A DNA stretch of 64,000 nt from an uncultured Clostridia bacterium. GTDB taxonomy: Bacteria; Bacillota; Clostridia; Oscillospirales; Ruminococcaceae. Positions within the stretch are counted from its first letter, which is position 1, and each line of letters begins with the position of its first letter. The translations under genes were made by a program, and so were the position numbers. Shown here piece after piece: positions 1 to 64,000 of the stretch. The notes under the pieces are model-generated. The model did no database searches. It was given only the letters and a program-made list of their open reading frames with translations, and had not been told where the DNA came from. Location of the stretch: positions 1 through 64,000 of the forward strand of contig CANQVE010000006.1 in NCBI GenBank assembly GCA_947627205.1, read 5' to 3'.

Positions 1-134
1 ATTCCTATCCTCAACTTTATTTTGATCTCCTTATTTTTTTATATTTTTTGTCTCACATCATTGACAAAAGTACATATGTTACAATAATTTTAAATTGTGA
101 ACATCTTTCAACAGCCTTTTTCCGACAGCTCCTT

Positions 135-608
135 TCATATCTCCTCAATTATGTTCAATATCTTCTTTCCCTGTTTCTTTGCATACTGAACTGTTTTATA
201 TGCACCTCCGCTTTTGTGGGTTATACAGCATATCACAAGGTCGGAGCGGTCTATCATGCTTTGATTTCGTATAAGTATAGCCGATTTTGGGTGAGCGTCT
301 GCGGACTTTTCGCATATCTCGACTTCATCATAATATTCAAGAAAGTTTTCTTCATTTTTGCGGAAATCGGCTTTCATATACGGCAGGACAAGCGTGAGGT
401 GAGTGTTTCCGTATCCGTAACTGCTGACCGCTTTCCTTATGGCGGCGGAGGCTATCATGTCAAACTCTCCGTCACGTCCTATAAGAAAATCGACATATTC
501 TTTCTCATTTATCAGCTCGTGCAATATCCTGTCAAGCCGGCTCTCTATCTCCGCTTCTTGTTCAATATACCTGTGACCGAAAAAACTTACGGTATAAATA
601 TTTATCAT
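135..608 (-). CDS. SLOG-family protein (DUF1273/YpsA-like)
   Basis: A Rossmann-like protein of about 157 residues that opens with the TVSFFGHR signature of SLOG/YpsA-type proteins. A later stretch (SDLVICCITHKSGGA) fits the usual second nucleotide-binding segment. SLOG proteins are thought to bind nucleotide-derived ligands, but the role of this subgroup is unknown. Three in-frame ATGs exist (623, 611, 608). The GAGGA at 617-621 lies inside the longest reading, so the ATG at 608, 8 bases after it, is preferred. A TTGACT-17-TATAAT promoter reads into the gene. It is divergent from an XRE regulator, which suggests joint control. It could be a nucleotide sensor or nucleoside-processing enzyme. 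Confidence 0.75.
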   Translation of the reverse strand: MINIYTVSFFGHRYIEQEAEIESRLDRILHELINEKEYVDFLIGRDGEFDMIASAAIRKAVSSYGYGNTHLTLVLPYMKADFRKNEENFLEYYDEVEICEKSADAHPKSAILIRNQSMIDRSDLVICCITHKSGGAYKTVQYAKKQGKKILNIIEEI

Positions 609-651
609 CATTTGTTTCCTCATTTGTCCGTGTCAATTTTAAAAAGGTATC

Positions 652-701
652 TGTTTCAATTATACCTAAAAATAGTTGTTAAGTCAATACAAATTGAAAC
701 A
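652..701. promoter_or_regulatory. Inverted repeat, candidate operator
   Basis: TGTTTCAATT and AATTGAAACA are perfect 10-bp inverted copies separated by 30 bases in the shared intergenic region of the SLOG and XRE genes. The spacing places both arms on a similar helical face, about three to four turns apart. Binding by the neighbouring XRE protein is inferred. Confidence 0.45.
659..687 (-). promoter_or_regulatory. Promoter of the SLOG gene
   Basis: On the minus strand TTGACT (682-687) and TATAAT (659-664) are 17 bases apart. The -10 box overlaps the left arm of a 10-bp inverted repeat (TGTTTCAATT at 652-661, AATTGAAACA at 692-701) that brackets the promoter, a plausible operator for the divergent XRE regulator. 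Confidence 0.75.
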
Positions 702-758
702 ATGCATAGGTGAAATTTCATCTGCGTATATTATAATTGTATGTAGGTGGTGATTGGA

Positions 759-1067
759 ATGATAGATGCGGATTTTATTTCGGACAGGATAGCAAAGCTG
801 AGAACTCAAAAGAACATCTCTGCAAGAGATATGAGCCTTAGCCTCGGACAAAGTCAAAGCTACATCAACAATATCGAAAACAAGAAAGCTATGCCGTCTA
901 TGCAGATGTTTCTTTATATATGCGAGTTTCTCGGAGTTGAACCGAAAGATTTCTTTGATGAAAATGTGACAAGTCCGAATAAACTTGCTGACGCTGTCGA
1001 GGCATTAAAGCCTCTTTCTCCGAAACAGCTCGAATTGCTCACAGCGCTTGCAAAAGAGATGAAATAA
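759..1067 (+). CDS. XRE-family transcriptional regulator
   Basis: A 102-residue DNA-binding protein with one XRE/Cro-type helix-turn-helix at about residues 8-62 (ISARDMSLSLGQSQSYINNI, then MPSMQMFLYICEFLGVEPKDF). The tail contains a leucine-rich helix suited to dimerisation. A GTG at 747 would add four residues, but AGGTGG (745-750) sits 8 bases before the ATG at 759, so the ATG is taken. It is divergent from the SLOG gene, and the inverted repeat between them is the obvious candidate binding site. A weak -10 (TATAAT, 732-737) precedes it and an intrinsic terminator follows directly. Its signal is unknown. Confidence 0.85.
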   Translation: MIDADFISDRIAKLRTQKNISARDMSLSLGQSQSYINNIENKKAMPSMQMFLYICEFLGVEPKDFFDENVTSPNKLADAVEALKPLSPKQLELLTALAKEMK

Positions 1068-1090
1068 GGCGGTAATGAAAACCGCCTTTT
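1068..1090 (+). terminator. Intrinsic terminator after the XRE gene
   Basis: GGCGGT (1068-1073) pairs with ACCGCC (1081-1086) and is followed by TTTT. It starts directly at the stop codon. Confidence 0.8.
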
Positions 1091-1124
1091 CATTCATGTA
1101 ACCGTATATTTTACTCTCTGCCTA

Positions 1125-1153
1125 TTGACAAAAGTCTGTAAGTATGATATAAT
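1125..1153 (+). promoter_or_regulatory. Promoter of the pan/coa operon
   Basis: TTGACA (1125-1130) and TATAAT (1148-1153) are 17 bases apart, a consensus vegetative promoter. Transcription should start near 1160, giving a leader of about 120 bases before panG. Confidence 0.85.
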
Positions 1154-1159
1154 GTAAGT

Positions 1160-1281
1160 GTTGAGATATCAGTGCGGATGGTATTCCGTTTATCGGAAAC
1201 TGTACCGACATATTATCGCCAACTCCCGTTTCGCAGTCGGAAACATCCCGCGCCGCCATTTAAAGGAAAGGCGGAGATGCG
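1160..1281 (+). promoter_or_regulatory. Structured leader of the pan operon (possible pan-motif RNA)
   Basis: The leader holds several short hairpins: TTCCG/CGGAA (1184-1198) and CCGCC (1253-1257) against GGCGG (1270-1274). The latter stem covers the panG ribosome-binding site GGCGGAG (1270-1276). A conserved pan RNA motif is known upstream of panB/C/D genes in Firmicutes. Membership is suggested by position and hairpin content only; no covariance model could be run. Confidence 0.45.
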
Positions 1282-2142
1282 ATGAACATTGGTTTTATCG
1301 GAGCAGGAAAAGCAGGGAGCTCTTTAGGAAAATTTTTCGCGGACAGCGGTTGCTGTGTGACGGGCTATTACAGCCTGCACGAAAGCTCGGCGCGCGCGGC
1401 TTCGGAGTTTACGGGTTCTAAATTTTACAGCAGACCTGAAGAAGTGATAAAAGAGAGCGACGCGGTTTTTTTGACTGTTCCCGACGCGGCAATAGGCTCG
1501 GTCTATGACGAGCTTAGAAATTTCGATATTGAGGGCAGGCATATATGTCATTGCAGTGGAGTGATGACGGCGGCTGAGGCGTTTCCCGATATTCGCCGAC
1601 GCAAGGCTTTTGGATATTCTGTACATCCGCTATTTCCCTTTTCGGGAGCTGAAAGCTCAAAGGGAGATCTCGCGGGTGCATTTTTTTGCATTGAGGGAAG
1701 CGAAGAACATCTTTCAGAGTGGAAAAGTTTTCTCGAAAATCTCGGCTTAAATGTGCAAATAATAAGCCCCGAAGCAAAACCGCGCTATCACGCCGCCTGC
1801 GCTGTAGCAAGCAACCTTGTTTGCGCGCTTATCGACGAGAGCGTCGGGCTTATGACAGAGTGCGGATTTACAAGAGAAAGCGCGCTTTTGGCGCTTGAGC
1901 CGCTAATTCGCAGGAATACGGAGAACATTCTGAAATACGGTCCTGCAAAAGCGCTTTCGGGAGCTGTCGAGCGAAACGATATAAAGACCGTAAAAAAACA
2001 CCTCGATTGTTTTCCGACAGCCTCTGAAAAGGAAATGTACCGCGCGGTGTCCGAAAGGCTTATAAAAACAGCCCGCGCGAAAAATCCCGATACCGATTAT
2101 TCCGAGCTTGAAAAATTGCTTATGGGAGGTAATCAAAAATGA
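1282..2142 (+). CDS. panG: Ketopantoate reductase PanG type (Rossmann + DUF2520)
   Basis: Predicted to reduce 2-ketopantoate to pantoate with NADPH in the cytoplasm. The N-terminus carries a dinucleotide-binding glycine motif (GFIGAGKAGSSLG, residues 4-16); from about residue 125 the chain is a DUF2520-type helical domain with the YHAACAVASN segment. It is unlike PanE or IlvC. PanG was described as the sole ketopantoate reductase of Francisella, with homologues reported in Clostridium difficile and Enterococcus. Being first in an operon with panB, panC and panD, which otherwise lacks this step, strongly supports the assignment. It overlaps panB by ATGA, implying coupled translation. Its ribosome-binding site lies in a leader hairpin. 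Confidence 0.85.
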   Translation: MNIGFIGAGKAGSSLGKFFADSGCCVTGYYSLHESSARAASEFTGSKFYSRPEEVIKESDAVFLTVPDAAIGSVYDELRNFDIEGRHICHCSGVMTAAEAFPDIRRRKAFGYSVHPLFPFSGAESSKGDLAGAFFCIEGSEEHLSEWKSFLENLGLNVQIISPEAKPRYHAACAVASNLVCALIDESVGLMTECGFTRESALLALEPLIRRNTENILKYGPAKALSGAVERNDIKTVKKHLDCFPTASEKEMYRAVSERLIKTARAKNPDTDYSELEKLLMGGNQK

Positions 2143-3002
2143 AAAAAAATACTGTAACAACTCTTGCGGAAATGAAAAAACGCGGTGAAAAAATATCGCA
2201 GATAACCTGCTATGATTATTCGACCGCACGCATTTTCGACGACGCGGGAATAAATTCAATACTTGTCGGTGACAGCCTCGGCATGACAATGCAGGGCTAT
2301 GAGGATACACTGCCCGTTACAATGGACGAGATGATAGTTTACGGCAGAAGCGTCGGACGCGCTTGCAAAAACGCGTTTGTTGTAGTGGATATGCCGTTTA
2401 TGAGCTATCAGGTCTCCGCAGAACAGGCGGTGGCAAACGCGGGGCGCATAATGAAAGAGTGCGGAGCAAATGCGGTAAAGCTCGAGGGCGGAAGAACGGT
2501 CTGCCCGCAGATATCCGCAATAACCGCCTGCGGTATACCCGTCTGCGCTCATGTCGGAATGACACCGCAGTCTGTAAACAGCTTCGGCGGGTTTAAAGTC
2601 CAGGGCAAGGGCGAAGAAAACGCAAGACGCGTTTTAGAGGACGCTCTCGCCGTAGAAAAAGCAGGAGCGTTTATGGTGGTTTTAGAGTGCGTTCCTCCGA
2701 AACTTGCGGCGCTTATCACAAAGAAAACGCGCATGATAACCATAGGCATAGGCGCAAGCGCTGGCTGTGACGGTCAGGTGCTGGTATATCAGGATATGAT
2801 GGGAATGTCCGATCTCACGCCGAAATTCGTAAAGCGTTTTGCTGAAATAGGCGAACAAATGAAATCCGCCGTTTCGGAATATGACAGAGAGGTAAAATCG
2901 GGCGAGTTCCCGTCAGCGGAACACACCTACCCTAAGAGCGACTGTTCGGACGAATTTCTAGGCGTTTTGGACAGCGAGTATAAGGACATCGGAGAGGAGT
3001 AA
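2139..3002 (+). CDS. panB: 3-methyl-2-oxobutanoate hydroxymethyltransferase
   Basis: First committed step of pantothenate synthesis: it transfers a hydroxymethyl group from methylene-tetrahydrofolate to 2-oxoisovalerate, giving ketopantoate. The length (287 residues) and the VGDSLGMTMQGY segment (43-54) are typical. Asp45 and Asp84 match the magnesium ligands of the E. coli enzyme, and the glutamate in KLEGG (residue 116) matches the third acidic residue. GGFKVQGKG follows as in the family. The start overlaps the panG stop, with GGGAGGT placed just before it. The last 25 residues are variable. Confidence 0.97.
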   Translation: MKKNTVTTLAEMKKRGEKISQITCYDYSTARIFDDAGINSILVGDSLGMTMQGYEDTLPVTMDEMIVYGRSVGRACKNAFVVVDMPFMSYQVSAEQAVANAGRIMKECGANAVKLEGGRTVCPQISAITACGIPVCAHVGMTPQSVNSFGGFKVQGKGEENARRVLEDALAVEKAGAFMVVLECVPPKLAALITKKTRMITIGIGASAGCDGQVLVYQDMMGMSDLTPKFVKRFAEIGEQMKSAVSEYDREVKSGEFPSAEHTYPKSDCSDEFLGVLDSEYKDIGEE

Positions 3003-3005
3003 AAA

Positions 3006-3860
3006 ATGATAATTGCAAAGACAATAAAAGAAGTCAGAGAATATGTAAAGAAATGGCGCGGCGAGGGGCAGAGCATAGGTTTAGTCCCGACAATGGGCTA
3101 TCTTCACGATGGTCACGCGAGCCTTGTAGATAAGGCAAGAAGCGAGTGCGGAAAAGTCGTTGTTTCGGACTTTGTAAATCCTACTCAATTTTCCCCTAAC
3201 GAAGATCTGCAAAGCTACCCGCGCGATTTTGAGCATGACTGCAAACTGCTCGAAGAACACGGCTGCGACTTGGTTTTCTACCCGTCGGTCGAAGAAATGT
3301 ACGAGCCGAACGCCGCGACCTATGTTGAGATACTTGACGAAATGCCCAAACAGCTTTGCGGAAAAACGCGTCCTATCCACTTCCGCGGAGTCTGCACGGT
3401 CGTTTCAAAGCTGTTCAACATTGTTCAGCCCGACAAGGCGTTTTTCGGTCAGAAAGACGCTCAGCAGCTCGCGATAATTCGCAGAATGGTAAAAGAAATG
3501 TCCTACGGGATAGAGATAATCGGCTGTCCTATAGTGCGCGAAAGCGACGGGCTTGCAAAGTCCTCGCGCAACACCTATCTTAACGCCGAAGAACGCAAAG
3601 CGGCGCTTGTGCTGTCAAAGGCAGTGTTCCGCGGCGAGGAGCTTGTAAAGTCGGGAGTTATTGACAGCGAAAAGGTGCTTTCGGAAATGAGAGCGATAAT
3701 AACCGCCGAACCGCTTGCAAAGATAGACTATGTTTCGGCAGTTGACGGCGTTACAATGCAGCCCGTAACCGAAATAACAAACGGCGTTCTGGTGGCAATG
3801 GCGGTGTATATCGGAAAAACAAGGCTTATAGACAACTTTATAGCGGGGGGACTAAAATGA
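3006..3860 (+). CDS. panC: Pantoate--beta-alanine ligase (pantothenate synthetase)
   Basis: Joins pantoate and beta-alanine with ATP through a pantoyl-adenylate. The nucleotidyltransferase signature [13 protein letters not shown] (28-40) contains the HxGH motif (His34-His37). [10 protein letters not shown] and the KMSKS-like SSRNTYLN segment are present. At 284 residues it is full length. It begins three bases after panB behind a strong GAGGAG and overlaps the panD start by four bases, so translation of the three genes is probably coupled. Confidence 0.97.
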
Positions 3861-4246
3861 CGCTCGAAATGCTTAAAGGCAAGATCCACCGCGCAACGGT
3901 AAAACAGGCACAGCTTGATTATGTCGGCTCGATAACCATTGACAAAGAGCTTATGAAAGCGGCGGGGATACTTGAATATGAAAAAGTGCAGGTCGTAAAT
4001 GTAAACAACGGCGAGCGCTTTGAAACTTATGTAATTTCGGGAGAGAACGGAATGATCTGCCTAAACGGCGCGGCGGCACGCTGTGCGAGCGTAGGCGACA
4101 AGGTAATAATTATGGCGTATGCACAGCTTACTCCCGAAGAAGCCGCAGTTCATAAACCGACAGTTGTATTTGTGGACGAAAACAACAAGCCCACGCGTAT
4201 CGCAAACTATGAAAAGCACGGGCTTCTTGAAGATATGGAGCAGTAA
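3857..4246 (+). CDS. panD: Aspartate 1-decarboxylase proenzyme
   Basis: Makes beta-alanine from L-aspartate for PanC. The Gly24-Ser25 pair (DYVGSITID) is the self-cleavage site that yields the pyruvoyl cofactor. Lys9 and the [11 protein letters not shown] and NGAAARC segments are typical, as is the length (129 residues). It overlaps panC by ATGA and is followed two bases later by coaBC. Since it self-processes, it needs a maturation factor only in groups that have PanM/PanZ, none of which is seen here. Confidence 0.97.
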
Positions 4247-4248
4247 AT

Positions 4249-5454
4249 ATGGAACAAGACCTCAAAGGAAAGCGCGTTCTTGTCGGCATAAGCGGGGGAA
4301 TAGCCGCCTATAAAATGGCGGATACAGTCAGTATGCTCATAAAAGCGGGCGCGGAAGTCGATGTGATAATGACGAAAAACGCGGCGGAGTTTATAACTCC
4401 GCTGACGTTTGAAACGCTCACAAAGAAAAGGTGCGTTGTGGACACATTTGCGCGCGATTTTCAGTATGACGTAGCGCACATCTCTCTCGCAAAGGCGGCG
4501 GATATAATTCTTATTGCTCCCGCGACAGCCGATATTATTGCGAAAACGGCGCACGGCATTGCAGACGATATGCTGACTACAACTGTTCTCGCGGCAAAAT
4601 GCAAAAAGCTCATTGCGCCCTCTATGAACACCGCCATGCTCGAAAACCCGATAACTCGGGATAACATTGAAACGCTGAAAAAATACGGCTTTGAAATAAT
4701 AGAGCCCGACAGCGGGAGGCTCGCCTGCGGGGATTTGGGAAAAGGAAAACTGCCCTCTCCCGAAATTCTCGTACAGCATGTTATGCGCCATATTGCTCGG
4801 GAGAAAACGCTTTCGGGCGTAAAAGTTACAGTCACTGCGGGAGCAACCCAGGAGGCTCTCGATCCCGTGCGCTTTCTCACAAACCACAGCAGCGGAAAAA
4901 TGGGCTACGCTATTGCGCGCGAAGCAATGCTCCGCGGCGCGGACGTTACTCTTATAAGCGGAGCAGCGCAGATAGAACCGCCGATGTTCGTAAAAATGAA
5001 AAAGGTCGTTTCGGCAGCGGATATGCTGAAAGCAGTTGAAGAAGTTCTTCCCGAAACGGACATTCTTATAAAAGCCGCGGCAGTAGCCGACTATCGTCCG
5101 AAAAACGTTTCGGACAATAAGATGAAAAAACATGACGACGATCTGAATTTACCGCTTGAACGTACCGAGGACATTTTAAAGCATGTAAGCGAAAACCGGC
5201 ACGCGGGATTGTTCGTCTGCGGGTTTTCAATGGAAACGGAAAACCTCATTGAAAACTCACGCGAAAAGCTCTTTAAAAAAGGGCTCGATATGATAGCCGC
5301 AAACAGTTTGAAAACAGAGGGCGCGGGATTTGGCGTAGATACAAATGTAATAACTCTCATAACGCCCGACGGTATTAAAGAACTTCCTCTTATGTCAAAG
5401 GCAAGCGCCGCAAAAGAGCTTCTTAGCGAAATAGAAAAAAGGGTGACGGCATGA
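4249..5454 (+). CDS. coaBC: Bifunctional CoaBC (PPC synthetase/decarboxylase)
   Basis: Converts 4'-phosphopantothenate to 4'-phosphopantetheine by adding cysteine and then decarboxylating. The N-terminal flavin domain (about 1-190) has the active-site His77 (VAHISLA), the APSMNTAM motif (123-130) and the key cysteine Cys160 in ACGDLGKGK. The C-terminal synthetase domain (about 190-401) begins VKVTVTAGATQE and contains the NHSSGKMG nucleotide site and a KAAAVADYRP lysine motif. Length is as expected. It overlaps coaX by ATGA. Neighbouring panBCD and coaX make the operon a near-complete CoA route. Confidence 0.97.
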   Translation: MEQDLKGKRVLVGISGGIAAYKMADTVSMLIKAGAEVDVIMTKNAAEFITPLTFETLTKKRCVVDTFARDFQYDVAHISLAKAADIILIAPATADIIAKTAHGIADDMLTTTVLAAKCKKLIAPSMNTAMLENPITRDNIETLKKYGFEIIEPDSGRLACGDLGKGKLPSPEILVQHVMRHIAREKTLSGVKVTVTAGATQEALDPVRFLTNHSSGKMGYAIAREAMLRGADVTLISGAAQIEPPMFVKMKKVVSAADMLKAVEEVLPETDILIKAAAVADYRPKNVSDNKMKKHDDDLNLPLERTEDILKHVSENRHAGLFVCGFSMETENLIENSREKLFKKGLDMIAANSLKTEGAGFGVDTNVITLITPDGIKELPLMSKASAAKELLSEIEKRVTA

Positions 5455-6188
5455 TACTTACCTTAGATGTCGGAAACACAACTATAGCTCTTGTAGGTTT
5501 TGACAGTAATACCAATGTTATATTCAGCGAGAAGATACCGTCCGACCTTAATTTTTATGAGCCTCTTAAAAATGCCTTGAGCGGAATGACAGTAAGCTGC
5601 GCGCTTATATCGTCGGTCGTTCCCTCATTAACAAAACCGTTGAGCGAGGCAATTTATGAGTTATATGAGATAGTTCCGAGAATTATAACGGCGGAAATGT
5701 ACAGCGGTATTCTTAGTTTTGCAATACCCGAACCCGAAAAGCTCGGTATTGACAGAATAGCCGACAGCGCGTGGGCAGCTTTAAATTATCAGCTTCCCGC
5801 AATAACAGTAGACCTCGGCACCGCGACAACAATTAACGTAATAAGCAAAGGCAGCGTCTTTCTCGGCGGGATGATCGCTTCGGGAATACTGACCTCGTTA
5901 AACTCGCTCTGCGAGCATACGGCACAGCTTCCGAAAATAGAACTTGAAATTCCCGACAGCATTATCGGGAAAAACACCCGCGAATGTATGCTTTCGGGAG
6001 CAGTATTCGGCGCGGCGGCAATGATAGAGGGCGTTGTTTCGCGCATTGAAGAGGAGCTTGGAGAACAGGCTTCGTGCATACTGACGGGCGGAGGCGCAGT
6101 GTTTGTAAAACCGTTTCTTCCGAGCAGGTTTGTTTATGAACCGTTCCTTGGCGCAAGGGGAATATTCTTGAGCAGTAAAATATTATAA
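5451..6188 (+). CDS. coaX: Type III pantothenate kinase
   Basis: Phosphorylates pantothenate, the entry step to CoA. The N-terminal phosphate motif DVGNTT (6-11), GIDRIADSAWAA and DLGTATTINVI are signatures of the ASKHA-fold type III kinase, which needs a monovalent cation and is not inhibited by CoA. At 245 residues it is slightly short of the usual 255 or so but looks complete. It overlaps coaBC by four bases and ends the operon before a strong terminator. The phosphopantetheine adenylyltransferase (coaD) and dephospho-CoA kinase (coaE) genes are not in the window. Confidence 0.93.
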   Translation: MILTLDVGNTTIALVGFDSNTNVIFSEKIPSDLNFYEPLKNALSGMTVSCALISSVVPSLTKPLSEAIYELYEIVPRIITAEMYSGILSFAIPEPEKLGIDRIADSAWAALNYQLPAITVDLGTATTINVISKGSVFLGGMIASGILTSLNSLCEHTAQLPKIELEIPDSIIGKNTRECMLSGAVFGAAAMIEGVVSRIEEELGEQASCILTGGGAVFVKPFLPSRFVYEPFLGARGIFLSSKIL

Positions 6189-6195
6189 AAAATCA

Positions 6196-6228
6196 GGGCT
6201 GAACTCGTTTCGTTCAGCCCCGTTTTTT
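6196..6228. terminator. Bidirectional terminator between coaX and the membrane-protein gene
   Basis: GGGCTGAAC (6196-6204) pairs with GTTCAGCCC (6212-6220), followed by CGTTTTTT on the plus strand and preceded by an A-run that serves as a T-tract for the convergent minus-strand gene. Confidence 0.88.
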
Positions 6229-6252
6229 ATTTTGTTCACATAACAGCATAAG

Positions 6253-7998
6253 TCAGACCGCGCCTTTTGTTGTTTGTGCTTTTGATGATTTTTTGCGCCG
6301 AATAATTATCGGAATTATAACTAAGAGAATAACGGACGCAAGCGAAATAAAATAGGAAATTGTCTTGATGAATGTCGGGTGGTGCTCGACTGTTATCCTG
6401 CCTTGTGCGCCCGAAAGTTTGACTTCCAAAAGTCCGTTTTCGGACATTGTTGTTTCAAGCTGAAGTCCGTTTTCATCTGCCGCTTCATAGCCCTTGTACC
6501 AGATGTACGGAAGTACGGCATAGTTTGCGCTTTCGTTCAGTGTAAATGTAAGCGTGCCGTTGTTTCTTTCGCAGTCTATGTACTCCCCGCTGTCAAGGAT
6601 TATTCTGTCGCCCATTTCAACGACCGCGTCTTTACCTCCGTTCTGCGCCGCGCGCGGCAGCCATTCGCCGTTTCCGATCGCCGTCGTTTCGCTTATGTTA
6701 TCATAATGGTCGTCATAATAAGGCTCTTCCGTGTGATTTACTCCTCCCACTTCTACATGAATAAACGCAACGAGAACAGCCAGCGCCGTCATTAGTATCA
6801 TAGCCCTCTTCGGCGCTTTTGCAAATTCGGAAATGTAGTAAATATATATTGTCCCCGCAATTATAAGTAAAATAGATGCAGGCGCAAAAAATCTCCACGG
6901 GAATTGCATAAAATTGAAGATAACCGAAAGAAACTCCCATGGAACGAGCTCCGTTGACATAAGCGCAAAAATAATCCCCATTATAAGAAATGTGTCCGCA
7001 AATATGAGAATGTTCTTTCGCTTTTTTGTGTTTTCGTCCATTAAATACGCTTCATAAACGGGAGATCTTTTTGTAATAAAAATTCTCGGAACACACATCA
7101 GGAAAACGGGAAATTTCATTCCCGCAACTCCTCCGCCGTCCATAATATCCTTAAATAATCTTACAAACGGTATAGCATTGTCCACTGTTTCATAAGCCGA
7201 TTTTTTTACGGACATCTCGCAGGACATAAGAAGCTCGCATAACGGAAGCCAATAAAACGCCGTGACAAGCGCCGCACAGCCCGCCGTTATAAAAAGTTTC
7301 GGCAGTTTTTTGCGGTCGGATATTATCCGCTTTATAAAAATTACCGAAAGTATTACGGCAATTATAAGTGCAAGCGCGGTCGAGATAGAATGGCTCAAAA
7401 GCATACCTGCAAAGCCTATCCCTAAAACATACGGCTTTTTGAATTTGTCAAAAATAAAGTCGTACAGCCCGTATAATATAAGAGGCCAGAATACATAAGC
7501 GAGCACTTCTCCCAGAGCAAAGCGCGTAATGATATTGTCCAGGCGATAGGAAGAAAGCACATAAACCACAGCGCCTATCGTCCCGCAGATACGGCTTTCG
7601 GAAATGTTCCTCAAAAATATAAACATAAAGCAGTATGAAAATACACCGCACAAAAATAAAAACATAGCCATGCTTTCCCCGATACTTACGCCGCATACTC
7701 TCAAAAATGAGGGAATAAGCAAAAATATATCGGGATAAGCAAACCCCGCATAGCCTCCTCCGCCGAAATAGAGATAGTCTATCCCCGAAAAAAGCTCGTT
7801 GTTTTCGATGCTGTATTTAAGGGCTTCAACGCGCAGATAGTGATACCTGAAATCGTGACCTGTTATGGGTATGTCAAAAGGGTACAGAATTGATATAAGA
7901 TAGTAGTTCGCAAAAAGAAAACAAATGACGCATAATATCGTTGCTGAGTTTTTCCTGATAAATGCAATAAAGCTGTTTTTACATTTTTGAAAGTCCAT
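6253..7998 (-). CDS. Polytopic membrane protein, PTPS-related/YfhO-like (GT-C-like)
   Basis: A 581-residue protein with about twelve hydrophobic segments and a soluble region near residues 425-545. The first extracytoplasmic loop has ITGHDFRYHYLR, resembling the GHDLPFH loop of the 6-pyruvoyl-tetrahydropterin synthase-related membrane family and of YfhO-type proteins. These resemble GT-C glycosyltransferases, whose acidic residue in that loop is catalytic, so a role in transferring a lipid-linked sugar to a surface polymer is possible but unproven. One TM helix near the C-terminus is followed by a basic tail (RRKKSSK). It stands alone, convergent with coaX. Confidence 0.75.
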   Translation of the reverse strand: MDFQKCKNSFIAFIRKNSATILCVICFLFANYYLISILYPFDIPITGHDFRYHYLRVEALKYSIENNELFSGIDYLYFGGGGYAGFAYPDIFLLIPSFLRVCGVSIGESMAMFLFLCGVFSYCFMFIFLRNISESRICGTIGAVVYVLSSYRLDNIITRFALGEVLAYVFWPLILYGLYDFIFDKFKKPYVLGIGFAGMLLSHSISTALALIIAVILSVIFIKRIISDRKKLPKLFITAGCAALVTAFYWLPLCELLMSCEMSVKKSAYETVDNAIPFVRLFKDIMDGGGVAGMKFPVFLMCVPRIFITKRSPVYEAYLMDENTKKRKNILIFADTFLIMGIIFALMSTELVPWEFLSVIFNFMQFPWRFFAPASILLIIAGTIYIYYISEFAKAPKRAMILMTALAVLVAFIHVEVGGVNHTEEPYYDDHYDNISETTAIGNGEWLPRAAQNGGKDAVVEMGDRIILDSGEYIDCERNNGTLTFTLNESANYAVLPYIWYKGYEAADENGLQLETTMSENGLLEVKLSGAQGRITVEHHPTFIKTISYFISLASVILLVIIPIIIRRKKSSKAQTTKGAV

Positions 7999-8039
7999 GT
8001 TATAACCTCTTGTAAAGCAGATGTGCGTTTGCTTTTTAT

Positions 8040-8068
8040 ATTATATATCAAAACGCCTGTGATTTCAA
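8040..8068 (-). promoter_or_regulatory. Promoter of the membrane-protein gene
   Basis: On the minus strand TTGAAA (8063-8068) and TATAAT (8040-8045) are 17 bases apart, 41 bases before the ATG at 7998. Confidence 0.7.
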
Positions 8069-8103
8069 GTGGTAAGAGAGCAAAATTTTTCCCGCCCGAA
8101 TGC

Positions 8104-8132
8104 TTGATTTTTTTCAACATTTATGTTAGAAT
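8104..8132 (+). promoter_or_regulatory. Promoter of the 63-residue gene
   Basis: TTGATT (8104-8109) and TAGAAT (8127-8132) are 17 bases apart, 28 bases before the chosen start. Confidence 0.65.
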
Positions 8133-8160
8133 AAGACAAACGTATATGAAAGGTGATACT

Positions 8161-8352
8161 ATGGATATTTTAAAGGAGATAAAAGGAAACGACAAGATAA
8201 TAGAAAAGATAATGCGCGGCGCAGAGCGGGGAAATTCTCCCGATGTCATAGCCGACTCGGTTAAGCTCCCCGTAAGCGCGGTCCGCGTGATACTGCAGAT
8301 ATACTATACCCACCCAGGAATTGACGTTCAGGGAATAATCGACAGACTGTGA
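8161..8352 (+). CDS. Small hypothetical protein, HTH-like
   Basis: A 63-residue acidic/basic helical protein without a recognised family. The middle (SPDVIADSVKLPVSAVRVIL) has the spacing of a helix-turn-helix, as in small regulators that count on a recognition helix starting PVSAV. The start at 8161 is chosen because AAAGGTGAT lies just upstream; an in-frame ATG at 8146 and a much longer open frame back to 7987 lack a ribosome-binding site. It has its own promoter and is divergent from the membrane-protein gene. Function unknown. Confidence 0.6.
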   Translation: MDILKEIKGNDKIIEKIMRGAERGNSPDVIADSVKLPVSAVRVILQIYYTHPGIDVQGIIDRL

Positions 8353-8402
8353 AGCAACGTTTTGCAAATTGAACATTCAATTATCTGCTTTTTGTACAGC
8401 GC

Positions 8403-8431
8403 TTGACAAATCTTACAGCAGGCTGTATAAT
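8403..8431 (+). promoter_or_regulatory. Promoter of the hybrid kinase gene
   Basis: TTGACA (8403-8408) and TATAAT (8426-8431), 17 bases apart. An AATTGAACATTCAATT inverted repeat (8368-8383) lies just upstream and may be an operator or a weak terminator of the preceding gene. Confidence 0.8.
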
Positions 8432-8490
8432 AAAACCAAAGTAAACAATTTCCAAGACCAAACAAAAAATGATCGCGGAGGAAGTATTTT

Positions 8491-11400
8491 ATGAAAAGGG
8501 TATTATGTTTTTTGCTTTGCGCACTGCTTATGTTCCCGCTCGGTATTATTTCGGGAGCAGGCGCAGAGGAAAACAGCGAAAAATTAAAAGTAGGTTTCTT
8601 TGCTTTTTCGGGTTATCATACAATAGACGAAAACGGCCGCCGCGGCGGTTACGGTTATGAATTTCTGCAAAGGCTCGCTATACACGGAGGCTGGACGTAT
8701 GATTATGTCGGCTATGACAGTTCGTATTCAAGCGCCCTTGAAATGCTTAAAAACGGAGAAGTCGATATTGTGACTTCCGTTTCAAAGACACCCGAACGCG
8801 AAAAAGAATTTCTCTTTTCGGATCAGTCCATAGGTGTAAATACTACTATACTTACCGTAAAGGCGGGAAATCAGGATATAGTAGAGGGAGATTATTCGAC
8901 TTATAACGGGATAAAAATAGGAATGCTTAACGGAAATTCAAAAAACGAAAATTTCAGCACGTTTGCCGAAGAACATTCTTTTACATACATTCCCGTTTAT
9001 TTTGAAGAACAGGCAGACCTTTCCGCCGCCTTGCAGGAGGGAAAGGTAGACGCGGCTGTTACGGGAAGTCTACGGCTTTTAGACAATGAGTGGATGCTCG
9101 AATCTTTTGACGCAAGTCCTTTTTACGTATGCACGAACAAGAACGACACCGAGCTTATGAGCAGGATAAACAGCGCGATAAATGAAATGGATCTTCATGA
9201 CCAGAATTGGCGCGACACTCTCCACGACAAATATTATTCGACTGACAGGACGGGCTCGCTTATAATGAACGCGGGAGAAAGGGAATTTTTAGACGAGCTC
9301 CATTCTTCTGGAAAGACTTTAAAGCTCCTTATAAATCCCGAAATAGCGCCGTATTGTTATTTTGACGACAGCTCAAACGCCGTCGGTATACTCCCCTCGA
9401 TATTCGAGGCGCTCGCTCGGAAATTAGAGCTTAAATACGAATACATTCCCGTAAAGGACAGAAACGAGTATTATTCATTGCGTTCTACGGGAGCGGCTGA
9501 TGTTGTGCTTGATTTTGCGGGGGATTATTATCTTGCCGAAGAAGAGGGATATAAAATAACCGTTCCTTATTTTCAGACAAACTTTGCCAGAATTACGCTG
9601 AACGGTTTTTCGGGAACTCCGAAGCGCATAGCCGTTATGGAAAGGACAGACGCGCTGGACGACCTTATATCCGACCGCTACAGCGAGGACGCGATACTTA
9701 GATATCCGACGACTGATGATTGTGTAAACGCAGTCTTGAGCGGCAAAGCCGACGCGGCTTTTCTCTATGCGTATACCGCCGAAAGATATGTCCGCGAGGA
9801 TTTCAGAAACCGCCTGTCCTCTGTTGTTTTCGGCGAAACATCTTTTTCGTATGCCGTCGGAAATAACATAAGCGGCGGACGCTATCTTCTCTCGCTCCTT
9901 GATAAAGGTGCGGACAGCTTTACGGAAGCAGACCTTGATTTGATAATATCAAAAGAGATAGATCTAAGACTTGAAAATGAAAACAGCCTTATAGCGGTTT
10001 TCTATCGAAATCCCGTTTACATAGTCATAGGCGTTATTTTTATTCTGTTGCTTTTGTTCACTGTTGCTATGCTTGTTGTGCGCACTAAAAATCAGAAACG
10101 ACTGACGAAAAAAGTAGCCGTTGCTACCTCGGAGCTTGAAGAAAGAACAGTCGAGCTTTCAAACGCATTGCAGGCCGCCGACGCGGCAAACCGCGCAAAG
10201 ACGACTTTTTTGAACAATATGTCCCACGATATCCGAACGCCGATGAACGCCATCATAGGCTATACCGCTCTCGCTTCTACGCATATCGACAACAAAGACC
10301 GCGCCCGCGACTATCTTTCAAAAATAGCACAGGCGTCCGACCATCTTCTGTCGCTGATAAACGACGTACTCGATATGAGCCGAATTGAGTCGGGAAAAGT
10401 GACCATAGTCGAGCGCCCCGAAAACCTTGCGGAGATACTTCAGGGGCTTAGAAACATAGTACAGTCGGATATCCATGCAAAGCGAATGGAACTGTTTATT
10501 GACACAGTAGACGTAACGGACGAGGAGGTTTTCTGCGACAAGCTCCGTCTTAATCAGATATTGTTAAATCTTACTTCAAACGCTATAAAGTTTACTCCCT
10601 CCGGAGGAACTGTAGCTGTCCGCGTAACGCAAAAGCCCTCAAATTCTCCCGACCGCGGAGCGTTTGAGTTTAAAGTAAGCGATACGGGAATAGGAATGAG
10701 CCCCGAATTTGCAAAAACAGTCTTTGATCCCTTTACCCGCGAACAAACTTCGACCGTAAGCGGTATCCAGGGAACAGGTCTCGGAATGGCTATTACTAAA
10801 AATATCGTTGATATGATGGGCGGTACAATAAGCGTTGAGAGCGAACCCGAAAAGGGAACGACCTTTACGGTAAACCTCGAACTGAAATTGTCCTCGTCTC
10901 ATAGGGAATTAGGCGCAATAGCCGAGCTGAGCGGTTTCAGAGGACTTGTAGTAGACGACGATATGATATGCTGTCAGAGCGTTTCAAAAATGCTCAGACA
11001 AATAGGCATGCGCGCGGAATGGACAACGTCGGGAAAAGAAGCCATTGCCCGTACAAACGAGGCTATGGATATGAGCGATCCGTTTGAAGTTTATATAGTT
11101 GACTGGTCAATGCCCGAACTGAACGGGATTGAAACGGTCCGCGAGATAAGAAAGATTGTCGGCGACGACTCTCCCATAATCCTTATGTCCGCGTATGATT
11201 GGACGGATATAGAACAAGAAGCGCGTTCTGCAGGCGTCACGGGCTTTATCGGAAAACCGCTCTTTGCCTCTGACCTCCATAATACACTTGAACGCAGTCT
11301 CGGACGCATATCCGAAGAACGCAAAGATGAAACTGCTCCCTCGGCTGATGACACCGAATTTAAGGGAAAGCGCATACTTCTGACGGAGGATAATGAGCTT

Positions 11401-11748
11401 AACCGCGAGATCGCCGCCGAGCTTCTCACCGAAGCAGGATTTCAGGTAGAGTGCGCTGAAAACGGTCAGCAGGCGTGCGAGATGATATCAAATAACGAGA
11501 GCGGGCATTTTGACCTTGTGCTTATGGATATACAAATGCCCATTATGGACGGTTATGCCGCGACGCGCGCTATACGCTCCATGGGCGATCCCGAGCGCTC
11601 GGAGATACCGATAATCGCCATGACGGCAAACGCTTTTGAAGAGGACCGCGAGCGCGCTTTGCAGTCGGGCATGAACGGACATCTTGCAAAACCCGTTGAT
11701 ATCGGAAAAGTGCTTGAACTTTTGCGCAAAATTTTTAAGGAACAATAA
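8491..11748 (+). CDS. Hybrid sensor histidine kinase with two solute-binding domains
   Basis: A 1085-residue membrane sensor. Signal peptide at 1-25; two tandem extracellular SBP_bac_3 (amino-acid-binding-like) domains at about 30-250 and 275-495; one membrane segment near 510-532; a short coiled coil; HisKA with phospho-accepting His579 (NNMSHDIRTPMN); HATPase with NLTSNAIKFTP and GTGLGMAI; then two receiver domains. The first receiver keeps VDDD and a phosphorylatable Asp871 (VDWSMPELNG). The second has Asp1013 (MDIQMPIMDG). No output domain is attached, so the phosphate probably goes to an Hpt protein or separate regulator, not seen nearby. The architecture resembles BvgS/EvgS-type sensors. 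The ligand is unknown. Confidence 0.93.
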   Translation: MKRVLCFLLCALLMFPLGIISGAGAEENSEKLKVGFFAFSGYHTIDENGRRGGYGYEFLQRLAIHGGWTYDYVGYDSSYSSALEMLKNGEVDIVTSVSKTPEREKEFLFSDQSIGVNTTILTVKAGNQDIVEGDYSTYNGIKIGMLNGNSKNENFSTFAEEHSFTYIPVYFEEQADLSAALQEGKVDAAVTGSLRLLDNEWMLESFDASPFYVCTNKNDTELMSRINSAINEMDLHDQNWRDTLHDKYYSTDRTGSLIMNAGEREFLDELHSSGKTLKLLINPEIAPYCYFDDSSNAVGILPSIFEALARKLELKYEYIPVKDRNEYYSLRSTGAADVVLDFAGDYYLAEEEGYKITVPYFQTNFARITLNGFSGTPKRIAVMERTDALDDLISDRYSEDAILRYPTTDDCVNAVLSGKADAAFLYAYTAERYVREDFRNRLSSVVFGETSFSYAVGNNISGGRYLLSLLDKGADSFTEADLDLIISKEIDLRLENENSLIAVFYRNPVYIVIGVIFILLLLFTVAMLVVRTKNQKRLTKKVAVATSELEERTVELSNALQAADAANRAKTTFLNNMSHDIRTPMNAIIGYTALASTHIDNKDRARDYLSKIAQASDHLLSLINDVLDMSRIESGKVTIVERPENLAEILQGLRNIVQSDIHAKRMELFIDTVDVTDEEVFCDKLRLNQILLNLTSNAIKFTPSGGTVAVRVTQKPSNSPDRGAFEFKVSDTGIGMSPEFAKTVFDPFTREQTSTVSGIQGTGLGMAITKNIVDMMGGTISVESEPEKGTTFTVNLELKLSSSHRELGAIAELSGFRGLVVDDDMICCQSVSKMLRQIGMRAEWTTSGKEAIARTNEAMDMSDPFEVYIVDWSMPELNGIETVREIRKIVGDDSPIILMSAYDWTDIEQEARSAGVTGFIGKPLFASDLHNTLERSLGRISEERKDETAPSADDTEFKGKRILLTEDNELNREIAAELLTEAGFQVECAENGQQACEMISNNESGHFDLVLMDIQMPIMDGYAATRAIRSMGDPERSEIPIIAMTANAFEEDRERALQSGMNGHLAKPVDIGKVLELLRKIFKEQ

Positions 11749-11776
11749 CGGCAGTGTATAATTAAACGGAGGAAAA

Positions 11777-12772
11777 ATGCCTGTTCAGATAGTAAGAAAC
11801 GACATTACAAAAATGAAAGTCGATGCAATAGTAAACGCCGCAAACAAATCTCTCCTCGGCGGGGGAGGCGTTGACGGCGCGATACACAGAGCCGCGGGAA
11901 TAGGACTGCTCGAAGAGTGTGAAAAGCTCGGCGGCTGTGAAACGGGAGACGCGAAAATTACGGGAGCTTATAACCTTTCCTGTAAATATGTTATTCATAC
12001 CGTCGGTCCCGTATGGCTCGGCGGAGATCACGGCGAGCGCGAAAAGCTCATTTCATGCTATAAAAAGTCTTTGGAGCTTGCTAAAAAGGCGGAATGCGAA
12101 ACCGTCGCTTTCCCGCTTATTTCGTCGGGAGTTTACGGCTATCCTAAAGACAAGGCTTTTAAAGTTGCTCTGGACACTATAAGCGAGTTTCTGCTCGAAA
12201 ACGAAATGACCGTTTATATTGTCATTTTCGATAAGTACGCGCTTTACATAGGAGAAAAGCTGTTTTCCGATATCGGAAAGTATATCGACGACCGCTATGC
12301 AGAGGAACATTCCGACTCCCGCCTTTACAGCGTGAAAAGAAGAGAAGCAGTGCTTCTTGATATGCCGCTGTGTGCTGCCGAGAATGAAAACCTCCTTAAA
12401 GAATGTACGCTTGACGACGCTCTTAAAACGCTTGACGAGAGCTTTTCGGAAATGCTTTTGAGAAAGATAGACGAAAAGGGAATGACCGACGCAGAGTGTT
12501 ATAAAAAAGCAAATATTGACCGAAAGCTGTTTTCAAAAATACGCAGTGACAGGCTCTATAAGCCGAAGAAAACGACAGCAATAGCATTTGCTATAGCGCT
12601 TGAACTTCCGCTTGATGAAACAAAAGAAATGCTTATGAAAGCGGGATTTGCCCTGTCTCACAGCAACAAGTTCGATATCATAATCGAGTATTTTATAACT
12701 CACGGAAATTATAATATCTATGAAATAAACGAGGCGCTTTTTGCTTTTGACCAGTGCCTTTTGGGCGCATAA
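11777..12772 (+). CDS. Macro-domain protein with C-terminal HTH-like domain
   Basis: Residues 1-165 form a macro domain of the O-acetyl-ADP-ribose deacetylase type ([23 protein letters not shown], split here as NAANKSL and [10 protein letters not shown]; then [12 protein letters not shown]), binding or hydrolysing ADP-ribose derivatives. Residues about 205-331 are a helical region in which [20 protein letters not shown] followed by [18 protein letters not shown] has the look of an XRE-type helix-turn-helix. Such macro plus HTH fusions occur in Clostridia and may link ADP-ribose signals to regulation; this is inference. GGAGG precedes the ATG, 28 bases after the kinase gene with no terminator between. 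A VWA gene follows. Confidence 0.85.
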
Positions 12773-12901
12773 AAAATGTCGCTTTCAAAGCGACCAAAAT
12801 TAACTTAAAACTCCGTATAATAATGTTGTAAGGTAAGAGCACGGAATAAATTGACAATATTCCTTGCCTCAAAAACAATATTTTATACGGAGGTCTTTAT
12901 T

Positions 12902-13552
12902 ATGAAAAAGAATTTTACGGAGCTTGTTTTTATCCTCGACAAAAGCGGTTCAATGCATGGGCTTGAGGCTGACACTATCGGCGGTTTTAACTCGATGATA
13001 GAAAAGCAGAAAAGGGAAGAGGGAACTGCTGTTGTTTCGACTGTACTTTTCAGCGATGAAAGCAGTGTTGTCCACGACAGGGTAAGCCTTGACGAAATAA
13101 AGCCCCTCACCGAAAAAGAATACAGTGTCGGCGGCTGTACTGCGCTTATTGACGCAATAGGCGGCGCTATACATCACATAGGGAACATTCATAAATATGC
13201 GCGAAACGAGGACGTTCCCGAACACACCATGTTTGTTATAACGACAGACGGAATGGAAAACGCGAGCCGAAGATATTCGAGCGATAAAGTAAAGCAAATG
13301 ATCGAGCGCCGAAAGGAGAAATACGGCTGGGAGTTCTTGTTCCTCGGCGCAAATATCGACGCAGTCGAAACGGCAAAGAGGTTCGGCATAAGCTCCGACC
13401 GCGCAGTGAAATACGTTTCGGATAAAAAGGGAACAGCCCTGAATTATGAAATACTGAACGAAGCAATAAGCGTTGTAAGAGCCAACGCAACTCTCGACGC
13501 CGATTGGAAGAAAACCATAGAAGAGGATCAGAAAAAACGCGGAGGCAAATAA
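12902..13552 (+). CDS. VWA-domain protein with intact MIDAS
   Basis: A 216-residue soluble von Willebrand factor A domain. The metal-ion-dependent adhesion site is complete: LDKSGSMHG near the N-terminus, a threonine in GGCTALIDAIG and an aspartate in TTDGMENAS. It has no signal peptide or membrane segment, so it acts in the cytoplasm, like stress-related VWA proteins that act as scaffolds. The open frame extends to 12851, but GGAGG at 12888-12893 decides for the ATG at 12902. It follows the macro-domain gene after a hairpin (GTCGCTTT/AAAGCGAC at 12779-12795). A functional link to ADP-ribose metabolism is suggested by position only. Confidence 0.85.
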   Translation: MKKNFTELVFILDKSGSMHGLEADTIGGFNSMIEKQKREEGTAVVSTVLFSDESSVVHDRVSLDEIKPLTEKEYSVGGCTALIDAIGGAIHHIGNIHKYARNEDVPEHTMFVITTDGMENASRRYSSDKVKQMIERRKEKYGWEFLFLGANIDAVETAKRFGISSDRAVKYVSDKKGTALNYEILNEAISVVRANATLDADWKKTIEEDQKKRGGK

Positions 13553-13610
13553 AGAGCAAAATATTTCTTTAAATCTTACCTCTTACTTCTTATCTCTTAC
13601 CTCTAACTTG

Positions 13611-13634
13611 AGCCGCTGCCCGAAAGCAGCGGCT
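13611..13634 (-). terminator. Hairpin after the Cys/Gly-rich peptide gene
   Basis: AGCCGCTGC (13611-13619) pairs perfectly with GCAGCGGCT (13626-13634). The T-tract is weak on both strands, so termination is likely but not certain; it lies 28 bases beyond the minus-strand stop codon. The flank at 13570-13608 is a CT-rich stutter related to the tandem repeats at 62.8 kb. Confidence 0.55.
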
Positions 13635-13662
13635 CTGTTCTGTTATGGAGAGTTATAAGAGC

Positions 13663-13836
13663 TTAGCAGCCGCATCCGCAGCCGTTGTTTCCGCATCCGC
13701 AGCCGTCGTTGTTACCGCATCCGCAGCCGTTAGAGTTTGCATAAGCAGTACCGTTGTTGCCGCCGCAAACGTTCATCAAGAGAATGAGAATAAGGATCCA
13801 GCAGCAGCCGTTTCCGCCGAGATTAAAGCATGACAT
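13663..13836 (-). CDS. Small Cys/Gly-rich membrane-anchored peptide
   Basis: A 57-residue product read from the minus strand. It begins MSCFNLGGNGCC, has a hydrophobic helix WILILILLMNV (13-23) and ends in three GCGCG blocks separated by asparagine pairs (GCGCGNNDGCGCGNNGCGCG). AAGGAGGAC sits 7-8 bases before the ATG, which strongly supports translation. Thirteen cysteines suggest metal binding or cross-linking. Similar short Cys-rich proteins in gut Clostridia are sometimes auto-named chorion-class high-cysteine proteins; the function is unknown. The plus-strand open frame over the same bases is its alanine/valine-rich shadow. Two minus-strand promoters and an internal terminator lie upstream. 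Confidence 0.8.
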   Translation of the reverse strand: MSCFNLGGNGCCWILILILLMNVCGGNNGTAYANSNGCGCGNNDGCGCGNNGCGCGC

Positions 13837-13862
13837 AATAATGTCCTCCTTGAAAAGATTTT

Positions 13863-13897
13863 GAAACCCGCCGCTCCCCTGTGGAGCTTTGCGTTTC
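13863..13897 (-). other. Leader hairpin of the Cys/Gly-rich peptide gene
   Basis: GAAAC/GTTTC and GCTCC/GGAGC form a two-step stem with symmetric 5-base internal loops, ending 27 bases upstream of the start codon. It may stabilise the messenger or tune access to the ribosome-binding site; that is inference. Confidence 0.45.
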
Positions 13898-13906
13898 TTG
13901 GTACAT

Positions 13907-13935
13907 ATTATGCCGATAGGGAAAATCGGTTACAA
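13907..13935 (-). promoter_or_regulatory. Proximal promoter of the Cys/Gly-rich peptide gene
   Basis: TTGTAA (13930-13935) and CATAAT (13907-13912) on the minus strand are 17 bases apart. Both boxes are weak matches. Confidence 0.4.
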
Positions 13936-14005
13936 AAAAAGTAGCCGTTCGGGCATGAACGGCGTAAATGGAGGATTGTATGAAAGGTATTTCACTTTTG
14001 TTTCT
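13934..14005 (-). ncRNA. Candidate small RNA or attenuated leader
   Basis: A promoter at 14012-14040 would start a minus-strand transcript near 14005 that ends at a good intrinsic terminator: GCCGTTC/GAACGGC (13944-13963) followed by TAC and seven T residues (13934-13940). The roughly 72-base RNA has an unpaired AUCCUCCAUU stretch complementary to Shine-Dalgarno sequences. It could be a trans-acting small RNA or the attenuator of the downstream Cys/Gly-rich peptide gene. Expression is not shown. Confidence 0.45.
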
Positions 14006-14011
14006 GAACTT

Positions 14012-14040
14012 ATTCTAGCACATTCAAAAAAGAAAATCAA
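14012..14040 (-). promoter_or_regulatory. Distal minus-strand promoter
   Basis: TTGATT (14035-14040) and TAGAAT (14012-14017), 17 bases apart, the same boxes as the promoter at 8104-8132. It points to the candidate small RNA and to the Cys/Gly-rich peptide gene. Confidence 0.55.
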
Positions 14041-14162
14041 TATAAATGACAAAACTGTAATAATTTTTTTGAAATTGTAACTTTTTTGTAACTTTTAGCT
14101 TTAATTTTTTTTGAAAATATAATGAAAAATAATAAAAAAGGCTTTTCAAATAAGAATAAATA

Positions 14163-14171
14163 TGGTATAAT
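14163..14171 (+). promoter_or_regulatory. Extended -10 promoter of the cysteine desulfurase operon
   Basis: TGGTATAAT is a consensus extended -10 box; no good -35 is seen 17 bases upstream, which is usual for this class. Confidence 0.6.
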
Positions 14172-14212
14172 AAACTTGTGTATGGAATGAAAGAAAAATA
14201 AGGTGCAGTAAA

Positions 14213-15310
14213 ATGATATATCTTGATAACGCCGCAACGACAAAACCTTGCGCTGAATGTATAAGGGCTGTCAATGAAACAATGGAAAACACTTTCGGAA
14301 ACGCAAGCTCTTTGCATAAGCTGGGAACTTCTTCCATTATGCTGATAAGCAGGGCAAGAACGGCCGTTCTTCGCGGAATGTCGCTCGGAAAAAATCAGCT
14401 CGAGGGAAACGTTCTGTTCACATCGGGCGCAACCGAAAGCAACAACACCGCTCTTTTGGGGATAAATCTTAGAAACGGAAAGATCGTTACGACTTCCATG
14501 GAACACCCCTCGCAGGCAAAGGTAATAAATAAGCTCGAAGAACGCGGACACGAGGTCATAAGACTTTCGCCGAAAGATCATGACGACTTTGAAAAAGCGA
14601 TAGCAGACGCAGTTGACGAAAAGACCGCTCTGGTGTCGTGTATGGCTGTTAATAACGAAACGGGTTTCTGCGTTGACGTAAAGAGGCTTTACAATGCCGT
14701 AAAAGCTAAAAACCCAAAGACGCTCGTCCATATCGACGCAGTCCAGGGATTTCTGAAAATACCGCTCGACGGCGACCTTATAAGCGTTTCGGGGCATAAA
14801 GTCCACGCGACAAAGGGAATAGGCGCGCTCTACATAAAAAAAGGCGTAACGCTTTCTCCGCTTCTTTTGGGCGGAGGTCAGCAGAACGACCTGCGTTCGG
14901 GGACTGAGCCCGTAGAGCTTATCGCGGGATTTGAGGCGGCAATAAACGCTTATGAGTATAAGCGGGAGTTATTTGAGATATTAAAAGCGCAGTTGCTCGA
15001 AAGGCTTTCCGCTGTTCAGGACGTGAAAATTAACTCAAATGAAAAATGCCTGCCGAATATCGTAAATTTCAGCGTTAGGGGAGTGCGCTCGGAAATTATG
15101 CTCCATTCGCTCGAAGAAGCGGATATTTGCGTATCCAGCGGTTCTGCCTGCTCAAAAGGCAAGACAAGCGGTGTTCTGAAAGCGTTCGGAGTGTCCGATA
15201 AAGACGCCGACTGCGCGGTGAGGGTTTCAATGTGCGCGGACAATACGGAAGAAGAGATAGAGCTTTTGTGCGATAAAATTGCTCAGACAGTAAAGAACAT
15301 AAGGCGATAA
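14213..15310 (+). CDS. Cysteine desulfurase (NifS/IscS-like)
   Basis: A PLP enzyme that takes sulfur from cysteine as an enzyme-bound persulfide. The 365 residues include LDNAATTKP at the N-terminus, the PLP lysine Lys196 (SGHKVHATKG) and the persulfide-forming Cys313 in SSGSACSKGK, placed in the long loop typical of group I enzymes. It lies two genes upstream of thiI, so it is probably the dedicated sulfur donor for tRNA 4-thiouridine, like NifZ with ThiI in Bacillus subtilis. A general Fe-S role cannot be excluded. The ribosome-binding site (AAGGTG) is modest. Confidence 0.9.
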   Translation: MIYLDNAATTKPCAECIRAVNETMENTFGNASSLHKLGTSSIMLISRARTAVLRGMSLGKNQLEGNVLFTSGATESNNTALLGINLRNGKIVTTSMEHPSQAKVINKLEERGHEVIRLSPKDHDDFEKAIADAVDEKTALVSCMAVNNETGFCVDVKRLYNAVKAKNPKTLVHIDAVQGFLKIPLDGDLISVSGHKVHATKGIGALYIKKGVTLSPLLLGGGQQNDLRSGTEPVELIAGFEAAINAYEYKRELFEILKAQLLERLSAVQDVKINSNEKCLPNIVNFSVRGVRSEIMLHSLEEADICVSSGSACSKGKTSGVLKAFGVSDKDADCAVRVSMCADNTEEEIELLCDKIAQTVKNIRR

Positions 15311-15314
15311 TATT

Positions 15315-15680
15315 ATGGGTTTTGTTTTTGTAGGACTTGGCGGTGCGGTTGGTGCTGTGCTTAGGTATCTGATAAGCCTTATCCCGTATAAAGGCGATTT
15401 TCCGCTTCTTACTCTTATTACAAATCTTTTAGGCGCACTGCTTATAGGATTTATAAGCGGGATAGCCGAAAAGAAACTTTCGGAAAACGCGGTGCTGTTT
15501 TTGAAAACGGGCTTATGCGGAGGGTTCACGACTTTTTCGACATTTTCTCTCGAAGCATATAAGCTGTTTGCATCAGACCATGCTTTTCTCGCGGTGATAT
15601 ATTCGATACTCAGCGTTGTTCTTTGCATAATAGGAGTGTTTGTCGGAATGTTCGCCGCAAAGAAAATTGTAAAGATATAA
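15315..15680 (+). CDS. crcB: Fluoride channel Fluc/CrcB
   Basis: A 121-residue protein with four membrane segments. The TNLLGALLIG helix supplies the conserved asparagine and GGFTTFSTFS the phenylalanine-lined pore motif of the dual-topology fluoride exporters. It sits four bases after the desulfurase gene and ten before thiI. No fluoride riboswitch is visible upstream, so expression follows the operon. A single copy would work as an antiparallel homodimer. Confidence 0.93.
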   Translation: MGFVFVGLGGAVGAVLRYLISLIPYKGDFPLLTLITNLLGALLIGFISGIAEKKLSENAVLFLKTGLCGGFTTFSTFSLEAYKLFASDHAFLAVIYSILSVVLCIIGVFVGMFAAKKIVKI

Positions 15681-15690
15681 AGAGGAATTT

Positions 15691-16884
15691 ATGAAAGAGA
15701 TCATTCTGGCAAAATACGGAGAGATAGCCCTAAAAGGCGACAACAGAAGCACATTCGAGGATATTCTCTCCAGAAACATAAAGCGGAGACTGAAACACCT
15801 CGGAAGTTTTTCCCTGAACAGACGGCAGTCTACGGTATATATCGAGCCGCTCGAAGAGGATATTGACATTGACTCGGCAGTAGCCGAAGTAAAAAAGATA
15901 TTCGGCATAAGCGCTATACAGAGGTGTGCGGTGTTTCCGAAAGATTTCGACGCTGTGACAGAAAACCTCGGTTATCTTGACGGGGCTTTAGCAGGAGCAA
16001 AATCGTTCAAGGTCGAAGCAAAGCGCTCGGACAAGACTTTCCCGCTCAAATCGCCCGATATCCAGCAAAAGCTCGGCGACGCAGTGCTTGACAGATTTTC
16101 GCATCTTAAAGTTGACGTACATGAGCCGGAGGTAACGGTAAGGCTTGAGATACGCGACAACGGCGCATACCTATCGGCAAAGCGCATACCAGGTCAGGGC
16201 GGACTTCCCGTAGGTTCAAGCGGAAAAGCACTGCTTATGCTTTCGGGAGGGATAGACAGTCCCGTCGCGGGTTATATGATGGCAAAGCGCGGACTTATAG
16301 TCGATTGTATACATTATGTCAGCCCGCCTTATACTTCGGACAGAGCAAGGCTGAAAGTCGAAAAGCTCTGCGAGGAAATGACGGAATATTGCGGAGATAT
16401 ACGGTTTTTCTGCGTTCCTTTTACGGAAATTCAGGAAAAGCTCCGCGACAACTGCCCCGAAGAGTTTTTTACCGTAATAATGCGCAGAATGATGATGAAG
16501 ATAGCAAACAAGATCTGCGAGCGCGAGGATTACGGCGCGATAATAACGGGCGAGAGCCTAGCGCAGGTCGCTTCGCAGACGCTCTCGGCTCTGAAGTGTA
16601 CAAATGCGGCGGCGGAATTTCCCGTATTCAGACCTGTTATAGGAATGGACAAAACGGAGATAACGGAAATTTCCCGAAAGATAGGAACTTTTGAAACGTC
16701 CATTATGCCTTATGAGGACTGCTGTACGGTATTTACCCCCAGACACCCCCGAACGAAACCGAAACTTTCCGATATTATAGACGCAGAGAAAAACGCGGAT
16801 TTTGATAAAATGGTAGACGAAGCGGTCGAAAAAACTACCGTAAAGCGCTTTAAATTCGGAGAAAGGACAGTGTTTCTCGACTGA
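15691..16884 (+). CDS. thiI: tRNA uracil 4-sulfurtransferase
   Basis: Adds sulfur to uridine 8 of tRNA. The 397 residues comprise a ferredoxin-like/THUMP region (about 1-165) and an adenylating PP-loop domain with MLSGGIDSPVAGYMMAKRG at about 183-201. The C-terminal rhodanese domain of the E. coli enzyme is absent, as in Bacillus, so persulfide should come straight from the desulfurase encoded two genes upstream. TSIMPYEDCCTVFTPRHP near the end has a cysteine pair that could take the persulfide. Its last base overlaps the next start. Confidence 0.95.
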   Translation: MKEIILAKYGEIALKGDNRSTFEDILSRNIKRRLKHLGSFSLNRRQSTVYIEPLEEDIDIDSAVAEVKKIFGISAIQRCAVFPKDFDAVTENLGYLDGALAGAKSFKVEAKRSDKTFPLKSPDIQQKLGDAVLDRFSHLKVDVHEPEVTVRLEIRDNGAYLSAKRIPGQGGLPVGSSGKALLMLSGGIDSPVAGYMMAKRGLIVDCIHYVSPPYTSDRARLKVEKLCEEMTEYCGDIRFFCVPFTEIQEKLRDNCPEEFFTVIMRRMMMKIANKICEREDYGAIITGESLAQVASQTLSALKCTNAAAEFPVFRPVIGMDKTEITEISRKIGTFETSIMPYEDCCTVFTPRHPRTKPKLSDIIDAEKNADFDKMVDEAVEKTTVKRFKFGERTVFLD

Positions 16885-17369
16885 TGGACAGTTTTGAGTT
16901 CGCCGAAAATAAACAGCTTGTAGAGCTGTGTGCCGAGCGAAAAATAAAAATTGCTGCTGCCGAAAGCTGTACGGGGGGAATGATCTCCGAGAAGATAACT
17001 TCAGTTTCGGGCAGCAGCGCAGTGATAGAGTTCGGTATATGCTCTTATTCAAACAGGATTAAGCGCGAGATTTTAGGAGTTTCAGAGGAAACTCTCGAAA
17101 AATTTTCTGAATACAGCGAGCAGTGCGCAAAGGAAATGGCTATGGGAGCAAGGCGCCTTTCGGGCGCGGATATCGCGGTTTCGACGACAGGCGTCGCAGG
17201 ACCGACGGGAGGTTCCCCCGAACACCCCGTGGGAGAGGTCTTTATAGGGATAAGCTCCGAAAAGGGCGTTTTTGCAAAGCGTTTTCTGTTTTCGGGTAGC
17301 AGGGAAGACATACGCCGGCAGGCGACTGATGAAGCGTTACAAATGCTTATTTTAAGCATTTGTAACTAA
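16884..17369 (+). CDS. pncC: Nicotinamide-nucleotide amidohydrolase (CinA C-terminal type)
   Basis: A stand-alone 161-residue CinA C-terminal domain that deamidates nicotinamide mononucleotide to nicotinic acid mononucleotide for NAD recycling. AAESCTGGMISEKIT supplies the nucleophile region and TGVAGPTGG with HPVGEVFIG the binding loop. The N-terminal MoCF-like domain of full CinA is not present. It overlaps thiI by one base. The last codons lie inside a perfect 14-bp inverted repeat. Confidence 0.9.
   Translation: MDSFEFAENKQLVELCAERKIKIAAAESCTGGMISEKITSVSGSSAVIEFGICSYSNRIKREILGVSEETLEKFSEYSEQCAKEMAMGARRLSGADIAVSTTGVAGPTGGSPEHPVGEVFIGISSEKGVFAKRFLFSGSREDIRRQATDEALQMLILSICN
17336..17366 (+). 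terminator. Perfect 14-bp palindrome over the pncC stop region
   Basis: GTTACAAATGCTTA (17336-17349) and TAAGCATTTGTAAC (17353-17366) are separated by three T residues. The stem includes the last sense codons of pncC. No T-run follows on the plus strand, so it may be a messenger-stabilising hairpin, a weak terminator or a protein-binding site. Confidence 0.5.
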
Positions 17370-17420
17370 TATAACATAACTCACCACTACTCAACAACAT
17401 TTCAGAACGGAGGAATTTTT

Positions 17421-18632
17421 ATGTTGAACAAAGAAGAATTTGACAAATCAAAAAAGGACGAAGAAGTGCGCTATGCGCTCGATAAAATGGGAGCGTCGGC
17501 TTCGGATTTTGTAAGTGAAAAGCATTCGGAGAGTGCTGATGAAAAGCCGAAAGGAAACGTTCTCGTCAGAGCTGCGAGCATTATTATCCCGATGAAAGGC
17601 GACAGCAAAGGCGAGATAGCGAGAAAAATTTTCCTGATAATTTCGCTTATAGTATTTATCGCTGCCCTGTCTTATCTTATCTGGGAAATAACGGGAATAA
17701 GCAGTTCTTATGAGCAGGATAAACAGCTCGGCGAATTGGCAGGTTCTCCGCTTGTAGATGTAGAGGTAGATCTCAACGATTATACCGTACCTCCGCAGGT
17801 GCAGAATCCTATCACTACGGAAGTTACAGGACCGGGAACAGAAGATCCCGAGTATACCGACCTTACGCCCGTTAAAAACACACCCTTAAATATCAACTGG
17901 CAGGATTTGTGGAAAATAAATCCCGATATAAAGGGCTGGATAAAGCTTACGGGAACGCTTATAAACTATCCTGTTTTACAGTCGAGCGACAATGATTATT
18001 ATCTTTATCATGATATTTATAAGAACAGAAGCTCGTCCGCTTGTATAATATCTAGCTATCTGAACACCTGGGACGAGAATGATGATAACGTCGTTCTGTT
18101 CGGTCATAATATGGTTGCGGGAACAATGTTCTCATACCTCGTGCATTACGTTCCGAACGACTATTCAAAAGAACCTCTCGCGTTCTACAAGGTACACCCG
18201 ACCATTCAGCTTGCAACTCCCGACGGAAGAAACGAGACCTACAAAATTTTCGCAGGATGTTATTTAAATACTCAGGAAAACCGCGGAGAAGTATTCCAGT
18301 ATGTAAATAAAACCAAGTTCTCGAGCGTTGACGATTTCAATAACTTTATACTCGGAGTTATGGACAGAAGCTGGTTCTATACGGATGTCGACCTGACATA
18401 CGGCGACGATATCCTCACTTTGTCAACGTGCTCATGGCCTCTCGGACGCGCTGCCTGCGACACAAGGTGGGTTGTTTTCGCAAGAAGAGTACGCGAGGGC
18501 GAGAGCGAAACTGTCGATACTACAGTTGCAAAGCGCAATTACAATCCAAAGTTGTTCACATATTGGTATCAGGCAAGAGGCGGAAGCTGGAAAGGAAGAA
18601 CGTGGGATACGTCAAAACTTCTCAGTTACTGA
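17421..18632 (+). CDS. Class B sortase (first of three)
   Basis: A transpeptidase for attaching proteins to the cell wall or for pilin linkage. It has a cytosolic N-terminal part, the motif MKGDSKGEIARKI just before a membrane segment (about 70-93), a 70-residue Pro/Thr/Glu linker, then the SrtB fold with His229 (FGHNM), Cys337 (TLSTC) and Arg349 (DTRWVVFAR). After the catalytic domain comes a 50-residue tail ending RGGSWKGRTWDTS. At 403 residues it is longer than typical SrtB (about 250). GGAGG precedes the ATG. No LPXTG- or NPQTN-type substrate is encoded nearby. Confidence 0.92.
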   Translation: MLNKEEFDKSKKDEEVRYALDKMGASASDFVSEKHSESADEKPKGNVLVRAASIIIPMKGDSKGEIARKIFLIISLIVFIAALSYLIWEITGISSSYEQDKQLGELAGSPLVDVEVDLNDYTVPPQVQNPITTEVTGPGTEDPEYTDLTPVKNTPLNINWQDLWKINPDIKGWIKLTGTLINYPVLQSSDNDYYLYHDIYKNRSSSACIISSYLNTWDENDDNVVLFGHNMVAGTMFSYLVHYVPNDYSKEPLAFYKVHPTIQLATPDGRNETYKIFAGCYLNTQENRGEVFQYVNKTKFSSVDDFNNFILGVMDRSWFYTDVDLTYGDDILTLSTCSWPLGRAACDTRWVVFARRVREGESETVDTTVAKRNYNPKLFTYWYQARGGSWKGRTWDTSKLLSY

Positions 18633-18660
18633 TATGTAAGCAGTATAAGGAGTGATCGTT

Positions 18661-19710
18661 TTGGAAAAAACAAACGTTTTTATGAAGATCGTAAAATTTA
18701 TCGTTCCATGGAAAGGCGACAGCGCTTTTGAAATAATCAGAAAGATCGTTTTTATCGCCGCATTTACAACGCTTGTAATAACGGGAATTTCTTTCCTGTC
18801 GGTAAAAATGGAAGAGGCCGCGGACGTAAATGAAAATGACGAGCTTCGCGATATTTTCCAAGCCGCGCTGAGCGACGTCAATGTAAACAGCGGAAATGAA
18901 AGCCAGAGCGGAAACAGTGAAACCGAAGAAAACCCGCCCGAGATCTTAGAGCAGTTTCTGCCGCTTCTGGAAATAAACGACGAAGTTGTCGGCTGGCTTT
19001 CTATAGGAAAAGACAAGTTTATCGACTATGTGGTCTTGCAGACGGACAATAACGATTATTACCTCTCTCATAACTATAAGAAAGCCGAGAGCCGTTCGGG
19101 CTCGCTTGCGGTTGATTACAGATGTGAGTTAACTGCCGAAAAGAGGTCTGCAAATATTGTTATATACGGTCACAACATGGCTTCGGGCGCATATTTCGGG
19201 CTTTTGCCGAGATACAACAATTATGACATAAACCGCAATAAAAACGATATAAGTTTTTATAAAGAAAATCCCACGCTCACGTTCAGCACCCTTTACAAGT
19301 CGTCTACCTACAAAATATTCGGCGGAATGCTCGTAAAGGTAAACAGCGGTGATGATGATTTCCAATATCATAGGATACACGATTTTGAAAACAAAGAACA
19401 GTTCGATAATTTCTGCGCGGATATACTCGACCGTTCGACGTTTATAAATCCCGATGTTGACCTGAAATACGGCGACAATATCCTTACGCTCTCGACGTGC
19501 GTTCTGAATAAGGCTTATGGCGACTGCGAAAAAAGATGGGTGCTTTTCGCGAGAGAAGTGCGCGAGGGAGAAGATCCCGAAGTTGATGTTTCAAAAGCAT
19601 ACGCAAATCCCAGCCCAATGTTCTATGACGAGTATTATGCGGTACGTGGCGGTTCATGGAAAGGCAGAGGCTGGAAAGAGGATATAATCGCGGGATATGA
19701 TATGGGCTGA
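18661..19710 (+). CDS. Class B sortase (second of three)
   Basis: A 349-residue relative of its neighbours. PWKGDSAFEIIRKI precedes one membrane segment (about 36-55); an acidic Ser/Asn/Glu linker follows; the catalytic domain has His171 (YGHNM), Cys280 (TLSTC) and an arginine in KRWVLFAR. The C-terminal tail repeats RGGSWKGRGW. The start is taken as TTG at 18661, 8 bases after AAGGAG (18647-18652); the GTG at 18652 overlaps that site. It follows the first sortase by 28 bases, so both are likely on one transcript. Confidence 0.9.
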   Translation: MEKTNVFMKIVKFIVPWKGDSAFEIIRKIVFIAAFTTLVITGISFLSVKMEEAADVNENDELRDIFQAALSDVNVNSGNESQSGNSETEENPPEILEQFLPLLEINDEVVGWLSIGKDKFIDYVVLQTDNNDYYLSHNYKKAESRSGSLAVDYRCELTAEKRSANIVIYGHNMASGAYFGLLPRYNNYDINRNKNDISFYKENPTLTFSTLYKSSTYKIFGGMLVKVNSGDDDFQYHRIHDFENKEQFDNFCADILDRSTFINPDVDLKYGDNILTLSTCVLNKAYGDCEKRWVLFAREVREGEDPEVDVSKAYANPSPMFYDEYYAVRGGSWKGRGWKEDIIAGYDMG

Positions 19711-19769
19711 GATATCGGCATATTAAAGAAAAGTCACATTGCGTTTAATCGGAAGGATCATAGTAGCAG

Positions 19770-20873
19770 ATGACCGAAATGGATATGGGGCTGTCCCCAA
19801 GATCGCCGAAAAAGCGAAAAAAGAAAAAAATAGGCTTCTGGAAGAGCATAAGGCTGGGGCTTTTTCCGGCAAAGGGCGACAGCGTCGGAGAGATAGTTCG
19901 TAAAATTATATTTCTGACGGCGCTGACAGTATTAGTTGTGGCTCTGGTCTATATCGGGCAGTATGTGATAAACTTCATCATTCTGGAGATGAACGCTGCC
20001 GTTGACGAGAACGGAAACAGAACAGCGACCGACGCGCATATAATCGAGGTCAAAAACCGACCGCCCACCCAACAGGAGATAGAGCAGCTTCCCGAAGGTT
20101 CTATAAACGAGAAATACGCAGGACTGTACGCGGAAAACAACGACTTTGTCGGCTGGATAACGATACCTGGGACAAATATAGATTACCCCGTTGTGCAGGC
20201 TGACGATAACGATTATTATCTTCACAGAGACTTTAATAAGAAGTATCTGTTTGAGGGTACTATATTTGCGGATTACCGCGGACCGATAACCGCCGAGGGT
20301 ATGCCGCACAACACCGTTTTATACGGTCATAATATGCTGTACAAATTCAGATTTACAGTGCTTCAAAATTACAAAAAGAACATTTCGTTTCTTAAAACAG
20401 CGCCCGTTATAGATTTCAACACGCTTTACGGGGACGGGAAATATAAGATCTTCTCGGTGTTTCTTGTAAATTGGGAGAGCAAATACGGAGAGGTATTCGA
20501 TTATTCGGGCGCGACATATTTCAGAAATCAGGCGGAGTTTTACGATTTTGTTCTTGAATGCGGGGATAGAAGTATTTACGATACGGGCGTTGACGTTGAA
20601 TACGGCGATGAATTTCTGACTCTCTCTACCTGCGACGAATCGACCTATATGGATTTAAGGCTTGTGGTCGTTGCGAGAAAGGTGAGAGAAAACGAAGAAC
20701 CCAAAGTAGATACATCTAAAATTGTTAGAAAGAAAAGTATAAAATATTTTGACGGTTACTACCAGATCTACGGAAATCTTTGGAAGGGGAGAACGTGGAA
20801 TACCTCGGTCGTAAAAGGACTTGACGCGTATATCAAAGAACACGGACTCGAAGATGATCCATCAGACTATTGA
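19770..20873 (+). CDS. Class B sortase (third of three)
   Basis: A 367-residue sortase with a very basic N-terminus (PKKRKKKK), the shared motif PAKGDSVGEIVRKI, a membrane segment (about 48-75), and the catalytic domain with His187 (YGHNM), Cys288 (TLSTC) and an arginine in DLRLVVVAR. The C-terminal tail has the diverged motif YGNLWKGRTWNTS. It is 59 bases after the second sortase and 12 before the SpoIID-domain gene. The three proteins are clearly paralogues but diverged in the substrate-facing loops around the cysteine, suggesting different targets. Confidence 0.9.
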   Translation: MTEMDMGLSPRSPKKRKKKKIGFWKSIRLGLFPAKGDSVGEIVRKIIFLTALTVLVVALVYIGQYVINFIILEMNAAVDENGNRTATDAHIIEVKNRPPTQQEIEQLPEGSINEKYAGLYAENNDFVGWITIPGTNIDYPVVQADDNDYYLHRDFNKKYLFEGTIFADYRGPITAEGMPHNTVLYGHNMLYKFRFTVLQNYKKNISFLKTAPVIDFNTLYGDGKYKIFSVFLVNWESKYGEVFDYSGATYFRNQAEFYDFVLECGDRSIYDTGVDVEYGDEFLTLSTCDESTYMDLRLVVVARKVRENEEPKVDTSKIVRKKSIKYFDGYYQIYGNLWKGRTWNTSVVKGLDAYIKEHGLEDDPSDY

Positions 20874-20885
20874 GGAGTTTATTTG

Positions 20886-22340
20886 ATGAAACATTTGTCG
20901 TTGGTCAAGATTTTTACGGCACTGACCATTATGGCGGTCTACATTTTCACTTTCGGCGTATCGGGAGCAGTCGAGGGAGCAACAGAAGAAAAAACCGATA
21001 TTGTTTATGACAGTTCTGTTGAAAGCAGCTCGGAGAGTGTTCCCGAATCGGAGAATTTCGGACTTCCGACGCTTGCACAAAATTATGTTCCGTTTGAGTA
21101 TGATCTTAGCGATGTAGCTAAACAGTATCTTTCTGAAAAATATCCCGAACAAAGTTCAGGAGAAGATGAAACGCCGAACGGCGACGTTCCTCCTTTCAGC
21201 AGTTCTTCTCAAAGCTCGGTATCTTCGAGCAGTCATTCTTCATCATCAAACAGCTCAAGTTCATCATCAAGCATTTCTTCATCATCTCAAAGCAGTTCTA
21301 AATCTTCATCAAGCAGTTCATCTTCGTCATCTAAAAGCAGTTCAAAAACATCCGGCAATTTATCATCTTCATCATTTTCAAGCAGTTCAAAATCATCAAG
21401 CAGTTCAAAGTCAGCTTCAAGCAGTTCCAAATCATCATCGAGCAGTTCCAAGGCAACTTCAAGCAGTTCAAAAGCGTCAAGCAGTTCAAATCAATCGTCA
21501 TCATCTTCTTCTCAAAGCACGCTTTCAGGACCTGCGAATGAAGAAGTATGGGTAAACAACAACGGAACGATAGTAAGAGGAACGGCTCTCGATATAGTGT
21601 CGAGAATAGTAATGAACGAAGTAGGCTCGACGTTTTCCCCCGAAGCGATAAAGGCACAGGCAGTCGCGGCGTATACAAATGTAAAGCGCTGTAATAATGC
21701 AGGCAGTGCGGCGAGCGTATTGCTGAAAAACAGCGTTACAGTAAAGGTCAGAGATCTTGTCGCCGAGGTCATAGGTGAGGCTGTTTATTATAACGGAAAG
21801 CTCATTCAGGCTGTTTATTCTGCTTCTTCTGCGGGATATACGGCTTCTTCCAAGAACGTCTGGGGAGTTGAATATCCGTATTTGCACAGTATATACTGTG
21901 AACTTGACGAAAAATACGATCCGAATTACGGCAGAACACAGACCTTTACGGCAGACGCCATAAAGACAAAAATTTATGATAAAACGGGTATAGAACTAAG
22001 CGGCGATCCGTCTGAATGGTTTGAAATCGTAGACTATATCGAGGGAAAATACGTCGGAAATATGAAGATAGGCGGACAAAGCACATATATAAATTCAAAC
22101 GGTAAAACCGTTAAAATAACAGGGCGCGTCCTCCGCGAAACCATATTAAACTACGGTATACGCTCCCATGCTTTTGACATAAGCTATGACAGTTCTTCAG
22201 ACAAGTTTACGTTTACTACATACGGCTACGGTCACGGCGTCGGACTCAGCCAGAACGGCGCAAACGCTCTCGCCACTCATCTCGGCTGGAATTATAAGCA
22301 GATACTTGAATTTTATTATCAGGGCGCTGTTGTAAAATAA
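20886..22340 (+). CDS. Secreted Ser-rich SpoIID/LytB-domain protein
   Basis: A 484-residue exported protein. Signal peptide at about 1-28; an acidic stretch; a low-complexity region (about 100-215) made almost only of Ser with scattered Lys, a likely flexible spacer and glycosylation-prone; then a SpoIID domain (about 220-484). The domain has the presumed catalytic glutamate in VMNEVGSTFSPEAIKAQAVA and the hallmark YGYGHGVGLSQNGA. SpoIID cleaves denuded glycan strands as a lytic transglycosylase during engulfment; this secreted paralogue probably acts on wall glycan. ATG 20886 is preferred over TTG 20883 because of GAGGAG at 20872-20877. No sorting signal is visible. Confidence 0.88.
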   Translation: MKHLSLVKIFTALTIMAVYIFTFGVSGAVEGATEEKTDIVYDSSVESSSESVPESENFGLPTLAQNYVPFEYDLSDVAKQYLSEKYPEQSSGEDETPNGDVPPFSSSSQSSVSSSSHSSSSNSSSSSSSISSSSQSSSKSSSSSSSSSSKSSSKTSGNLSSSSFSSSSKSSSSSKSASSSSKSSSSSSKATSSSSKASSSSNQSSSSSSQSTLSGPANEEVWVNNNGTIVRGTALDIVSRIVMNEVGSTFSPEAIKAQAVAAYTNVKRCNNAGSAASVLLKNSVTVKVRDLVAEVIGEAVYYNGKLIQAVYSASSAGYTASSKNVWGVEYPYLHSIYCELDEKYDPNYGRTQTFTADAIKTKIYDKTGIELSGDPSEWFEIVDYIEGKYVGNMKIGGQSTYINSNGKTVKITGRVLRETILNYGIRSHAFDISYDSSSDKFTFTTYGYGHGVGLSQNGANALATHLGWNYKQILEFYYQGAVVK

Positions 22341-22358
22341 TAAAATAAGAGGTAATTT

Positions 22359-22892
22359 ATGGAATACGAGCTTTATGACGCAACAGCGCAGGAGCTTTTT
22401 GAAAAACGGAATTTTATAAAAGACCTGTGCTTTGAGTATAACAATTTAAAGCCCTCGCTTCTTGAAGAACGAGATAAACTTATTCGTAAAATTATCGGAA
22501 AAGCGGGAAAGAATATCTTTATCGAACAGCAGTTCTGGTGTGATTACGGCTTTAATATTGAAGTCGGCGACAACTTTTATGCAAACCACGGTTTGGTTAT
22601 TCTTGACGGAGCAAAGGTCACTTTCGGAAATAACGTTTTCATAGCTCCTCAATGCGGATTTTACACGGCAGGACACCCGCTCGACTTTGAAACGCGCAAC
22701 ACAGGTTTTGAATATGCTCTTCCGATAACTGTCGGCGATAATGTCTGGATAGGCGGAATGGTTTCCGTAATGCCGGGAGTTAAGATAGGGAGCGGTTCGG
22801 TCATCGGCGGCGGGAGCGTCGTTGTAAAGGATATCCCCGAAAATGTTCTCGCGGTAGGAAACCCGTGCAGAGTAATAAGAAAATTAATCTGA
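22359..22892 (+). CDS. Sugar/maltose O-acetyltransferase (LbH family)
   Basis: A 177-residue left-handed beta-helix acetyltransferase of the Maa/galactoside type, transferring acetyl from acetyl-CoA to a sugar hydroxyl. Hexapeptide repeats run through the second half (ITVGDNVWIGG, VKIGSGSVIGGGSVV). The catalytic histidine is in TAGHPLDFETRN. It ends with the standard VGNPCRVIRKL. It begins 18 bases after the SpoIID-domain gene and could modify wall sugars, but a detoxifying or metabolic role is as likely. Confidence 0.9.
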   Translation: MEYELYDATAQELFEKRNFIKDLCFEYNNLKPSLLEERDKLIRKIIGKAGKNIFIEQQFWCDYGFNIEVGDNFYANHGLVILDGAKVTFGNNVFIAPQCGFYTAGHPLDFETRNTGFEYALPITVGDNVWIGGMVSVMPGVKIGSGSVIGGGSVVVKDIPENVLAVGNPCRVIRKLI

Positions 22893-22936
22893 AGCAGAAG
22901 TTTTTATACAGGCTGTTATTTGAAAGGAGTTGAATT

Positions 22937-24097
22937 ATGGTCAATTTTGATTTTTGTACGCCCACAAGGCTTGTTTTCGGAAAGGGAGTTATCGAAAAAC
23001 TTCCGTCAATAATGGAACCTTTGGGAAAAAAGATATTGCTTGTATACGGCGGAGGTTCTATAAAGAAAAACGGACTTTATGACAAAGTACGCGAACTGCT
23101 GAAAGATTTTGAAATATTTGAGCTTTCGGGTGTTGAGCCGAACCCCAAGTATGAAAGCGTAGTAAACGGAGCGGAAATATGCCGTAAAAACGGGGTAGAA
23201 GCGGTGCTTGCTGTCGGCGGCGGAAGCGTTTTAGACTGTTCTAAGTCAATTGCCGCAGGCGCAAAATACGACGGTGAACCATGGGATCTTATCACCTACA
23301 AAGTTCCCGTAAAGAGCGCCCTGCCTATTGTTGATATTATGACGCTCTCCGCTACGGGAAGCGAATATGACGCAAATTCCGTAATTTCAAGAATGGATCT
23401 TAACATAAAGACCTGTCTTAAATCCGAGCATATTTTCCCGACCTGCTCTATTCTTGATCCGACTTATACTTTTACGGTCTCAAAGCGCCAGACTGCCGCA
23501 GGCGCCGCTGACGCAATAAGCCATGTGTTCGAGAAATATTTTACAGCGCCGTCGAGTGACCTTGCCGACGGAATGTGCGAAGCTGTCATAAAAAGTATAA
23601 TGAAAAATGTTGTGATAGCACTTGAAAAGCCCGATGATTATGACGCAAGGGCAGAGCTAATGGTCGATTGCGCGCTTGCCTGCAATAATGTTATCGCGCT
23701 CGGAAACGGCGCTTCGGGCTGGGTTGCACACGCGATAGAGCATACTTTGAGCGCGTATTATGACATTACTCACGGAGAGGGACTCGCTATAATAACTCCG
23801 CATTGGATGAGGAAGATATTGAGCGAAAAAACGGTCGACCGTTTTGTAAAATACGGAGTTAATGTTTTGGGCATTGATCCCGCGCAGGATAAGTTTTCAA
23901 TTGCAAATAAGGCTATAGATATGACCTACAGCTTTTTCGAGAGCCTGGGTATTCCTATGACGCTCGGAGCGGTGGGGATAGACGATAAGAAAATTGATGA
24001 AATGGCGTTTGATACGGCAGGAGACGGAAAGCTCGCAAACTGTTATGCTCCGCTTACGGTCGAGGATGTAAAGGAGATACTGACGAACGCGCTGTAA
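22937..24097 (+). CDS. Iron-containing alcohol dehydrogenase (BdhA/YqhD-like)
   Basis: A 386-residue group III alcohol dehydrogenase, probably reducing aldehydes with NADPH in fermentation. The cofactor motif VGGGSVLDCSK and TLSATGSEYD are present. Metal ligands appear as the aspartate in AGAADAISH and histidines in ISHVFEKY, AHAIEHTLSA and ITHGEGLA. Length and motifs match butanol dehydrogenases and YqhD. AAAGGAG precedes the start. The exact substrate cannot be read from sequence. Confidence 0.9.
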   Translation: MVNFDFCTPTRLVFGKGVIEKLPSIMEPLGKKILLVYGGGSIKKNGLYDKVRELLKDFEIFELSGVEPNPKYESVVNGAEICRKNGVEAVLAVGGGSVLDCSKSIAAGAKYDGEPWDLITYKVPVKSALPIVDIMTLSATGSEYDANSVISRMDLNIKTCLKSEHIFPTCSILDPTYTFTVSKRQTAAGAADAISHVFEKYFTAPSSDLADGMCEAVIKSIMKNVVIALEKPDDYDARAELMVDCALACNNVIALGNGASGWVAHAIEHTLSAYYDITHGEGLAIITPHWMRKILSEKTVDRFVKYGVNVLGIDPAQDKFSIANKAIDMTYSFFESLGIPMTLGAVGIDDKKIDEMAFDTAGDGKLANCYAPLTVEDVKEILTNAL

Positions 24098-24135
24098 AAT
24101 AGCGATTTGGGCTATGAACATTAAAGGAATATGTA

Positions 24136-24167
24136 AACTAAAGCTGACATTTTTGTCAGCTTTAGTT
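24136..24167. promoter_or_regulatory. Perfect 14-bp inverted repeat next to the XRE-AbrB promoter
   Basis: AACTAAAGCTGACA (24136-24149) and TGTCAGCTTTAGTT (24154-24167) are separated by four T residues. The right arm ends two bases before the -35 box. It could terminate the dehydrogenase transcript, though no T-tract follows, or act as operator for the downstream regulator. Confidence 0.55.
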
Positions 24168-24169
24168 GG

Positions 24170-24198
24170 TTGAAAATACTTTTTTGTTATGGTATACT
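24170..24198 (+). promoter_or_regulatory. Promoter of the XRE-AbrB/ABC operon
   Basis: TTGAAA (24170-24175) and TATACT (24193-24198), 17 bases apart, with a TGG extension before the -10. Confidence 0.7.
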
Positions 24199-24218
24199 TT
24201 TTTATGGAGGGTGAATTT

Positions 24219-24617
24219 ATGGGATTTGACGGCAATAATTTAAAGCTGTACCGAAAAAAGCTCGGCTATACACAGGAACAAATTGCAGAGCTTATCGGCG
24301 TTTCAAGACAGGCGCTTGCAAAATGGGAACGCGGAGAAAGCCTGCCCGATATTGATAATGTCATAGCGCTTGCTGATCTGTTTGACATAAGCGTAGACAG
24401 CCTTGTGAGAAACTTTGCTTCGCTTCAGAAATTGCAAAAAAGCGACGACGATAAAAGACACATCTTCGGCATTGCAAGAGTAAACAGCAAAGGACAAATC
24501 ACCCTCCCGAAAAAATGCCGGGATATCTTCGGATTGAAAGCGGGAAACGCGCTCCTTGTTCTGGGAGATGAAGACAAGGGCATAGCGCTTATATCGGTGT
24601 TTGCCGACAAAAAGTGA
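24219..24617 (+). CDS. XRE-AbrB fusion transcriptional regulator
   Basis: A 132-residue protein joining two DNA-binding folds: an XRE helix-turn-helix (about 4-65, YTQEQIAELIGVSRQALAKW) and an AbrB/SpoVT swapped-hairpin domain (about 83-130, VNSKGQITLPKKCRDIFGL). Both are common alone; the pair in one chain is seen in Firmicute regulators of ABC transporters. The ATG at 24219 follows GGAGGGTG; an earlier ATG at 24189 lacks such a site and overlaps the promoter. It probably controls its own operon with the ABC exporter 13 bases downstream, through the adjoining palindrome. Confidence 0.85.
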   Translation: MGFDGNNLKLYRKKLGYTQEQIAELIGVSRQALAKWERGESLPDIDNVIALADLFDISVDSLVRNFASLQKLQKSDDDKRHIFGIARVNSKGQITLPKKCRDIFGLKAGNALLVLGDEDKGIALISVFADKK

Positions 24618-24630
24618 ATGGGAGAAAACT

Positions 24631-25371
24631 ATGAACGCCATTGAAACCAAAAGCCTTACGAAAAAGTATAAGTCAAAAACAGCGGTAGATAAGATAGACC
24701 TCACCGTTAAAGAGGGCGAGCTTTTCGCACTTTTGGGAGTAAACGGCGCAGGCAAAACAACTATCATAAGAATGCTCACAGGTCTTTCTCACCCTACAAG
24801 CGGGGAGTGCAGGGTATACGGGAACGACTGCGTTTCAGAGCGCGGCGAGATAAAGAAAATAGTCGGCATTTCCCCGCAGGATACCGCTGTTGCGGAAAAT
24901 CTTACGGTAGATGAAAATTTACGGTTTATGTGCGGGATCTACGGTCATTCAAAAGAAAAGACCGAGCAAAAGACAGCCGAGATGATAAGGCTTTTCAAAA
25001 TGGACGAGGTGAAAAATTCCCGCGCGAAAACGCTTTCGGGCGGGTGGAAAAGAAAGCTGTCCATAGCCATGGCGCTTATTTCCGAGCCGAAAGTTTTGTT
25101 TCTTGACGAGCCGACTTTAGGACTTGACGTATTGGCAAGGCGCGAGCTGTGGAGCGTTGTTGAGCGGTTAAAAGGCGGAACAACTATTGTCTTGACCACT
25201 CACTATATGGAAGAAGCGGAGCGCTTAGCCGACAGGATAGCTATAATGTTAAACGGTAAAATCGCGGCAAGCGGCACGTTGTCCGAGCTTGAAAAGCTGA
25301 GCGGGAAAACGGGACTTGAAGAAAGCTTTGTGGAGATAGCAGAGCGCTTCAGAAAGGATAATGTAATATGA
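24631..25371 (+). CDS. ABC exporter ATPase
   Basis: A 246-residue drug/lipid-type ABC ATPase. Walker [11 protein letters not shown]-loop in GISPQDTAV, signature LSGGWKRKL, Walker B LFLDEPTLGLD and the switch histidine in LTTHYMEEAE are all intact. Upstream in-frame codons from 24601 lack a binding site; GGGAGAAAA fixes the ATG at 24631. It overlaps the permease gene by ATGA. The substrate is unknown; the neighbouring regulator suggests an antibiotic or peptide stress response. Confidence 0.93.
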   Translation: MNAIETKSLTKKYKSKTAVDKIDLTVKEGELFALLGVNGAGKTTIIRMLTGLSHPTSGECRVYGNDCVSERGEIKKIVGISPQDTAVAENLTVDENLRFMCGIYGHSKEKTEQKTAEMIRLFKMDEVKNSRAKTLSGGWKRKLSIAMALISEPKVLFLDEPTLGLDVLARRELWSVVERLKGGTTIVLTTHYMEEAERLADRIAIMLNGKIAASGTLSELEKLSGKTGLEESFVEIAERFRKDNVI

Positions 25372-26129
25372 ACAGAATACTAAGCTTTTCAAAGCGCAAC
25401 TTTCTTGAAATCATACGCGACCCGTTAAGTTATATATTCTGCCTCGGATTTCCGCTTATAATGCTCGTTGTTATGACGCTCGTAAACGACACTATCCCGA
25501 AAGAAACGGGAATGACGATATTTAGGATAGATAACCTTTCGGGAGGAATAGCGGTTTTCGGAATGACGTTTTTGATGATGTTTATGTGCCTGTCGGTAGT
25601 TAAAGACCGAGCGGGGGCGTTTCTTATAAGACTGTACGCAACGCCCATGAAAAGTGGAGATTTTATTTCGGGCTACATTTTCCCCCTGTTTATTTTGTCA
25701 ATTTTACAGTCTGCAATTACATTCTTTGCGTCATATATGATATCGCTTATAACAGCCGTAGAAATAAACGTTTTGGGAATGTGCCTTGCGGTAATATCGC
25801 TCATGCCTACGACAATAATGTTCATTTCGCTTGGAGTGCTGTTTGGAACATTGTTCAGTGAAAAGGCCGCGCCCGGTCTTTGCTCTATAGTGATCTCGCT
25901 CGGTTCTTTTTTGGGCGGGATATGGTTCGATGTAAAAGGCGCGGGCGGTATACTTGAAATAATCTGCACTGTCCTCCCGTTCTATCATTCGGTAGAGACT
26001 GCAAGATCGGCGATAAATTTAAATTCGGATATTTTCGTTCACTTGCTTATTACAATAGGTTATGCCTTTTTGATAACGGCGGTTTCGGTGATAGTGTTCA
26101 AAAACAAAATGAGGGCGGATCTAAGCTGA
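25368..26129 (+). CDS. ABC-2 type permease
   Basis: A 253-residue membrane partner of the preceding ATPase, with six hydrophobic segments starting near residue 22 and ending near 245. The middle has the MPTTIMFISLGVLFGTLFSEKAA region typical of ABC-2 exporters. Two copies should pair with two ATPase subunits. A terminator follows at 26141. Confidence 0.88.
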   Translation: MNRILSFSKRNFLEIIRDPLSYIFCLGFPLIMLVVMTLVNDTIPKETGMTIFRIDNLSGGIAVFGMTFLMMFMCLSVVKDRAGAFLIRLYATPMKSGDFISGYIFPLFILSILQSAITFFASYMISLITAVEINVLGMCLAVISLMPTTIMFISLGVLFGTLFSEKAAPGLCSIVISLGSFLGGIWFDVKGAGGILEIICTVLPFYHSVETARSAINLNSDIFVHLLITIGYAFLITAVSVIVFKNKMRADLS

Positions 26130-26140
26130 TAGTTACTAAA

Positions 26141-26170
26141 AAAAGAGGCGAGAACATTCCCGCCTCTTTT
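26141..26170. terminator. Terminator after the ABC permease (left copy)
   Basis: AAAAGAGGCG (26141-26150) pairs with CGCCTCTTTT (26161-26170). It resembles the terminator at 27966-28000; both are followed at a similar distance by a pheT 3'-end sequence. Confidence 0.85.
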
Positions 26171-26181
26171 GTTGTCTTGTT

Positions 26182-26222
26182 AAATTTCTCCTGCTATCGC
26201 CCCTAAATCACTTGCAAGAAAA
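26182..26222 (-). pseudogene. Remnant of a second pheT 3' end
   Basis: On the minus strand the bases read L-A-S-D-L-G-A-I-A-G-E-I-stop, matching the end of the intact pheT product (VVASDFGAIVRGI). By eye 34 of 41 bases agree with the true pheT terminus. Several differences are silent third-position changes, as expected of a real coding sequence from a diverged relative. Only this stub remains; to the right the match fades into the ATPase promoter region. With the adjacent terminator it forms a direct repeat of 27966-28060. Confidence 0.7.
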
Positions 26223-26228
26223 ATACTA

Positions 26229-26257
26229 TTGAAAAATTTACATTAGAAAGGTATAAT
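26229..26257 (+). promoter_or_regulatory. Promoter of the ATPase gene
   Basis: TTGAAA (26229-26234) and TATAAT (26252-26257) are 17 bases apart. Confidence 0.75.
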
Positions 26258-26300
26258 AATTTATAGAAACACTTATAACCTTGTGAAAAGAGGAAACGAA

Positions 26301-27893
26301 ATGAAACAATTGATTTTATATGACATTAAAGTCAACTATAAAGAAAAAAGAGACTCATATAAAGATGTTGTTGATTTTATCAACAGCGATATTTGTTATG
26401 ACGGAACAGTATGCGTTCTTTACGGTCTGCGCAGAACAGGCAAGACTACCATAATGCATCAAGTTATGACTGACAATGCCGACAAATTTTCCTCTCTGTT
26501 TTTAGAAGTTACTCAAAGCGACACTATGGAAGATGTGTATTCCTGCCTTGACAATGCGTTGAAAAACGGTATCAGATGTGTTTTTATTGATGAGATTACT
26601 AACATACCCGATTTTATTGAAGAAAGTGCGCTGCTTGCAGATATTTACGCCAAAGAGGGATTAAGGATTGTTCTTGCAGGCACGGATTCTTTAAGTTTTG
26701 TTTTTGCAGAAAACAACAGCCTATATGACAGAACAGTGCATATAAACACTGCTTATATATCGTTTGAGGAGCATTGCAGAGTACTTGGCACAAATGATTT
26801 GGATGATTACATCTGTTATGGCGGATTTATGCGAAAGGGAGCTTCCGCAGAAGACCGTATTGTTTACGACTATACTACTGCCTGCAGATACATTGATGAC
26901 GCTGTATCCGGCAACATTTCGCGAAGCCTGAGAAATCTTGCAAAATATTCTGACTGCACAGAACTTTTTGATGTTTCAGAAAATGAAATGAAAGCTGTTC
27001 TTAAAAAAATGGCTGAAAAGTACAGCGGTGTATTAAATGAAACGATAGTGAACGAAGAACTTGCAAAGACAGAGCTTTCGTTTCCTATAAAACAAGATGA
27101 GTTTAAGGAAATTGAGGAAATGGAGATTTTTCGTTATCTTCGGGCGAATAATCCTGAAATTGTCAAAGAATTAGCAAAGGAGATAAATTCAGATACAAAA
27201 ATTGTTCATAAATTTACCGAGGATATGATTGCTAGGCTTGAAAACGATTTGATAAATCTTGGATTTGTTTCTGCTGTAAAAAAGCAAGAATTTTGTTATA
27301 GCAAAAATTATGGCTGGAGAAGTTTGCCGGTTGAAAGAGAATACTATCTGATACAGCCTGCCATTAAATATTATCATTTAAAAAAGGCATTGGAATTTAT
27401 TGAAACCAACGAACATTACAACAGTCTTTCCGAAAAAGGAAAGCAGTTTGTTTCTGAAAAACTTGATTTAAAGATAAAGGACGATATGACGGGGCAGATA
27501 GTTGTTTTTGAAACGTCTAACGTCCTTTCTTCTGAAAAATATGACGTTTATAAAATATCATTCAAAGACAGTGACCTCGAAAAATCGCGAGGCGAGTATG
27601 ATATGCTGATATACGATAAAACAAATGATTCGTACTATGCTTTTGAAATCAAGCATACCGCCGAGCCGAGCAGTGAACAGTGCAAAAATCTTTTGAATAA
27701 GGACTTCAAAGAAATTATTGACAGAAAATACGGGAAAAAAGAAAATGTTTGCGTTTTGTATAACGGAAAGCCCTTTTCATCACCGCAGGGAGTTCTTTAT
27801 CTTAATATTTCCGATTTTTTAAAAGAAATCACGCACATCAGAGATGTTAAAGAAACAATGGAAAATTTGCAACATGCAGTAATTCCGTATTGA
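26301..27893 (+). CDS. AAA_14/DUF4143-type ATPase with nuclease-like C-terminus
   Basis: A 530-residue member of the widespread accessory ATPase family of gut anaerobes. The AAA domain has Walker A GLRRTGKTT (about 41-49) and Walker B CVFIDEIT near 99. The C-terminal DUF4143-like part contains GEYDMLIYD and AFEIKHT, the spacing of a PD-(D/E)XK nuclease core (Asp, then Glu-x-Lys). Function in the family is unknown; defence and genome-maintenance roles have been guessed. AGAGGA precedes ATG 26301. The gene is visibly AT-richer than its surroundings and poor in the GCG/CGC codons common around it, and is bracketed by duplicated pheT ends, so it was probably acquired. Confidence 0.85.
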   Translation: MKQLILYDIKVNYKEKRDSYKDVVDFINSDICYDGTVCVLYGLRRTGKTTIMHQVMTDNADKFSSLFLEVTQSDTMEDVYSCLDNALKNGIRCVFIDEITNIPDFIEESALLADIYAKEGLRIVLAGTDSLSFVFAENNSLYDRTVHINTAYISFEEHCRVLGTNDLDDYICYGGFMRKGASAEDRIVYDYTTACRYIDDAVSGNISRSLRNLAKYSDCTELFDVSENEMKAVLKKMAEKYSGVLNETIVNEELAKTELSFPIKQDEFKEIEEMEIFRYLRANNPEIVKELAKEINSDTKIVHKFTEDMIARLENDLINLGFVSAVKKQEFCYSKNYGWRSLPVEREYYLIQPAIKYYHLKKALEFIETNEHYNSLSEKGKQFVSEKLDLKIKDDMTGQIVVFETSNVLSSEKYDVYKISFKDSDLEKSRGEYDMLIYDKTNDSYYAFEIKHTAEPSSEQCKNLLNKDFKEIIDRKYGKKENVCVLYNGKPFSSPQGVLYLNISDFLKEITHIRDVKETMENLQHAVIPY

Positions 27894-27965
27894 AATCAAA
27901 ACGGAAAAAAGCGGGTTCTCCCGATAGCTTTGGGGGTTCTCGATAGTACAGTACCGCATATTACA

Positions 27966-28000
27966 AAAAAGAGGCAAGAACCCAAATTCTCGCCTCTTTT
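27966..28000. terminator. Bidirectional terminator between the ATPase gene and pheT (right copy)
   Basis: AAAAAGAGGC (27966-27975) pairs with GCCTCTTTTT (starting at 27992), with an inner AGAA/TTCT extension. It has T-runs for both directions and is the partner of the copy at 26141-26170. Confidence 0.85.
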
Positions 28001-28017
28001 TCTTATGCCGTTTTATC

Positions 28018-30429
28018 TTAAATTCCTCTTACTATCGCTCCGAAATCACTCGCAACAACTGCGTTTATCTTTATCATCTCGCTGTCCGCGATTTCATCGG
28101 TAACATCGCAGTCGTCAGCAAACGTTATCGAGAACGACAGGCTCTTTTTGCCGAAACCGAGCTTTTCGTTTTCATAGTGGTCGAAAAGCTCAACTTTAAC
28201 GGCTTTCGCGCTCGCTTGTCTTATCGCGTTTTCAACGTCTCCGCAGAGCGTTTTCTTGTCGAGGATAAGCGACAAATCGCGCTTTATCTTCGCAAAGCCG
28301 TTGTCGGGAACATACTTAATTTCAGGCTCGTACATCTCCTGAATTAAAGAATAGTTAAGCTCTGCAATTATAATGTTCAGGTCGGTTTTCTTGCCCTCGG
28401 CAATATTAAGCCCCTCGACAACTTCATATTTAAGTTTACCGAGATGACCTATGCTCTTTTCGTTGCAGAATATTTCGGCGGTCATTCCCGAATGGAGATA
28501 AGGTCTTTCGCCTCGCTTAAAGGTGAAATTAAGTCCGTTCGCAAGCGCAAAGCTTTCTATTGCTTCTTTCACGGTAAAGAACGTTTCGTCCGCGCCGTAT
28601 GCGCCGAGGCAGAGAATTTTCCGTTCTTCGGGAGCTTCTTTAAGAGGCAGTTCTTTCGGAAGATAAACATTAGCCAGCTCGAAAAATCTTCCGCTCGAAC
28701 GGTCGTTCTTTACATTGTCGGCAATTACGTTTATCATACACGGCGACATAACCGTGCGCATTATCGAAAGGTTGTCCGTTATCGGATTTAAAAGCTCAAC
28801 GCATTTTCTTTCGGGAGCGTCCTCGGGGAGCATTATCATATCCAGTTCGCGCTTTGAGTACATTGCGAGCGTCTGTATCTCGTAAAATCCCATCGCGCAG
28901 AAGAACTTCTTCGCCGAAAGCTCCTTGTTCTGGAGATAATTAAGTCCGCCGCCCGTGACCTTTGCGCTGTCAAGAAATGTCGGTACAACGTGGCTGTAGC
29001 CGTACTCGCGGATAATTTCCTCCGCAATATCCTGATAGTTTTCAATATCGGCTCTCCAGCGCGGAACGGTAAGGCTTAACGTTTCGCCGTTTTCCTCAAC
29101 CCCGAACTGAAGTGCGCGCAAAATCTCAACGATAGTTTCCTGCGGAACATCTATGCCGAGTACGGAGTTCACCTTTGACACGGTAACGTCAAATTTCACG
29201 TTTTCGGTGCTTTCGCCTGCGGTCACATCATAAGCCGATGAACTTATTTCAGCAACGCCCATTGTCTGAACAAGGTTCAGCGCTCTCGCCATTCCGCATT
29301 CAACTCCGTATTCGTCTACGCCCTTTTCAAACCTTGCCGCTGCGTCAGTGTGAAGTCCCAGAGCGCGTGAGGTCTTTCTCACGTTATCTCTGCGGAATTT
29401 CGCAGCCTCAAGGAGAATTTCGGTCGTTGTCGGCTCGATTTCCGAGTTAAGTCCGCCCATAATTCCCGCAAGACCTACGCCCTTTGCCTTGTCGCAGATA
29501 AGCAGGTTTTCGGCAGTCAGAACGCGCTCTTTTTCGTCAAGCGTGGTTATCTTCTCGCCGTACGTTGCTCTGCGTACAACGATAGACTTACCGTCAAGCG
29601 TGTCCAAGTCGTATGCGTGCATAGGCTGTCCGATTTCAAGAAGAACATAGTTTGTAATATCGACAATAGCGTCAATTGCCCCAAATCCGCATACCGAAAG
29701 CCTGCGTTTCATCCATTGCGGGCTTTCAAAGTGCTTTACATTATAAATATAATGTCCGAGATAGCGGGGGCAGAGGTCTTTGTCAATGACTTCTACGGAA
29801 ATGTCGGGGTGAGTTTTTTCGGTGCAGTTATAGCTGTAGTCGGGTTCTTTAAGCGGTTTTTTCAGAAACGCCGCGACTTCTCTTGCTATTCCCAGAACCG
29901 ACTGACAGTCGGGACGGTTTGCCGTTATGGAAATGTCGAATACATAGTCGTCAAGACCGAGATATTTCACAATATCCTCTCCTACGGGCGCGTCATCGGG
30001 AAGAATTAAGATACCGTTTACATCTGCGCCCTTTATCCAGTTGTCGTCAATTCCAAGCTCTCCGCCCGAACAGAGCATACCGTAGCTTATCATATCTTTC
30101 ATCTTGCGCGGCTGTATTTCAAGACCGTTCGGAAGTTTAGCCCCTATAAGCGCCGCAGGCACTTTCGCGCCCTTAAACACATTGTCCGCGCCCGTCAGGA
30201 TAAGGTTGTCCTCGCCCTGCTCTCCGCAGTTGACGTGGCAGATATAGAGGTGCGTTCCCTCGTATTTTTCAATTGACGTAACCTCGCCGACATAGATTTT
30301 TTCAATGTCCTTGCCCAGATAAATCGTTTCTTCAACTTCAAATCCCGAACCGAACAGCTTTTCAACAAGCTCCTCGGTCGTAACGTCTATATCAACGTAT
30401 TCTTTCAGCCAGCTTTGTAATATCTTCAT
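28018..30429 (-). CDS. pheT: Phenylalanine--tRNA ligase beta subunit
   Basis: The 803-residue beta chain of the alpha2-beta2 enzyme that charges tRNA-Phe. In order: an EMAP-II-like tRNA-binding region (about 40-155), B3/B4 editing domain (about 210-405), B5 (about 410-475), the catalytic-like core and the C-terminal anticodon-binding FDX-ACB domain (about 710-803). Length is normal. It starts 12 bases after pheS and shares its T-box control. Its 3' end is the sequence duplicated at 26.2 kb. Confidence 0.97.
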   Translation of the reverse strand: MKILQSWLKEYVDIDVTTEELVEKLFGSGFEVEETIYLGKDIEKIYVGEVTSIEKYEGTHLYICHVNCGEQGEDNLILTGADNVFKGAKVPAALIGAKLPNGLEIQPRKMKDMISYGMLCSGGELGIDDNWIKGADVNGILILPDDAPVGEDIVKYLGLDDYVFDISITANRPDCQSVLGIAREVAAFLKKPLKEPDYSYNCTEKTHPDISVEVIDKDLCPRYLGHYIYNVKHFESPQWMKRRLSVCGFGAIDAIVDITNYVLLEIGQPMHAYDLDTLDGKSIVVRRATYGEKITTLDEKERVLTAENLLICDKAKGVGLAGIMGGLNSEIEPTTTEILLEAAKFRRDNVRKTSRALGLHTDAAARFEKGVDEYGVECGMARALNLVQTMGVAEISSSAYDVTAGESTENVKFDVTVSKVNSVLGIDVPQETIVEILRALQFGVEENGETLSLTVPRWRADIENYQDIAEEIIREYGYSHVVPTFLDSAKVTGGGLNYLQNKELSAKKFFCAMGFYEIQTLAMYSKRELDMIMLPEDAPERKCVELLNPITDNLSIMRTVMSPCMINVIADNVKNDRSSGRFFELANVYLPKELPLKEAPEERKILCLGAYGADETFFTVKEAIESFALANGLNFTFKRGERPYLHSGMTAEIFCNEKSIGHLGKLKYEVVEGLNIAEGKKTDLNIIIAELNYSLIQEMYEPEIKYVPDNGFAKIKRDLSLILDKKTLCGDVENAIRQASAKAVKVELFDHYENEKLGFGKKSLSFSITFADDCDVTDEIADSEMIKINAVVASDFGAIVRGI

Positions 30430-30441
30430 TTTAATTCCCCC

Positions 30442-31461
30442 TTACGCCTTGAACTGCTCTAAGAAATCCTGCTCATTCCTGAACAGAACGCCCATATTTG
30501 AAATACCGTATTTAAGCATAGTTATGCGCTCAATGCCTATTCCGAAAGCAAGACCGGAATAAACCTCGCTGTCAATTCCGCAGTTTTCGAGGACTTTCTT
30601 GTTTACAACGCCGCCGCCGAGAACTTCTATCCAGCCCGTTCCCTTGCACAGCGAACAGCCCTTTCCTCCGCACTCAAAGCACGAAACGTCAACTTCTACA
30701 GACGGCTCTGTAAACGGGAAGTATGACGGCCTTAAACGCGTCTTTGTGCCGCTGCCGAAAATCTCTTGAACGAATTTGTCGAGCATACCCTGCAAATCGC
30801 ACAGCGTAATGCCCTTGTCAACGACAAGCCCTTCCATTTGCGAGAACATCGGCGAGTGTGTAGCGTCGCTGTCCGAGCGGAAAACTTTCCCTGGGACAAG
30901 AACCTTTATGGGCGGCTTGTGGGTGTCCATAGTGCGGATCTGCCCGGGGGAAGTGTGCGTTCTCAAAAGCAGTTCTTCCGTAAGATAGAACGTGTCCTGC
31001 ATATCGCGCGAGGGGTGGTCTTTAAGAACGTTCAGACGCGTGAAGTTGTGGTCGTCGTCCTCAATTTCGGGGCCCTCGAACACCTCAAATCCCATTCCCG
31101 CGAAAACGTCTATCATCTGATGCTTAATGAGCGTTATGGGGTGAAGATTGCCTATGTCGCGCTTCATAGCGGGCATTGTCACATCTATCGCCTCGCGCTC
31201 GTATCTTGCTTTAAGCTCAAGCTCCTTTACCTGCGACTGCTTTTGCGCGTACAATCCCTGCGCCCATTCGCGCACTTCGTTTACGGCTTTTCCGAAGCTC
31301 GGCTTTTCTTCGGGGGGAACGTTTTTCATTTCTTTCATAAGCCCCTGAATAACTCCCTGTTTGCCGAGATAGCTCTGCCAAAATTCCGAAAGCGAGGCGT
31401 TGTCCTTTACTTCTTCGATCTTGGCTTTTACCTGTTCTTTGATTTCGCTGAAATCTTTCAT
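30442..31461 (-). CDS. pheS: Phenylalanine--tRNA ligase alpha subunit
   Basis: The 339-residue catalytic subunit, beginning with a coiled-coil arm (about 1-85) and followed by the class II core with motif 2 ([19 protein letters not shown]) and motif 3 ([14 protein letters not shown]). The open frame runs to 31557, but the ATG at 31461 with AAGGAG before it gives the standard N-terminus [10 protein letters not shown]; the extra codons overlap the T-box terminator. It forms an operon with pheT. Confidence 0.97.
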
Positions 31462-31494
31462 TTTTATGCTCCTTGTCTTTAATATATTTGAAAC

Positions 31495-31737
31495 AAAAAA
31501 CCCGACCTGCAAGTCTGTCTTGCAAAGTCGGGACGAAAATCTATTCCGCGTTACCACCCGTATTCGGAGCTTTAATGCTCCGCACTCAAACGCTTTATCG
31601 ACAGCGAACGTTCCGCTTAGTTTCTCGCGGACAGCTCCAACGCTGAAATTCGCGGATAAACACGGCAGAACGCTCTCACCCCTGCGTTCCTCTCTGTGGC
31701 TTTAGTATATCCGTTACTTACACGTTTTCACAGCCTA
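31495..31737 (-). promoter_or_regulatory. T-box riboswitch (tRNA-Phe) upstream of pheST
   Basis: The minus strand carries the T-box sequence GGGTGGTAACGCGG (31546-31559), then a terminator, CCCGAC/GTCGGG (31501-31532) with a T-run (31495-31500). In the stem I region a TTC codon followed by A (31645-31647) is the likely phenylalanine specifier. Uncharged tRNA-Phe should pair with specifier and T-box to allow read-through into pheST. Confidence 0.92.
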
Positions 31738-31743
31738 AATTGA

Positions 31744-31772
31744 ATTATATCACAATTATAATTTTTTGTCAA
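31744..31772 (-). promoter_or_regulatory. Promoter of the pheST T-box transcript
   Basis: TTGACA (31767-31772) and TATAAT (31744-31749) on the minus strand are 17 bases apart. The boxes overlap the 3' end of the MBL hydrolase gene. Confidence 0.85.
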
Positions 31773-32646
31773 GAACTTTTTTCCACAAAAGCCTGTTTTC
31801 ATTGAAAACGCATTCTATCTCTTTTCGTTCCGTCAAAAACGAAAGATAAGACCGCGCTGTTTCTCCTATAAGCTCGTATTGCATTACATAGAGCTTTATG
31901 CCGAACTCTCCGAGCAGTTTTGCTATAAGCTCGTCTATGGAAATTGCATTTTCACAAAGCCTTTTTATAACTGCGCATACCTCGAAAACATCAGCGGTAT
32001 TCTCGTCGCAAAGCGCCTTTATTTCATTTACGGGCGCACTGTGAGAGGGTACAAATATTTTCCCCTCGGTGTTTTTCAGCCGTTCAAGCGAAGAAAGATG
32101 CGCTTTTATGTCATATAAAAAAGGTATCCTGTATCTGTCTATCGTCGTTTTGTCCGACACTGCGTCGCCTATAAACCAGACCTTGTCGCTTGTACAAAAC
32201 GCTACCTGTTCAAAATCGTGCCCGTCAATGTGCATAAACGAAAGCCCTTTCGGCATGACGCTTTCCGACAATTCCTCGCATTCGCACGCTTCGGGCATAA
32301 CAAACTTGCTTCTCATTCTTGCGCTCGGAAAACCGCCGTAAAGCGTCGTCGGGATAAGATAGGGATAGCGCACGAGCTGGGCGCATACCCCCGGAGCATA
32401 AACGGCACAGCCCGTCTGTTCTTTAAGATAAGCGCAGGCGCCCGCATGGTCGGCATGAGAATGAGTAAGAAATATCTTTTCGAGTTTCCATTTTCTCTCG
32501 TCAATAATGTTCAGAATTGCCTTTCCGAAACTTTTGTCAAGCCCCGCGTCAATAAGACAGCATTTGTTTTCGTAAATATAAACGCCTACATTTGTCGTTT
32601 GTTCAATATAAAATGTATGCTCTCCGAGCTGATGAATTTCGCTCAT
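31756..32646 (-). CDS. MBL-fold metallohydrolase
   Basis: A 296-residue metallo-beta-lactamase-fold hydrolase. THSHADHAG (zinc motif), a histidine in HIDGHDF, the aspartate in FIGDAVSD and the histidine in PSHSAP complete the binuclear site. The C-terminal 80 residues form a winged-helix-like extension, as in several lactonase/thioesterase-like members. Its start overlaps the pyridoxamine kinase stop by one base (TGATG), so the two are cotranscribed. The substrate is unknown. Confidence 0.88.
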   Translation of the reverse strand: MSEIHQLGEHTFYIEQTTNVGVYIYENKCCLIDAGLDKSFGKAILNIIDERKWKLEKIFLTHSHADHAGACAYLKEQTGCAVYAPGVCAQLVRYPYLIPTTLYGGFPSARMRSKFVMPEACECEELSESVMPKGLSFMHIDGHDFEQVAFCTSDKVWFIGDAVSDKTTIDRYRIPFLYDIKAHLSSLERLKNTEGKIFVPSHSAPVNEIKALCDENTADVFEVCAVIKRLCENAISIDELIAKLLGEFGIKLYVMQYELIGETARSYLSFLTERKEIECVFNENRLLWKKVLDKKL

Positions 32647-33485
32647 CAGTCATAAACTCCCACAGCCTTTATAAGCTCCCCGAGAAGCGGTTCAAACTTA
32701 ACTCCGTACCAGTGCGAGCTGTCGTCTATCGTATACTCAATACACGAAAGCGTATAATCAGCCGCAATTTTTGCCGAGTCATAAGCGTTCATGCCGTTCA
32801 TAAGCGCGCCCGTAAACGCCGAAGCATAAACGTCGCCCGTGCCGTGACAGCCGCCCTTTATCTTTTTGTGCTTATAATAGCTATAGTTTCCGTTTTCGTA
32901 TACGACAACGCCCGTGCTTTGGCTCTCATAGCTCACTCCCGTGAGTATAACGGTTTTAGCTCCCGTTTCGCTCAGCTTTAAGAGCAATCCGTCAATATAC
33001 GCCTTGTCATAGCTTTCGCGGTATTCAGCTCCCGTCAGGAAACAAGCCTCGGTTATATTCGGAAGTATGATGTCCGCATTTGATATCAGCTTTTTCATTG
33101 CGTTTACAAAATTATCGTCAAATCCCGCATAAAGTTTTCCGTTGTCAGCCATCGCGGGATCGCAGATAAATTTACCGCCCTTGTTCATACGGCTTTTTAT
33201 AACGTCCAGAACATAGTCTATCTGCTTTGCCGAGCCGAGATAACCCGTATACACCGCCTCAAAAGAAAGGTTTTCCTTTTCCCACTGTCCGCGTATCTTC
33301 GGAATTTCTTCCGTAAGGTCTGCAAACGTCCAGCCCGAAAAACCGCCCGTGTGATTTGACAAGACCGCCGAGGGAAGAATTGCCGTTTCAATTCCGCAAG
33401 CCGAAAGTATCGGCAGAGCGACCGTCAGCGAGCATTGTCCTACGCATGAAATGTCCTGTATAGTAAGCACTCTTTTGTAATCCAT
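32646..33485 (-). CDS. Pyridoxamine/pyridoxal kinase
   Basis: A 279-residue ribokinase-fold kinase that phosphorylates B6 vitamers in the salvage of pyridoxal phosphate. Near the C-terminus GGCHGTGDVYAS has the anion-hole/catalytic GTGD and the adjacent Cys seen in the Firmicute ThiD-like pyridoxal kinases. The N-terminal IQDISCVGQCSLT and the SNHTGGF segment are typical of pyridoxamine kinases. Its product would serve several PLP enzymes encoded in this window. Named by family only, since PdxK, PdxY and PdxY-like enzymes overlap. Confidence 0.88.
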   Translation of the reverse strand: MDYKRVLTIQDISCVGQCSLTVALPILSACGIETAILPSAVLSNHTGGFSGWTFADLTEEIPKIRGQWEKENLSFEAVYTGYLGSAKQIDYVLDVIKSRMNKGGKFICDPAMADNGKLYAGFDDNFVNAMKKLISNADIILPNITEACFLTGAEYRESYDKAYIDGLLLKLSETGAKTVILTGVSYESQSTGVVVYENGNYSYYKHKKIKGGCHGTGDVYASAFTGALMNGMNAYDSAKIAADYTLSCIEYTIDDSSHWYGVKFEPLLGELIKAVGVYD

Positions 33486-33526
33486 AATTGTCGTCCTTTC
33501 ATTTCTCGAAAAATTTCAACAAAACG

Positions 33527-33555
33527 ATTGTACCACAAATTATGGATAAAATCAA
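33527..33555 (-). promoter_or_regulatory. Promoter of the pyridoxamine kinase operon
   Basis: TTGATT (33550-33555) and TACAAT (33527-33532) on the minus strand, 17 bases apart. Confidence 0.65.
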
Positions 33556-33585
33556 CCGTTTTTGAAAAAAATTTTTAAAAACCCC

Positions 33586-33614
33586 TTGACAAAATTTTTT
33601 TCAGGGTGTATAAT
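33586..33614 (+). promoter_or_regulatory. Promoter of the infC-rpmI-rplT operon
   Basis: TTGACA (33586-33591) and TATAAT (33609-33614) are 17 bases apart. The start near 33621 gives a leader of about 190 bases. Confidence 0.85.
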
Positions 33615-33620
33615 AGCAAC

Positions 33621-33813
33621 GTTGGGAAATAGTATCCCAAATCAAAGCAGAGTTTACAGCTCTCACCCGCCGACGCTTATGGGCTGTCGGGCGCGGTCGT
33701 TTAAAAATGAAATTAGGTTTTTTGACTTATAATTGATTTTTTAGGCGCGGGCTGTTATGACCGCGCTTGATTTATTCTGTTTAATTGTACTTAGAGAAAG
33801 GCGGTGCTTCAAA
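33621..33813 (+). promoter_or_regulatory. L20-type leader of infC with competing helices
   Basis: CCGCGC (33761-33766) can pair locally with GCGCGG (33745-33750). Alternatively GACCGCGC (33759-33766) pairs perfectly with the distal GCGCGGTC (33690-33697). The two are mutually exclusive. A further stem is CGCCGAC (33667-33673) against GTCGGGCG (33685-33692). Ribosomal protein L20 represses this operon in Bacillus by binding such a leader; that L20 acts here is inferred. Confidence 0.7.
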
Positions 33814-34329
33814 ATCAGCACGAAAGAACAGCTCATCAATGAGGAAATTCGCGAAAAAGAAGTCAGAGTAATCGGTACGAGCGGCGAGCAGCTCGGAATT
33901 ATGTCGAGCGCGGAAGCTCTCGAAAAAGCTGTCGAGGCGGAACTTGACCTTGTCATGATCTCTCCGACGGCAAAGCCTCCCGTATGCCGTATAATGGACT
34001 ACGGCAAATATCGCTTTGAACAGACAAAGCGCGAGAAAGAGGCAAAGAAAAACCAGAAGACTGCTGACGTAAAAGAAATAAAGATGTCCCTTAATATTGA
34101 CACAAATGATTTCAATATAAAGGTGAAGAGCGCGATAAAATTTCTTCAAAACGGCGACAAGGTAAAAGTTACCGTTCGTTTCAGACGTATGCGCGAACTT
34201 ACGCATGTAAATCTGGGCGAGGATTTGATGAAAAAGTTCATAGACGCGGTTTCGGAGTACGGCAGCTCTGACAAGCCCTCAAAACTTGAGGGAAGAAATT
34301 ACGCGGTAGTTTTAAGCCCGAAAAAATAA
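33814..34329 (+). CDS. infC: Translation initiation factor IF-3 (AUC start)
   Basis: Binds the 30S subunit and proofreads start codons and subunit association. The 171 residues show both domains: the N-terminal part with [21 protein letters not shown] and [15 protein letters not shown], and the C-terminal part with [11 protein letters not shown] and HVNLGE. The only ATG in frame (33757) has no ribosome-binding site and adds 19 unrelated residues. AAAGGCGG is placed 9 bases before ATC at 33814, where family homology begins ([13 protein letters not shown]), so AUC is the likely start. A rare start codon on infC permits autoregulation by IF-3. Confidence 0.93.
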
Positions 34330-34361
34330 TTCGGGAAATTTATCATCAGGAGGAACAAAAA

Positions 34362-34559
34362 ATGCCAAAGATCAAAACACACAGCGGCGCTAAAAAGCGT
34401 TTTAAGCTGACCGGAACAGGCAAGGTAAAAATGCAGCACTGCGGAAAGCGCCACATTCTTACAAAAAAGACCACAAAGCGCAAAAGAGGTCTGAGAGCGG
34501 GAGCTTATGCGGACTCTACAAACGTAGCTCAGGTAAAGAGCCTTATTCCGTACAAATAA
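34362..34559 (+). CDS. rpmI: 50S ribosomal protein L35
   Basis: A 65-residue basic protein with the family's opening [14 protein letters not shown] and [12 protein letters not shown]. It lies between infC and rplT, 32 bases after infC with a strong AGGAGG. Co-regulation with L20 is expected. Confidence 0.97.
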
Positions 34560-34589
34560 TATCGGACAAAACAAAGGAGGAAATATAAT

Positions 34590-34943
34590 ATGGCACGAGT
34601 AAAAGGCGCTCTTGCTACTCGCAAGAGAAGAAATAAAACATTAAAGCTCGCAAAGGGCTATTGGGGCGGAAAGAGCAGACTTTTCAAAACGGCTAAAGAA
34701 GCCCTTATGAAGTCGGGACAGTACGCATACGTCGGCAGAAGACTCAAGAAGAGAGATTTCAGACGTTTGTGGATAACGAGAATTTCCGCTGCCTGCAAGC
34801 TCAACGGAATGAACTATTCGACGTTTATGAACGGTTTAAAGAAAGCAAACGTTACGCTCAACAGAAAGATGCTTTCCGAGATCGCAATTAACGACGCGGC
34901 AGGCTTCACCGCTCTTGCGGAAAAAGCTAAGGCGGCGCTTTGA
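34590..34943 (+). CDS. rplT: 50S ribosomal protein L20
   Basis: A 117-residue 23S rRNA-binding assembly protein, with the basic N-terminal arm ([15 protein letters not shown]), the [14 protein letters not shown] region and NRKMLSEIA. It follows rpmI by 30 bases with GGAGG before the ATG. It is the presumed repressor of its own operon through the infC leader. Confidence 0.97.
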
Positions 34944-34955
34944 TCCGATTTTTTT

Positions 34956-34984
34956 CTCACGTCCGTTTTTCGGACGTGAGATTT
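34956..34984 (+). terminator. Terminator after rplT
   Basis: CTCACGTCCG (34956-34965) and CGGACGTGAG (34971-34980) form a perfect 10-bp stem with a T5 loop, followed by ATTTT. Confidence 0.85.
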
Positions 34985-35073
34985 TCGCTATTGTAGGGGT
35001 TGTTTACAATACCGCTGAATTTTCGGCACGCTTTGCAAGCAAGCTCTGTTTTTAGGGATCGGGGGGTGTTTTT

Positions 35074-35850
35074 TTGGAGATAATTTCCTCGCGCAGGAAT
35101 TATGATGTCCGCGTTATGCGTGAACTTTTGAAAAGCGTGGAGTACCGCCGCGAACAGAGCATGTTTGCCGTTGAGGGCGACCATTTGTGCAGGGAGCTTG
35201 CAGATTGCGATGATTGCTCGGCAATTGAGGTTTTCCTGTATACCGAAAAGACGGCGCAGAAATATCCCGAGACTGTCAGAGCGGCGCAGGCGAAAGCGCA
35301 CTGTTCCTCGGTAATAACTGACGAGCTTTCCGAATATATTTCCGATACAAAAACACCGCAAGGTCTTTTCGCGTCTGCCGAAATGTTCGGACGGGAGATC
35401 CCCGAAAACGCAAAAAGACTTGTCATTTTAGACGGACTGCAAGATCCCGGAAATGTCGGAACAATGATACGCACCGCCGAGGCTCTGGGAATTGACGGAG
35501 TTGTTTTTGTAAACGGCTGCGCGGATAAGTTCTCACCAAAGACATTAAGATCGTCTATGGGGAGCGTGTTCAGAATGCCGTCGCTTTCTGCGAAAGCTGA
35601 AACGCTCGGAGATTGGCTGAACGGACAAGGATTTGAAATTTACGCGGCAATGCTCGATAAAAACGCAGTGCGTCTCGGAGAAACCGCATTCCCCGAAAAA
35701 ACCGCAGTCGTTATCGGAAACGAGGGAGCGGGCATATCGGGCGAAATTGAAAAAATATGCAGCAAGAAACTTTACATTCCCATAAAAGGCGCGGAGAGCC
35801 TTAATGCCGCCGCAGCCGCGGCAATTATTATGTGGGAAATTTCAAGATAA
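35074..35850 (+). CDS. TrmH/SpoU-family RNA methyltransferase
   Basis: A 258-residue SPOUT methyltransferase that 2'-O-methylates ribose in rRNA or tRNA. A small L30e-like N-terminal domain is followed by the knot-forming catalytic domain with LQDPGNVGTMIRTAEA, VIGNEGAGIS and IPIKGAESLNAAAAAAI. The start is TTG with GGGGGG 6 bases upstream. The order rplT, methyltransferase, then topA places it among translation genes. The modified nucleotide cannot be read from sequence. Confidence 0.93.
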   Translation: MEIISSRRNYDVRVMRELLKSVEYRREQSMFAVEGDHLCRELADCDDCSAIEVFLYTEKTAQKYPETVRAAQAKAHCSSVITDELSEYISDTKTPQGLFASAEMFGREIPENAKRLVILDGLQDPGNVGTMIRTAEALGIDGVVFVNGCADKFSPKTLRSSMGSVFRMPSLSAKAETLGDWLNGQGFEIYAAMLDKNAVRLGETAFPEKTAVVIGNEGAGISGEIEKICSKKLYIPIKGAESLNAAAAAAIIMWEISR

Positions 35851-35876
35851 AGAACCAAAAAAGGGAGAATATTGTT

Positions 35877-37979
35877 TTGTCGGATTTAGTTATACTTGAG
35901 TCGCCGTCAAAGGCTAAGACCGTAAAGAAATATCTCGGCGCGGGATATGACGTTGTAGCGTCTACGGGCCATATAATAGATCTGCCGAAGTCAAAGCTCG
36001 GCGTTGACATAGAGCATGATTTCGCGCCGCAGTATGTAAATATGCGCGACAAGGCGGATATCATAAAAGAACTGAAAAAACGTGCAAAAGAATGCGGCAC
36101 GATCTATCTCGCGACCGATCCGGACCGCGAGGGAGAAGCTATCGCGTGGCATTTGTCGCACTTGCTTAATATAGACGAGAAAAAGGCTGTCAGAGTTACC
36201 TTTAACGAGATAACGAAAACGGGCGTTCAATACGGAATGAGCCACCCGCGCACAATAAACGAGGACATTGTAAATGCCCAGCAGACGCGCAGGATACTCG
36301 ACAGAATTGTCGGTTACAAACTGTCGCCGTTTTTGTGGAAAAAGGTAAGGCGCGGACTGTCCGCGGGCAGAGTACAGTCCGTCGCAGTGAGAATAATCGT
36401 TGACCGCGAAGAGGAGATACGCGCTTTTCAGTCTGCGGAATATTGGACAATAGACGCGAAGTTCCATACAAAATCGTCTAAAAAACTTTTTTCGGCGAAG
36501 CTCGCGGAAATAGACGGGAAAAAGGCGGAGCTTCCGGATAAGGCTTCGGCTGACGCCGTTCTTGACAGATTAAAGGACGCGGAGTTTATTGTTTCAAGCG
36601 TAAAGAAGTCACAGCGCAAAAAACAGCCCGCGCCTCCGTTTACGACTTCGACATTACAGCAGGAGGCTTCCCGCAGACTGTCTTTCCAGGCACGCAGAAC
36701 GATGAAAGCCGCGCAGGAGCTGTATGAGGGCGTAGATATACAGGGAATGGGCGCAGTAGGACTTATAACTTATATGAGAACGGACTCTCTGCGTATTTCT
36801 GACGAGGCGAAAGCTGCCGCGGCAGAGCTTATCAAAAAGGAATACGGCGCTGAGTATCTTCCCGAAAAACCGCGCGTATACAAGTCCAAATCAAACGCGC
36901 AGGACGCGCACGAAGCCATTCGTCCGTCAAACGTTGAGCTTACCCCCGAAAAGGTAAAAAGTTCGCTTTCAAATGACCAGTATAAGCTCTATAAACTCAT
37001 CTGGGAGAGATTTATGGCGAGCCAGATGGCAAACGCCGTTCTTGATACGGTGTCGGTAAATATTTCGGCGAAAGACTGTTTGTTTAAGGCGAGCGGTTAT
37101 TCTGTAAAGTTCGAGGGATTTACAAAGCTGTATGAGGAAACAAACGACAGCGGCGAGCAGGGCGGTGCTCTTCCGAAAATAGAAAACGGCGAAAAACTCA
37201 CCGCAAAGGAAGTTCTCGGAAACCAGCATTTCACCCAGCCTCCCGCGCGCTATAACGAGGCTTCGCTCATAAAAGCTCTCGAAGAAAACGGCATAGGCAG
37301 ACCGTCGACCTATGCGCCGACTATCTCTACTATTCTCGACAGGCATTATGTTGAGCGCGAGCAGGGAAATCAATTGAAACCCACTTCTCTCGGAGAAGTA
37401 ATAACCGCACTGCTCAAAGATAAATTCAACAATATAGTTGACGTTAAATTCACGGCAAAAATGGAGAGCAGTCTCGACGATATTGAAAACGGCGACAAGG
37501 ATTGGGTGGATACTCTTAGAAAGTTTTACAGCGGTTTTGAGCAGTCGCTTGAAAAAGCCGAAAAGGAAATGGACGGAAAACACGTCAAAATTCCCGACGA
37601 GCCGACAGACATTGTCTGCGAAAAATGCGGAAAGCCTATGGTCATAAAGATAGGTCCGTATGGTAAGTTTCTCGGCTGTACGGGATTTCCCGAGTGCAAG
37701 TTTACAAAGAACATTGTAAATGAAACAAAGGGCGTTTGCCCCAGGTGCGGAAGAAAAATGCTTCTCAAAAAGTCGAAAAAGGGAAAGCCTTTTTACGGCT
37801 GTGAGAATTATAAGGACTGCAACTATATGACATGGGATCTTCCGATAGAAGAAAAATGTCCGAAATGCGGAACAACGCTGTTTAAGAAAACGGGAAAGCT
37901 CGGAAAGATCTATTGCGCGAAAGAGGGCTGCGATTACGAGCGCCCGCTGGATAAAACAAAGGATAAAGATGAAAGTTAA
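35877..37979 (+). CDS. topA: DNA topoisomerase I
   Basis: Relaxes negative supercoils by single-strand passage. Of 700 residues, the Toprim domain opens the chain (VILESPSKAKTVKKYLG, ATDPDREGEAIAWH), and the active tyrosine is Tyr299 (LITYMRTDS). The C-terminus carries three four-cysteine zinc ribbons (CEKCGKP, CPRCGRK, CPKCGTT). The start is taken as TTG at 35877 with AGGGAG 9 bases before it; the GTG at 35832 would lie inside the previous gene. It overlaps trmFO by 11 bases. Confidence 0.95.
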   Translation: MSDLVILESPSKAKTVKKYLGAGYDVVASTGHIIDLPKSKLGVDIEHDFAPQYVNMRDKADIIKELKKRAKECGTIYLATDPDREGEAIAWHLSHLLNIDEKKAVRVTFNEITKTGVQYGMSHPRTINEDIVNAQQTRRILDRIVGYKLSPFLWKKVRRGLSAGRVQSVAVRIIVDREEEIRAFQSAEYWTIDAKFHTKSSKKLFSAKLAEIDGKKAELPDKASADAVLDRLKDAEFIVSSVKKSQRKKQPAPPFTTSTLQQEASRRLSFQARRTMKAAQELYEGVDIQGMGAVGLITYMRTDSLRISDEAKAAAAELIKKEYGAEYLPEKPRVYKSKSNAQDAHEAIRPSNVELTPEKVKSSLSNDQYKLYKLIWERFMASQMANAVLDTVSVNISAKDCLFKASGYSVKFEGFTKLYEETNDSGEQGGALPKIENGEKLTAKEVLGNQHFTQPPARYNEASLIKALEENGIGRPSTYAPTISTILDRHYVEREQGNQLKPTSLGEVITALLKDKFNNIVDVKFTAKMESSLDDIENGDKDWVDTLRKFYSGFEQSLEKAEKEMDGKHVKIPDEPTDIVCEKCGKPMVIKIGPYGKFLGCTGFPECKFTKNIVNETKGVCPRCGRKMLLKKSKKGKPFYGCENYKDCNYMTWDLPIEEKCPKCGTTLFKKTGKLGKIYCAKEGCDYERPLDKTKDKDES

Positions 37980-39291
37980 GGTCATAGGCGCGGGACTTGC
38001 GGGAACAGAAGCCGCATGGCAGCTGGCAGAGCGCGGTTTTGAAGTCGAGCTTTGCGAGATGAAGCCCGAAAAATATTCCCCCGCGCATAAATACAGCGGT
38101 TTTGCGGAGCTTGTCTGCTCAAATTCGCTGAAGTCAAGCAGTGTTGATACTGCCTGCGGACTTTTAAAAGAGGAAATGCGCCGGCTCGGCTCTTTGGTAG
38201 TTTCCGTTGCGGAAAAGACGGCAGTGCCCGCGGGCGGTGCGCTCGCCGTAAACCGAAAGGATTTTTCCGACGAGATAACACGGCTTATTCGTTCGCACCC
38301 AAACATAACCGTTATTAACGGCGAAGTCACGGAGTTCCCCGAGAAGAACGCGGTAATCTGCACAGGACCGCTGACTTCCGACGCATTTGCGGAGAAGATA
38401 CGCGAGCGGTTCGGCGAAAACGGCGAGTTTATGAGCTTTTACGACGCGTCCGCGCCGATAGTTACCGCCGAGAGCATTGACCGTTCAATTGCATTTATCC
38501 AGTCGCGCTACGGCCATGGCGGCGCGGATTATCTCAATTGCCCGATGAATAAAGAAGAATACGACGCGTTTTATAATGCGCTTATAAATGCCGAGCCTGC
38601 CGAGCTTCACGAGTTCGATAAAAACCCGAACGTCTACGAGGGCTGTATGCCCGTAGAAGTCCTTGCAAAACGCGGTCATGACAGCGTTCGCTACGGCTGT
38701 ATGAAGCCCGTCGGTCTTACCGATCCGCGCACGGGAAAACGCCCTTATGCGGCGGTACAGCTTCGCGCGGAAAATAAGGAAGCTACTATGTACAATCTTG
38801 TCGGATTTCAGACGCACCTTAAATTCGGCGAGCAAAAGCGCGTATTTTCAATGATACCCGGGCTTGAAAACGCAGAGTTCGTGCGGTACGGCGTTATGCA
38901 CAGAAACACCTACATTTGTTCGAGAACTTTGCTTGACAAGAATTTTATGCTCAAAGGCTCGGAAAACATTTTTTTCGCGGGACAGATGACGGGCGTAGAG
39001 GGGTATGTCGAAAGCGCAATGTCGGGAATTTGCGCGGGACGAGCCTTGGCGGACATCCTCTCGGGAAAAGAACCGCTTATTTTCCCGCCGACGACAATGA
39101 CAGGCGCGCTGATAGATTACGTCTGCGATTGGACGGACGGGCAGTATTGCAGGTTCGATCCCATGGGCGCGAATATGGGAATACTCCCGCCTCTTGAACA
39201 GACGTTCAAAGGAAAAACGGGAAAGCAGGAAAAGTATCACGCGCTCGCGCAGAGAGCGCTCTCTGATCTGGACAAACTTATTCGGAAATAA
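37969..39291 (+). CDS. trmFO: Folate-dependent tRNA m5U54 methyltransferase
   Basis: Makes ribothymidine in the T-loop of tRNA using methylene-tetrahydrofolate and FAD. The 440 residues start with the FAD motif GAGLAGTEAAWQLAERG and contain the conserved ELVCSNSLKS segment and GQMTGVEGYVESAMSG near 345. Its start lies within the end of topA, an arrangement common in Firmicutes. It is followed 11 bases later by plsX. Confidence 0.96.
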   Translation: MKVKVIGAGLAGTEAAWQLAERGFEVELCEMKPEKYSPAHKYSGFAELVCSNSLKSSSVDTACGLLKEEMRRLGSLVVSVAEKTAVPAGGALAVNRKDFSDEITRLIRSHPNITVINGEVTEFPEKNAVICTGPLTSDAFAEKIRERFGENGEFMSFYDASAPIVTAESIDRSIAFIQSRYGHGGADYLNCPMNKEEYDAFYNALINAEPAELHEFDKNPNVYEGCMPVEVLAKRGHDSVRYGCMKPVGLTDPRTGKRPYAAVQLRAENKEATMYNLVGFQTHLKFGEQKRVFSMIPGLENAEFVRYGVMHRNTYICSRTLLDKNFMLKGSENIFFAGQMTGVEGYVESAMSGICAGRALADILSGKEPLIFPPTTMTGALIDYVCDWTDGQYCRFDPMGANMGILPPLEQTFKGKTGKQEKYHALAQRALSDLDKLIRK

Positions 39292-39302
39292 GGAGAAAAC
39301 TT

Positions 39303-40322
39303 ATGAAGATAGTAATAGACGGCTTCGGCGGCGACAACGCGCCCGACGAGGTCATAAAGGGCTCCGCTCTTGCCGTAAAGGAACTTGGGATAGAGGTCAT
39401 AATAACGGGTGACGTAAACGTTCTCGAGGAGAGGATAAAAGCGCTCGGCGTCCCGCGCGGGGGGATAACGTTCGCCCCCGCGGAGGGAGTTATAACGACC
39501 GAAGATAACCCGAAGTCGATACTTAAAGAAAAGTCCAAAACGTCAATGGGCGTTGCGTTCAATATTCTTGCCGAGGGAAAAGCCGACGCGGCTATTTCCG
39601 CGGGAAGCACCGCTTCTATAGTTATCGGCGGAACGATGATAGAAAAGCGCATAAAGGGAGTTAAAAGAACTGCTCTTGTACCGCTCATGCCGTGCCTCGG
39701 AGGAGTGAGATACTGCGTGCTTGACGGCGGAGCAAACCTCGACTGCCGTCCCGAGATGTTATTGCAGTTTGCCATTATGGGAAGCTGTTTTATGAAAGCG
39801 ACAATGGGGATAGAAAACCCCAGAGTAGGACTTTTGAACATAGGCACAGAGGATGAAAAGGGCAGAGAGCTTGAACAGGAAACAAAAAAGCTCCTCGATA
39901 AAGCTCCGATAAATTTTGTCGGATTTGTTGAAGCAAGAGAAGTTCCGCTCGGCGCGGTAGACGTCCTTGTGACAGACGGATTTACGGGAAACGTTTTCCT
40001 CAAAGCCTGCGAGGGAATGGGCGCGCTTATGAAAACAGCGCTTAAAAACATTTTCTACGCGAATTTAAGGACAAAGATAGGCGCGCTTTGCGTAAAAGAC
40101 AGACTTAATGATTTCATAGCGCAGATGGACTATAAAACTATAGGCGGTTCTCCGCTTTTAGGAACGGCAAAACCCGTGTTCAAAGCGCACGGAGCTTCGG
40201 ACGAAGCCGCATTTTTCGGGGCGTTCCGCCAGGCTAAACTTTTTGTCGAGCATAACGCTGTTGAAGAAATGACGAAAGCAATAGCCGATCTTCATATCGA
40301 GGAGGCTTCGGAAAATGCCTGA
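39303..40322 (+). CDS. plsX: Phosphate acyltransferase PlsX
   Basis: Converts acyl-ACP and phosphate to acyl-phosphate, the donor for PlsY in phospholipid synthesis. It is 339 residues, with the opening DGFGGDNAPDEVIKG, the SAGSTASIV motif and LGTAKPVFKAHG near the end. It overlaps rnc by 8 bases. The acyl carrier protein gene that usually lies between plsX and rnc, and fapR upstream, are not here. Confidence 0.96.
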   Translation: MKIVIDGFGGDNAPDEVIKGSALAVKELGIEVIITGDVNVLEERIKALGVPRGGITFAPAEGVITTEDNPKSILKEKSKTSMGVAFNILAEGKADAAISAGSTASIVIGGTMIEKRIKGVKRTALVPLMPCLGGVRYCVLDGGANLDCRPEMLLQFAIMGSCFMKATMGIENPRVGLLNIGTEDEKGRELEQETKKLLDKAPINFVGFVEAREVPLGAVDVLVTDGFTGNVFLKACEGMGALMKTALKNIFYANLRTKIGALCVKDRLNDFIAQMDYKTIGGSPLLGTAKPVFKAHGASDEAAFFGAFRQAKLFVEHNAVEEMTKAIADLHIEEASENA

Positions 40323-41013
40323 AAGCATATCTTTTGACAAGCTGGAAGAAGCGATAGGATATAAGTTCAGAAACCGCAGACTTCTGAAAAGGGCTATGAC
40401 TCATTCGAGCTATTCGGGAGGAAAAAACCACGGAAGCAACGAGCGTCTTGAATTTCTCGGCGACAGCATTTTACAGGTATCCGTGTCTCAGTATTTATAC
40501 AAGAACATGACGGGCGTTCCCGAGGGCGGACTTACAAAGCTAAGAGCCTCTATCGTCTGTGAAAACTCGCTTTACGGATTTTCAAAAAAAATTGAACTCG
40601 GAAAATACATACTTCTCGGAAAAGGCGAGGAAATGACGGGCGGGAGAGACCGACGCTCTATTCTGGCGGACGCTTTTGAGGCAATGCTTGCGGCGGTTTA
40701 TCTTGACGGCGGACTTAAAGCGGCAATGAACGTTGTTATGCGGTTCGTTCCGTCTATTGAGGCGTTAAAGTCAGGACAAGTAAAGCTCGGCGATTATAAG
40801 ACTATCCTGCAGGAGATAATCCAGAAAAATCCCGAGGAGAAAATATCATACGAAGTCGATGAAACTCCCGCAAAGAATAACCAAAAGCTGTTTTTTGCAA
40901 ATGTTCAGCTAAACGGTCAGACCATAGGGAGCGGAAGCGGTTATTCAAAAAAAGAAGCCGAACAGGAAGCCGCCAAAGAAGCCATATTGCTTATGGGATA
41001 CGATATAGGATAA
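40315..41013 (+). CDS. rnc: Ribonuclease III
   Basis: Cuts double-stranded RNA in rRNA maturation and messenger decay. The 232 residues include the signature NERLEFLGDSIL with the catalytic acidic cluster, a second site in ADAFEAMLAAVYLDGG, and a C-terminal dsRNA-binding domain (about 163-230). Translation is probably coupled to plsX through the overlap. The next gene follows after 12 bases. Confidence 0.97.
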   Translation: MPESISFDKLEEAIGYKFRNRRLLKRAMTHSSYSGGKNHGSNERLEFLGDSILQVSVSQYLYKNMTGVPEGGLTKLRASIVCENSLYGFSKKIELGKYILLGKGEEMTGGRDRRSILADAFEAMLAAVYLDGGLKAAMNVVMRFVPSIEALKSGQVKLGDYKTILQEIIQKNPEEKISYEVDETPAKNNQKLFFANVQLNGQTIGSGSGYSKKEAEQEAAKEAILLMGYDIG

Positions 41014-41025
41014 AACAGCCCGAAA

Positions 41026-42018
41026 ATGAAAAAGACAAACATAAGCATTTTTATACCGCATGCAGGCTGTCCTCATCTTTGCAGTTTCTGCGATCAGAAA
41101 AGCATTTCGGGCGCGCAGAAAGCGCCGTCGGCAAAAGAAGTAGCCGACCTGCTCGAAAAACAGGCAGAAAGCCTTTATGAGAGAAACATAGAGGCCGAGA
41201 TAGCTTTTTTCGGGGGGAGCTTTACGGCTATCCCGTGCGATTATATGACGGAGCTTTTGGAAACGGCGAGCCGCGCCGTAAAACAGTTTCCCGCTTATAC
41301 GGGCATACGCTGTTCCACAAGACCTGACTGTATTGACGAGGAAATAACGGGGATACTTAAACGCTTTGGAGTGACTGCCGTCGAGCTTGGTGCGCAGTCA
41401 ATGAGCGACGAGGTATTAAAAGCAAACGAGCGCGGACATACGTCAGATGATGTGAGAAAAGCCTCGGAGCTTATCAAAAGCGCGGGCATAGAGCTCGGGC
41501 TTCAGATGATGACGGGATTATATAAGGACACGCCCGAACGTTCTCTTGAAACTTGCCGTGAGTTTATAAAAATTAAACCCAGGACCGTCCGTATATATCC
41601 TACGGTCATTCTCGAAAACACAAGGCTTGGAGAGCTGTATAAAAGCGGAGAATATGAGAGCTTTTCGTTTGAGGAAACAGTAGAGCTGTGCGCGAAAATG
41701 CTGGAAATGTTTGAGGAAAACCATATTTCGGTAATAAGAATGGGACTTCACGCAAGCCGAGAGGTAGAAGAAAAAATGCTCGGAGGAGTATACCACCCGA
41801 GCTTCAGGGAGATAGCCGAGAGCAGAATGTTCTATAACAGGCTTATAGAGCTTCTCGAACCGCTCGGAAAGGGAAAATATACGGTCTTTACGGATAAAAG
41901 GAATATCAGTAAAGCCGTAGGTCAGAAACGGGAAAATCTCCGCAGACTGTATGAAAAAGGCTATGATATAAGGATAAAGGAGAGATCGGGAGCATATCTC
42001 GATATCGGGGAGATCTGA
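41026..42018 (+). CDS. Radical SAM protein (Elp3/B12-like, rnc-smc type)
   Basis: A 330-residue radical SAM enzyme with the cluster motif GCPHLCSFC (Cys-x3-Cys-x2-Cys, residues 15-22) and the glycine motif AFFGGSFTAI. Members between rnc and smc are common in Clostridia and resemble the catalytic domain of Elp3, but without the acetyltransferase domain; their substrate is unknown. A tRNA or other RNA target is possible. It overlaps the smc start by one base (TGATG). Confidence 0.85.
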   Translation: MKKTNISIFIPHAGCPHLCSFCDQKSISGAQKAPSAKEVADLLEKQAESLYERNIEAEIAFFGGSFTAIPCDYMTELLETASRAVKQFPAYTGIRCSTRPDCIDEEITGILKRFGVTAVELGAQSMSDEVLKANERGHTSDDVRKASELIKSAGIELGLQMMTGLYKDTPERSLETCREFIKIKPRTVRIYPTVILENTRLGELYKSGEYESFSFEETVELCAKMLEMFEENHISVIRMGLHASREVEEKMLGGVYHPSFREIAESRMFYNRLIELLEPLGKGKYTVFTDKRNISKAVGQKRENLRRLYEKGYDIRIKERSGAYLDIGEI

Positions 42019-45000
42019 TGTTTTTTAAAACACTTAAAATACAAGGCTTTAAGTCCTTTGCTGATAAGACCGTGCTTTCGTTCGATACCAGAACGACAGC
42101 CGTAGTCGGAAGCAACGGAAACGGCAAAAGCAATATTTCCGACGCGCTCCGCTGGGTAATGGGAGAGCAGGGCGCAAAAACTCTGCGCGGCGAAAAAATG
42201 GAGGACGTTATCTTCTATGGGACTGTCGAGCGCAAACCAATGGGTTTTGCGAGCGTTTCGCTCGTTATTGACAACAGCGACCGAGCGCTTAGCATAGACG
42301 CGGACGAGGTGGAAATTTCGCGAAAGCTCTACAGAACAGGCGAGAGCGAGTATTCAATAAACGGCAGGAAAACGCGCCTTAAAGACATTCAGGAACTGCT
42401 TATGGGAACAGGTCTCGGGCGCGACGGATATTCAATTATCGGACAGGGAAGAGTAGACGAGATAGTAAATTCCCGCGATACACAGCGCCGTGTTATTTTT
42501 GAAGAGGCGGCGGGAGTTTCTCTTTTCCTGCATAAAAAAGCCGACGCAGAAAAACAGCTCGAACAGGCTTCGGAAAACATAACCCGCCAGCACGACCTTA
42601 TTCGCGCCGACGAGGAAAGACTTCCCATACTCAAAAAGCAGTCCGAGAAAGCGTCTCTTGCGTCCGAGCTTATGGCAGAGAAAAAAGAACTTGAAATTTC
42701 GGTATCCGCTGCCCGCTTAAAGGAAAAACGCACGGAGCTAAGAAAGCTGTCCGATGAGATACTATTAAACAAAAGCGAGTGCGAGCATTACGACCATGAT
42801 ATCGAAAAATCGGAAAGGGATATAGAAAAACTCTCCGACGAAAAACTTTCGGCAAACGCAGCCCTCGGCAGAATTAGAAATGAAATAAAGAGCGCGGGCG
42901 ATATGCTCGCAGAAATGAACGCGGCGATAAAAGTCGCAGAAAACGATCTCGAACATAATGAAAAGCGCAGGACCGAGCTTAAAGAACAGCTTGAAAAAGC
43001 ACGTCTGAGCGGTTCGGAGTTTGAAGAGCAGATAGACGGGCTTAATGCCGAAATAGAAAAAAAGAACGATAATATCGCACAGCTCGAGCAAAAGATAACC
43101 GAATATCAGCAGAAACTTGACGAAATTTCAAAGGAGAACGCTTCTTCGGGAGAAGAGTTTTCTGCTCTTGAAAGAGAGCTTGCCTCGGCATACCGCGAAA
43201 AGACCGAGTTTTCGCTGACTGTTACACAGTCCGAGCATTCGCGCGATGAAAATGAAAAACAGCGCGAGGCGTTTTTGGGCGAAGCGTCCGACTATGAGAA
43301 CAAAATAGCGGAATATTCGGGAGAACTTTCCGAAGCAAAGAAAAGGGCTGATGAAATAATCGAGGAAAAAGCCGAAGCGGAAAACAGGCTCGGCGGAATG
43401 GAAAAGCTCTTTGAGGGCAGGAAAAAACGCCTCGACAGCGCGAGAACGGAGCTTGAAAACGCTTCTTCCGCTCTGGGAGAAAAACAACAGCGCTATAAAG
43501 TCCTTTCGGATATAGAAAAGAGCAAAGAGGGCTATTTCCGCTCGGTAAAAGAAGTAATAAGCGCGGGCGAACAGGGCAGACTTTCAGGGATACACGGCAT
43601 TGTAGCCGACGTTCTTACTGTTCCGCAGAAATATGTAACGGCAATTGAAACGGTGTTACAGCCCGTAATGCAGAATATTATCGTAGACAACGAGCAGACG
43701 GCTAACCGCTGTATACAGTTCCTCAAAGAAACAAACGCGGGCAGAGCGACATTTTATCCGCTCACTTCAATGAAAGGCAGAAGCCTGAATGAACAGGGGC
43801 TCCGCAGTGAAACAGGCTTTGAGGGAATAGCGAGCGAGCTTGTGTCGTTTGACGGAGTATACGGTGAGATAATCTCAAATCTTCTCGGAGCGACGGCTGT
43901 TGTGGACGATATTTCGACAGCAACGGTCATAGGAAAGAAATACGGCTATAAATTCAGAATAGTTACCCTCGACGGACAAGTCGTAAACGCAGGTGGTTCT
44001 TTTACGGGCGGTTCAAGGATAAACAAGGGCGGTATTATTTCCAGAAAACAGGAAACAGACGCGCTTTATTCCGAAATAAAAACTCTTAGAAAGACCGAAG
44101 AAACAAAACGCGGAGAATTTGAAAAATGCCGTGCGGAATACGCGAAATTTTCTATTGAGCTTGAGGGAATGAACGACAAACTGCGCGACCTTGAACACGA
44201 GGATATAAGCATAAAAGCGGAGATATCCCGTCTTTCGGGGCTTATTGAACAGCTTGAAAGGCAGAAAGAGACCTCCGACCTCGCGTTAAAGCGTTTTGAC
44301 GAGCAGAGCTTGCACTTCAATGAAACAATAAAAGAAGCGCAAAAGCAGATAGTTTTAGTGTCCGAAAAAATAGAAAAGCTCGAAGAAGAACGCTCGCTCC
44401 GTTCCGAACAGCGCGGAGAAACGGAAAACAGGATAAGATCGCTTTATGACAGCATAAGCGCGTTCAATATGGAAAAAATGTCGGCAATAAAAGACATTGA
44501 CACCATAAACGTTCAGATAAAAAATATCGAGGAAAACCGAAAAATGCTTCTTGAAAACAGCGGCGGTTTTAAGAATGCAATGGCTTCTCTCGATAATTCC
44601 GACCGTGAGATACGCGAGAACATCGAGCGTCTGAAGTGCGATATTTCGTCTCACAGCGGCGAAATATCGGAGAAGAACGCCGAGATAGAAAATTATTCAA
44701 AAAAGATCGAAAGCCTTGAACAGCAGATAAGCGAGCTTCATAAAAGCATAACCGAGCTTAACCGCGAAAAAGAAAAGTTTACGGGAACTGCCGCGCGCCT
44801 TGAAGAACGTATGGATTCCGTTCAGAAAGAATACGACAGGATAGTAGCTCTTCTGTTCGACAGCTATGAGCTTACGGTGTCGCAGGCGGAGCAGAAAGCG
44901 AAAATACCCGATGACCTCAAAAAAGCGGAAGCGGAGCTTAAAGAGCTTACGAAGAAAATAACCGACCTCGGAAGCGTAAATATGGCGTCTATAGAGGAAT

Positions 45001-45599
45001 ACAGAGAGGTTTCCGAGCGCTATGAGTTCCAGGCGGCACAGCTCAGGGATATAGAAAACTCAAAGAGAGATCTTGAAAAACTTATCGAACAGCTTACAGC
45101 CGACATCAAAAAGCGTTTTCTGGACAGCTTTAATGAGATAAACAGATATTTCAAGGAAATATTCACCGAGATATTCGGGCCGGGCTCTCATGCGGAGCTT
45201 GAACTTACAACGCCCGATGATGTCTTGAATTCGGGAATAGAAATAAAAGCGGCTCCTCCCGGAAAGGTCATAAAAAACCTTATCTCGCTTTCGGGCGGCG
45301 AAAGGACAATGGTAGCAATAACTATCTATTTCGCAATATTAAAGCACAATCCTACGCCGTTTTGTATGCTCGACGAGGTAGACGCCGCGCTTGATGATGT
45401 AAATATCGAGAAGTATATACGCTATCTCAACAGCTTCAGCCGTACAACTCAGCTTATGGTCATAACTCACAGGCGCGGAACTATAGAGGGCTGTTCCGTA
45501 TTGTACGGAGTATTTATGCAGGAAAAAGGCGTTTCAAGACTTCTGCGCCAGGAACTTAACGAGGGAATTTCCGAAGAACTCAATGATATAATAAATTAA
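42018..45599 (+). CDS. smc: Chromosome segregation protein SMC
   Basis: The 1193-residue ATPase of the SMC-ScpAB condensin. Walker A is GSNGNGKSN (about 32-40); two long coiled coils (about 165-500 and 660-1010) flank the hinge near 510-650; the head ends with LSGGERTM and Walker B CMLDEVDAALDD. Length and order are normal. It is translationally coupled to the radical SAM gene and followed by ftsY after 23 bases. Confidence 0.97.
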   Translation: MFFKTLKIQGFKSFADKTVLSFDTRTTAVVGSNGNGKSNISDALRWVMGEQGAKTLRGEKMEDVIFYGTVERKPMGFASVSLVIDNSDRALSIDADEVEISRKLYRTGESEYSINGRKTRLKDIQELLMGTGLGRDGYSIIGQGRVDEIVNSRDTQRRVIFEEAAGVSLFLHKKADAEKQLEQASENITRQHDLIRADEERLPILKKQSEKASLASELMAEKKELEISVSAARLKEKRTELRKLSDEILLNKSECEHYDHDIEKSERDIEKLSDEKLSANAALGRIRNEIKSAGDMLAEMNAAIKVAENDLEHNEKRRTELKEQLEKARLSGSEFEEQIDGLNAEIEKKNDNIAQLEQKITEYQQKLDEISKENASSGEEFSALERELASAYREKTEFSLTVTQSEHSRDENEKQREAFLGEASDYENKIAEYSGELSEAKKRADEIIEEKAEAENRLGGMEKLFEGRKKRLDSARTELENASSALGEKQQRYKVLSDIEKSKEGYFRSVKEVISAGEQGRLSGIHGIVADVLTVPQKYVTAIETVLQPVMQNIIVDNEQTANRCIQFLKETNAGRATFYPLTSMKGRSLNEQGLRSETGFEGIASELVSFDGVYGEIISNLLGATAVVDDISTATVIGKKYGYKFRIVTLDGQVVNAGGSFTGGSRINKGGIISRKQETDALYSEIKTLRKTEETKRGEFEKCRAEYAKFSIELEGMNDKLRDLEHEDISIKAEISRLSGLIEQLERQKETSDLALKRFDEQSLHFNETIKEAQKQIVLVSEKIEKLEEERSLRSEQRGETENRIRSLYDSISAFNMEKMSAIKDIDTINVQIKNIEENRKMLLENSGGFKNAMASLDNSDREIRENIERLKCDISSHSGEISEKNAEIENYSKKIESLEQQISELHKSITELNREKEKFTGTAARLEERMDSVQKEYDRIVALLFDSYELTVSQAEQKAKIPDDLKKAEAELKELTKKITDLGSVNMASIEEYREVSERYEFQAAQLRDIENSKRDLEKLIEQLTADIKKRFLDSFNEINRYFKEIFTEIFGPGSHAELELTTPDDVLNSGIEIKAAPPGKVIKNLISLSGGERTMVAITIYFAILKHNPTPFCMLDEVDAALDDVNIEKYIRYLNSFSRTTQLMVITHRRGTIEGCSVLYGVFMQEKGVSRLLRQELNEGISEELNDIIN

Positions 45600-45622
45600 A
45601 AGGCTTTCATTAAGGAGAATTT

Positions 45623-46684
45623 ATGGGTTTATTTGACAGGTGGAAAAAGAAAAACGAACAGGCTGAACAGGAAAGCCGAGAAAGACTTGCGTTCCTTGAA
45701 AAGCTGAGCAGTGATACGCCGATTTTTACCGACCACGAGTCCGATATACAGTTCCAGCAGGAATATGAAAAAGAGCTCGAGGAGTCCAAAAACAAGATAC
45801 GCGAGGGACTTCGCAAGACAAAGGACGGATTTGTCAGCAGGATAGAGCAGATAGTAAATTCGTTTACGAAGATAGACGAGGACTTCTTTGACGAGCTTGA
45901 AGAAACGCTTATTCTTTCGGATATCGGCGCACAGACGAGCGCGGAAATATGCGAGGAGCTCCGCGACAGGGTAAAGAAAACGGGAACGACTGATCCCGCA
46001 GAAGTAAAACAAATTTTAAAGGACATAATTTCCGAGATACTTACGGGCGGAAACGACCTGCATCTTAATTCAAAGCCGTCTGTAATAATGGTCATCGGCG
46101 TAAACGGTGCGGGCAAAACGACGACTATCGGAAAAATGGCGGCGAGATTTAGGTCTAACGGCAAAAAAGTCATCGTTGCGGCGGCGGATACTTTCAGAGC
46201 CGCGGCAATAGACCAGCTAAACGTCTGGACCGACCGCGCGGGAGTTGATATTATAAAACATTCCGAGGGGAGCGATCCCGCCGCCGTAGTTTTTGACGCT
46301 ATCTCTGCGGCAAAAGCAAGAGGCGCGGACATTATCCTGTGCGATACCGCAGGCAGACTTCATAACAAGAAAAACCTTATGGAGGAACTTAAAAAGATAG
46401 CAAGGATAATAAACCGCGAATTGCCCGAAGCATGCGTCGAAACTCTTTTAGTGCTTGACGCGACAACGGGACAGAACGCCGTGAACCAGGCGCGCCTTTT
46501 CAGCGAGAGCGCCGATATAACGGGCATAGTTCTTACAAAACTCGACGGAACGGCAAAGGGCGGTATAATCATCCCCATTAAAAACGAGCTTAATCTTCCC
46601 GTAAAACTCATAGGAGTAGGCGAAAAAATAGACGACCTGCAGCCGTTCATTCCCGAGGCCTATGTAGACGCGCTGTTTGAGTGA
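45623..46684 (+). CDS. ftsY: Signal recognition particle receptor FtsY
   Basis: The membrane-associated GTPase that receives SRP-bound ribosomes. A short acidic/basic A region (1-60) is followed by the N domain and the G domain with [29 protein letters not shown] and [12 protein letters not shown]. It is 353 residues, ending the smc operon; a new promoter follows. Confidence 0.97.
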
Positions 46685-46699
46685 AAGTAAACTCGGTGA

Positions 46700-46728
46700 T
46701 TGACAGACGGCTTAACTTATGGTATAAT
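46700..46728 (+). promoter_or_regulatory. Promoter of the rdgB-yhbY-nadD-yqeK-rsfS operon
   Basis: TTGACA (46700-46705) and TATAAT (46723-46728), 17 bases apart, with a TGG extension. Confidence 0.85.
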
Positions 46729-46769
46729 TATTTTAATACGATTTAGTTGTTTTTGAAGAAAGGAATTAT

Positions 46770-47387
46770 ATGAACAATAACGGCGACAACCCCCGAAGTA
46801 AACTTGTCATAGCGTCAAACAATGCGGGCAAGATACGCGAGTTCCGCGAGCTTTTGTCCCCGTTCGGATTTGACGTAGTGTCAATGAAAGAAGCGGGATT
46901 TTCAAAAGAGATAGCAGAGGACGGAGAAACGTTTGAGGAGAACGCGCATATAAAGGCGAGAGCGGTCTTTGAGGCTACGGGTATTCCGACAATAGCCGAC
47001 GACAGCGGTTTGGAGATAGATTTTCTAAACGGCGCTCCGGGAGTATATTCCGCGAGATATGCGGGTGAAAATGCGACTGACAAAGAACGCTGCGAAAAGG
47101 TGCTTGAGGAAATGCACGGCGTGGCAAAAGAACTTCGCGACGCAAGATTTGTCTGCTCTATATATTTTATTTTTGATGATGAAGATGAATATTCCGTGCG
47201 CGGGGAAGTGTGCGGATACATAGGCGACGAGCTAGTAGGGGATAACGGTTTCGGCTATGATCCCATATTTATGCTCGATGACGACGAAAGCATGGCGACG
47301 ATAAGTTCCGAAGAAAAGAACAAAATCAGCCACCGCGCCAAAGCGTTTGAACAGCTTTCGGTCATTTTAAAGGAGAAATTTTCATAA
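46770..47387 (+). CDS. rdgB: dITP/XTP pyrophosphatase (RdgB/HAM1)
   Basis: Hydrolyses non-canonical purine triphosphates so that they do not enter DNA. The 205 residues include ASNNAGKIREF, ADDSGLEIDFLNGAPGVYSARYAG and NGFGYDPIF. The stop overlaps the yhbY start by one base. A short hydrophilic N-terminal extension (NNNGDNPRSK) precedes the fold. Confidence 0.95.
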   Translation: MNNNGDNPRSKLVIASNNAGKIREFRELLSPFGFDVVSMKEAGFSKEIAEDGETFEENAHIKARAVFEATGIPTIADDSGLEIDFLNGAPGVYSARYAGENATDKERCEKVLEEMHGVAKELRDARFVCSIYFIFDDEDEYSVRGEVCGYIGDELVGDNGFGYDPIFMLDDDESMATISSEEKNKISHRAKAFEQLSVILKEKFS

Positions 47388-47683
47388 TGCTTAGCAGTAA
47401 ACAGCGCGCAAATCTGCGCTCACAGGCAATGGAGCTTTCGCCGATATTCTATATCGGAAAGCTCGGCATAACGGACGAGATAATAAACCAGCTCGAAAAC
47501 GCAATAAACGCGCGCGAGCTTATAAAGATAGGCGTACAGGAAGCCTGCGATTATGACGCGCGCGAAGCCGCCGACATTATCGCGCCGAAGCTCGGGGCGG
47601 AAGTCGTTGCCGTAATAGGAAGAAAGTTTGTATTGTTCAGGAGAAGCAAAGATCCGAAAAAGCGGGTGATAGAGTTTGATTGA
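47387..47683 (+). CDS. yhbY: CRM-domain RNA-binding protein YhbY
   Basis: A 98-residue CRM-fold protein that associates with pre-50S ribosomes. It shows LSSKQRANLRSQA and the GKLGITDEII and RELIKIGV segments. It is translationally coupled on both sides, ending inside the nadD start. The same gene order occurs in Bacillus subtilis (yqeI-nadD). Confidence 0.93.
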   Translation: MLSSKQRANLRSQAMELSPIFYIGKLGITDEIINQLENAINARELIKIGVQEACDYDAREAADIIAPKLGAEVVAVIGRKFVLFRRSKDPKKRVIEFD

Positions 47684-48287
47684 GAAAACAGGAATTTTTG
47701 GCGGAGCGTTTGATCCCGTCCATAACGGTCATGTACACCTCGCAAAAGAAGCAATTTCACAGCTTAAACTCCGCAGACTTCTGATAATCCCGACCTATGA
47801 AAGCCCGCATAAAAATACAAAGCTCCTGCCTTTTGAACAGCGCGCAGAGATGTGCAGGCTCGCTTTTTCGGGAATAGGAGAGGGCTATACCCACGGAAAC
47901 TGTATAATTGAAATAAGTGATATCGAGCAGAAAATGGGCGGTATAAGCTATACGATAAACACCCTGCGGGAGCTTAAAAAGCTATATCCCGACGAGCGTT
48001 TCTACCTTATTATCGGCGGGGATATGCTCTTTTCATTTACGAAATGGTATAAATACGAGTCGATACTTAAAGAAGCGACAGTATGCGCCGCGGCGAGGGG
48101 CGGCGACAATTTCGCGGATATGCTCGAATTTGCAAACGAGGTCGGAAGAATTAAAGTTATGCCGACAGAAGCTGTCGATATAAGCTCTACGGAGATACGC
48201 GAAAGGCTTAGAAACAATGAGAGCATTTCGGGGCTTGTTCCCGAAAGCGTCGAAAAATATATCGCCGAAAACGGACTTTTCAAATAA
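47676..48287 (+). CDS. nadD: Nicotinate-nucleotide adenylyltransferase
   Basis: Forms deamido-NAD from nicotinate mononucleotide and ATP. It starts with TTG inside yhbY (GGGTGA upstream). FGGAFDPVHNGHVHLA near the N-terminus holds the HxGH motif and DISSTEIRERL near the end the second ATP motif. Its 203 residues are typical. It could draw on nicotinate mononucleotide produced by the PncC encoded at 16.9 kb. Confidence 0.95.
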   Translation: MIEKTGIFGGAFDPVHNGHVHLAKEAISQLKLRRLLIIPTYESPHKNTKLLPFEQRAEMCRLAFSGIGEGYTHGNCIIEISDIEQKMGGISYTINTLRELKKLYPDERFYLIIGGDMLFSFTKWYKYESILKEATVCAAARGGDNFADMLEFANEVGRIKVMPTEAVDISSTEIRERLRNNESISGLVPESVEKYIAENGLFK

Positions 48288-48321
48288 TTCAAATCAAAGA
48301 TAAGATTGAGGACAGAAGAAA

Positions 48322-48915
48322 ATGAGCAGATACGAGGAATTTGACGATTATGAAAAGCTGATAAAAGAAAAGCTCTCGAAAAAGCGCTTTACCCACAGCA
48401 TAAACGTCGCAGAGGAATGTTATCATCTTGCAAAGCAATGGGGAGCTGACGAAAAGCGCAGTTATCTTGCGGGACTTCTGCATGATATAATGAAAGAGGA
48501 ACTTCCCGAAAAGCAAAAGCAGTATACCGCGGACAGCGGGCTTTGTCCCGATCCTGCCGAAATAGCGGCAAAACAGCTCTGGCACGGCGTTGCGGGAGCA
48601 TATTATGTCCGCGAAAAGCTGAATATCGAAGATGACGAGATAATCGAAGCGATACGCTATCACACTGTAGGCTGTGCGAGAATGACGCTTATAGAAAAGA
48701 TCGTCTATCTCGGAGATATGATATCGGCGGAGCGCGACTATAAGGGCGTTGAGAAAATGCGGGAGTATTGCTATAAGGACATAGACCTCGCAATGTCCGT
48801 GGCGCTCAACTATCAGATAAGAAGCGTCTGCGGAAAATGCGGACAGATACCCGTTTCAACATTCGAGGCTTATAACTATTATCTTAAATTCAATAAGGAA
48901 AGGGAAACTTTATGA
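48322..48915 (+). CDS. yqeK: HD-domain Ap4A hydrolase YqeK
   Basis: A 197-residue HD phosphohydrolase, in Firmicutes shown to split diadenosine tetraphosphate symmetrically. HSINVAEECY, GLLHDIMKE (His-Asp pair), HGVAGAYY and HTVGCARMT provide the di-iron site. It follows nadD by 34 bases and overlaps rsfS by ATGA. Confidence 0.92.
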   Translation: MSRYEEFDDYEKLIKEKLSKKRFTHSINVAEECYHLAKQWGADEKRSYLAGLLHDIMKEELPEKQKQYTADSGLCPDPAEIAAKQLWHGVAGAYYVREKLNIEDDEIIEAIRYHTVGCARMTLIEKIVYLGDMISAERDYKGVEKMREYCYKDIDLAMSVALNYQIRSVCGKCGQIPVSTFEAYNYYLKFNKERETL

Positions 48916-49262
48916 CTGATACAGAAGAACTTGAAATAGCAGTAAGGGCGCTTTCGGAAAAGAAAGCCGAAAAAATAACCGCGCTCAAAGTAAAGGACAT
49001 AACAAGCATAGCAAATTATTTCGTCATTGCGGGCGCTTCAAGCACGACGCAGGCAAAAGCTCTCGCAGATTTTGTCGAATTTAAGCTCGGCGAAAAGGGC
49101 GTAAAGCCTAAAAATATCGAGGGAGTATCAACGGCGGGCTGGATAGTGCTGGATTATATCGATGTTGTCGTTCATATTTTCACCGAGGAACAGCGTGATT
49201 TCTACAAACTCGAAAATCTCTGGGCGGACGGCGAGCCTGTAGATATATCCGAATGGGAATAA
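48912..49262 (+). CDS. rsfS: Ribosome silencing factor RsfS
   Basis: Binds L14 on the 50S subunit and blocks subunit joining in poor conditions. The 116 residues have ADITS-like KDITSIANYFVIAGASS, the GVSTAGWIVLDY segment and VVHIFTEEQRDFYKLENLW. It overlaps yqeK by four bases and ends the operon. Confidence 0.95.
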   Translation: MTDTEELEIAVRALSEKKAEKITALKVKDITSIANYFVIAGASSTTQAKALADFVEFKLGEKGVKPKNIEGVSTAGWIVLDYIDVVVHIFTEEQRDFYKLENLWADGEPVDISEWE

Positions 49263-49370
49263 GACGTTCAGGCTGTCGATACCGCTTGAATTGTTACATC
49301 TATTTTTCGCTGTTGAATTTGGGGATAATTGCCAAAAAAGAAAAAAGTTGAAAATTTTGTGAAAATTCTA

Positions 49371-49399
49371 TTGACAAACTTTGATGAATAGTGTATAAT
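49371..49399 (+). promoter_or_regulatory. Promoter of rpsU
   Basis: TTGACA (49371-49376) and TATAAT (49394-49399) are 17 bases apart. Confidence 0.85.
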
Positions 49400-49463
49400 A
49401 ACTTATATACTGTTTGAGTAAAAGTATAAGCCTGTGCCGAACGGCAAGGGGAGGGAAATATAG

Positions 49464-49637
49464 ATGGCAGAAATTCGTCTTGGCAAAAATGAATCGCTGG
49501 AAACGGCTCTGAAGCGTTTCAAGCGTTCATGCGCGAGGGACGGCGTTCTTGCTGAAGTTCGTAAAAGAGAGCATTACGAAAAGCCTTCGGTAAAACGTAA
49601 AAAGAAGTCCGAAGCTGCTCGTAAGCGTAAGTTCTGA
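49464..49637 (+). CDS. rpsU: 30S ribosomal protein S21
   Basis: A 57-residue basic protein, too short for many gene finders. It opens [20 protein letters not shown] and ends in a Lys/Arg-rich tail ([14 protein letters not shown]), as in Firmicute S21. GGGAGGG precedes the ATG. It has its own promoter and terminator and lies between the rsfS operon and yqeG. Confidence 0.95.
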
Positions 49638-49669
49638 TATATGAACTGAGCGAAAAACTTAGAAAACAG

Positions 49670-49697
49670 TTAAAGCGGGCATTTGTGTCCGCTTTAA
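49670..49697 (+). terminator. Terminator after rpsU
   Basis: TTAAAGCGG (49670-49678) pairs with CCGCTTTAA (49689-49697). The following T-tract is weak. Confidence 0.6.
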
Positions 49698-49708
49698 TTG
49701 GATTTATA

Positions 49709-49785
49709 GGGAAAATAATTCCGTGCGCGCGGAAACTTTCGGAGCTTTTCGCAGTCATGCGCTTTGTGCGGAGAATTATTTTTCC
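49709..49785 (+). other. Long imperfect hairpin between rpsU and yqeG
   Basis: GGAAAATAATTCCG (from 49710) pairs with CGGAGAATTATTTTTCC (49769-49785) with three bulged bases. An inner GCGGAAA/TTTTCGC stem lies in between. It may be a 5' leader element of yqeG or a second terminator. No family is recognised. Confidence 0.4.
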
Positions 49786-49831
49786 GAAATGAGATGTTAC
49801 ATAACTGTCACAATTTATAACGGAGAAAGTA

Positions 49832-50332
49832 ATGTTGTTTAAACCTGCGTTCTGGCTGAAAAACGTGTTTTCGATAGATGAGGAGTTCCTGAAAAAGAAC
49901 GGCGTCAAAGCGCTCGTCCTCGATATGGACAATACACTGTCAATGCACGGCGATCCGAAAGCCGAGGACGGAGTTATGGAGTGGCTGGACAAAATGCGCG
50001 GGCTGGGAGTTAAAATGCGCGTGGTGTCGAATAATACGACAAAGCGCGTAAAACCGCTCGCAGAAATGCTCGGGCTGGAATTTACGTCAAACGGCGCAAA
50101 ACCGCTTACGTTCGGAGTGAACCGCGCGATAAAGGCAATGGGCGTTAAAAAAAGCGAAGCGCTCGTCATCGGCGACCAAATTTTTACGGACGTTCTGGCG
50201 GGGAATTTTGCGGGAGTACGCACGGTGCTGGTCGAGCCGTTCCACCTTGAAAACAAGTGGACATTCAGGCTGAAACGAAAGATAGAAAGCCTTGTGTTCC
50301 ACAGAGATTATTCTGATCTGGAGTTGAAATAA
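49832..50332 (+). CDS. yqeG: YqeG-family HAD-IIIA phosphatase
   Basis: A 166-residue HAD phosphatase. LVLDMDNTLSMHG has the nucleophile and acid aspartates, VVSNNTTKR the phosphate-binding residue, and IGDQIFTDVLAGN the magnesium ligand. In many bacteria YqeG resembles phosphatidylglycerophosphatase-like enzymes (related to PGP/GEP4), but its substrate in Firmicutes is unsettled. It shares one base with the next start. Confidence 0.9.
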   Translation: MLFKPAFWLKNVFSIDEEFLKKNGVKALVLDMDNTLSMHGDPKAEDGVMEWLDKMRGLGVKMRVVSNNTTKRVKPLAEMLGLEFTSNGAKPLTFGVNRAIKAMGVKKSEALVIGDQIFTDVLAGNFAGVRTVLVEPFHLENKWTFRLKRKIESLVFHRDYSDLELK

Positions 50333-51174
50333 TGATAACATTCGGACCGGGAGGAAATTCCATTAGCTTCGGAAAAAGAAAATTTCCCGAAGATCTGCCC
50401 GAATATTTGAAGTCTATGGGACTTGACGGCTATGAATTGGAGTTCGGCAGAGGCGTCAGGATATCGGAAAGCTCTGCGGAGAAATTATTGAAAATAGCCG
50501 AAGAAAACGGGATATATCTTACTGTTCACGCTCCGTATTTCATTTCTCTTTCGGGAGTTGTCGAAGAAACACGGCTTAAAAGCGTGGACTATATATTGCA
50601 GACGGCAAGGGCGGCAAGCGCTGTCGGCGCAAAAAAGATAGTAGTCCACAGCGGATCTTGTTCAAAAATCACAAGAGAACAGGCTTTAGAGCTTGCAAAA
50701 GATACGCTTTTGAAAGCACAGCAGGCTCTTGATGATGAAAAATTGTCCGACATTATTATCTGCCCCGAAACCATGGGGAAGATAAACCAGCTCGGAACTC
50801 TCGAAGAGGTCTTGGAGCTGTGCTCTGTAGACGAGAGATTTTTGCCGACGGTCGATTTCGGACATCTTAACGCGAGAACGCTCGGCGGGATAAAAACGCG
50901 CGGGGATTATGCGCATTTGCTCGATATGATAGAGGACAAGCTCGGACACGAGCGGGCTTCTTCTATGCATATCCATTTCAGCAAAATTATGTACACGAGC
51001 GGGGGAGAAAAAACTCATCTTACGTTTGCAGATGAAACATACGGACCAAAGTATGAACCGCTTATGGAGGAGATACAAAAGCGCGGGCTTTCTCCGTCCA
51101 TTATCTGCGAGAGCGACGGTACACAGGCGGAAGACGCCTCAGAAATGAAGCGGTATTATCAATCGCTATTTTAG
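50332..51174 (+). CDS. Endonuclease IV-like TIM-barrel protein
   Basis: A 280-residue TIM barrel of the AP-endonuclease-2/endonuclease IV superfamily. Zinc-ligand segments can be followed: VHAPYFIS, VVHSGS, CPETMGK, PTVDFGHLNAR, HIHFSKI and CESDGTQAEDA. It may cut abasic sites or be a sugar isomerase-like relative; the full set of ligand-like residues and the typical length favour a DNA repair function. It is coupled to yqeG by one base and followed by aroQ. Confidence 0.8.
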   Translation: MITFGPGGNSISFGKRKFPEDLPEYLKSMGLDGYELEFGRGVRISESSAEKLLKIAEENGIYLTVHAPYFISLSGVVEETRLKSVDYILQTARAASAVGAKKIVVHSGSCSKITREQALELAKDTLLKAQQALDDEKLSDIIICPETMGKINQLGTLEEVLELCSVDERFLPTVDFGHLNARTLGGIKTRGDYAHLLDMIEDKLGHERASSMHIHFSKIMYTSGGEKTHLTFADETYGPKYEPLMEEIQKRGLSPSIICESDGTQAEDASEMKRYYQSLF

Positions 51175-51187
51175 TTGGGGGAAATTT

Positions 51188-51631
51188 ATGAAGATACTTG
51201 TTATAAACGGACCTAATCTTAACCTGCTCGGAGAGCGCGAGCCGAATGTTTACGGAAATGAAACTCTGAATTCCATAAACGAAGAATTAAGCGCAAAAGC
51301 CGAAAAAATGGGCTATGAGCTTGAATTTTTTCAGTCAAACAGCGAGGGAGAACTTATAGACGCTCTCCATGCTTCGAGGCTTGACTGCGCGGGAGTTATA
51401 CTGAACGCAGGAGCATATACGCATTACAGCTATGCGATACGCGACGCAATTTCGGCTATAAAGATACCTGTAGTAGAAGTACATCTCAGCAACGTAAATT
51501 CACGCGACGAGTTCAGAAAAACGAGCGTTATCGCGCCCGTCTGCGCGGGGACTATAGCGGGCTTCGGAAAGTACAGCTATCATCTTGCTCTTGACGCGCT
51601 CGGCTATCGCTTCTCAAAGGAGAAGAAATGA
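51188..51631 (+). CDS. aroQ: Type II 3-dehydroquinate dehydratase
   Basis: Third step of the shikimate pathway. The 147 residues have INGPNLNLLGEREPNVYG with the catalytic tyrosine, the substrate loop in EFFQSNSEGELID, LNAGAYTHYSYA with the histidine, and VEVHLSNVNSRDEFR. It overlaps the M24 gene by four bases, as aroQ/yqhS precedes yqhT in Bacillus subtilis. Confidence 0.96.
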   Translation: MKILVINGPNLNLLGEREPNVYGNETLNSINEELSAKAEKMGYELEFFQSNSEGELIDALHASRLDCAGVILNAGAYTHYSYAIRDAISAIKIPVVEVHLSNVNSRDEFRKTSVIAPVCAGTIAGFGKYSYHLALDALGYRFSKEKK

Positions 51632-52689
51632 GCGTAGTCGAAAAGCTGTCGGAAAAGCTCGGAGAAAATTCCGCCGCGCTCATAACGTCCGATCTGTCTA
51701 TCCGTCATTTGTGCGGATTTAAATTCAGACACGGCTTTATTATTGCCTCGAAAAAAGAGAACTTTATTTTCGTTTCGCAGGCGGAATATGATTTTCTGAA
51801 AGATAAAGCGGAAAGTTTTACAGTCTGCGTTTACAGCGATATGAAGAACGTTTTGGAGCTTCTGAAAACTCTTGGCATAGAAAAGATATATGTCGAGAGC
51901 GACAAGATGACCGTCAGGGAGTTTAATTATTATTCCGAGGAGCTTTCAGGCGTTGAGATAATTACAAACGACCTGCTTTCCCAGGAGCTTGCCATTCTCA
52001 GGACAATAAAATCCGAGAGCGAAATAAAAGCTGTCAGGAGAGCGCAGACAGTCTGCGATAAGGCGTATGACAAGCTCCTTATGAATATCCGCAAGGGAAT
52101 GAGCGAGCGCCAGATAGCTACCATGCTAAGGTGTTATCTTGCAGAATTCGGAGCAGATGAGATATTGCCGAGAATGAGAGTTGCGTCGGGAGAAAATTCC
52201 GCGAAGCATTTTATAAAACCTACCGACAGGAAAATTTCGGACGGCGATTTTCTGCTCATGGATTTCGGCGCAAAGGTCGGAGGCTATTGTTCTTCAATGG
52301 CGAGGACGGTAATTGTCGGAGAGATAACCCCGAAACGCGAGAATATCTATAATGCGGTCTATTGCGCAGTAGAGGACGGGCTTAAAGTTCTCCGGAACGA
52401 AATAGGCGCAAAGCTGGCGGAAAGCGTCTGCCAGGCTACTTTGAGCGGATGGGAAATTGACAAATACGCAAAAGCCGATTTCGGACACGGAACAGGTCTT
52501 GAGTTTTACGAACCGCCGTATCTCGAACTTGGTTCTCCGTCCATGCTAAAAACGGATATGACGCTTGTCTGCGGGTGCGAGGTGACTGCTCCGAACAGAT
52601 ACGGAGTAAAGATAGCAGACAGCGTTATAATAACCGGTGACGGTCATATAAATCTCACAAAGGCAACAAAGAATTTAGTGCATATTTAA
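51628..52689 (+). CDS. M24-fold (Xaa-Pro dipeptidase-like) protein with lost metal ligands
   Basis: In the position of YqhT, an Xaa-Pro peptidase next to efp. The 353 residues have a creatinase N-terminal domain (1-125) and a pita-bread domain. Active M24B enzymes use Asp, Asp, His, Glu, Glu. Here the first Asp stays (LLMDFGAKVGGY), but the second is Ser (CSSMART where SDxTRT is usual), the His in FGHGTGLEF stays, its companion His is Tyr (FYEPP), the usual TIEPG is VCGCE, and RIED is KIAD. At least two ligands are lost, so it is probably not a normal metallopeptidase. The reading frame is intact, so it may be a binding protein. Confidence 0.85.
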   Translation: MSVVEKLSEKLGENSAALITSDLSIRHLCGFKFRHGFIIASKKENFIFVSQAEYDFLKDKAESFTVCVYSDMKNVLELLKTLGIEKIYVESDKMTVREFNYYSEELSGVEIITNDLLSQELAILRTIKSESEIKAVRRAQTVCDKAYDKLLMNIRKGMSERQIATMLRCYLAEFGADEILPRMRVASGENSAKHFIKPTDRKISDGDFLLMDFGAKVGGYCSSMARTVIVGEITPKRENIYNAVYCAVEDGLKVLRNEIGAKLAESVCQATLSGWEIDKYAKADFGHGTGLEFYEPPYLELGSPSMLKTDMTLVCGCEVTAPNRYGVKIADSVIITGDGHINLTKATKNLVHI

Positions 52690-52690
52690 A

Positions 52691-52874
52691 TTGCAGACTG
52701 TAGATAAAGCCCCATCTACGTCGTATGGTTATCCGCCAAAGGCGGATAACACAGTAACATGCGGCAGGCACAAAGCCTAGCCGCAGCCATGCTTCAGCGT
52801 TGTACGCGAAGCGTTCAATGCGGTATCTGGGACTTTCTCTACAGTCTGAAGCAGGACTTTTTATACAGTCTGAA
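52691..52874. repeat. MITE-like structured repeat with terminal inverted repeats
   Basis: The left end (52691-52713, TTGCAGACTGTAGATAAAGC...) is an imperfect inverted copy of 52829-52850 (read backwards: TTCAGACTGTAGAGAAAGTC). A second right end lies at 52853-52874. Inside are three hairpins: GTTATCCGCC/GGCGGATAAC (52738-52750), GCGGC-GGC/GCC-GCCGC (52761-52784) and GCTTC/GAAGC (52791-52812). The element starts two bases after the M24 stop codon. No transposase is present, so it would be a non-autonomous element or palindromic repeat. Confidence 0.55.
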
Positions 52875-52903
52875 TTGTTTTTGGTTTGATTTGGGAGAAT
52901 GAT

Positions 52904-53281
52904 ATGTGGGAAAGTTTTGAATTTGGACCGCCCTATAAAGGCAAAAAGATCAAAAAAATAAACGGCGTTAAACTTCCCAAAAATTATCTCGCTTTTATGA
53001 AAGAGCATAACGGAGGCGACGGAGAGACCGCGGGAGGCTCGTGGCTCGTGCTGTATCCGCTCGAAGAATTACAGCAGATGAACGACGATTATGAGATACC
53101 CGAATTTCTCCCCGACCATATCATTATCGGCGACAACGGCGGAGGAGAATTTTTCGGAATAAACAAAAAAGGCGAATATTTTATCGTTCCCGAAATTATT
53201 GACGAGGAAAATCTTTCGGTCCTTTGCAGTGATATAAACTTACTGTCCGAAGCTGTCGACAAGTTCTGGGAAGATATATAA
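52904..53281 (+). CDS. SMI1/KNR4 (SUKH) family protein
   Basis: A 125-residue SUKH-fold protein with LPKNYLAFMKEHNGGDGE early and IIIGDNGGGEFFGI later. Many SUKH proteins are immunity partners of polymorphic toxins; others are stand-alone with unknown role. No toxin gene is nearby, so it is orphan here. GGGAG precedes the ATG at 52904; the reading frame extends back to a TTG at 52886, overlapping that site. It sits between the M24 gene and efp, which are normally adjacent, next to a repeat element. Confidence 0.8.
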   Translation: MWESFEFGPPYKGKKIKKINGVKLPKNYLAFMKEHNGGDGETAGGSWLVLYPLEELQQMNDDYEIPEFLPDHIIIGDNGGGEFFGINKKGEYFIVPEIIDEENLSVLCSDINLLSEAVDKFWEDI

Positions 53282-53314
53282 ATTTGCAGGCTTAAAGAGA
53301 GTGCTAAAAACTTA

Positions 53315-53343
53315 TTGACAAAATATTGCTTTTGTGATATAAT
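53315..53343 (+). promoter_or_regulatory. Promoter of efp
   Basis: TTGACA (53315-53320) and TATAAT (53338-53343), 17 bases apart. Confidence 0.85.
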
Positions 53344-53403
53344 AAAATGTAGAGTTTGCTCGTAAGAGCTTAGTTATGTTGAATAAAATTTTGGAGGTTC
53401 GCT

Positions 53404-53964
53404 ATGGTAACAGCGGGAGATTTCAGAAACGGTATGACTTTTGAAGAAGACGGAAACGTAATGCAGATCATCGAGTTCCAGCACGTTAAGCCCGGAAAAG
53501 GCGCGGCGTTCGTTCGCACAAAGGTGAAGAACGTTATTACAGGCTCGGTGGTTGAAAAGACTTATAACCCGTCTGCAAAATTCCCTACGGCTTTTGTAGA
53601 GAGAAAGGATATGGAATACACCTATTCCGACGGCGAGCTTTATCACTTTATGGATTCCGAAACGTATGAGGACGTTCCGATAAACGCTTCCGATGTCGGC
53701 GATAATTTCAAGTTCGTAAAGGAAAATATGGTTTGCAAGGTTCTTTCTTACAAAGGCAAGGTTTTCGGCGTTGAGCCTCCGAACTTTGTAGAGCTTGAAG
53801 TAACGACGACCGAGCCGGGCTTTGCGGGAAACACCGCCACAAACGCTACAAAACCCGCTACTCTCGAAACGGGCGCCGAGATACGCGTTCCTCTGTTTAT
53901 AAACGAGGGCGAGAAGATCCGTATCGACACAAGAACGGGCGAATATATGGAGCGCGTAAAGTAA
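53404..53964 (+). CDS. efp: Elongation factor P
   Basis: Relieves ribosome stalling at proline stretches. The 186 residues form a KOW-like domain and two OB domains. The tip of domain I is [10 protein letters not shown], with Lys32 the site that some bacteria modify. The closing [14 protein letters not shown] is standard. It has its own promoter and GGAGG. A hairpin (GGAGCT/AGCTCC, 53987-54010) follows. Confidence 0.97.
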
Positions 53965-54036
53965 TCAGATCTTGCTTGATTTTATCGGAGCTTTGAAAAC
54001 TTTCAGCTCCAAAGCCGAATAAACGGGGGTGTTTTT

Positions 54037-54429
54037 ATGACTATAGGCGAAAAGGTATCTTATATAAAAGGTCTTTGCGAGGGCCTCGGAAAAGAAGATA
54101 AGATAATTTCGGCGATTCTTGATGTTCTTTCGGATATCGCGGAAAATCTTGAAGAAGTAGACGAAGAGCTTGATGATGTTGCGTCTGTAATGACCGACCT
54201 TGAAGAGAGCGTCTGCGACCTCGAGGACGAGGTTTACGGCGGATCGGACGACGATTATTACGAAGAGGATATTGACGATGACCTCAGTGAGATGTATGAA
54301 ACCGAGTGTCCGAATTGTCACAACAAGATCAGCTTTGATTATGATCAGGCGTCAAAGGGCGAGCTTGAATGCCCGAACTGCGGAAGTAAGCTCGTATTTG
54401 GTGTAAACGAAGACGCAGAAGAAGTATAA
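54037..54429 (+). CDS. CD1247-type protein with zinc ribbon
   Basis: A 130-residue protein typical of Clostridia and often near efp. The helical N-terminus (TIGEKVSYIKGLCEGLG) is the CD1247 N-terminal domain; a very acidic stretch (about 66-85) follows, then a zinc ribbon with CPNC twice (ECPNCHNK and ECPNCGSK). The function is unknown; the acidic and zinc parts suggest contact with a protein or nucleic-acid complex. Confidence 0.88.
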   Translation: MTIGEKVSYIKGLCEGLGKEDKIISAILDVLSDIAENLEEVDEELDDVASVMTDLEESVCDLEDEVYGGSDDDYYEEDIDDDLSEMYETECPNCHNKISFDYDQASKGELECPNCGSKLVFGVNEDAEEV

Positions 54430-54621
54430 AAGTATCTGTTCTCGTAAAGATCAGACGTGTAATTTTTCGGCACAATTCCGCTTTCGCCGGTGCATAAGTA
54501 TATCTCCAACCGTTTGAGTGAGATATCTAAAGCAGAGGGAGGCAGTTCCGAAAACGCGTTGCTTTTTGCGGGAACAATTTATTTTACTTAGGATAATTTT
54601 AGGATAGGACAAGCAGACAAG

Positions 54622-55677
54622 ATGAGCTACAAGGACAATCTATTAAAGATAGAGGCTTATGTTGCGGGCGAACAGCCGAATAAAACGGATTTCATAAAGC
54701 TCAACGCAAATGAAAATCCATATCCCCCCTCGCCTATGGCAATAAAAGCGATAAATGATTTTGACGGCGGGACGCTCAAAAAATACCCGTCCGCAAATGC
54801 CGTGGGACTTGTAAAAGCAATTGCGGAATACCACGGCTTAAAGCCCGAAAATGTTTTTGCAGGAAACGGCACGGACGATGTGCTGTCGCTGTGCTTTCGG
54901 GCATTTTTCAATTCGGGGAGACCGATACTTTTCCCCGATATAACCTATTCATTCAACACCGTCTGGTGCGAGATACTTAGGATACCCTACGAGCAGATAC
55001 GCGTAGACGAAAATTTCAGGATAGATCCCGCGGATTACAGGAGAGAAAACGGCGGAGTTGTCATTGCAAATCCGAACGCGCCTACTTCTATCGGAGAGGG
55101 CATTGAATTTGTAAGAGAGATACTCGAGGACAATAAAGACGTTGTGGTCATAATAGACGAGGCTTATGTTGATTTCGGCGGGACAACGGCAATACCGCTC
55201 CTTAAAGAATATGACAACCTTGTTATAACCAGAACGTTTTCAAAAAGCCGTTCTATGGCGGGAATGAGATTAGGCTATGCAATGGGAAGCGCCGACGCTG
55301 TTTGCGCGCTTTATGCCGCAAAGGACAGCATGAACAGCTATCCCGTGGACAGCGTTGCACAGGCTGCGGGAATTGCCTCGATAGGCGATGAAAAGTATTT
55401 CAGGGAAACTCTGAAAAAGGTAATGGCTACCCGCGAAAGGCTTACGGAAGAAATGCGGAAAATGGGCTTCGATATCCCCGACAGTTCTGCGAACTTTATT
55501 TTTGCAAAGCACAAAACGCTTTCCGCAAAGGACATTTTCGAGTTCCTGAAATCAAAGGACATCTACGTCCGCTATTTCAATAAACCGCGAATAGATGACC
55601 GTCTGCGTATCACAATAGGAACAGACGATGAAACAGACAGGCTTTTAGATGCTTTGAGAGAGTATGTCAATAATTAA
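54622..55677 (+). CDS. hisC: Histidinol-phosphate aminotransferase
   Basis: PLP-dependent step of histidine synthesis, exchanging the amino group between glutamate and imidazole acetol phosphate. It is 351 residues with NANENPYPPS, GNGTDDVLSLCFRAF, the aspartate in VVIIDEAYVDF and the PLP lysine in TRTFSKSRSMAG. It is separate from any other his gene here, and HisC-like enzymes also act on aromatic amino acids. The upstream 190 bases have short hairpins but no clear promoter; the ribosome-binding site is weak. Confidence 0.92.
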   Translation: MSYKDNLLKIEAYVAGEQPNKTDFIKLNANENPYPPSPMAIKAINDFDGGTLKKYPSANAVGLVKAIAEYHGLKPENVFAGNGTDDVLSLCFRAFFNSGRPILFPDITYSFNTVWCEILRIPYEQIRVDENFRIDPADYRRENGGVVIANPNAPTSIGEGIEFVREILEDNKDVVVIIDEAYVDFGGTTAIPLLKEYDNLVITRTFSKSRSMAGMRLGYAMGSADAVCALYAAKDSMNSYPVDSVAQAAGIASIGDEKYFRETLKKVMATRERLTEEMRKMGFDIPDSSANFIFAKHKTLSAKDIFEFLKSKDIYVRYFNKPRIDDRLRITIGTDDETDRLLDALREYVNN

Positions 55678-55695
55678 AATCGAGAGGTGCATATT

Positions 55696-56961
55696 ATGAA
55701 AATAGAAACGCAATGCTTACACGAGGGTTACACTCCCAAAAACGGCGAACCGCGCGTTATGCCTATAGTACAAAGCACGACTTATGTTTACGATTCGACT
55801 GACGACGTCGCGGCTGTATTCGACGATCCGACAAAGGGACTTATCTATTCCCGTTTTGCAAATCCCACAACGGACGTTGTAGAAAAGAAAATATCGGCTC
55901 TGGAGGGCGGCGCGGCGGCTATGTGTACGTCAAGCGGTCAGGCGGCGAGCCTGCTTTCTATTCTCAATATCTGCGAGGCAGGCGACAGCTTTATTGCTTC
56001 CGCGTCAATTTACGGAGGCACGATAAATCTGTTCGGCTATACGCTGAAAAAAATGGGAATTGAGTGCATTTTTGTAGAACACGACTGCACGGAAGAAGAG
56101 CTGAACGCGGCTTTTAAGGACAACACAAAGGCTGTTTTCGGAGAAACTCTTGCAAATCCCGCACTGACGGTTTTGGATATCGAGATGTGGGCAAAGGTTG
56201 CTCACGCACACGGCGTTCCGCTTATAATCGACAACACTTTTGCAACTCCCGTTTTGTGCCGTCCTATTGAATGGGGAGCGGATATCGTCGTTCATTCTAC
56301 GTCAAAATATATGGACGGACACGCTCTTCAGGTCGGCGGAGTTATAGTTGACAGCGGAAAATTCGACTGGACAAACGGAAAATTCCCGTGTATGACCGAG
56401 CCTGACGAGAGCTATCACGGGCTTGTTTATACGGAAAAATATCCAGCTGCGCCGTATATCACAAAAGCGAGAATGCAGCTTATGCGCGATTTCGGCTGTT
56501 ATCCCGCGGCAAATTCTTCTTTCCTGCTCAATCTGGGACTTGAAACGCTTGCGGTAAGAATGAAGCAGTATTGCGAAAACGCGCTGAAAGTCGCGCAGTA
56601 TATACAGTCTACGGGAAAAGCGGAGTTTGTGACATATCCCGCGCTTGAGGGAAGCAAAGGTCACGAGCTTGCGAAAAAATATCTTCCTAACGGAACGAGC
56701 GGAGTTATTTCATTTTCAATAAAGGGCGGCAGAAGCACGGCGGTAAAGTTTATGGACAGCTTAAAGCTCGCTTCAAATGAAGTTCATGTCGCTGATATCA
56801 GGACTTGCGTTTTACACCCCGCAAGCGCTACGCACCGTCAGCTTTCCGACGAGCAGCTCGTTGCGGCGGGAATAGACGGCGGACTTATAAGACTGTCCGT
56901 AGGTCTTGAAAATGCTGATGACATTATAGACGACCTTAAAGGTGCTTTTGCAAATATCTGA
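55696..56961 (+). CDS. metY: O-acetylhomoserine sulfhydrylase (MetY-type)
   Basis: A 421-residue Cys/Met-metabolism PLP enzyme that makes homocysteine from O-acetylhomoserine and sulfide. SRFANPTTDVVEKKISALEG, SSGQAASLLS, and the PLP lysine in HSTSKYMDGHA are present, with LRLSVGLENADDIIDDL near the end. The GTG at 55687 overlaps the binding site GAGAGGTG, so ATG 55696 is used. Methionine gamma-lyase and cystathionine-class enzymes are similar, but the long insert and length favour MetY. It follows hisC by 18 bases. Confidence 0.9.
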   Translation: MKIETQCLHEGYTPKNGEPRVMPIVQSTTYVYDSTDDVAAVFDDPTKGLIYSRFANPTTDVVEKKISALEGGAAAMCTSSGQAASLLSILNICEAGDSFIASASIYGGTINLFGYTLKKMGIECIFVEHDCTEEELNAAFKDNTKAVFGETLANPALTVLDIEMWAKVAHAHGVPLIIDNTFATPVLCRPIEWGADIVVHSTSKYMDGHALQVGGVIVDSGKFDWTNGKFPCMTEPDESYHGLVYTEKYPAAPYITKARMQLMRDFGCYPAANSSFLLNLGLETLAVRMKQYCENALKVAQYIQSTGKAEFVTYPALEGSKGHELAKKYLPNGTSGVISFSIKGGRSTAVKFMDSLKLASNEVHVADIRTCVLHPASATHRQLSDEQLVAAGIDGGLIRLSVGLENADDIIDDLKGAFANI

Positions 56962-57008
56962 CTTTTATTTTTGACAGCTCGTAACATTATGATAAAAAGG
57001 AATTTTAA

Positions 57009-57773
57009 ATGCACACAAAAAAATCAACAATTATAAGAACAATTATCATAATTATTTCGGGAATAATGCTCGTATGGTCGCTTTGCAATAAAATTACAGA
57101 GGGAACGTTTATCGGCGTTTTCGGCTTCGGCGCAATAATAGCCGTCTGCGTTTTTATAAAGCCAATTTTAAGGGCAATTAAATTCTGCTGGAAAAAGATA
57201 CCGCTTCGGGCGGTAATGCTTGCGCTGGGTACAGCAATTGCGTTTTTCGCGGGAATGTGCATTTGGTTTTCGGCAAATATGCTGATACGCGCGGAAGTCC
57301 CCGTTGACGAGCCGAAAGCTGTTTTAGTTTTAGGCTGTCTTGTAAAGGGAGAAACTCCGAGCTTAATGCTGAATGCACGTCTTGAAGCGGCAGTTGAGGT
57401 AATTGAAGAAAACCCCGGCGCGCTTATAGTTCTCTGCGGAGGAATGGGCGGAAGCGAGAAGATAACCGAAGCCGAGGCAATGCGCCGTTATCTGACGGCA
57501 AAGGGAATACCCGAAGAACGAATGATACTTGAGGACAAATCGACCTCTACCGAGGAAAATATTGCCTTTGCGTCTAAGATACTAAAGGAACGCAGAATAT
57601 CGGACAACATCATTATAGTTACAAACGAGTTCCACCAATACAGAGCGTATATTTTTGCAAAAAGAAACGGGCTTAGTACAGGAGCGCATTCGGCGCATAC
57701 ATTTTTGCCGAACCTCCTGAATTACTGGCTAAGAGAGTGGGCAGGGCTGTTTGTACAGTTCTTTGACCGCTGA
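57009..57773 (+). CDS. DUF218 (ElyC/SanA/YdcF) membrane protein
   Basis: A 254-residue protein with three hydrophobic segments in the first 95 residues and an external or cytoplasmic DUF218 domain: AVLVLGCLVKGETPS, LCGGMGGSEKI, TSTEENIAFASKI and VTNEFHQYRA. Relatives affect envelope integrity and vancomycin sensitivity (SanA, ElyC) and bind SAM-like ligands (YdcF). Its exact role is unknown. Confidence 0.88.
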   Translation: MHTKKSTIIRTIIIIISGIMLVWSLCNKITEGTFIGVFGFGAIIAVCVFIKPILRAIKFCWKKIPLRAVMLALGTAIAFFAGMCIWFSANMLIRAEVPVDEPKAVLVLGCLVKGETPSLMLNARLEAAVEVIEENPGALIVLCGGMGGSEKITEAEAMRRYLTAKGIPEERMILEDKSTSTEENIAFASKILKERRISDNIIIVTNEFHQYRAYIFAKRNGLSTGAHSAHTFLPNLLNYWLREWAGLFVQFFDR

Positions 57774-57803
57774 TAGAGAAAAAGATCTGAAAGGAGATAA
57801 CTG

Positions 57804-59417
57804 TTGATAACAGTATCGGACGTTTCCGTGTCGTTCGGCGGACAGCTTTTGTTTAAAGACGCCGAGCTTAAATTTACCGCGGGAAATTGTTATGGAGTTA
57901 TAGGCGCAAACGGTGCGGGAAAATCGACATTTCTGCGCGTGCTTTGCGGAGAGCTTGAACCGACAAAAGGAACGGTCTCACACCCCGCAGAGATGAGAAT
58001 GAGCGTTTTAAAGCAGGACCACTATGCGTTTGACGAGTATACCGTAATGGATACCGTAATTATGGGAAACAAGCGCCTTTACGATATTATGAAAGAAAAA
58101 GACGCGCTTTATATGAAAGAGGATTTTACCGACGAGGACGGAGAAAAAGCGTCTGTTTTAGAGGGCGAATTTGCCGAAATGAACGGCTATGAGGCTGAAA
58201 GCGACGCTTCAAAGCTCGTCCAGGGGCTCGGACTTTCGGAGGAGATAATGTATTCGCAGATGTCCTCACTTTCGGGAAATGAAAAAGTAAAGGTCTTGCT
58301 TGCACAGTGCCTTTTCGGAAATCCCGATATTATCCTTATGGACGAGCCGACAAACCACCTTGATGTTGACGCGGTCTCGTGGCTCGAAGATTTCCTTGCG
58401 GATTATTTCGGAACAGTCATTGTCGTTTCTCATGACAGGCATTTTCTGAATAACGTCTGCACGCATATAGTCGATATAGATTACGGCAAAATAAAAATGT
58501 ACGTCGGAAATTATGAGTTCTGGTATGAAAGCTCACAGCTCATTCGGCGTATGATAAAACAGCAAAATCAAAAGACCGAAGAAAAGATAAAGGAGCTTCA
58601 GAACTTTATTGCGCGCTTTTCTGCGAACAAATCAAAGTCAAAACAGGCGACTTCCCGCAGAAAACTGCTCGACAAGCTGACAGTAGAAGAACTTCCAGCA
58701 AGTTCGAGAAAATACCCTTATATCGCGTTCGACATGGAGCGAGAGTCTGGAAAGGATATCCTCGAAGTAAGAGGCTTGTCAAAAACCGTTGACGGCGTAA
58801 AGGTATTGAACAATTTGAGCTTCACCGTTGCAAAAGGCGATAAGATAGCATTTGTCGGAGCAAACGAGATAGGCATAACGACACTGTTTAAAATACTGAC
58901 CGAAGAAATTCCCGCCGACGAGGGAACGTTCAAATGGGGAAGCACCATAAGCGTTTCATATTTCCCGAATGACAACAGTTCGTTCTTTAACGGCTGTGAC
59001 CTGTCCATACTTGATTGGATGCGTCAGTATTCAAAGGACGAGACAGAGAGTTATCTAAGAGGATTTCTGGGGAGAATGCTGTTTTCGGGAGATGACGTTT
59101 TCAAGCCCGTAAAGGTACTTTCGGGCGGGGAAAAGGTAAGATGCATGTTTTCGAGAATGATGCTTTTTAAAAGCAATTTCCTTATTCTTGACAGACCTAC
59201 GAACCACCTTGACCTTGAAAGCATAACCGCGGTAAACAACGGCCTTTCGGAGTTCAAGGGAAATCTGCTTTTCGCTACTCACGACCTCGAAATACTCGAA
59301 ACTGCTCCGAACAGGATAATTGAACTTACCGAAAACGGCTGCCGTGATTTTGCGGGAAGCTATGAGGATTATGTTTCATGGCGGCGCGAAAATGTGGGCG
59401 GAGCGCTTGCTATCTGA
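57804..59417 (+). CDS. ABC-F protein with degenerate second ATPase site
   Basis: A 537-residue ABC-F protein, soluble and ribosome-associated in its family, with two nucleotide-binding domains joined by a basic linker (about 245-320). Site 1 is intact: GANGAGKST, LSGNEKVKV and LMDEPTNHLD. Site 2 is not: Walker A reads GANEIGITT with isoleucine for the catalytic lysine, and Walker B reads LILDRPTNHLD with arginine for the catalytic glutamate, although LSGGEKVRC is present. It begins with TTG after AAAGGAG. It resembles YkpA/YbiT-type proteins rather than known resistance factors. Confidence 0.9.
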   Translation: MITVSDVSVSFGGQLLFKDAELKFTAGNCYGVIGANGAGKSTFLRVLCGELEPTKGTVSHPAEMRMSVLKQDHYAFDEYTVMDTVIMGNKRLYDIMKEKDALYMKEDFTDEDGEKASVLEGEFAEMNGYEAESDASKLVQGLGLSEEIMYSQMSSLSGNEKVKVLLAQCLFGNPDIILMDEPTNHLDVDAVSWLEDFLADYFGTVIVVSHDRHFLNNVCTHIVDIDYGKIKMYVGNYEFWYESSQLIRRMIKQQNQKTEEKIKELQNFIARFSANKSKSKQATSRRKLLDKLTVEELPASSRKYPYIAFDMERESGKDILEVRGLSKTVDGVKVLNNLSFTVAKGDKIAFVGANEIGITTLFKILTEEIPADEGTFKWGSTISVSYFPNDNSSFFNGCDLSILDWMRQYSKDETESYLRGFLGRMLFSGDDVFKPVKVLSGGEKVRCMFSRMMLFKSNFLILDRPTNHLDLESITAVNNGLSEFKGNLLFATHDLEILETAPNRIIELTENGCRDFAGSYEDYVSWRRENVGGALAI

Positions 59418-59449
59418 CAAAAACGGCGCATTTATCGGGGTGTGGAAAT

Positions 59450-60364
59450 ATGAATTACATTATTCTTGATATGGAATGGAACCAGGCTTTGAGCAGGGCT
59501 AAGACCATTCGTTCGCCGATAGTTCTGAACGGAGAGATAATTCAGATCGGCGCAATAAAGACAGACGAGGATTTTGAGCTTGTAGACAAGTTCAAAATAA
59601 ACGTCCGTCCGAAATATTACAATAAAATGAACCCTTATGTTGAGGAAATAACGGGCATTTCAAGCATCAGCCTGACTTGCGGAGAGACTTTTCCGCAGGC
59701 GTTCAGACGGTTTTCGGAGTGGTGCGGAAATGAATTTCGTTTTATAACATGGGGTTTTGACGATATAGGGGTATTGTCGGATAATTTAAAGCTCCACGGG
59801 CTCGACGATACTTTCGGCAGGAATTATATAAATCTCCAGCTTATTTACAACCGTCAGACAAAAGCGTCCCAGCATCAGTGCAGTCTGTCTGCCGCCGCAG
59901 AAAAGCTCGGTATTCCTATAGATGTTCAGGTGCATGACGCGGCAAACGACGCATATCTTACATACGAGGTATGCAAAAAACTCGATATGACGCTGGGAAT
60001 TGCGGAATATTCGGAGCTTGCCTCGAAAATATCCGAGCCGATATTCAGGGATACCGTACCGAAAGTGAAAGACTGCAAACAAATGCTCCTTGATAAACGG
60101 GTGACAGATATACAATGCCCCGCCTGCAAGCAAAAGCTCACGTTCGGAGAGTGGCTTTTCACAAACGGAAAAAATTGCAGGACTATTACCCGCTGTACTT
60201 GCAGTGAAGTGTATCTGGTAAAGCTCAAAGCGGCGTTTATATCGGAGGGAAATTTTACGGTCATGCGTTCGGTCTATGCTTCTACCGAGAGCGAAGCAAA
60301 CATTTTTTCCGAAAAGCTCAGAAAAAGAGCCGAGGCACGAGAAAGACACAAGAAAAACGTTTAA
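59450..60364 (+). CDS. DEDD 3'-5' exonuclease (KapD-like) with zinc-ribbon tail
   Basis: A 304-residue RNase T-fold exonuclease. LDMEWNQ provides the first acidic pair, WGFDDIGVL the second and VHDAANDAYLTYEV the HD.D motif of the DEDDh class. Such short proteins, known as KapD or Eri1-like, trim RNA ends. After residue 190 there is an extra domain with CPACKQK and, 27 residues later, CTC, probably a small zinc ribbon for nucleic acid. The frame extends back to 59378 but GGGGTG decides for ATG 59450. Confidence 0.85.
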   Translation: MNYIILDMEWNQALSRAKTIRSPIVLNGEIIQIGAIKTDEDFELVDKFKINVRPKYYNKMNPYVEEITGISSISLTCGETFPQAFRRFSEWCGNEFRFITWGFDDIGVLSDNLKLHGLDDTFGRNYINLQLIYNRQTKASQHQCSLSAAAEKLGIPIDVQVHDAANDAYLTYEVCKKLDMTLGIAEYSELASKISEPIFRDTVPKVKDCKQMLLDKRVTDIQCPACKQKLTFGEWLFTNGKNCRTITRCTCSEVYLVKLKAAFISEGNFTVMRSVYASTESEANIFSEKLRKRAEARERHKKNV

Positions 60365-60385
60365 GCCCGATAACAATTTAAATTT

Positions 60386-60402
60386 TATCCGCGAAGCGGA
60401 TA
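60386..60402. repeat. Short palindrome TATCCGC/GCGGATA
   Basis: A perfect 7-bp stem with a GAA loop, similar to the ATCCGCC/GGCGGAT hairpin inside the repeat element at 52.7 kb, and followed by an ACTGTACACTGTATACTG stutter. It is probably a dispersed intergenic repeat. Confidence 0.4.
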
Positions 60403-60533
60403 CATTTGCTGTTTACTTTAAACTGTACACTGTATACTGCAAATCATAGACAAAGTACATCTCCCCTATAATAATGCCTGATAGAAATAAAACGTTATAG
60501 TCATGCATAAACATTGCACAAGGGGTGATTTTC

Positions 60534-60824
60534 GTGGTATACAGTTTTAATGACTTGAAGTGTAAAGAGATCATCAATGTAAAGACGGGCGCAAGACTCG
60601 GATATCCCGACGATATCGAGTTCGACAGCTGTACGGCAAAGATATGCAGAATGATAGTTTTCGGCAGAGCAAAGCTGTTCGGACTGCTCGGAAGAGAGGA
60701 CGACCTGTATATAAAGTGGTGTGATATTGACGTTATAGGTGATGACACGATACTTGTTTCATGTGATGTTCCGTCAAATTGTATAAAACACCGCGGAAAA
60801 GGTTTTGGAAGTTTGTTTAAATAA
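60534..60824 (+). CDS. YlmC/YmxH-family PRC-barrel protein
   Basis: A 96-residue PRC-barrel protein of the YlmC/YmxH type, present in spore formers, with FNDLKCKEIINVKTGARLGYPDDIEFD and the GKGFGSLF-like end. YlmC appears in sporulation-linked annotation; its biochemical role is unknown. GTG 60534 follows AGGGGTGA (60521-60528) at 6 bases; the GTG at 60525 overlaps that site. Confidence 0.88.
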   Translation: MVYSFNDLKCKEIINVKTGARLGYPDDIEFDSCTAKICRMIVFGRAKLFGLLGREDDLYIKWCDIDVIGDDTILVSCDVPSNCIKHRGKGFGSLFK

Positions 60825-60839
60825 ACAAATAAAAAATAC

Positions 60840-60868
60840 TTGATAAATAAACAAATTTATGGTACAAT
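60840..60868 (+). promoter_or_regulatory. Promoter of rpsB-tsf
   Basis: TTGATA (60840-60845) and TACAAT (60863-60868), 17 bases apart, with a TGG extension. Confidence 0.75.
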
Positions 60869-60874
60869 ATTATG

Positions 60875-61043
60875 GTAATTTCGGTTGTTGTATTATACCG
60901 AAAAATACACACACGCAAAAGGCTTTTTGGGTGCGGCATTGTGTGAAAAGAGCGCGGAGCATCTGCACGAGTTCTAAAGCATAAAGCTGTTGGAAAGGCT
61001 TGTTTTGCGTGGAGGAAATCAACCTAAACAGGAGGAAAAACAA
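60875..61043 (+). promoter_or_regulatory. Structured leader of rpsB
   Basis: CACGCAAAA (60912-60920) pairs perfectly with TTTTGCGTG (61003-61011), closing a region of about 80 bases with further short stems. TTTCGG/CCGAAA forms an upstream hairpin. The pairing ends 20 bases before the rpsB ribosome-binding site, a position suited to feedback by S2; that is inferred. Confidence 0.5.
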
Positions 61044-61781
61044 ATGGCAGTAGTATCAATGAAACAGCTTCTGGAGGCAGGAGTTCACTTTGGACACCTC
61101 ACAAAGAGATGGAACCCGAAAATGGCTCCGTATATCTTTACCGAGAGAAACGGTATTTACATTATCGACCTCCAGAAAACAGTAAAGAAGCTCGACGAGG
61201 CTTATAACTTCGTCCACGAAACAGCGGCAAACGGCGGAGAGATACTCTTTGTAGGAACAAAGAAGCAGGCTGCGGATTCCATAAAGGAAGAAGCTACGCG
61301 TGCAGGCGCTCACTATGTAAACGCCCGCTGGCTCGGCGGCATGATGACGAACTTCAAGACTATCCAGAGAAGAATTGCCCGTCTTGAACAGCTTCACACA
61401 ATGGAAACAGACGGAACGTTCGATCTTCTTCCCAAAAAAGAAGTTATAAAGCTCAATCTTGAAATTGAAAAGCTCGAAAAGTTCCTCGGCGGTATAAAGA
61501 ATATGAAGAAGCTCCCCGCGGCTCTGTTTGTTGTAGATCCGCGCAAGGAGAAAATTGCCGTAAGCGAGGCAAGAAAGCTCGGTATTCCCGTTGTGGCTAT
61601 TGTAGACACAAACTGCGATCCCGATGAGATAGACTATGTTATCCCCGGAAACGACGACGCTATCCGCGCTGTAAAGCTCATTGCAGGCGCAATGGCTGAC
61701 GCGATAATCGCAGGCAACCAGGGAACAACAGAAGCGCCCGCAGAAGAAAATGACGAACAGCCAGAAGCAGAGGCTGAATAA
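61044..61781 (+). CDS. rpsB: 30S ribosomal protein S2
   Basis: A 245-residue S2, with [20 protein letters not shown], the GGMMTNFKT motif and [25 protein letters not shown] sets the ATG at 61044; the in-frame codons back to 60990 are leader. The acidic tail ([16 protein letters not shown]) is variable between species. It is followed by tsf after 39 bases. Confidence 0.97.
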
Positions 61782-61820
61782 TTTGAGCGGTGCGGATAAA
61801 TACAGAGGAGAATGAATAAT

Positions 61821-62729
61821 ATGGCTAATATTACACCAAAGGACGTAAAAGAGCTGCGCGATATGACGGGCTGCGGTATGATGGACTGCAAGAGAGCGCT
61901 CGAGGACGCAAACGGCGACCGCGATGAGGCTGTAAAGATACTTCGTGAAAAAGGTCTTGCAAAGGCGGCTAAAAAGGCGGGAAGAATTGCCGCAGAGGGC
62001 GTTGTAAAGACGCTTGTAAAGGGCGATAAGGGCATTATCGCCGAGATAAACTGCGAAACAGACTTCTGCGCTAAGTCGGAGAAGTTCTTAGAGCTTGTTG
62101 AGGATATCGCGAACACTATTCTTGAAAGCGATGCTGAAACTCCCGAGGCTCTTATGAGCTGTAAGGTAGCGGGTGCTGAAGAGACTGTAGAGGCATATCT
62201 TACAAATAAGATAGCGACTATCGGCGAGAATATAAAGATCCGCCGTTTTGCTAAGATGCAGGGCGAGCTTACGGGATATATGCACGACGGAGGCAGAATA
62301 GGAACGCTTCTCAGAATATCCACCGACAAGCCCGACAGCGCGGAAGTAAAAGAGTGCGCAAAGAACGCCGCTCTCCAGGTAACTGCTCTTAACGCTCAGT
62401 ATATCAGCAGAGATACTGTTCCCGCAGATGTTCTTGCAAATGAAAAGGAAGTACAGACAAAGCTCGTTGAGCAGGAGGGAAAGCCCGCAAACGTAGCGGA
62501 GAAGATAGTAGAGGGACGTATCAGAAAGTTCTACGAGGACGTTTGTCTGCTTGACCAGAAGTATTTCAAGGACGATTCTATGAATGTCGGAAAGTATATA
62601 GACAGCGTTGCAAAGGCTCAGGGCTGTTCGATAAAGGTCGAGGAGTTTATCCGCTTTGAGCGCGGCGAGGGCATTGAGAAAAAGGCTGACGATTTCGCGG
62701 CAGAAGTTGCACAGCTTGCAGGAAACTGA
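61821..62729 (+). CDS. tsf: Elongation factor Ts
   Basis: The GDP exchange factor for EF-Tu. The 302 residues include the N-terminal UBA-like domain with KELRDMTGCGMMDCKRALE, the IAAEGVV segment and NCETDFCAKSE, a core EF-Tu contact. The ATG at 61812 is only one base from GAGGAG (61805-61810), so ATG 61821 is used. A strong terminator follows. Confidence 0.97.
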   Translation: MANITPKDVKELRDMTGCGMMDCKRALEDANGDRDEAVKILREKGLAKAAKKAGRIAAEGVVKTLVKGDKGIIAEINCETDFCAKSEKFLELVEDIANTILESDAETPEALMSCKVAGAEETVEAYLTNKIATIGENIKIRRFAKMQGELTGYMHDGGRIGTLLRISTDKPDSAEVKECAKNAALQVTALNAQYISRDTVPADVLANEKEVQTKLVEQEGKPANVAEKIVEGRIRKFYEDVCLLDQKYFKDDSMNVGKYIDSVAKAQGCSIKVEEFIRFERGEGIEKKADDFAAEVAQLAGN

Positions 62730-62750
62730 TTTAATCAAAAAAAAGATATT

Positions 62751-62783
62751 CGGCTCTCCGTTTTGGAGAGCCGTTATTTTTTT
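62751..62783 (+). terminator. Terminator after tsf
   Basis: CGGCTCTCC (62751-62759) pairs with GGAGAGCCG (62765-62773), followed by TTATTTTTTT. The right arm and T-run are repeated twice more in the tandem block that follows. Confidence 0.88.
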
Positions 62784-63095
62784 AAGAATTTCGGGCAGGC
62801 AACAAGAGTTCCCCGAAATTCTTACCTCTTACATCTTATCTCTTACCTCTTACATCTTATCTCTTACCTCTAAAAGGAGAGCCGTTAATTTTTTTAAGAA
62901 TTTCGGGCAGGCAACAAGAGTTCCCCGAAATTCTTACCTCTTACATCTTATCTCTTACCTCTTACATCTTATCTCTTACCTCTAAAAGGAGAGCCGTTAA
63001 TTTTTTTAAGAATTTCGGGCAGGCAACAAGAGTTCCCCGAAATTCTTACCTCTTACATCTTATCTCTAACCTCTAAAAGGGCGAGCCGTTTTTTT
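62765..63095. repeat. Tandem repeat block, units of 111-112 bases with nested 21-base repeats
   Basis: Three near-identical units start at 62765, 62876 and 62988. Each holds the right arm of the tsf terminator (GGAGAGCCG plus a T-run), a hairpin AAGAATTTCGGG/CCCCGAAATTCTT around an unpaired loop, and a CT-rich part made of TCTTACCTCTTACATCTTATC steps. The third unit has one 21-base step fewer. This fills the gap between tsf and spoIIID; no gene is seen. Confidence 0.85.
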
Positions 63096-63100
63096 ATGTA

Positions 63101-63373
63101 TTATGCCGTTCTTGATCTTAACTCCTTATACTTTCTCTTTGTCGCTTCTCCTCCGCGTATATGGCGTTCCTGCTTGTTTTTGTTGAGGACTGCTTTTACT
63201 TTTTCATAAAGCGCTTTGTTTACTTTTGGGAGTTTGGAGGTAATGTCCTGATGAACCGTGCTTTTGCTTATCCCGAATTGTTTTGCGGTACTTCTGACGG
63301 TTGCGTTATTTTCGACAATATATGTTCCGAGTACGACACACCTTTCGTCATTTCCTTTGTTTATCATTTTCAA
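63101..63373 (-). CDS. spoIIID: Stage III sporulation regulator SpoIIID
   Basis: A 90-residue DNA-binding regulator of mother-cell sporulation genes. The helix-turn-helix is TVRSTAKQFGISKSTVHQDI (about 25-44) and the closing RHIRGGEATKRKYK matches the family's basic helix. The start is uncertain: TTG at 63373 is about 10 bases after AAAGGGG, while ATG at 63367 is further away (16 bases). It indicates a spore-forming lineage, though it alone does not prove sporulation. Confidence 0.93.
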   Translation of the reverse strand: MKMINKGNDERCVVLGTYIVENNATVRSTAKQFGISKSTVHQDITSKLPKVNKALYEKVKAVLNKNKQERHIRGGEATKRKYKELRSRTA

Positions 63374-63455
63374 CGAAATTCAACCCCTTTCAAACTGTAT
63401 AGCACTAAATTTTATGTCCTTTGTGACAGGATTATGATTGCGGACAAATTCACTA

Positions 63456-63484
63456 TTGACTTTTAGGGAGAAAAACGTTATAAT
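63456..63484 (+). promoter_or_regulatory. Promoter of the YnbB-type gene
   Basis: TTGACT (63456-63461) and TATAAT (63479-63484), 17 bases apart. Confidence 0.8.
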
Positions 63485-63524
63485 TTAAAAGGCGGAGTAT
63501 TTTTATCAGACAGAGGAGAATAAA

Positions 63525-64000
63525 ATGATATTTGAATTCAGTCCCGAGCTTATAGAAGCGGAGCTTTCGGCTCTCGAAAAATGTAAGGAGCAGTTTGAAA
63601 AGCTCGACAGACTTTGCGGGCAAAACGGGGAAAAAGTCTTAAAGGCTTTTATCGACAACAGGATAAGCGAAATGCACCTTAAAGGCACAACAGGCTACGG
63701 CTATGACGACGCCGGCAGGGATAAGCTCGACGCGGTATTCGCTCAGGTCTTGGGCGCAGAAGACGCGCTTGTGCGCCATAATTTCGTAAACGGCACTCAT
63801 GCAATAGTGACCGCTCTGTTTGGCGTTCTTAGAGCGGGCGACAAGATATTGTTCACGACTTCAAAACCGTATGATACCGTCTGCGACGCGGTTTTCGGAG
63901 AGAATATCGGCTCTCTCAAAGATTACGGAATAACGGCGGAAGTTGCGGAGCTTACAGAGCAGGGAATGCCCGATCTTGAAAAAATATCCGAGCGCGCAAA
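63525..64000 (+). CDS. Methionine gamma-lyase-family protein (YnbB-like), 3' end missing
   Basis: The first 158 residues of a PLP-dependent protein of the YnbB/aluminium-resistance family, cut by the window edge. LKGTTGYGYDDAGRDKLD, VRHNFVNGTHAI and LRAGDKILFTTSKPYDT are characteristic; the PLP lysine lies beyond the end. It was assigned from similarity to Cys/Met enzymes, but its real substrate is unknown. GAGGAG precedes the ATG and it has its own promoter. Confidence 0.85.
   Translation, partial: MIFEFSPELIEAELSALEKCKEQFEKLDRLCGQNGEKVLKAFIDNRISEMHLKGTTGYGYDDAGRDKLDAVFAQVLGAEDALVRHNFVNGTHAIVTALFGVLRAGDKILFTTSKPYDTVCDAVFGENIGSLKDYGITAEVAELTEQGMPDLEKISERA

Follow-up and report, generated by a model that had tools for sequence, protein, structure and literature searches.

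How did a single ATPase gene come to stand between two copies of the 3′ end of pheT, the gene of the phenylalanyl-tRNA synthetase beta subunit? Gene-end duplications are usually read as integrase scars. The window, i.e., the whole stretch of 64,000 nucleotides analysed here, comes from an uncultured Clostridia bacterium whose genome was placed in a genus of uncultured gut Clostridia/Oscillospiraceae, and a sequence-only reading of it had proposed that the insertion brought a replacement pheT end from another strain and left the displaced one on the far side, at a decayed or recombinational cassette site. From left to right the locus consists of an ABC-2 permease gene (25368-26129, forward strand; Pfam PF01061, E 7e-17; syntenic with G007 and G005), a displaced copy of the pheT/permease terminator (26139-26173), a displaced, or relic, pheT 3′ end on the reverse strand (26180-26220), an inserted segment of 1744 bp (26221-27964), the terminator of the current pheT end (27965-28001) and an intact pheT on the reverse strand (28018-30429; Pfam B3_4, B5, FDX-ACB and tRNA_bind), of which the last 41 nt (28018-28058) are the current 3′ end.

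Aligned base by base, relic and current end agree at 34 of 41 positions, ungapped and in the same orientation, with a score of 27 that none of 20,000 dinucleotide-preserving shuffles reached (mean 8.0, maximum 19); with the terminators added (26139-26220 against 27965-28058) the score is 38, the shuffle maximum being again 19. Both terminators are strong hairpins of -16 kcal/mol each (z -5.4 for the displaced copy and -7.0 for the current one), and the displaced copy aligns with the current one as well as with those of G007 and G005. Reverse-complemented, the relic ends ...LASDLGAIAGEI before its stop codon, in frame with the ...VVASDFGAIVRGI of pheT, so the duplication around the ATPase gene and its readable C-terminus hold up under alignment, whilst the ‘several silent changes’ of the sequence-only reading were overstated: two of the seven differences are silent (GCG/GCA and GGA/GGG) and five change a residue. 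Chance or convergent likeness of terminators and C-termini might be thought of, since terminators alone are often alike and one of the cases described below (G027) is mainly terminator; for the window it is refuted by the shuffles of the coding match, by colinearity with an empty site in G007 and by recurrence elsewhere, and we give it practically no weight.

In G007, whose pheT is 98% identical, the permease gene, a single terminator and pheT are directly convergent, i.e., an uninterrupted single-copy target, and this junction aligns with both flanks of the window insert. The inserted segment is absent from G007, G005 and G002, and these three relatives have one pheT end each, so that no case was met among them of both ends being kept without the ATPase gene. 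G002 has another gene instead (407 aa, DUF6017) and no ABC module. Empty sites of another kind, with pheT next to eno, occur in G064, G010, G034, G036, G009 and G024. The insert has 33-39% GC as opposed to 41-53% outside, which bears out the AT-richness noted earlier, and no significant flank repeat besides the pheT tail was found for the window cassette. Some further features lie around pheT in the closest relatives. Dispersed palindromic repeats of the GGGAAAAACTTTTTTGACAAAAAAGTTTTTCCC type take the place of the permease-pheT terminator region in the pheT flanks of G005 and G002 (L031 about 2240-2400 and L032 about 5200-5400), and the contigs of G006 and G012 break off in similar sequence shortly after pheT. 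In G005 (contig C62, L031:4902-6326) two genes lie between pheS and pheT, one methyltransferase-like (244 aa) and one of 227 aa that is, by eye, perhaps its restriction partner; considered as a further duplication case, this was rejected as a clean insertion with no target duplication.

The relic is of in-group origin. It is matched best by the pheT ends of G007 and G005 (scores of 47 and 46, respectively, for relic plus terminator, against 38 for the window's own current end), and an ending of the form ...xxI before the stop is common only to the relic and to pheT in the group of four species to which the window belongs (G000, G002, G005 and G007), the next relatives G065 and G033 ending in GAIRR. 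A pheT tail pattern covering both forms with up to three mismatches was found in the genus only at the pheT ends of these four genomes and once at the relic. The change of the C-terminus from GAIRR to GAIVRGI inside this group, compared with G065 and G033, is possibly an older tail replacement.

The cargo of the window is a gene for a 530 aa protein (26301-27893, forward strand) preceded by a promoter-like site, TTGAAA-17-TATAAT (26229-26257, forward strand; 11 of 12 consensus matches), which abuts the relic; the idea that the gene has its own promoter agrees with this consensus match. The earlier assignment to AAA_14/DUF4143 stood in its first half, AAA_14 being matched above the cut-off (Pfam PF13173, E 3e-14), and fell in its second, with no Pfam match to DUF4143 at E 0.001. 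The C-terminus carries a PD-(D/E)XK-like motif instead (D434...E449-x-K451, with D434...E449 conserved in three homologues), and an AlphaFold model gives it a beta-beta-beta-alpha-beta topology at pLDDT of about 65-85, the model being low elsewhere (mean pLDDT 46), so this domain may be predicted as PD-(D/E)XK-like, i.e., nuclease-like. A search of solved structures returned RecA P-loop matches only. The ATPase domain, and only this domain, matches the PADLOC candidate single-gene system PDC-S01 (E 2.5e-13), which might be taken as a lead towards defence rather than as membership. The closest homologue in the genus (64%, G033) lies at another locus beside a tRNA-like sequence, and this homologue and others have no pheT-like flank duplication; the ATPase as a mobile unit was hence rejected, and the duplication belongs to the site and not to the gene. 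A repeat of the TTAAGAGG(C/T)TAGAGGCTAGA type, also seen in G000:C1, stands as an inverted pair on the two sides of the G033 homologue (L058:5152-5185 and 7149-7182). In phage and plasmid collections only distant homologues occur (26-31%), and none was confirmed in IMG/VR.

When each member of the genus was searched with the end of its own pheT, and afterwards with the pheT ends of all, a displaced tail was found at five of the 31 loci with enough sequence, window included. The other four are in G017 (+1362..1440 behind pheT), G062 (+1030..1088), G032 (+606..709) and G013 (+722..767), i.e., 0.6-1.4 kb behind the gene, and they flank different genes, which answers the earlier suggestion that other cargo might be met at the pheT 3′ end. 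The inserted genes are flanked there, as in the window, by long direct repeats of the target sequence, whose identity is 83% in the window and 93% in G013. Grouped by their junction sequences, the five cases fall into three families (G017/G062, G013/G032 and the window) and would therefore represent about three independent insertions. The relics of these families start at -41, -28 and -67 (and perhaps at -5 in G027), so that the junctions, and any core in them, are not constant across families, and all lie within the last ~70 nt of pheT. Weaker candidates are G027, with terminator and stop codon only, and G066, with a 14-nt remnant; at many pheT loci cargo is present and a relic is not detectable.

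The cargo itself seems to be exchangeable. The G013 fragment lies at a contig end, and another contig of the same assembly (C196) continues with the shared left end, another cargo, the right end, a full displaced tail ending ...GAVRR before the stop, and then eno; since the two contigs converge on one and the same sequence, they would appear to be two haplotypes whose slot is filled differently. Constant ends enclosing different cargo were found in G013 (these two apparent haplotypes), G019, G023, G063 and G066. In the pheT-eno intervals of G013, G019, G023, G027, G032, G063 and G066, which hold different cargo genes, a promoter TTGACTTTT...TATAAT comes after the terminator of pheT, and most of these intervals also have AATTCCAATTTATCGGTAACGTCAATAAA...GTTCCCATAAAC ahead of the relic or eno. 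The shared right end was located at pheT-eno slots, except for one G023 contig that reaches eno and not pheT. By Pfam, the other cargos include a weak DinB match, AAA/kinase-like, helix-turn-helix and CAAX-protease-like membrane proteins, and unknowns, with no recombinase or transposase among those scanned. Inverted repeats around the pheT-eno cargos were tried as transposon ends and set aside, a weak inverted match being significant in G013 only; a transposon was rejected on the whole, with no transposase in the scanned cargos and neither accepted terminal inverted repeats nor dispersed copies seen.

Ordinary exchange between the flanking genes (pheT on one side, the permease gene or eno on the other) could by itself swap variable genes, and both the different cargo between constant ends and the many cargo loci without detectable relic would suit it, the duplicated tails then being rare, unrelated tandem duplications. 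Such exchange alone makes no displaced tails, however, and about three independent families of them at pheT stand against none at ~1,090 other gene ends, which leaves this explanation improbable in our judgment. The control covered 1092 gene ends tested in the same way, including the pheT of the window, in 1.26 Mb of the genus; they come from a handful of genomes, and other hot spots may well exist. None of the other 1091 gave an accepted displaced tail, matches there being rejected as paralogues, dispersed repeats, promoters, terminators or one short doubtful ORF, and the contrast with five of 31 pheT loci gives a Fisher P of 1e-8, or about 8e-5 when counted as events (about three versus one). 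Neither did 66 pheT genes of other genera have a displaced tail, nor did our literature search find a report of pheT as an integration site. The pheT 3′ flank thus appears to be a recurrent insertion slot, apparently specific to pheT in this genus. One possible second site of terminator duplication was noted at G000:C1:122017-122418 (L190), where a helix-turn-helix gene near ackA has a second copy of its terminator ~300 bp downstream (score 48).

The order in which the two tails arrived can be read in G013. Over the whole pheT, G013 and G019 group with G029 and G020, whose tails end AGAAGATAA; the current tails of G013 and G019, however, end TTCGCAGAGTATAA, and behind them stand the terminator and promoter found in the G066/G063/G027 clade, so that the final ~14 nt of pheT, like the terminator and cargo promoter after them, are of another clade's type. 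A shared core, CTCGGGGCGGTT, lies near the start of this foreign tail. In G013 the displaced tail has the native AGAAGATAA ending, and native sequence from about -67 to -15 stands on both sides. Judging by these clade-specific endings, the foreign tail adjoins pheT and the native one was displaced in G013. Similarly, the displaced tail of G032 scores 63 with the G020 end and 50 with the G029 end, against 21 with its own pheT, which suggests that the current end of G032 is a replacement from elsewhere. In the window, as in G013, a gene 3′ end is restored next to the cargo with the displaced end on the far side, and its current end is presumably the incoming one; the proposed donor in another strain, borne out in G013/G019 and suggested in G032, is not provable for the window itself, as the last 41 nt of pheT are identical in the four species of its group. 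A sliding-window comparison of the window pheT gave no clear donor breakpoint. The divergence of the relic, earlier taken as sign of a foreign donor, says little more: with four-fold-site divergence between species at 0.12-0.25, its 7/41 exceeds the neutral expectation since the split from G005 (P 0.01) and is compatible with the divergence of the permease gene from that of G007 (P about 0.2), so that neutral decay accounts for it only marginally, the excess over such decay being itself marginal.

A foreign tail joined smoothly to pheT, and an abrupt and variable junction to the native displaced tail, suggest homologous recombination at one end and illegitimate recombination at the other. We therefore consider it probable, though far from certain, that one-sided recombination of this sort (i.e., insertion with long target duplication) acted at a hot spot and was followed by cargo swapping. 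Incoming DNA would bring the pheT tail and terminator of a relative along with the gene or genes that lie behind them; homology at the pheT tail would let it recombine with the resident chromosome, whilst the far end of the cargo would be joined without homology to some point in the final 5-70 nt of the resident copy of pheT. Once the slot was established, cargo could be exchanged between its conserved ends and the displaced tail would decay. Variable relic starts are expected of an illegitimate junction and not of a fixed att core. The pathway of recombination, as well as any benefit, is what we infer. On the other hand, the relic starts are tighter than random illegitimate ends and the site is pheT only, both of which hint at a sequence-specific process, and one-sided recombination is reported as rare (PMC5361080).

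These same traits could be explained by a recombinase acting in trans, which would integrate site-specifically at the pheT tail as att site, the cargos being integrase-less (CIME-like) cassettes. It would suit this view that insertions hit one gene only, and only its final ~70 nt, that the foreign tail of G013/G019 has its start close to a shared core, and that the genomes are rich in integrases and resolvases; the integrase-less ssrA islands of Dehalococcoides, which have displaced gene ends at their flanks, set a precedent (PMC3146451). Against this, no recombinase was present in the Pfam-scanned cargos or recognised by eye in the ORFs up to 5 kb behind 31 pheT genes, and the nearest integrases or resolvases, among the matches listed, are 11-15 kb away, in G031 and G064; in the loci so covered, neither integrase, terminal repeat nor fixed junction was seen at the pheT slot. 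In addition, the junctions differ among insertion families, the native stretch on both sides in G013 is more than a core exchange gives, and the two patterns tried met with nothing like the pheT tail at other places in the genus or in IMG/VR contigs, so that the tail as attP in viral contigs was rejected. Given the confinement to pheT and to its last 70 nt we still see some chance, albeit a minor one, for a trans-acting recombinase. A bolder extension, which we regard as rather doubtful, would make the pheT tail a docking site dedicated to a recombinase-poor cassette system not described before, where cassettes of one or two genes with their own promoter replace the last codons and the terminator, push the previous tail outward and swap between species via constant ends. 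The earlier interpretation of a pheT-flanked insertion is supported, as each of the three checks proposed with it (flank alignment, empty site, other cargo in other genomes) went its way, and the lack of a recognised recombinase at the site, together with the variable junctions, favours a recombinational cassette over a decayed element.

Tail duplications thus recur at one essential protein gene without recognisable recombinase, and with a polarity that can be read in G013. The pheT locus offers a test bed for studying how a chromosome takes up single foreign genes in the absence of mobile-element machinery, and such insertions could be marked genome-wide, in a simple way, by displaced gene tails. 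Insertion with long target duplication is known from the restriction-modification genes of Helicobacter pylori (Nobusato et al. 2000, as cited in PMC3031569 and PMC1643837), and has in common with the present case a short foreign gene between long and variable direct target repeats, the lack of a transposase and a relative whose site is empty. The target here differs in being always the pheT 3′ end, the cargo in being mostly not restriction-modification, and the pheT-side end in being foreign in G013/G019. For the T6SS immunity arrays and Rhs loci of Vibrio, which also have displaced 3′ ends, homology-facilitated illegitimate recombination was proposed (PMC5361080), with a homologous anchor on one side, an illegitimate join opposite and the old 3′ part moved downstream; there it is an effector region that is replaced, whereas pheT is an essential housekeeping gene that keeps its function and has no more than a tail of 5-70 nt displaced. 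The ssrA islands of Dehalococcoides, and cis-mobilizable elements, likewise have an intact gene at one boundary and, at the other, a displaced duplicate of its 3′ end, and some of these islands are without any integration module; related ones have a serine recombinase and a fixed 20-bp repeat, whereas the pheT loci examined are without recognised recombinase and their repeat lengths vary (PMC3146451). The mechanism would therefore be of a known kind in a new setting, and what could have passed for one decayed scar belongs to a recurrent, apparently pheT-specific slot.
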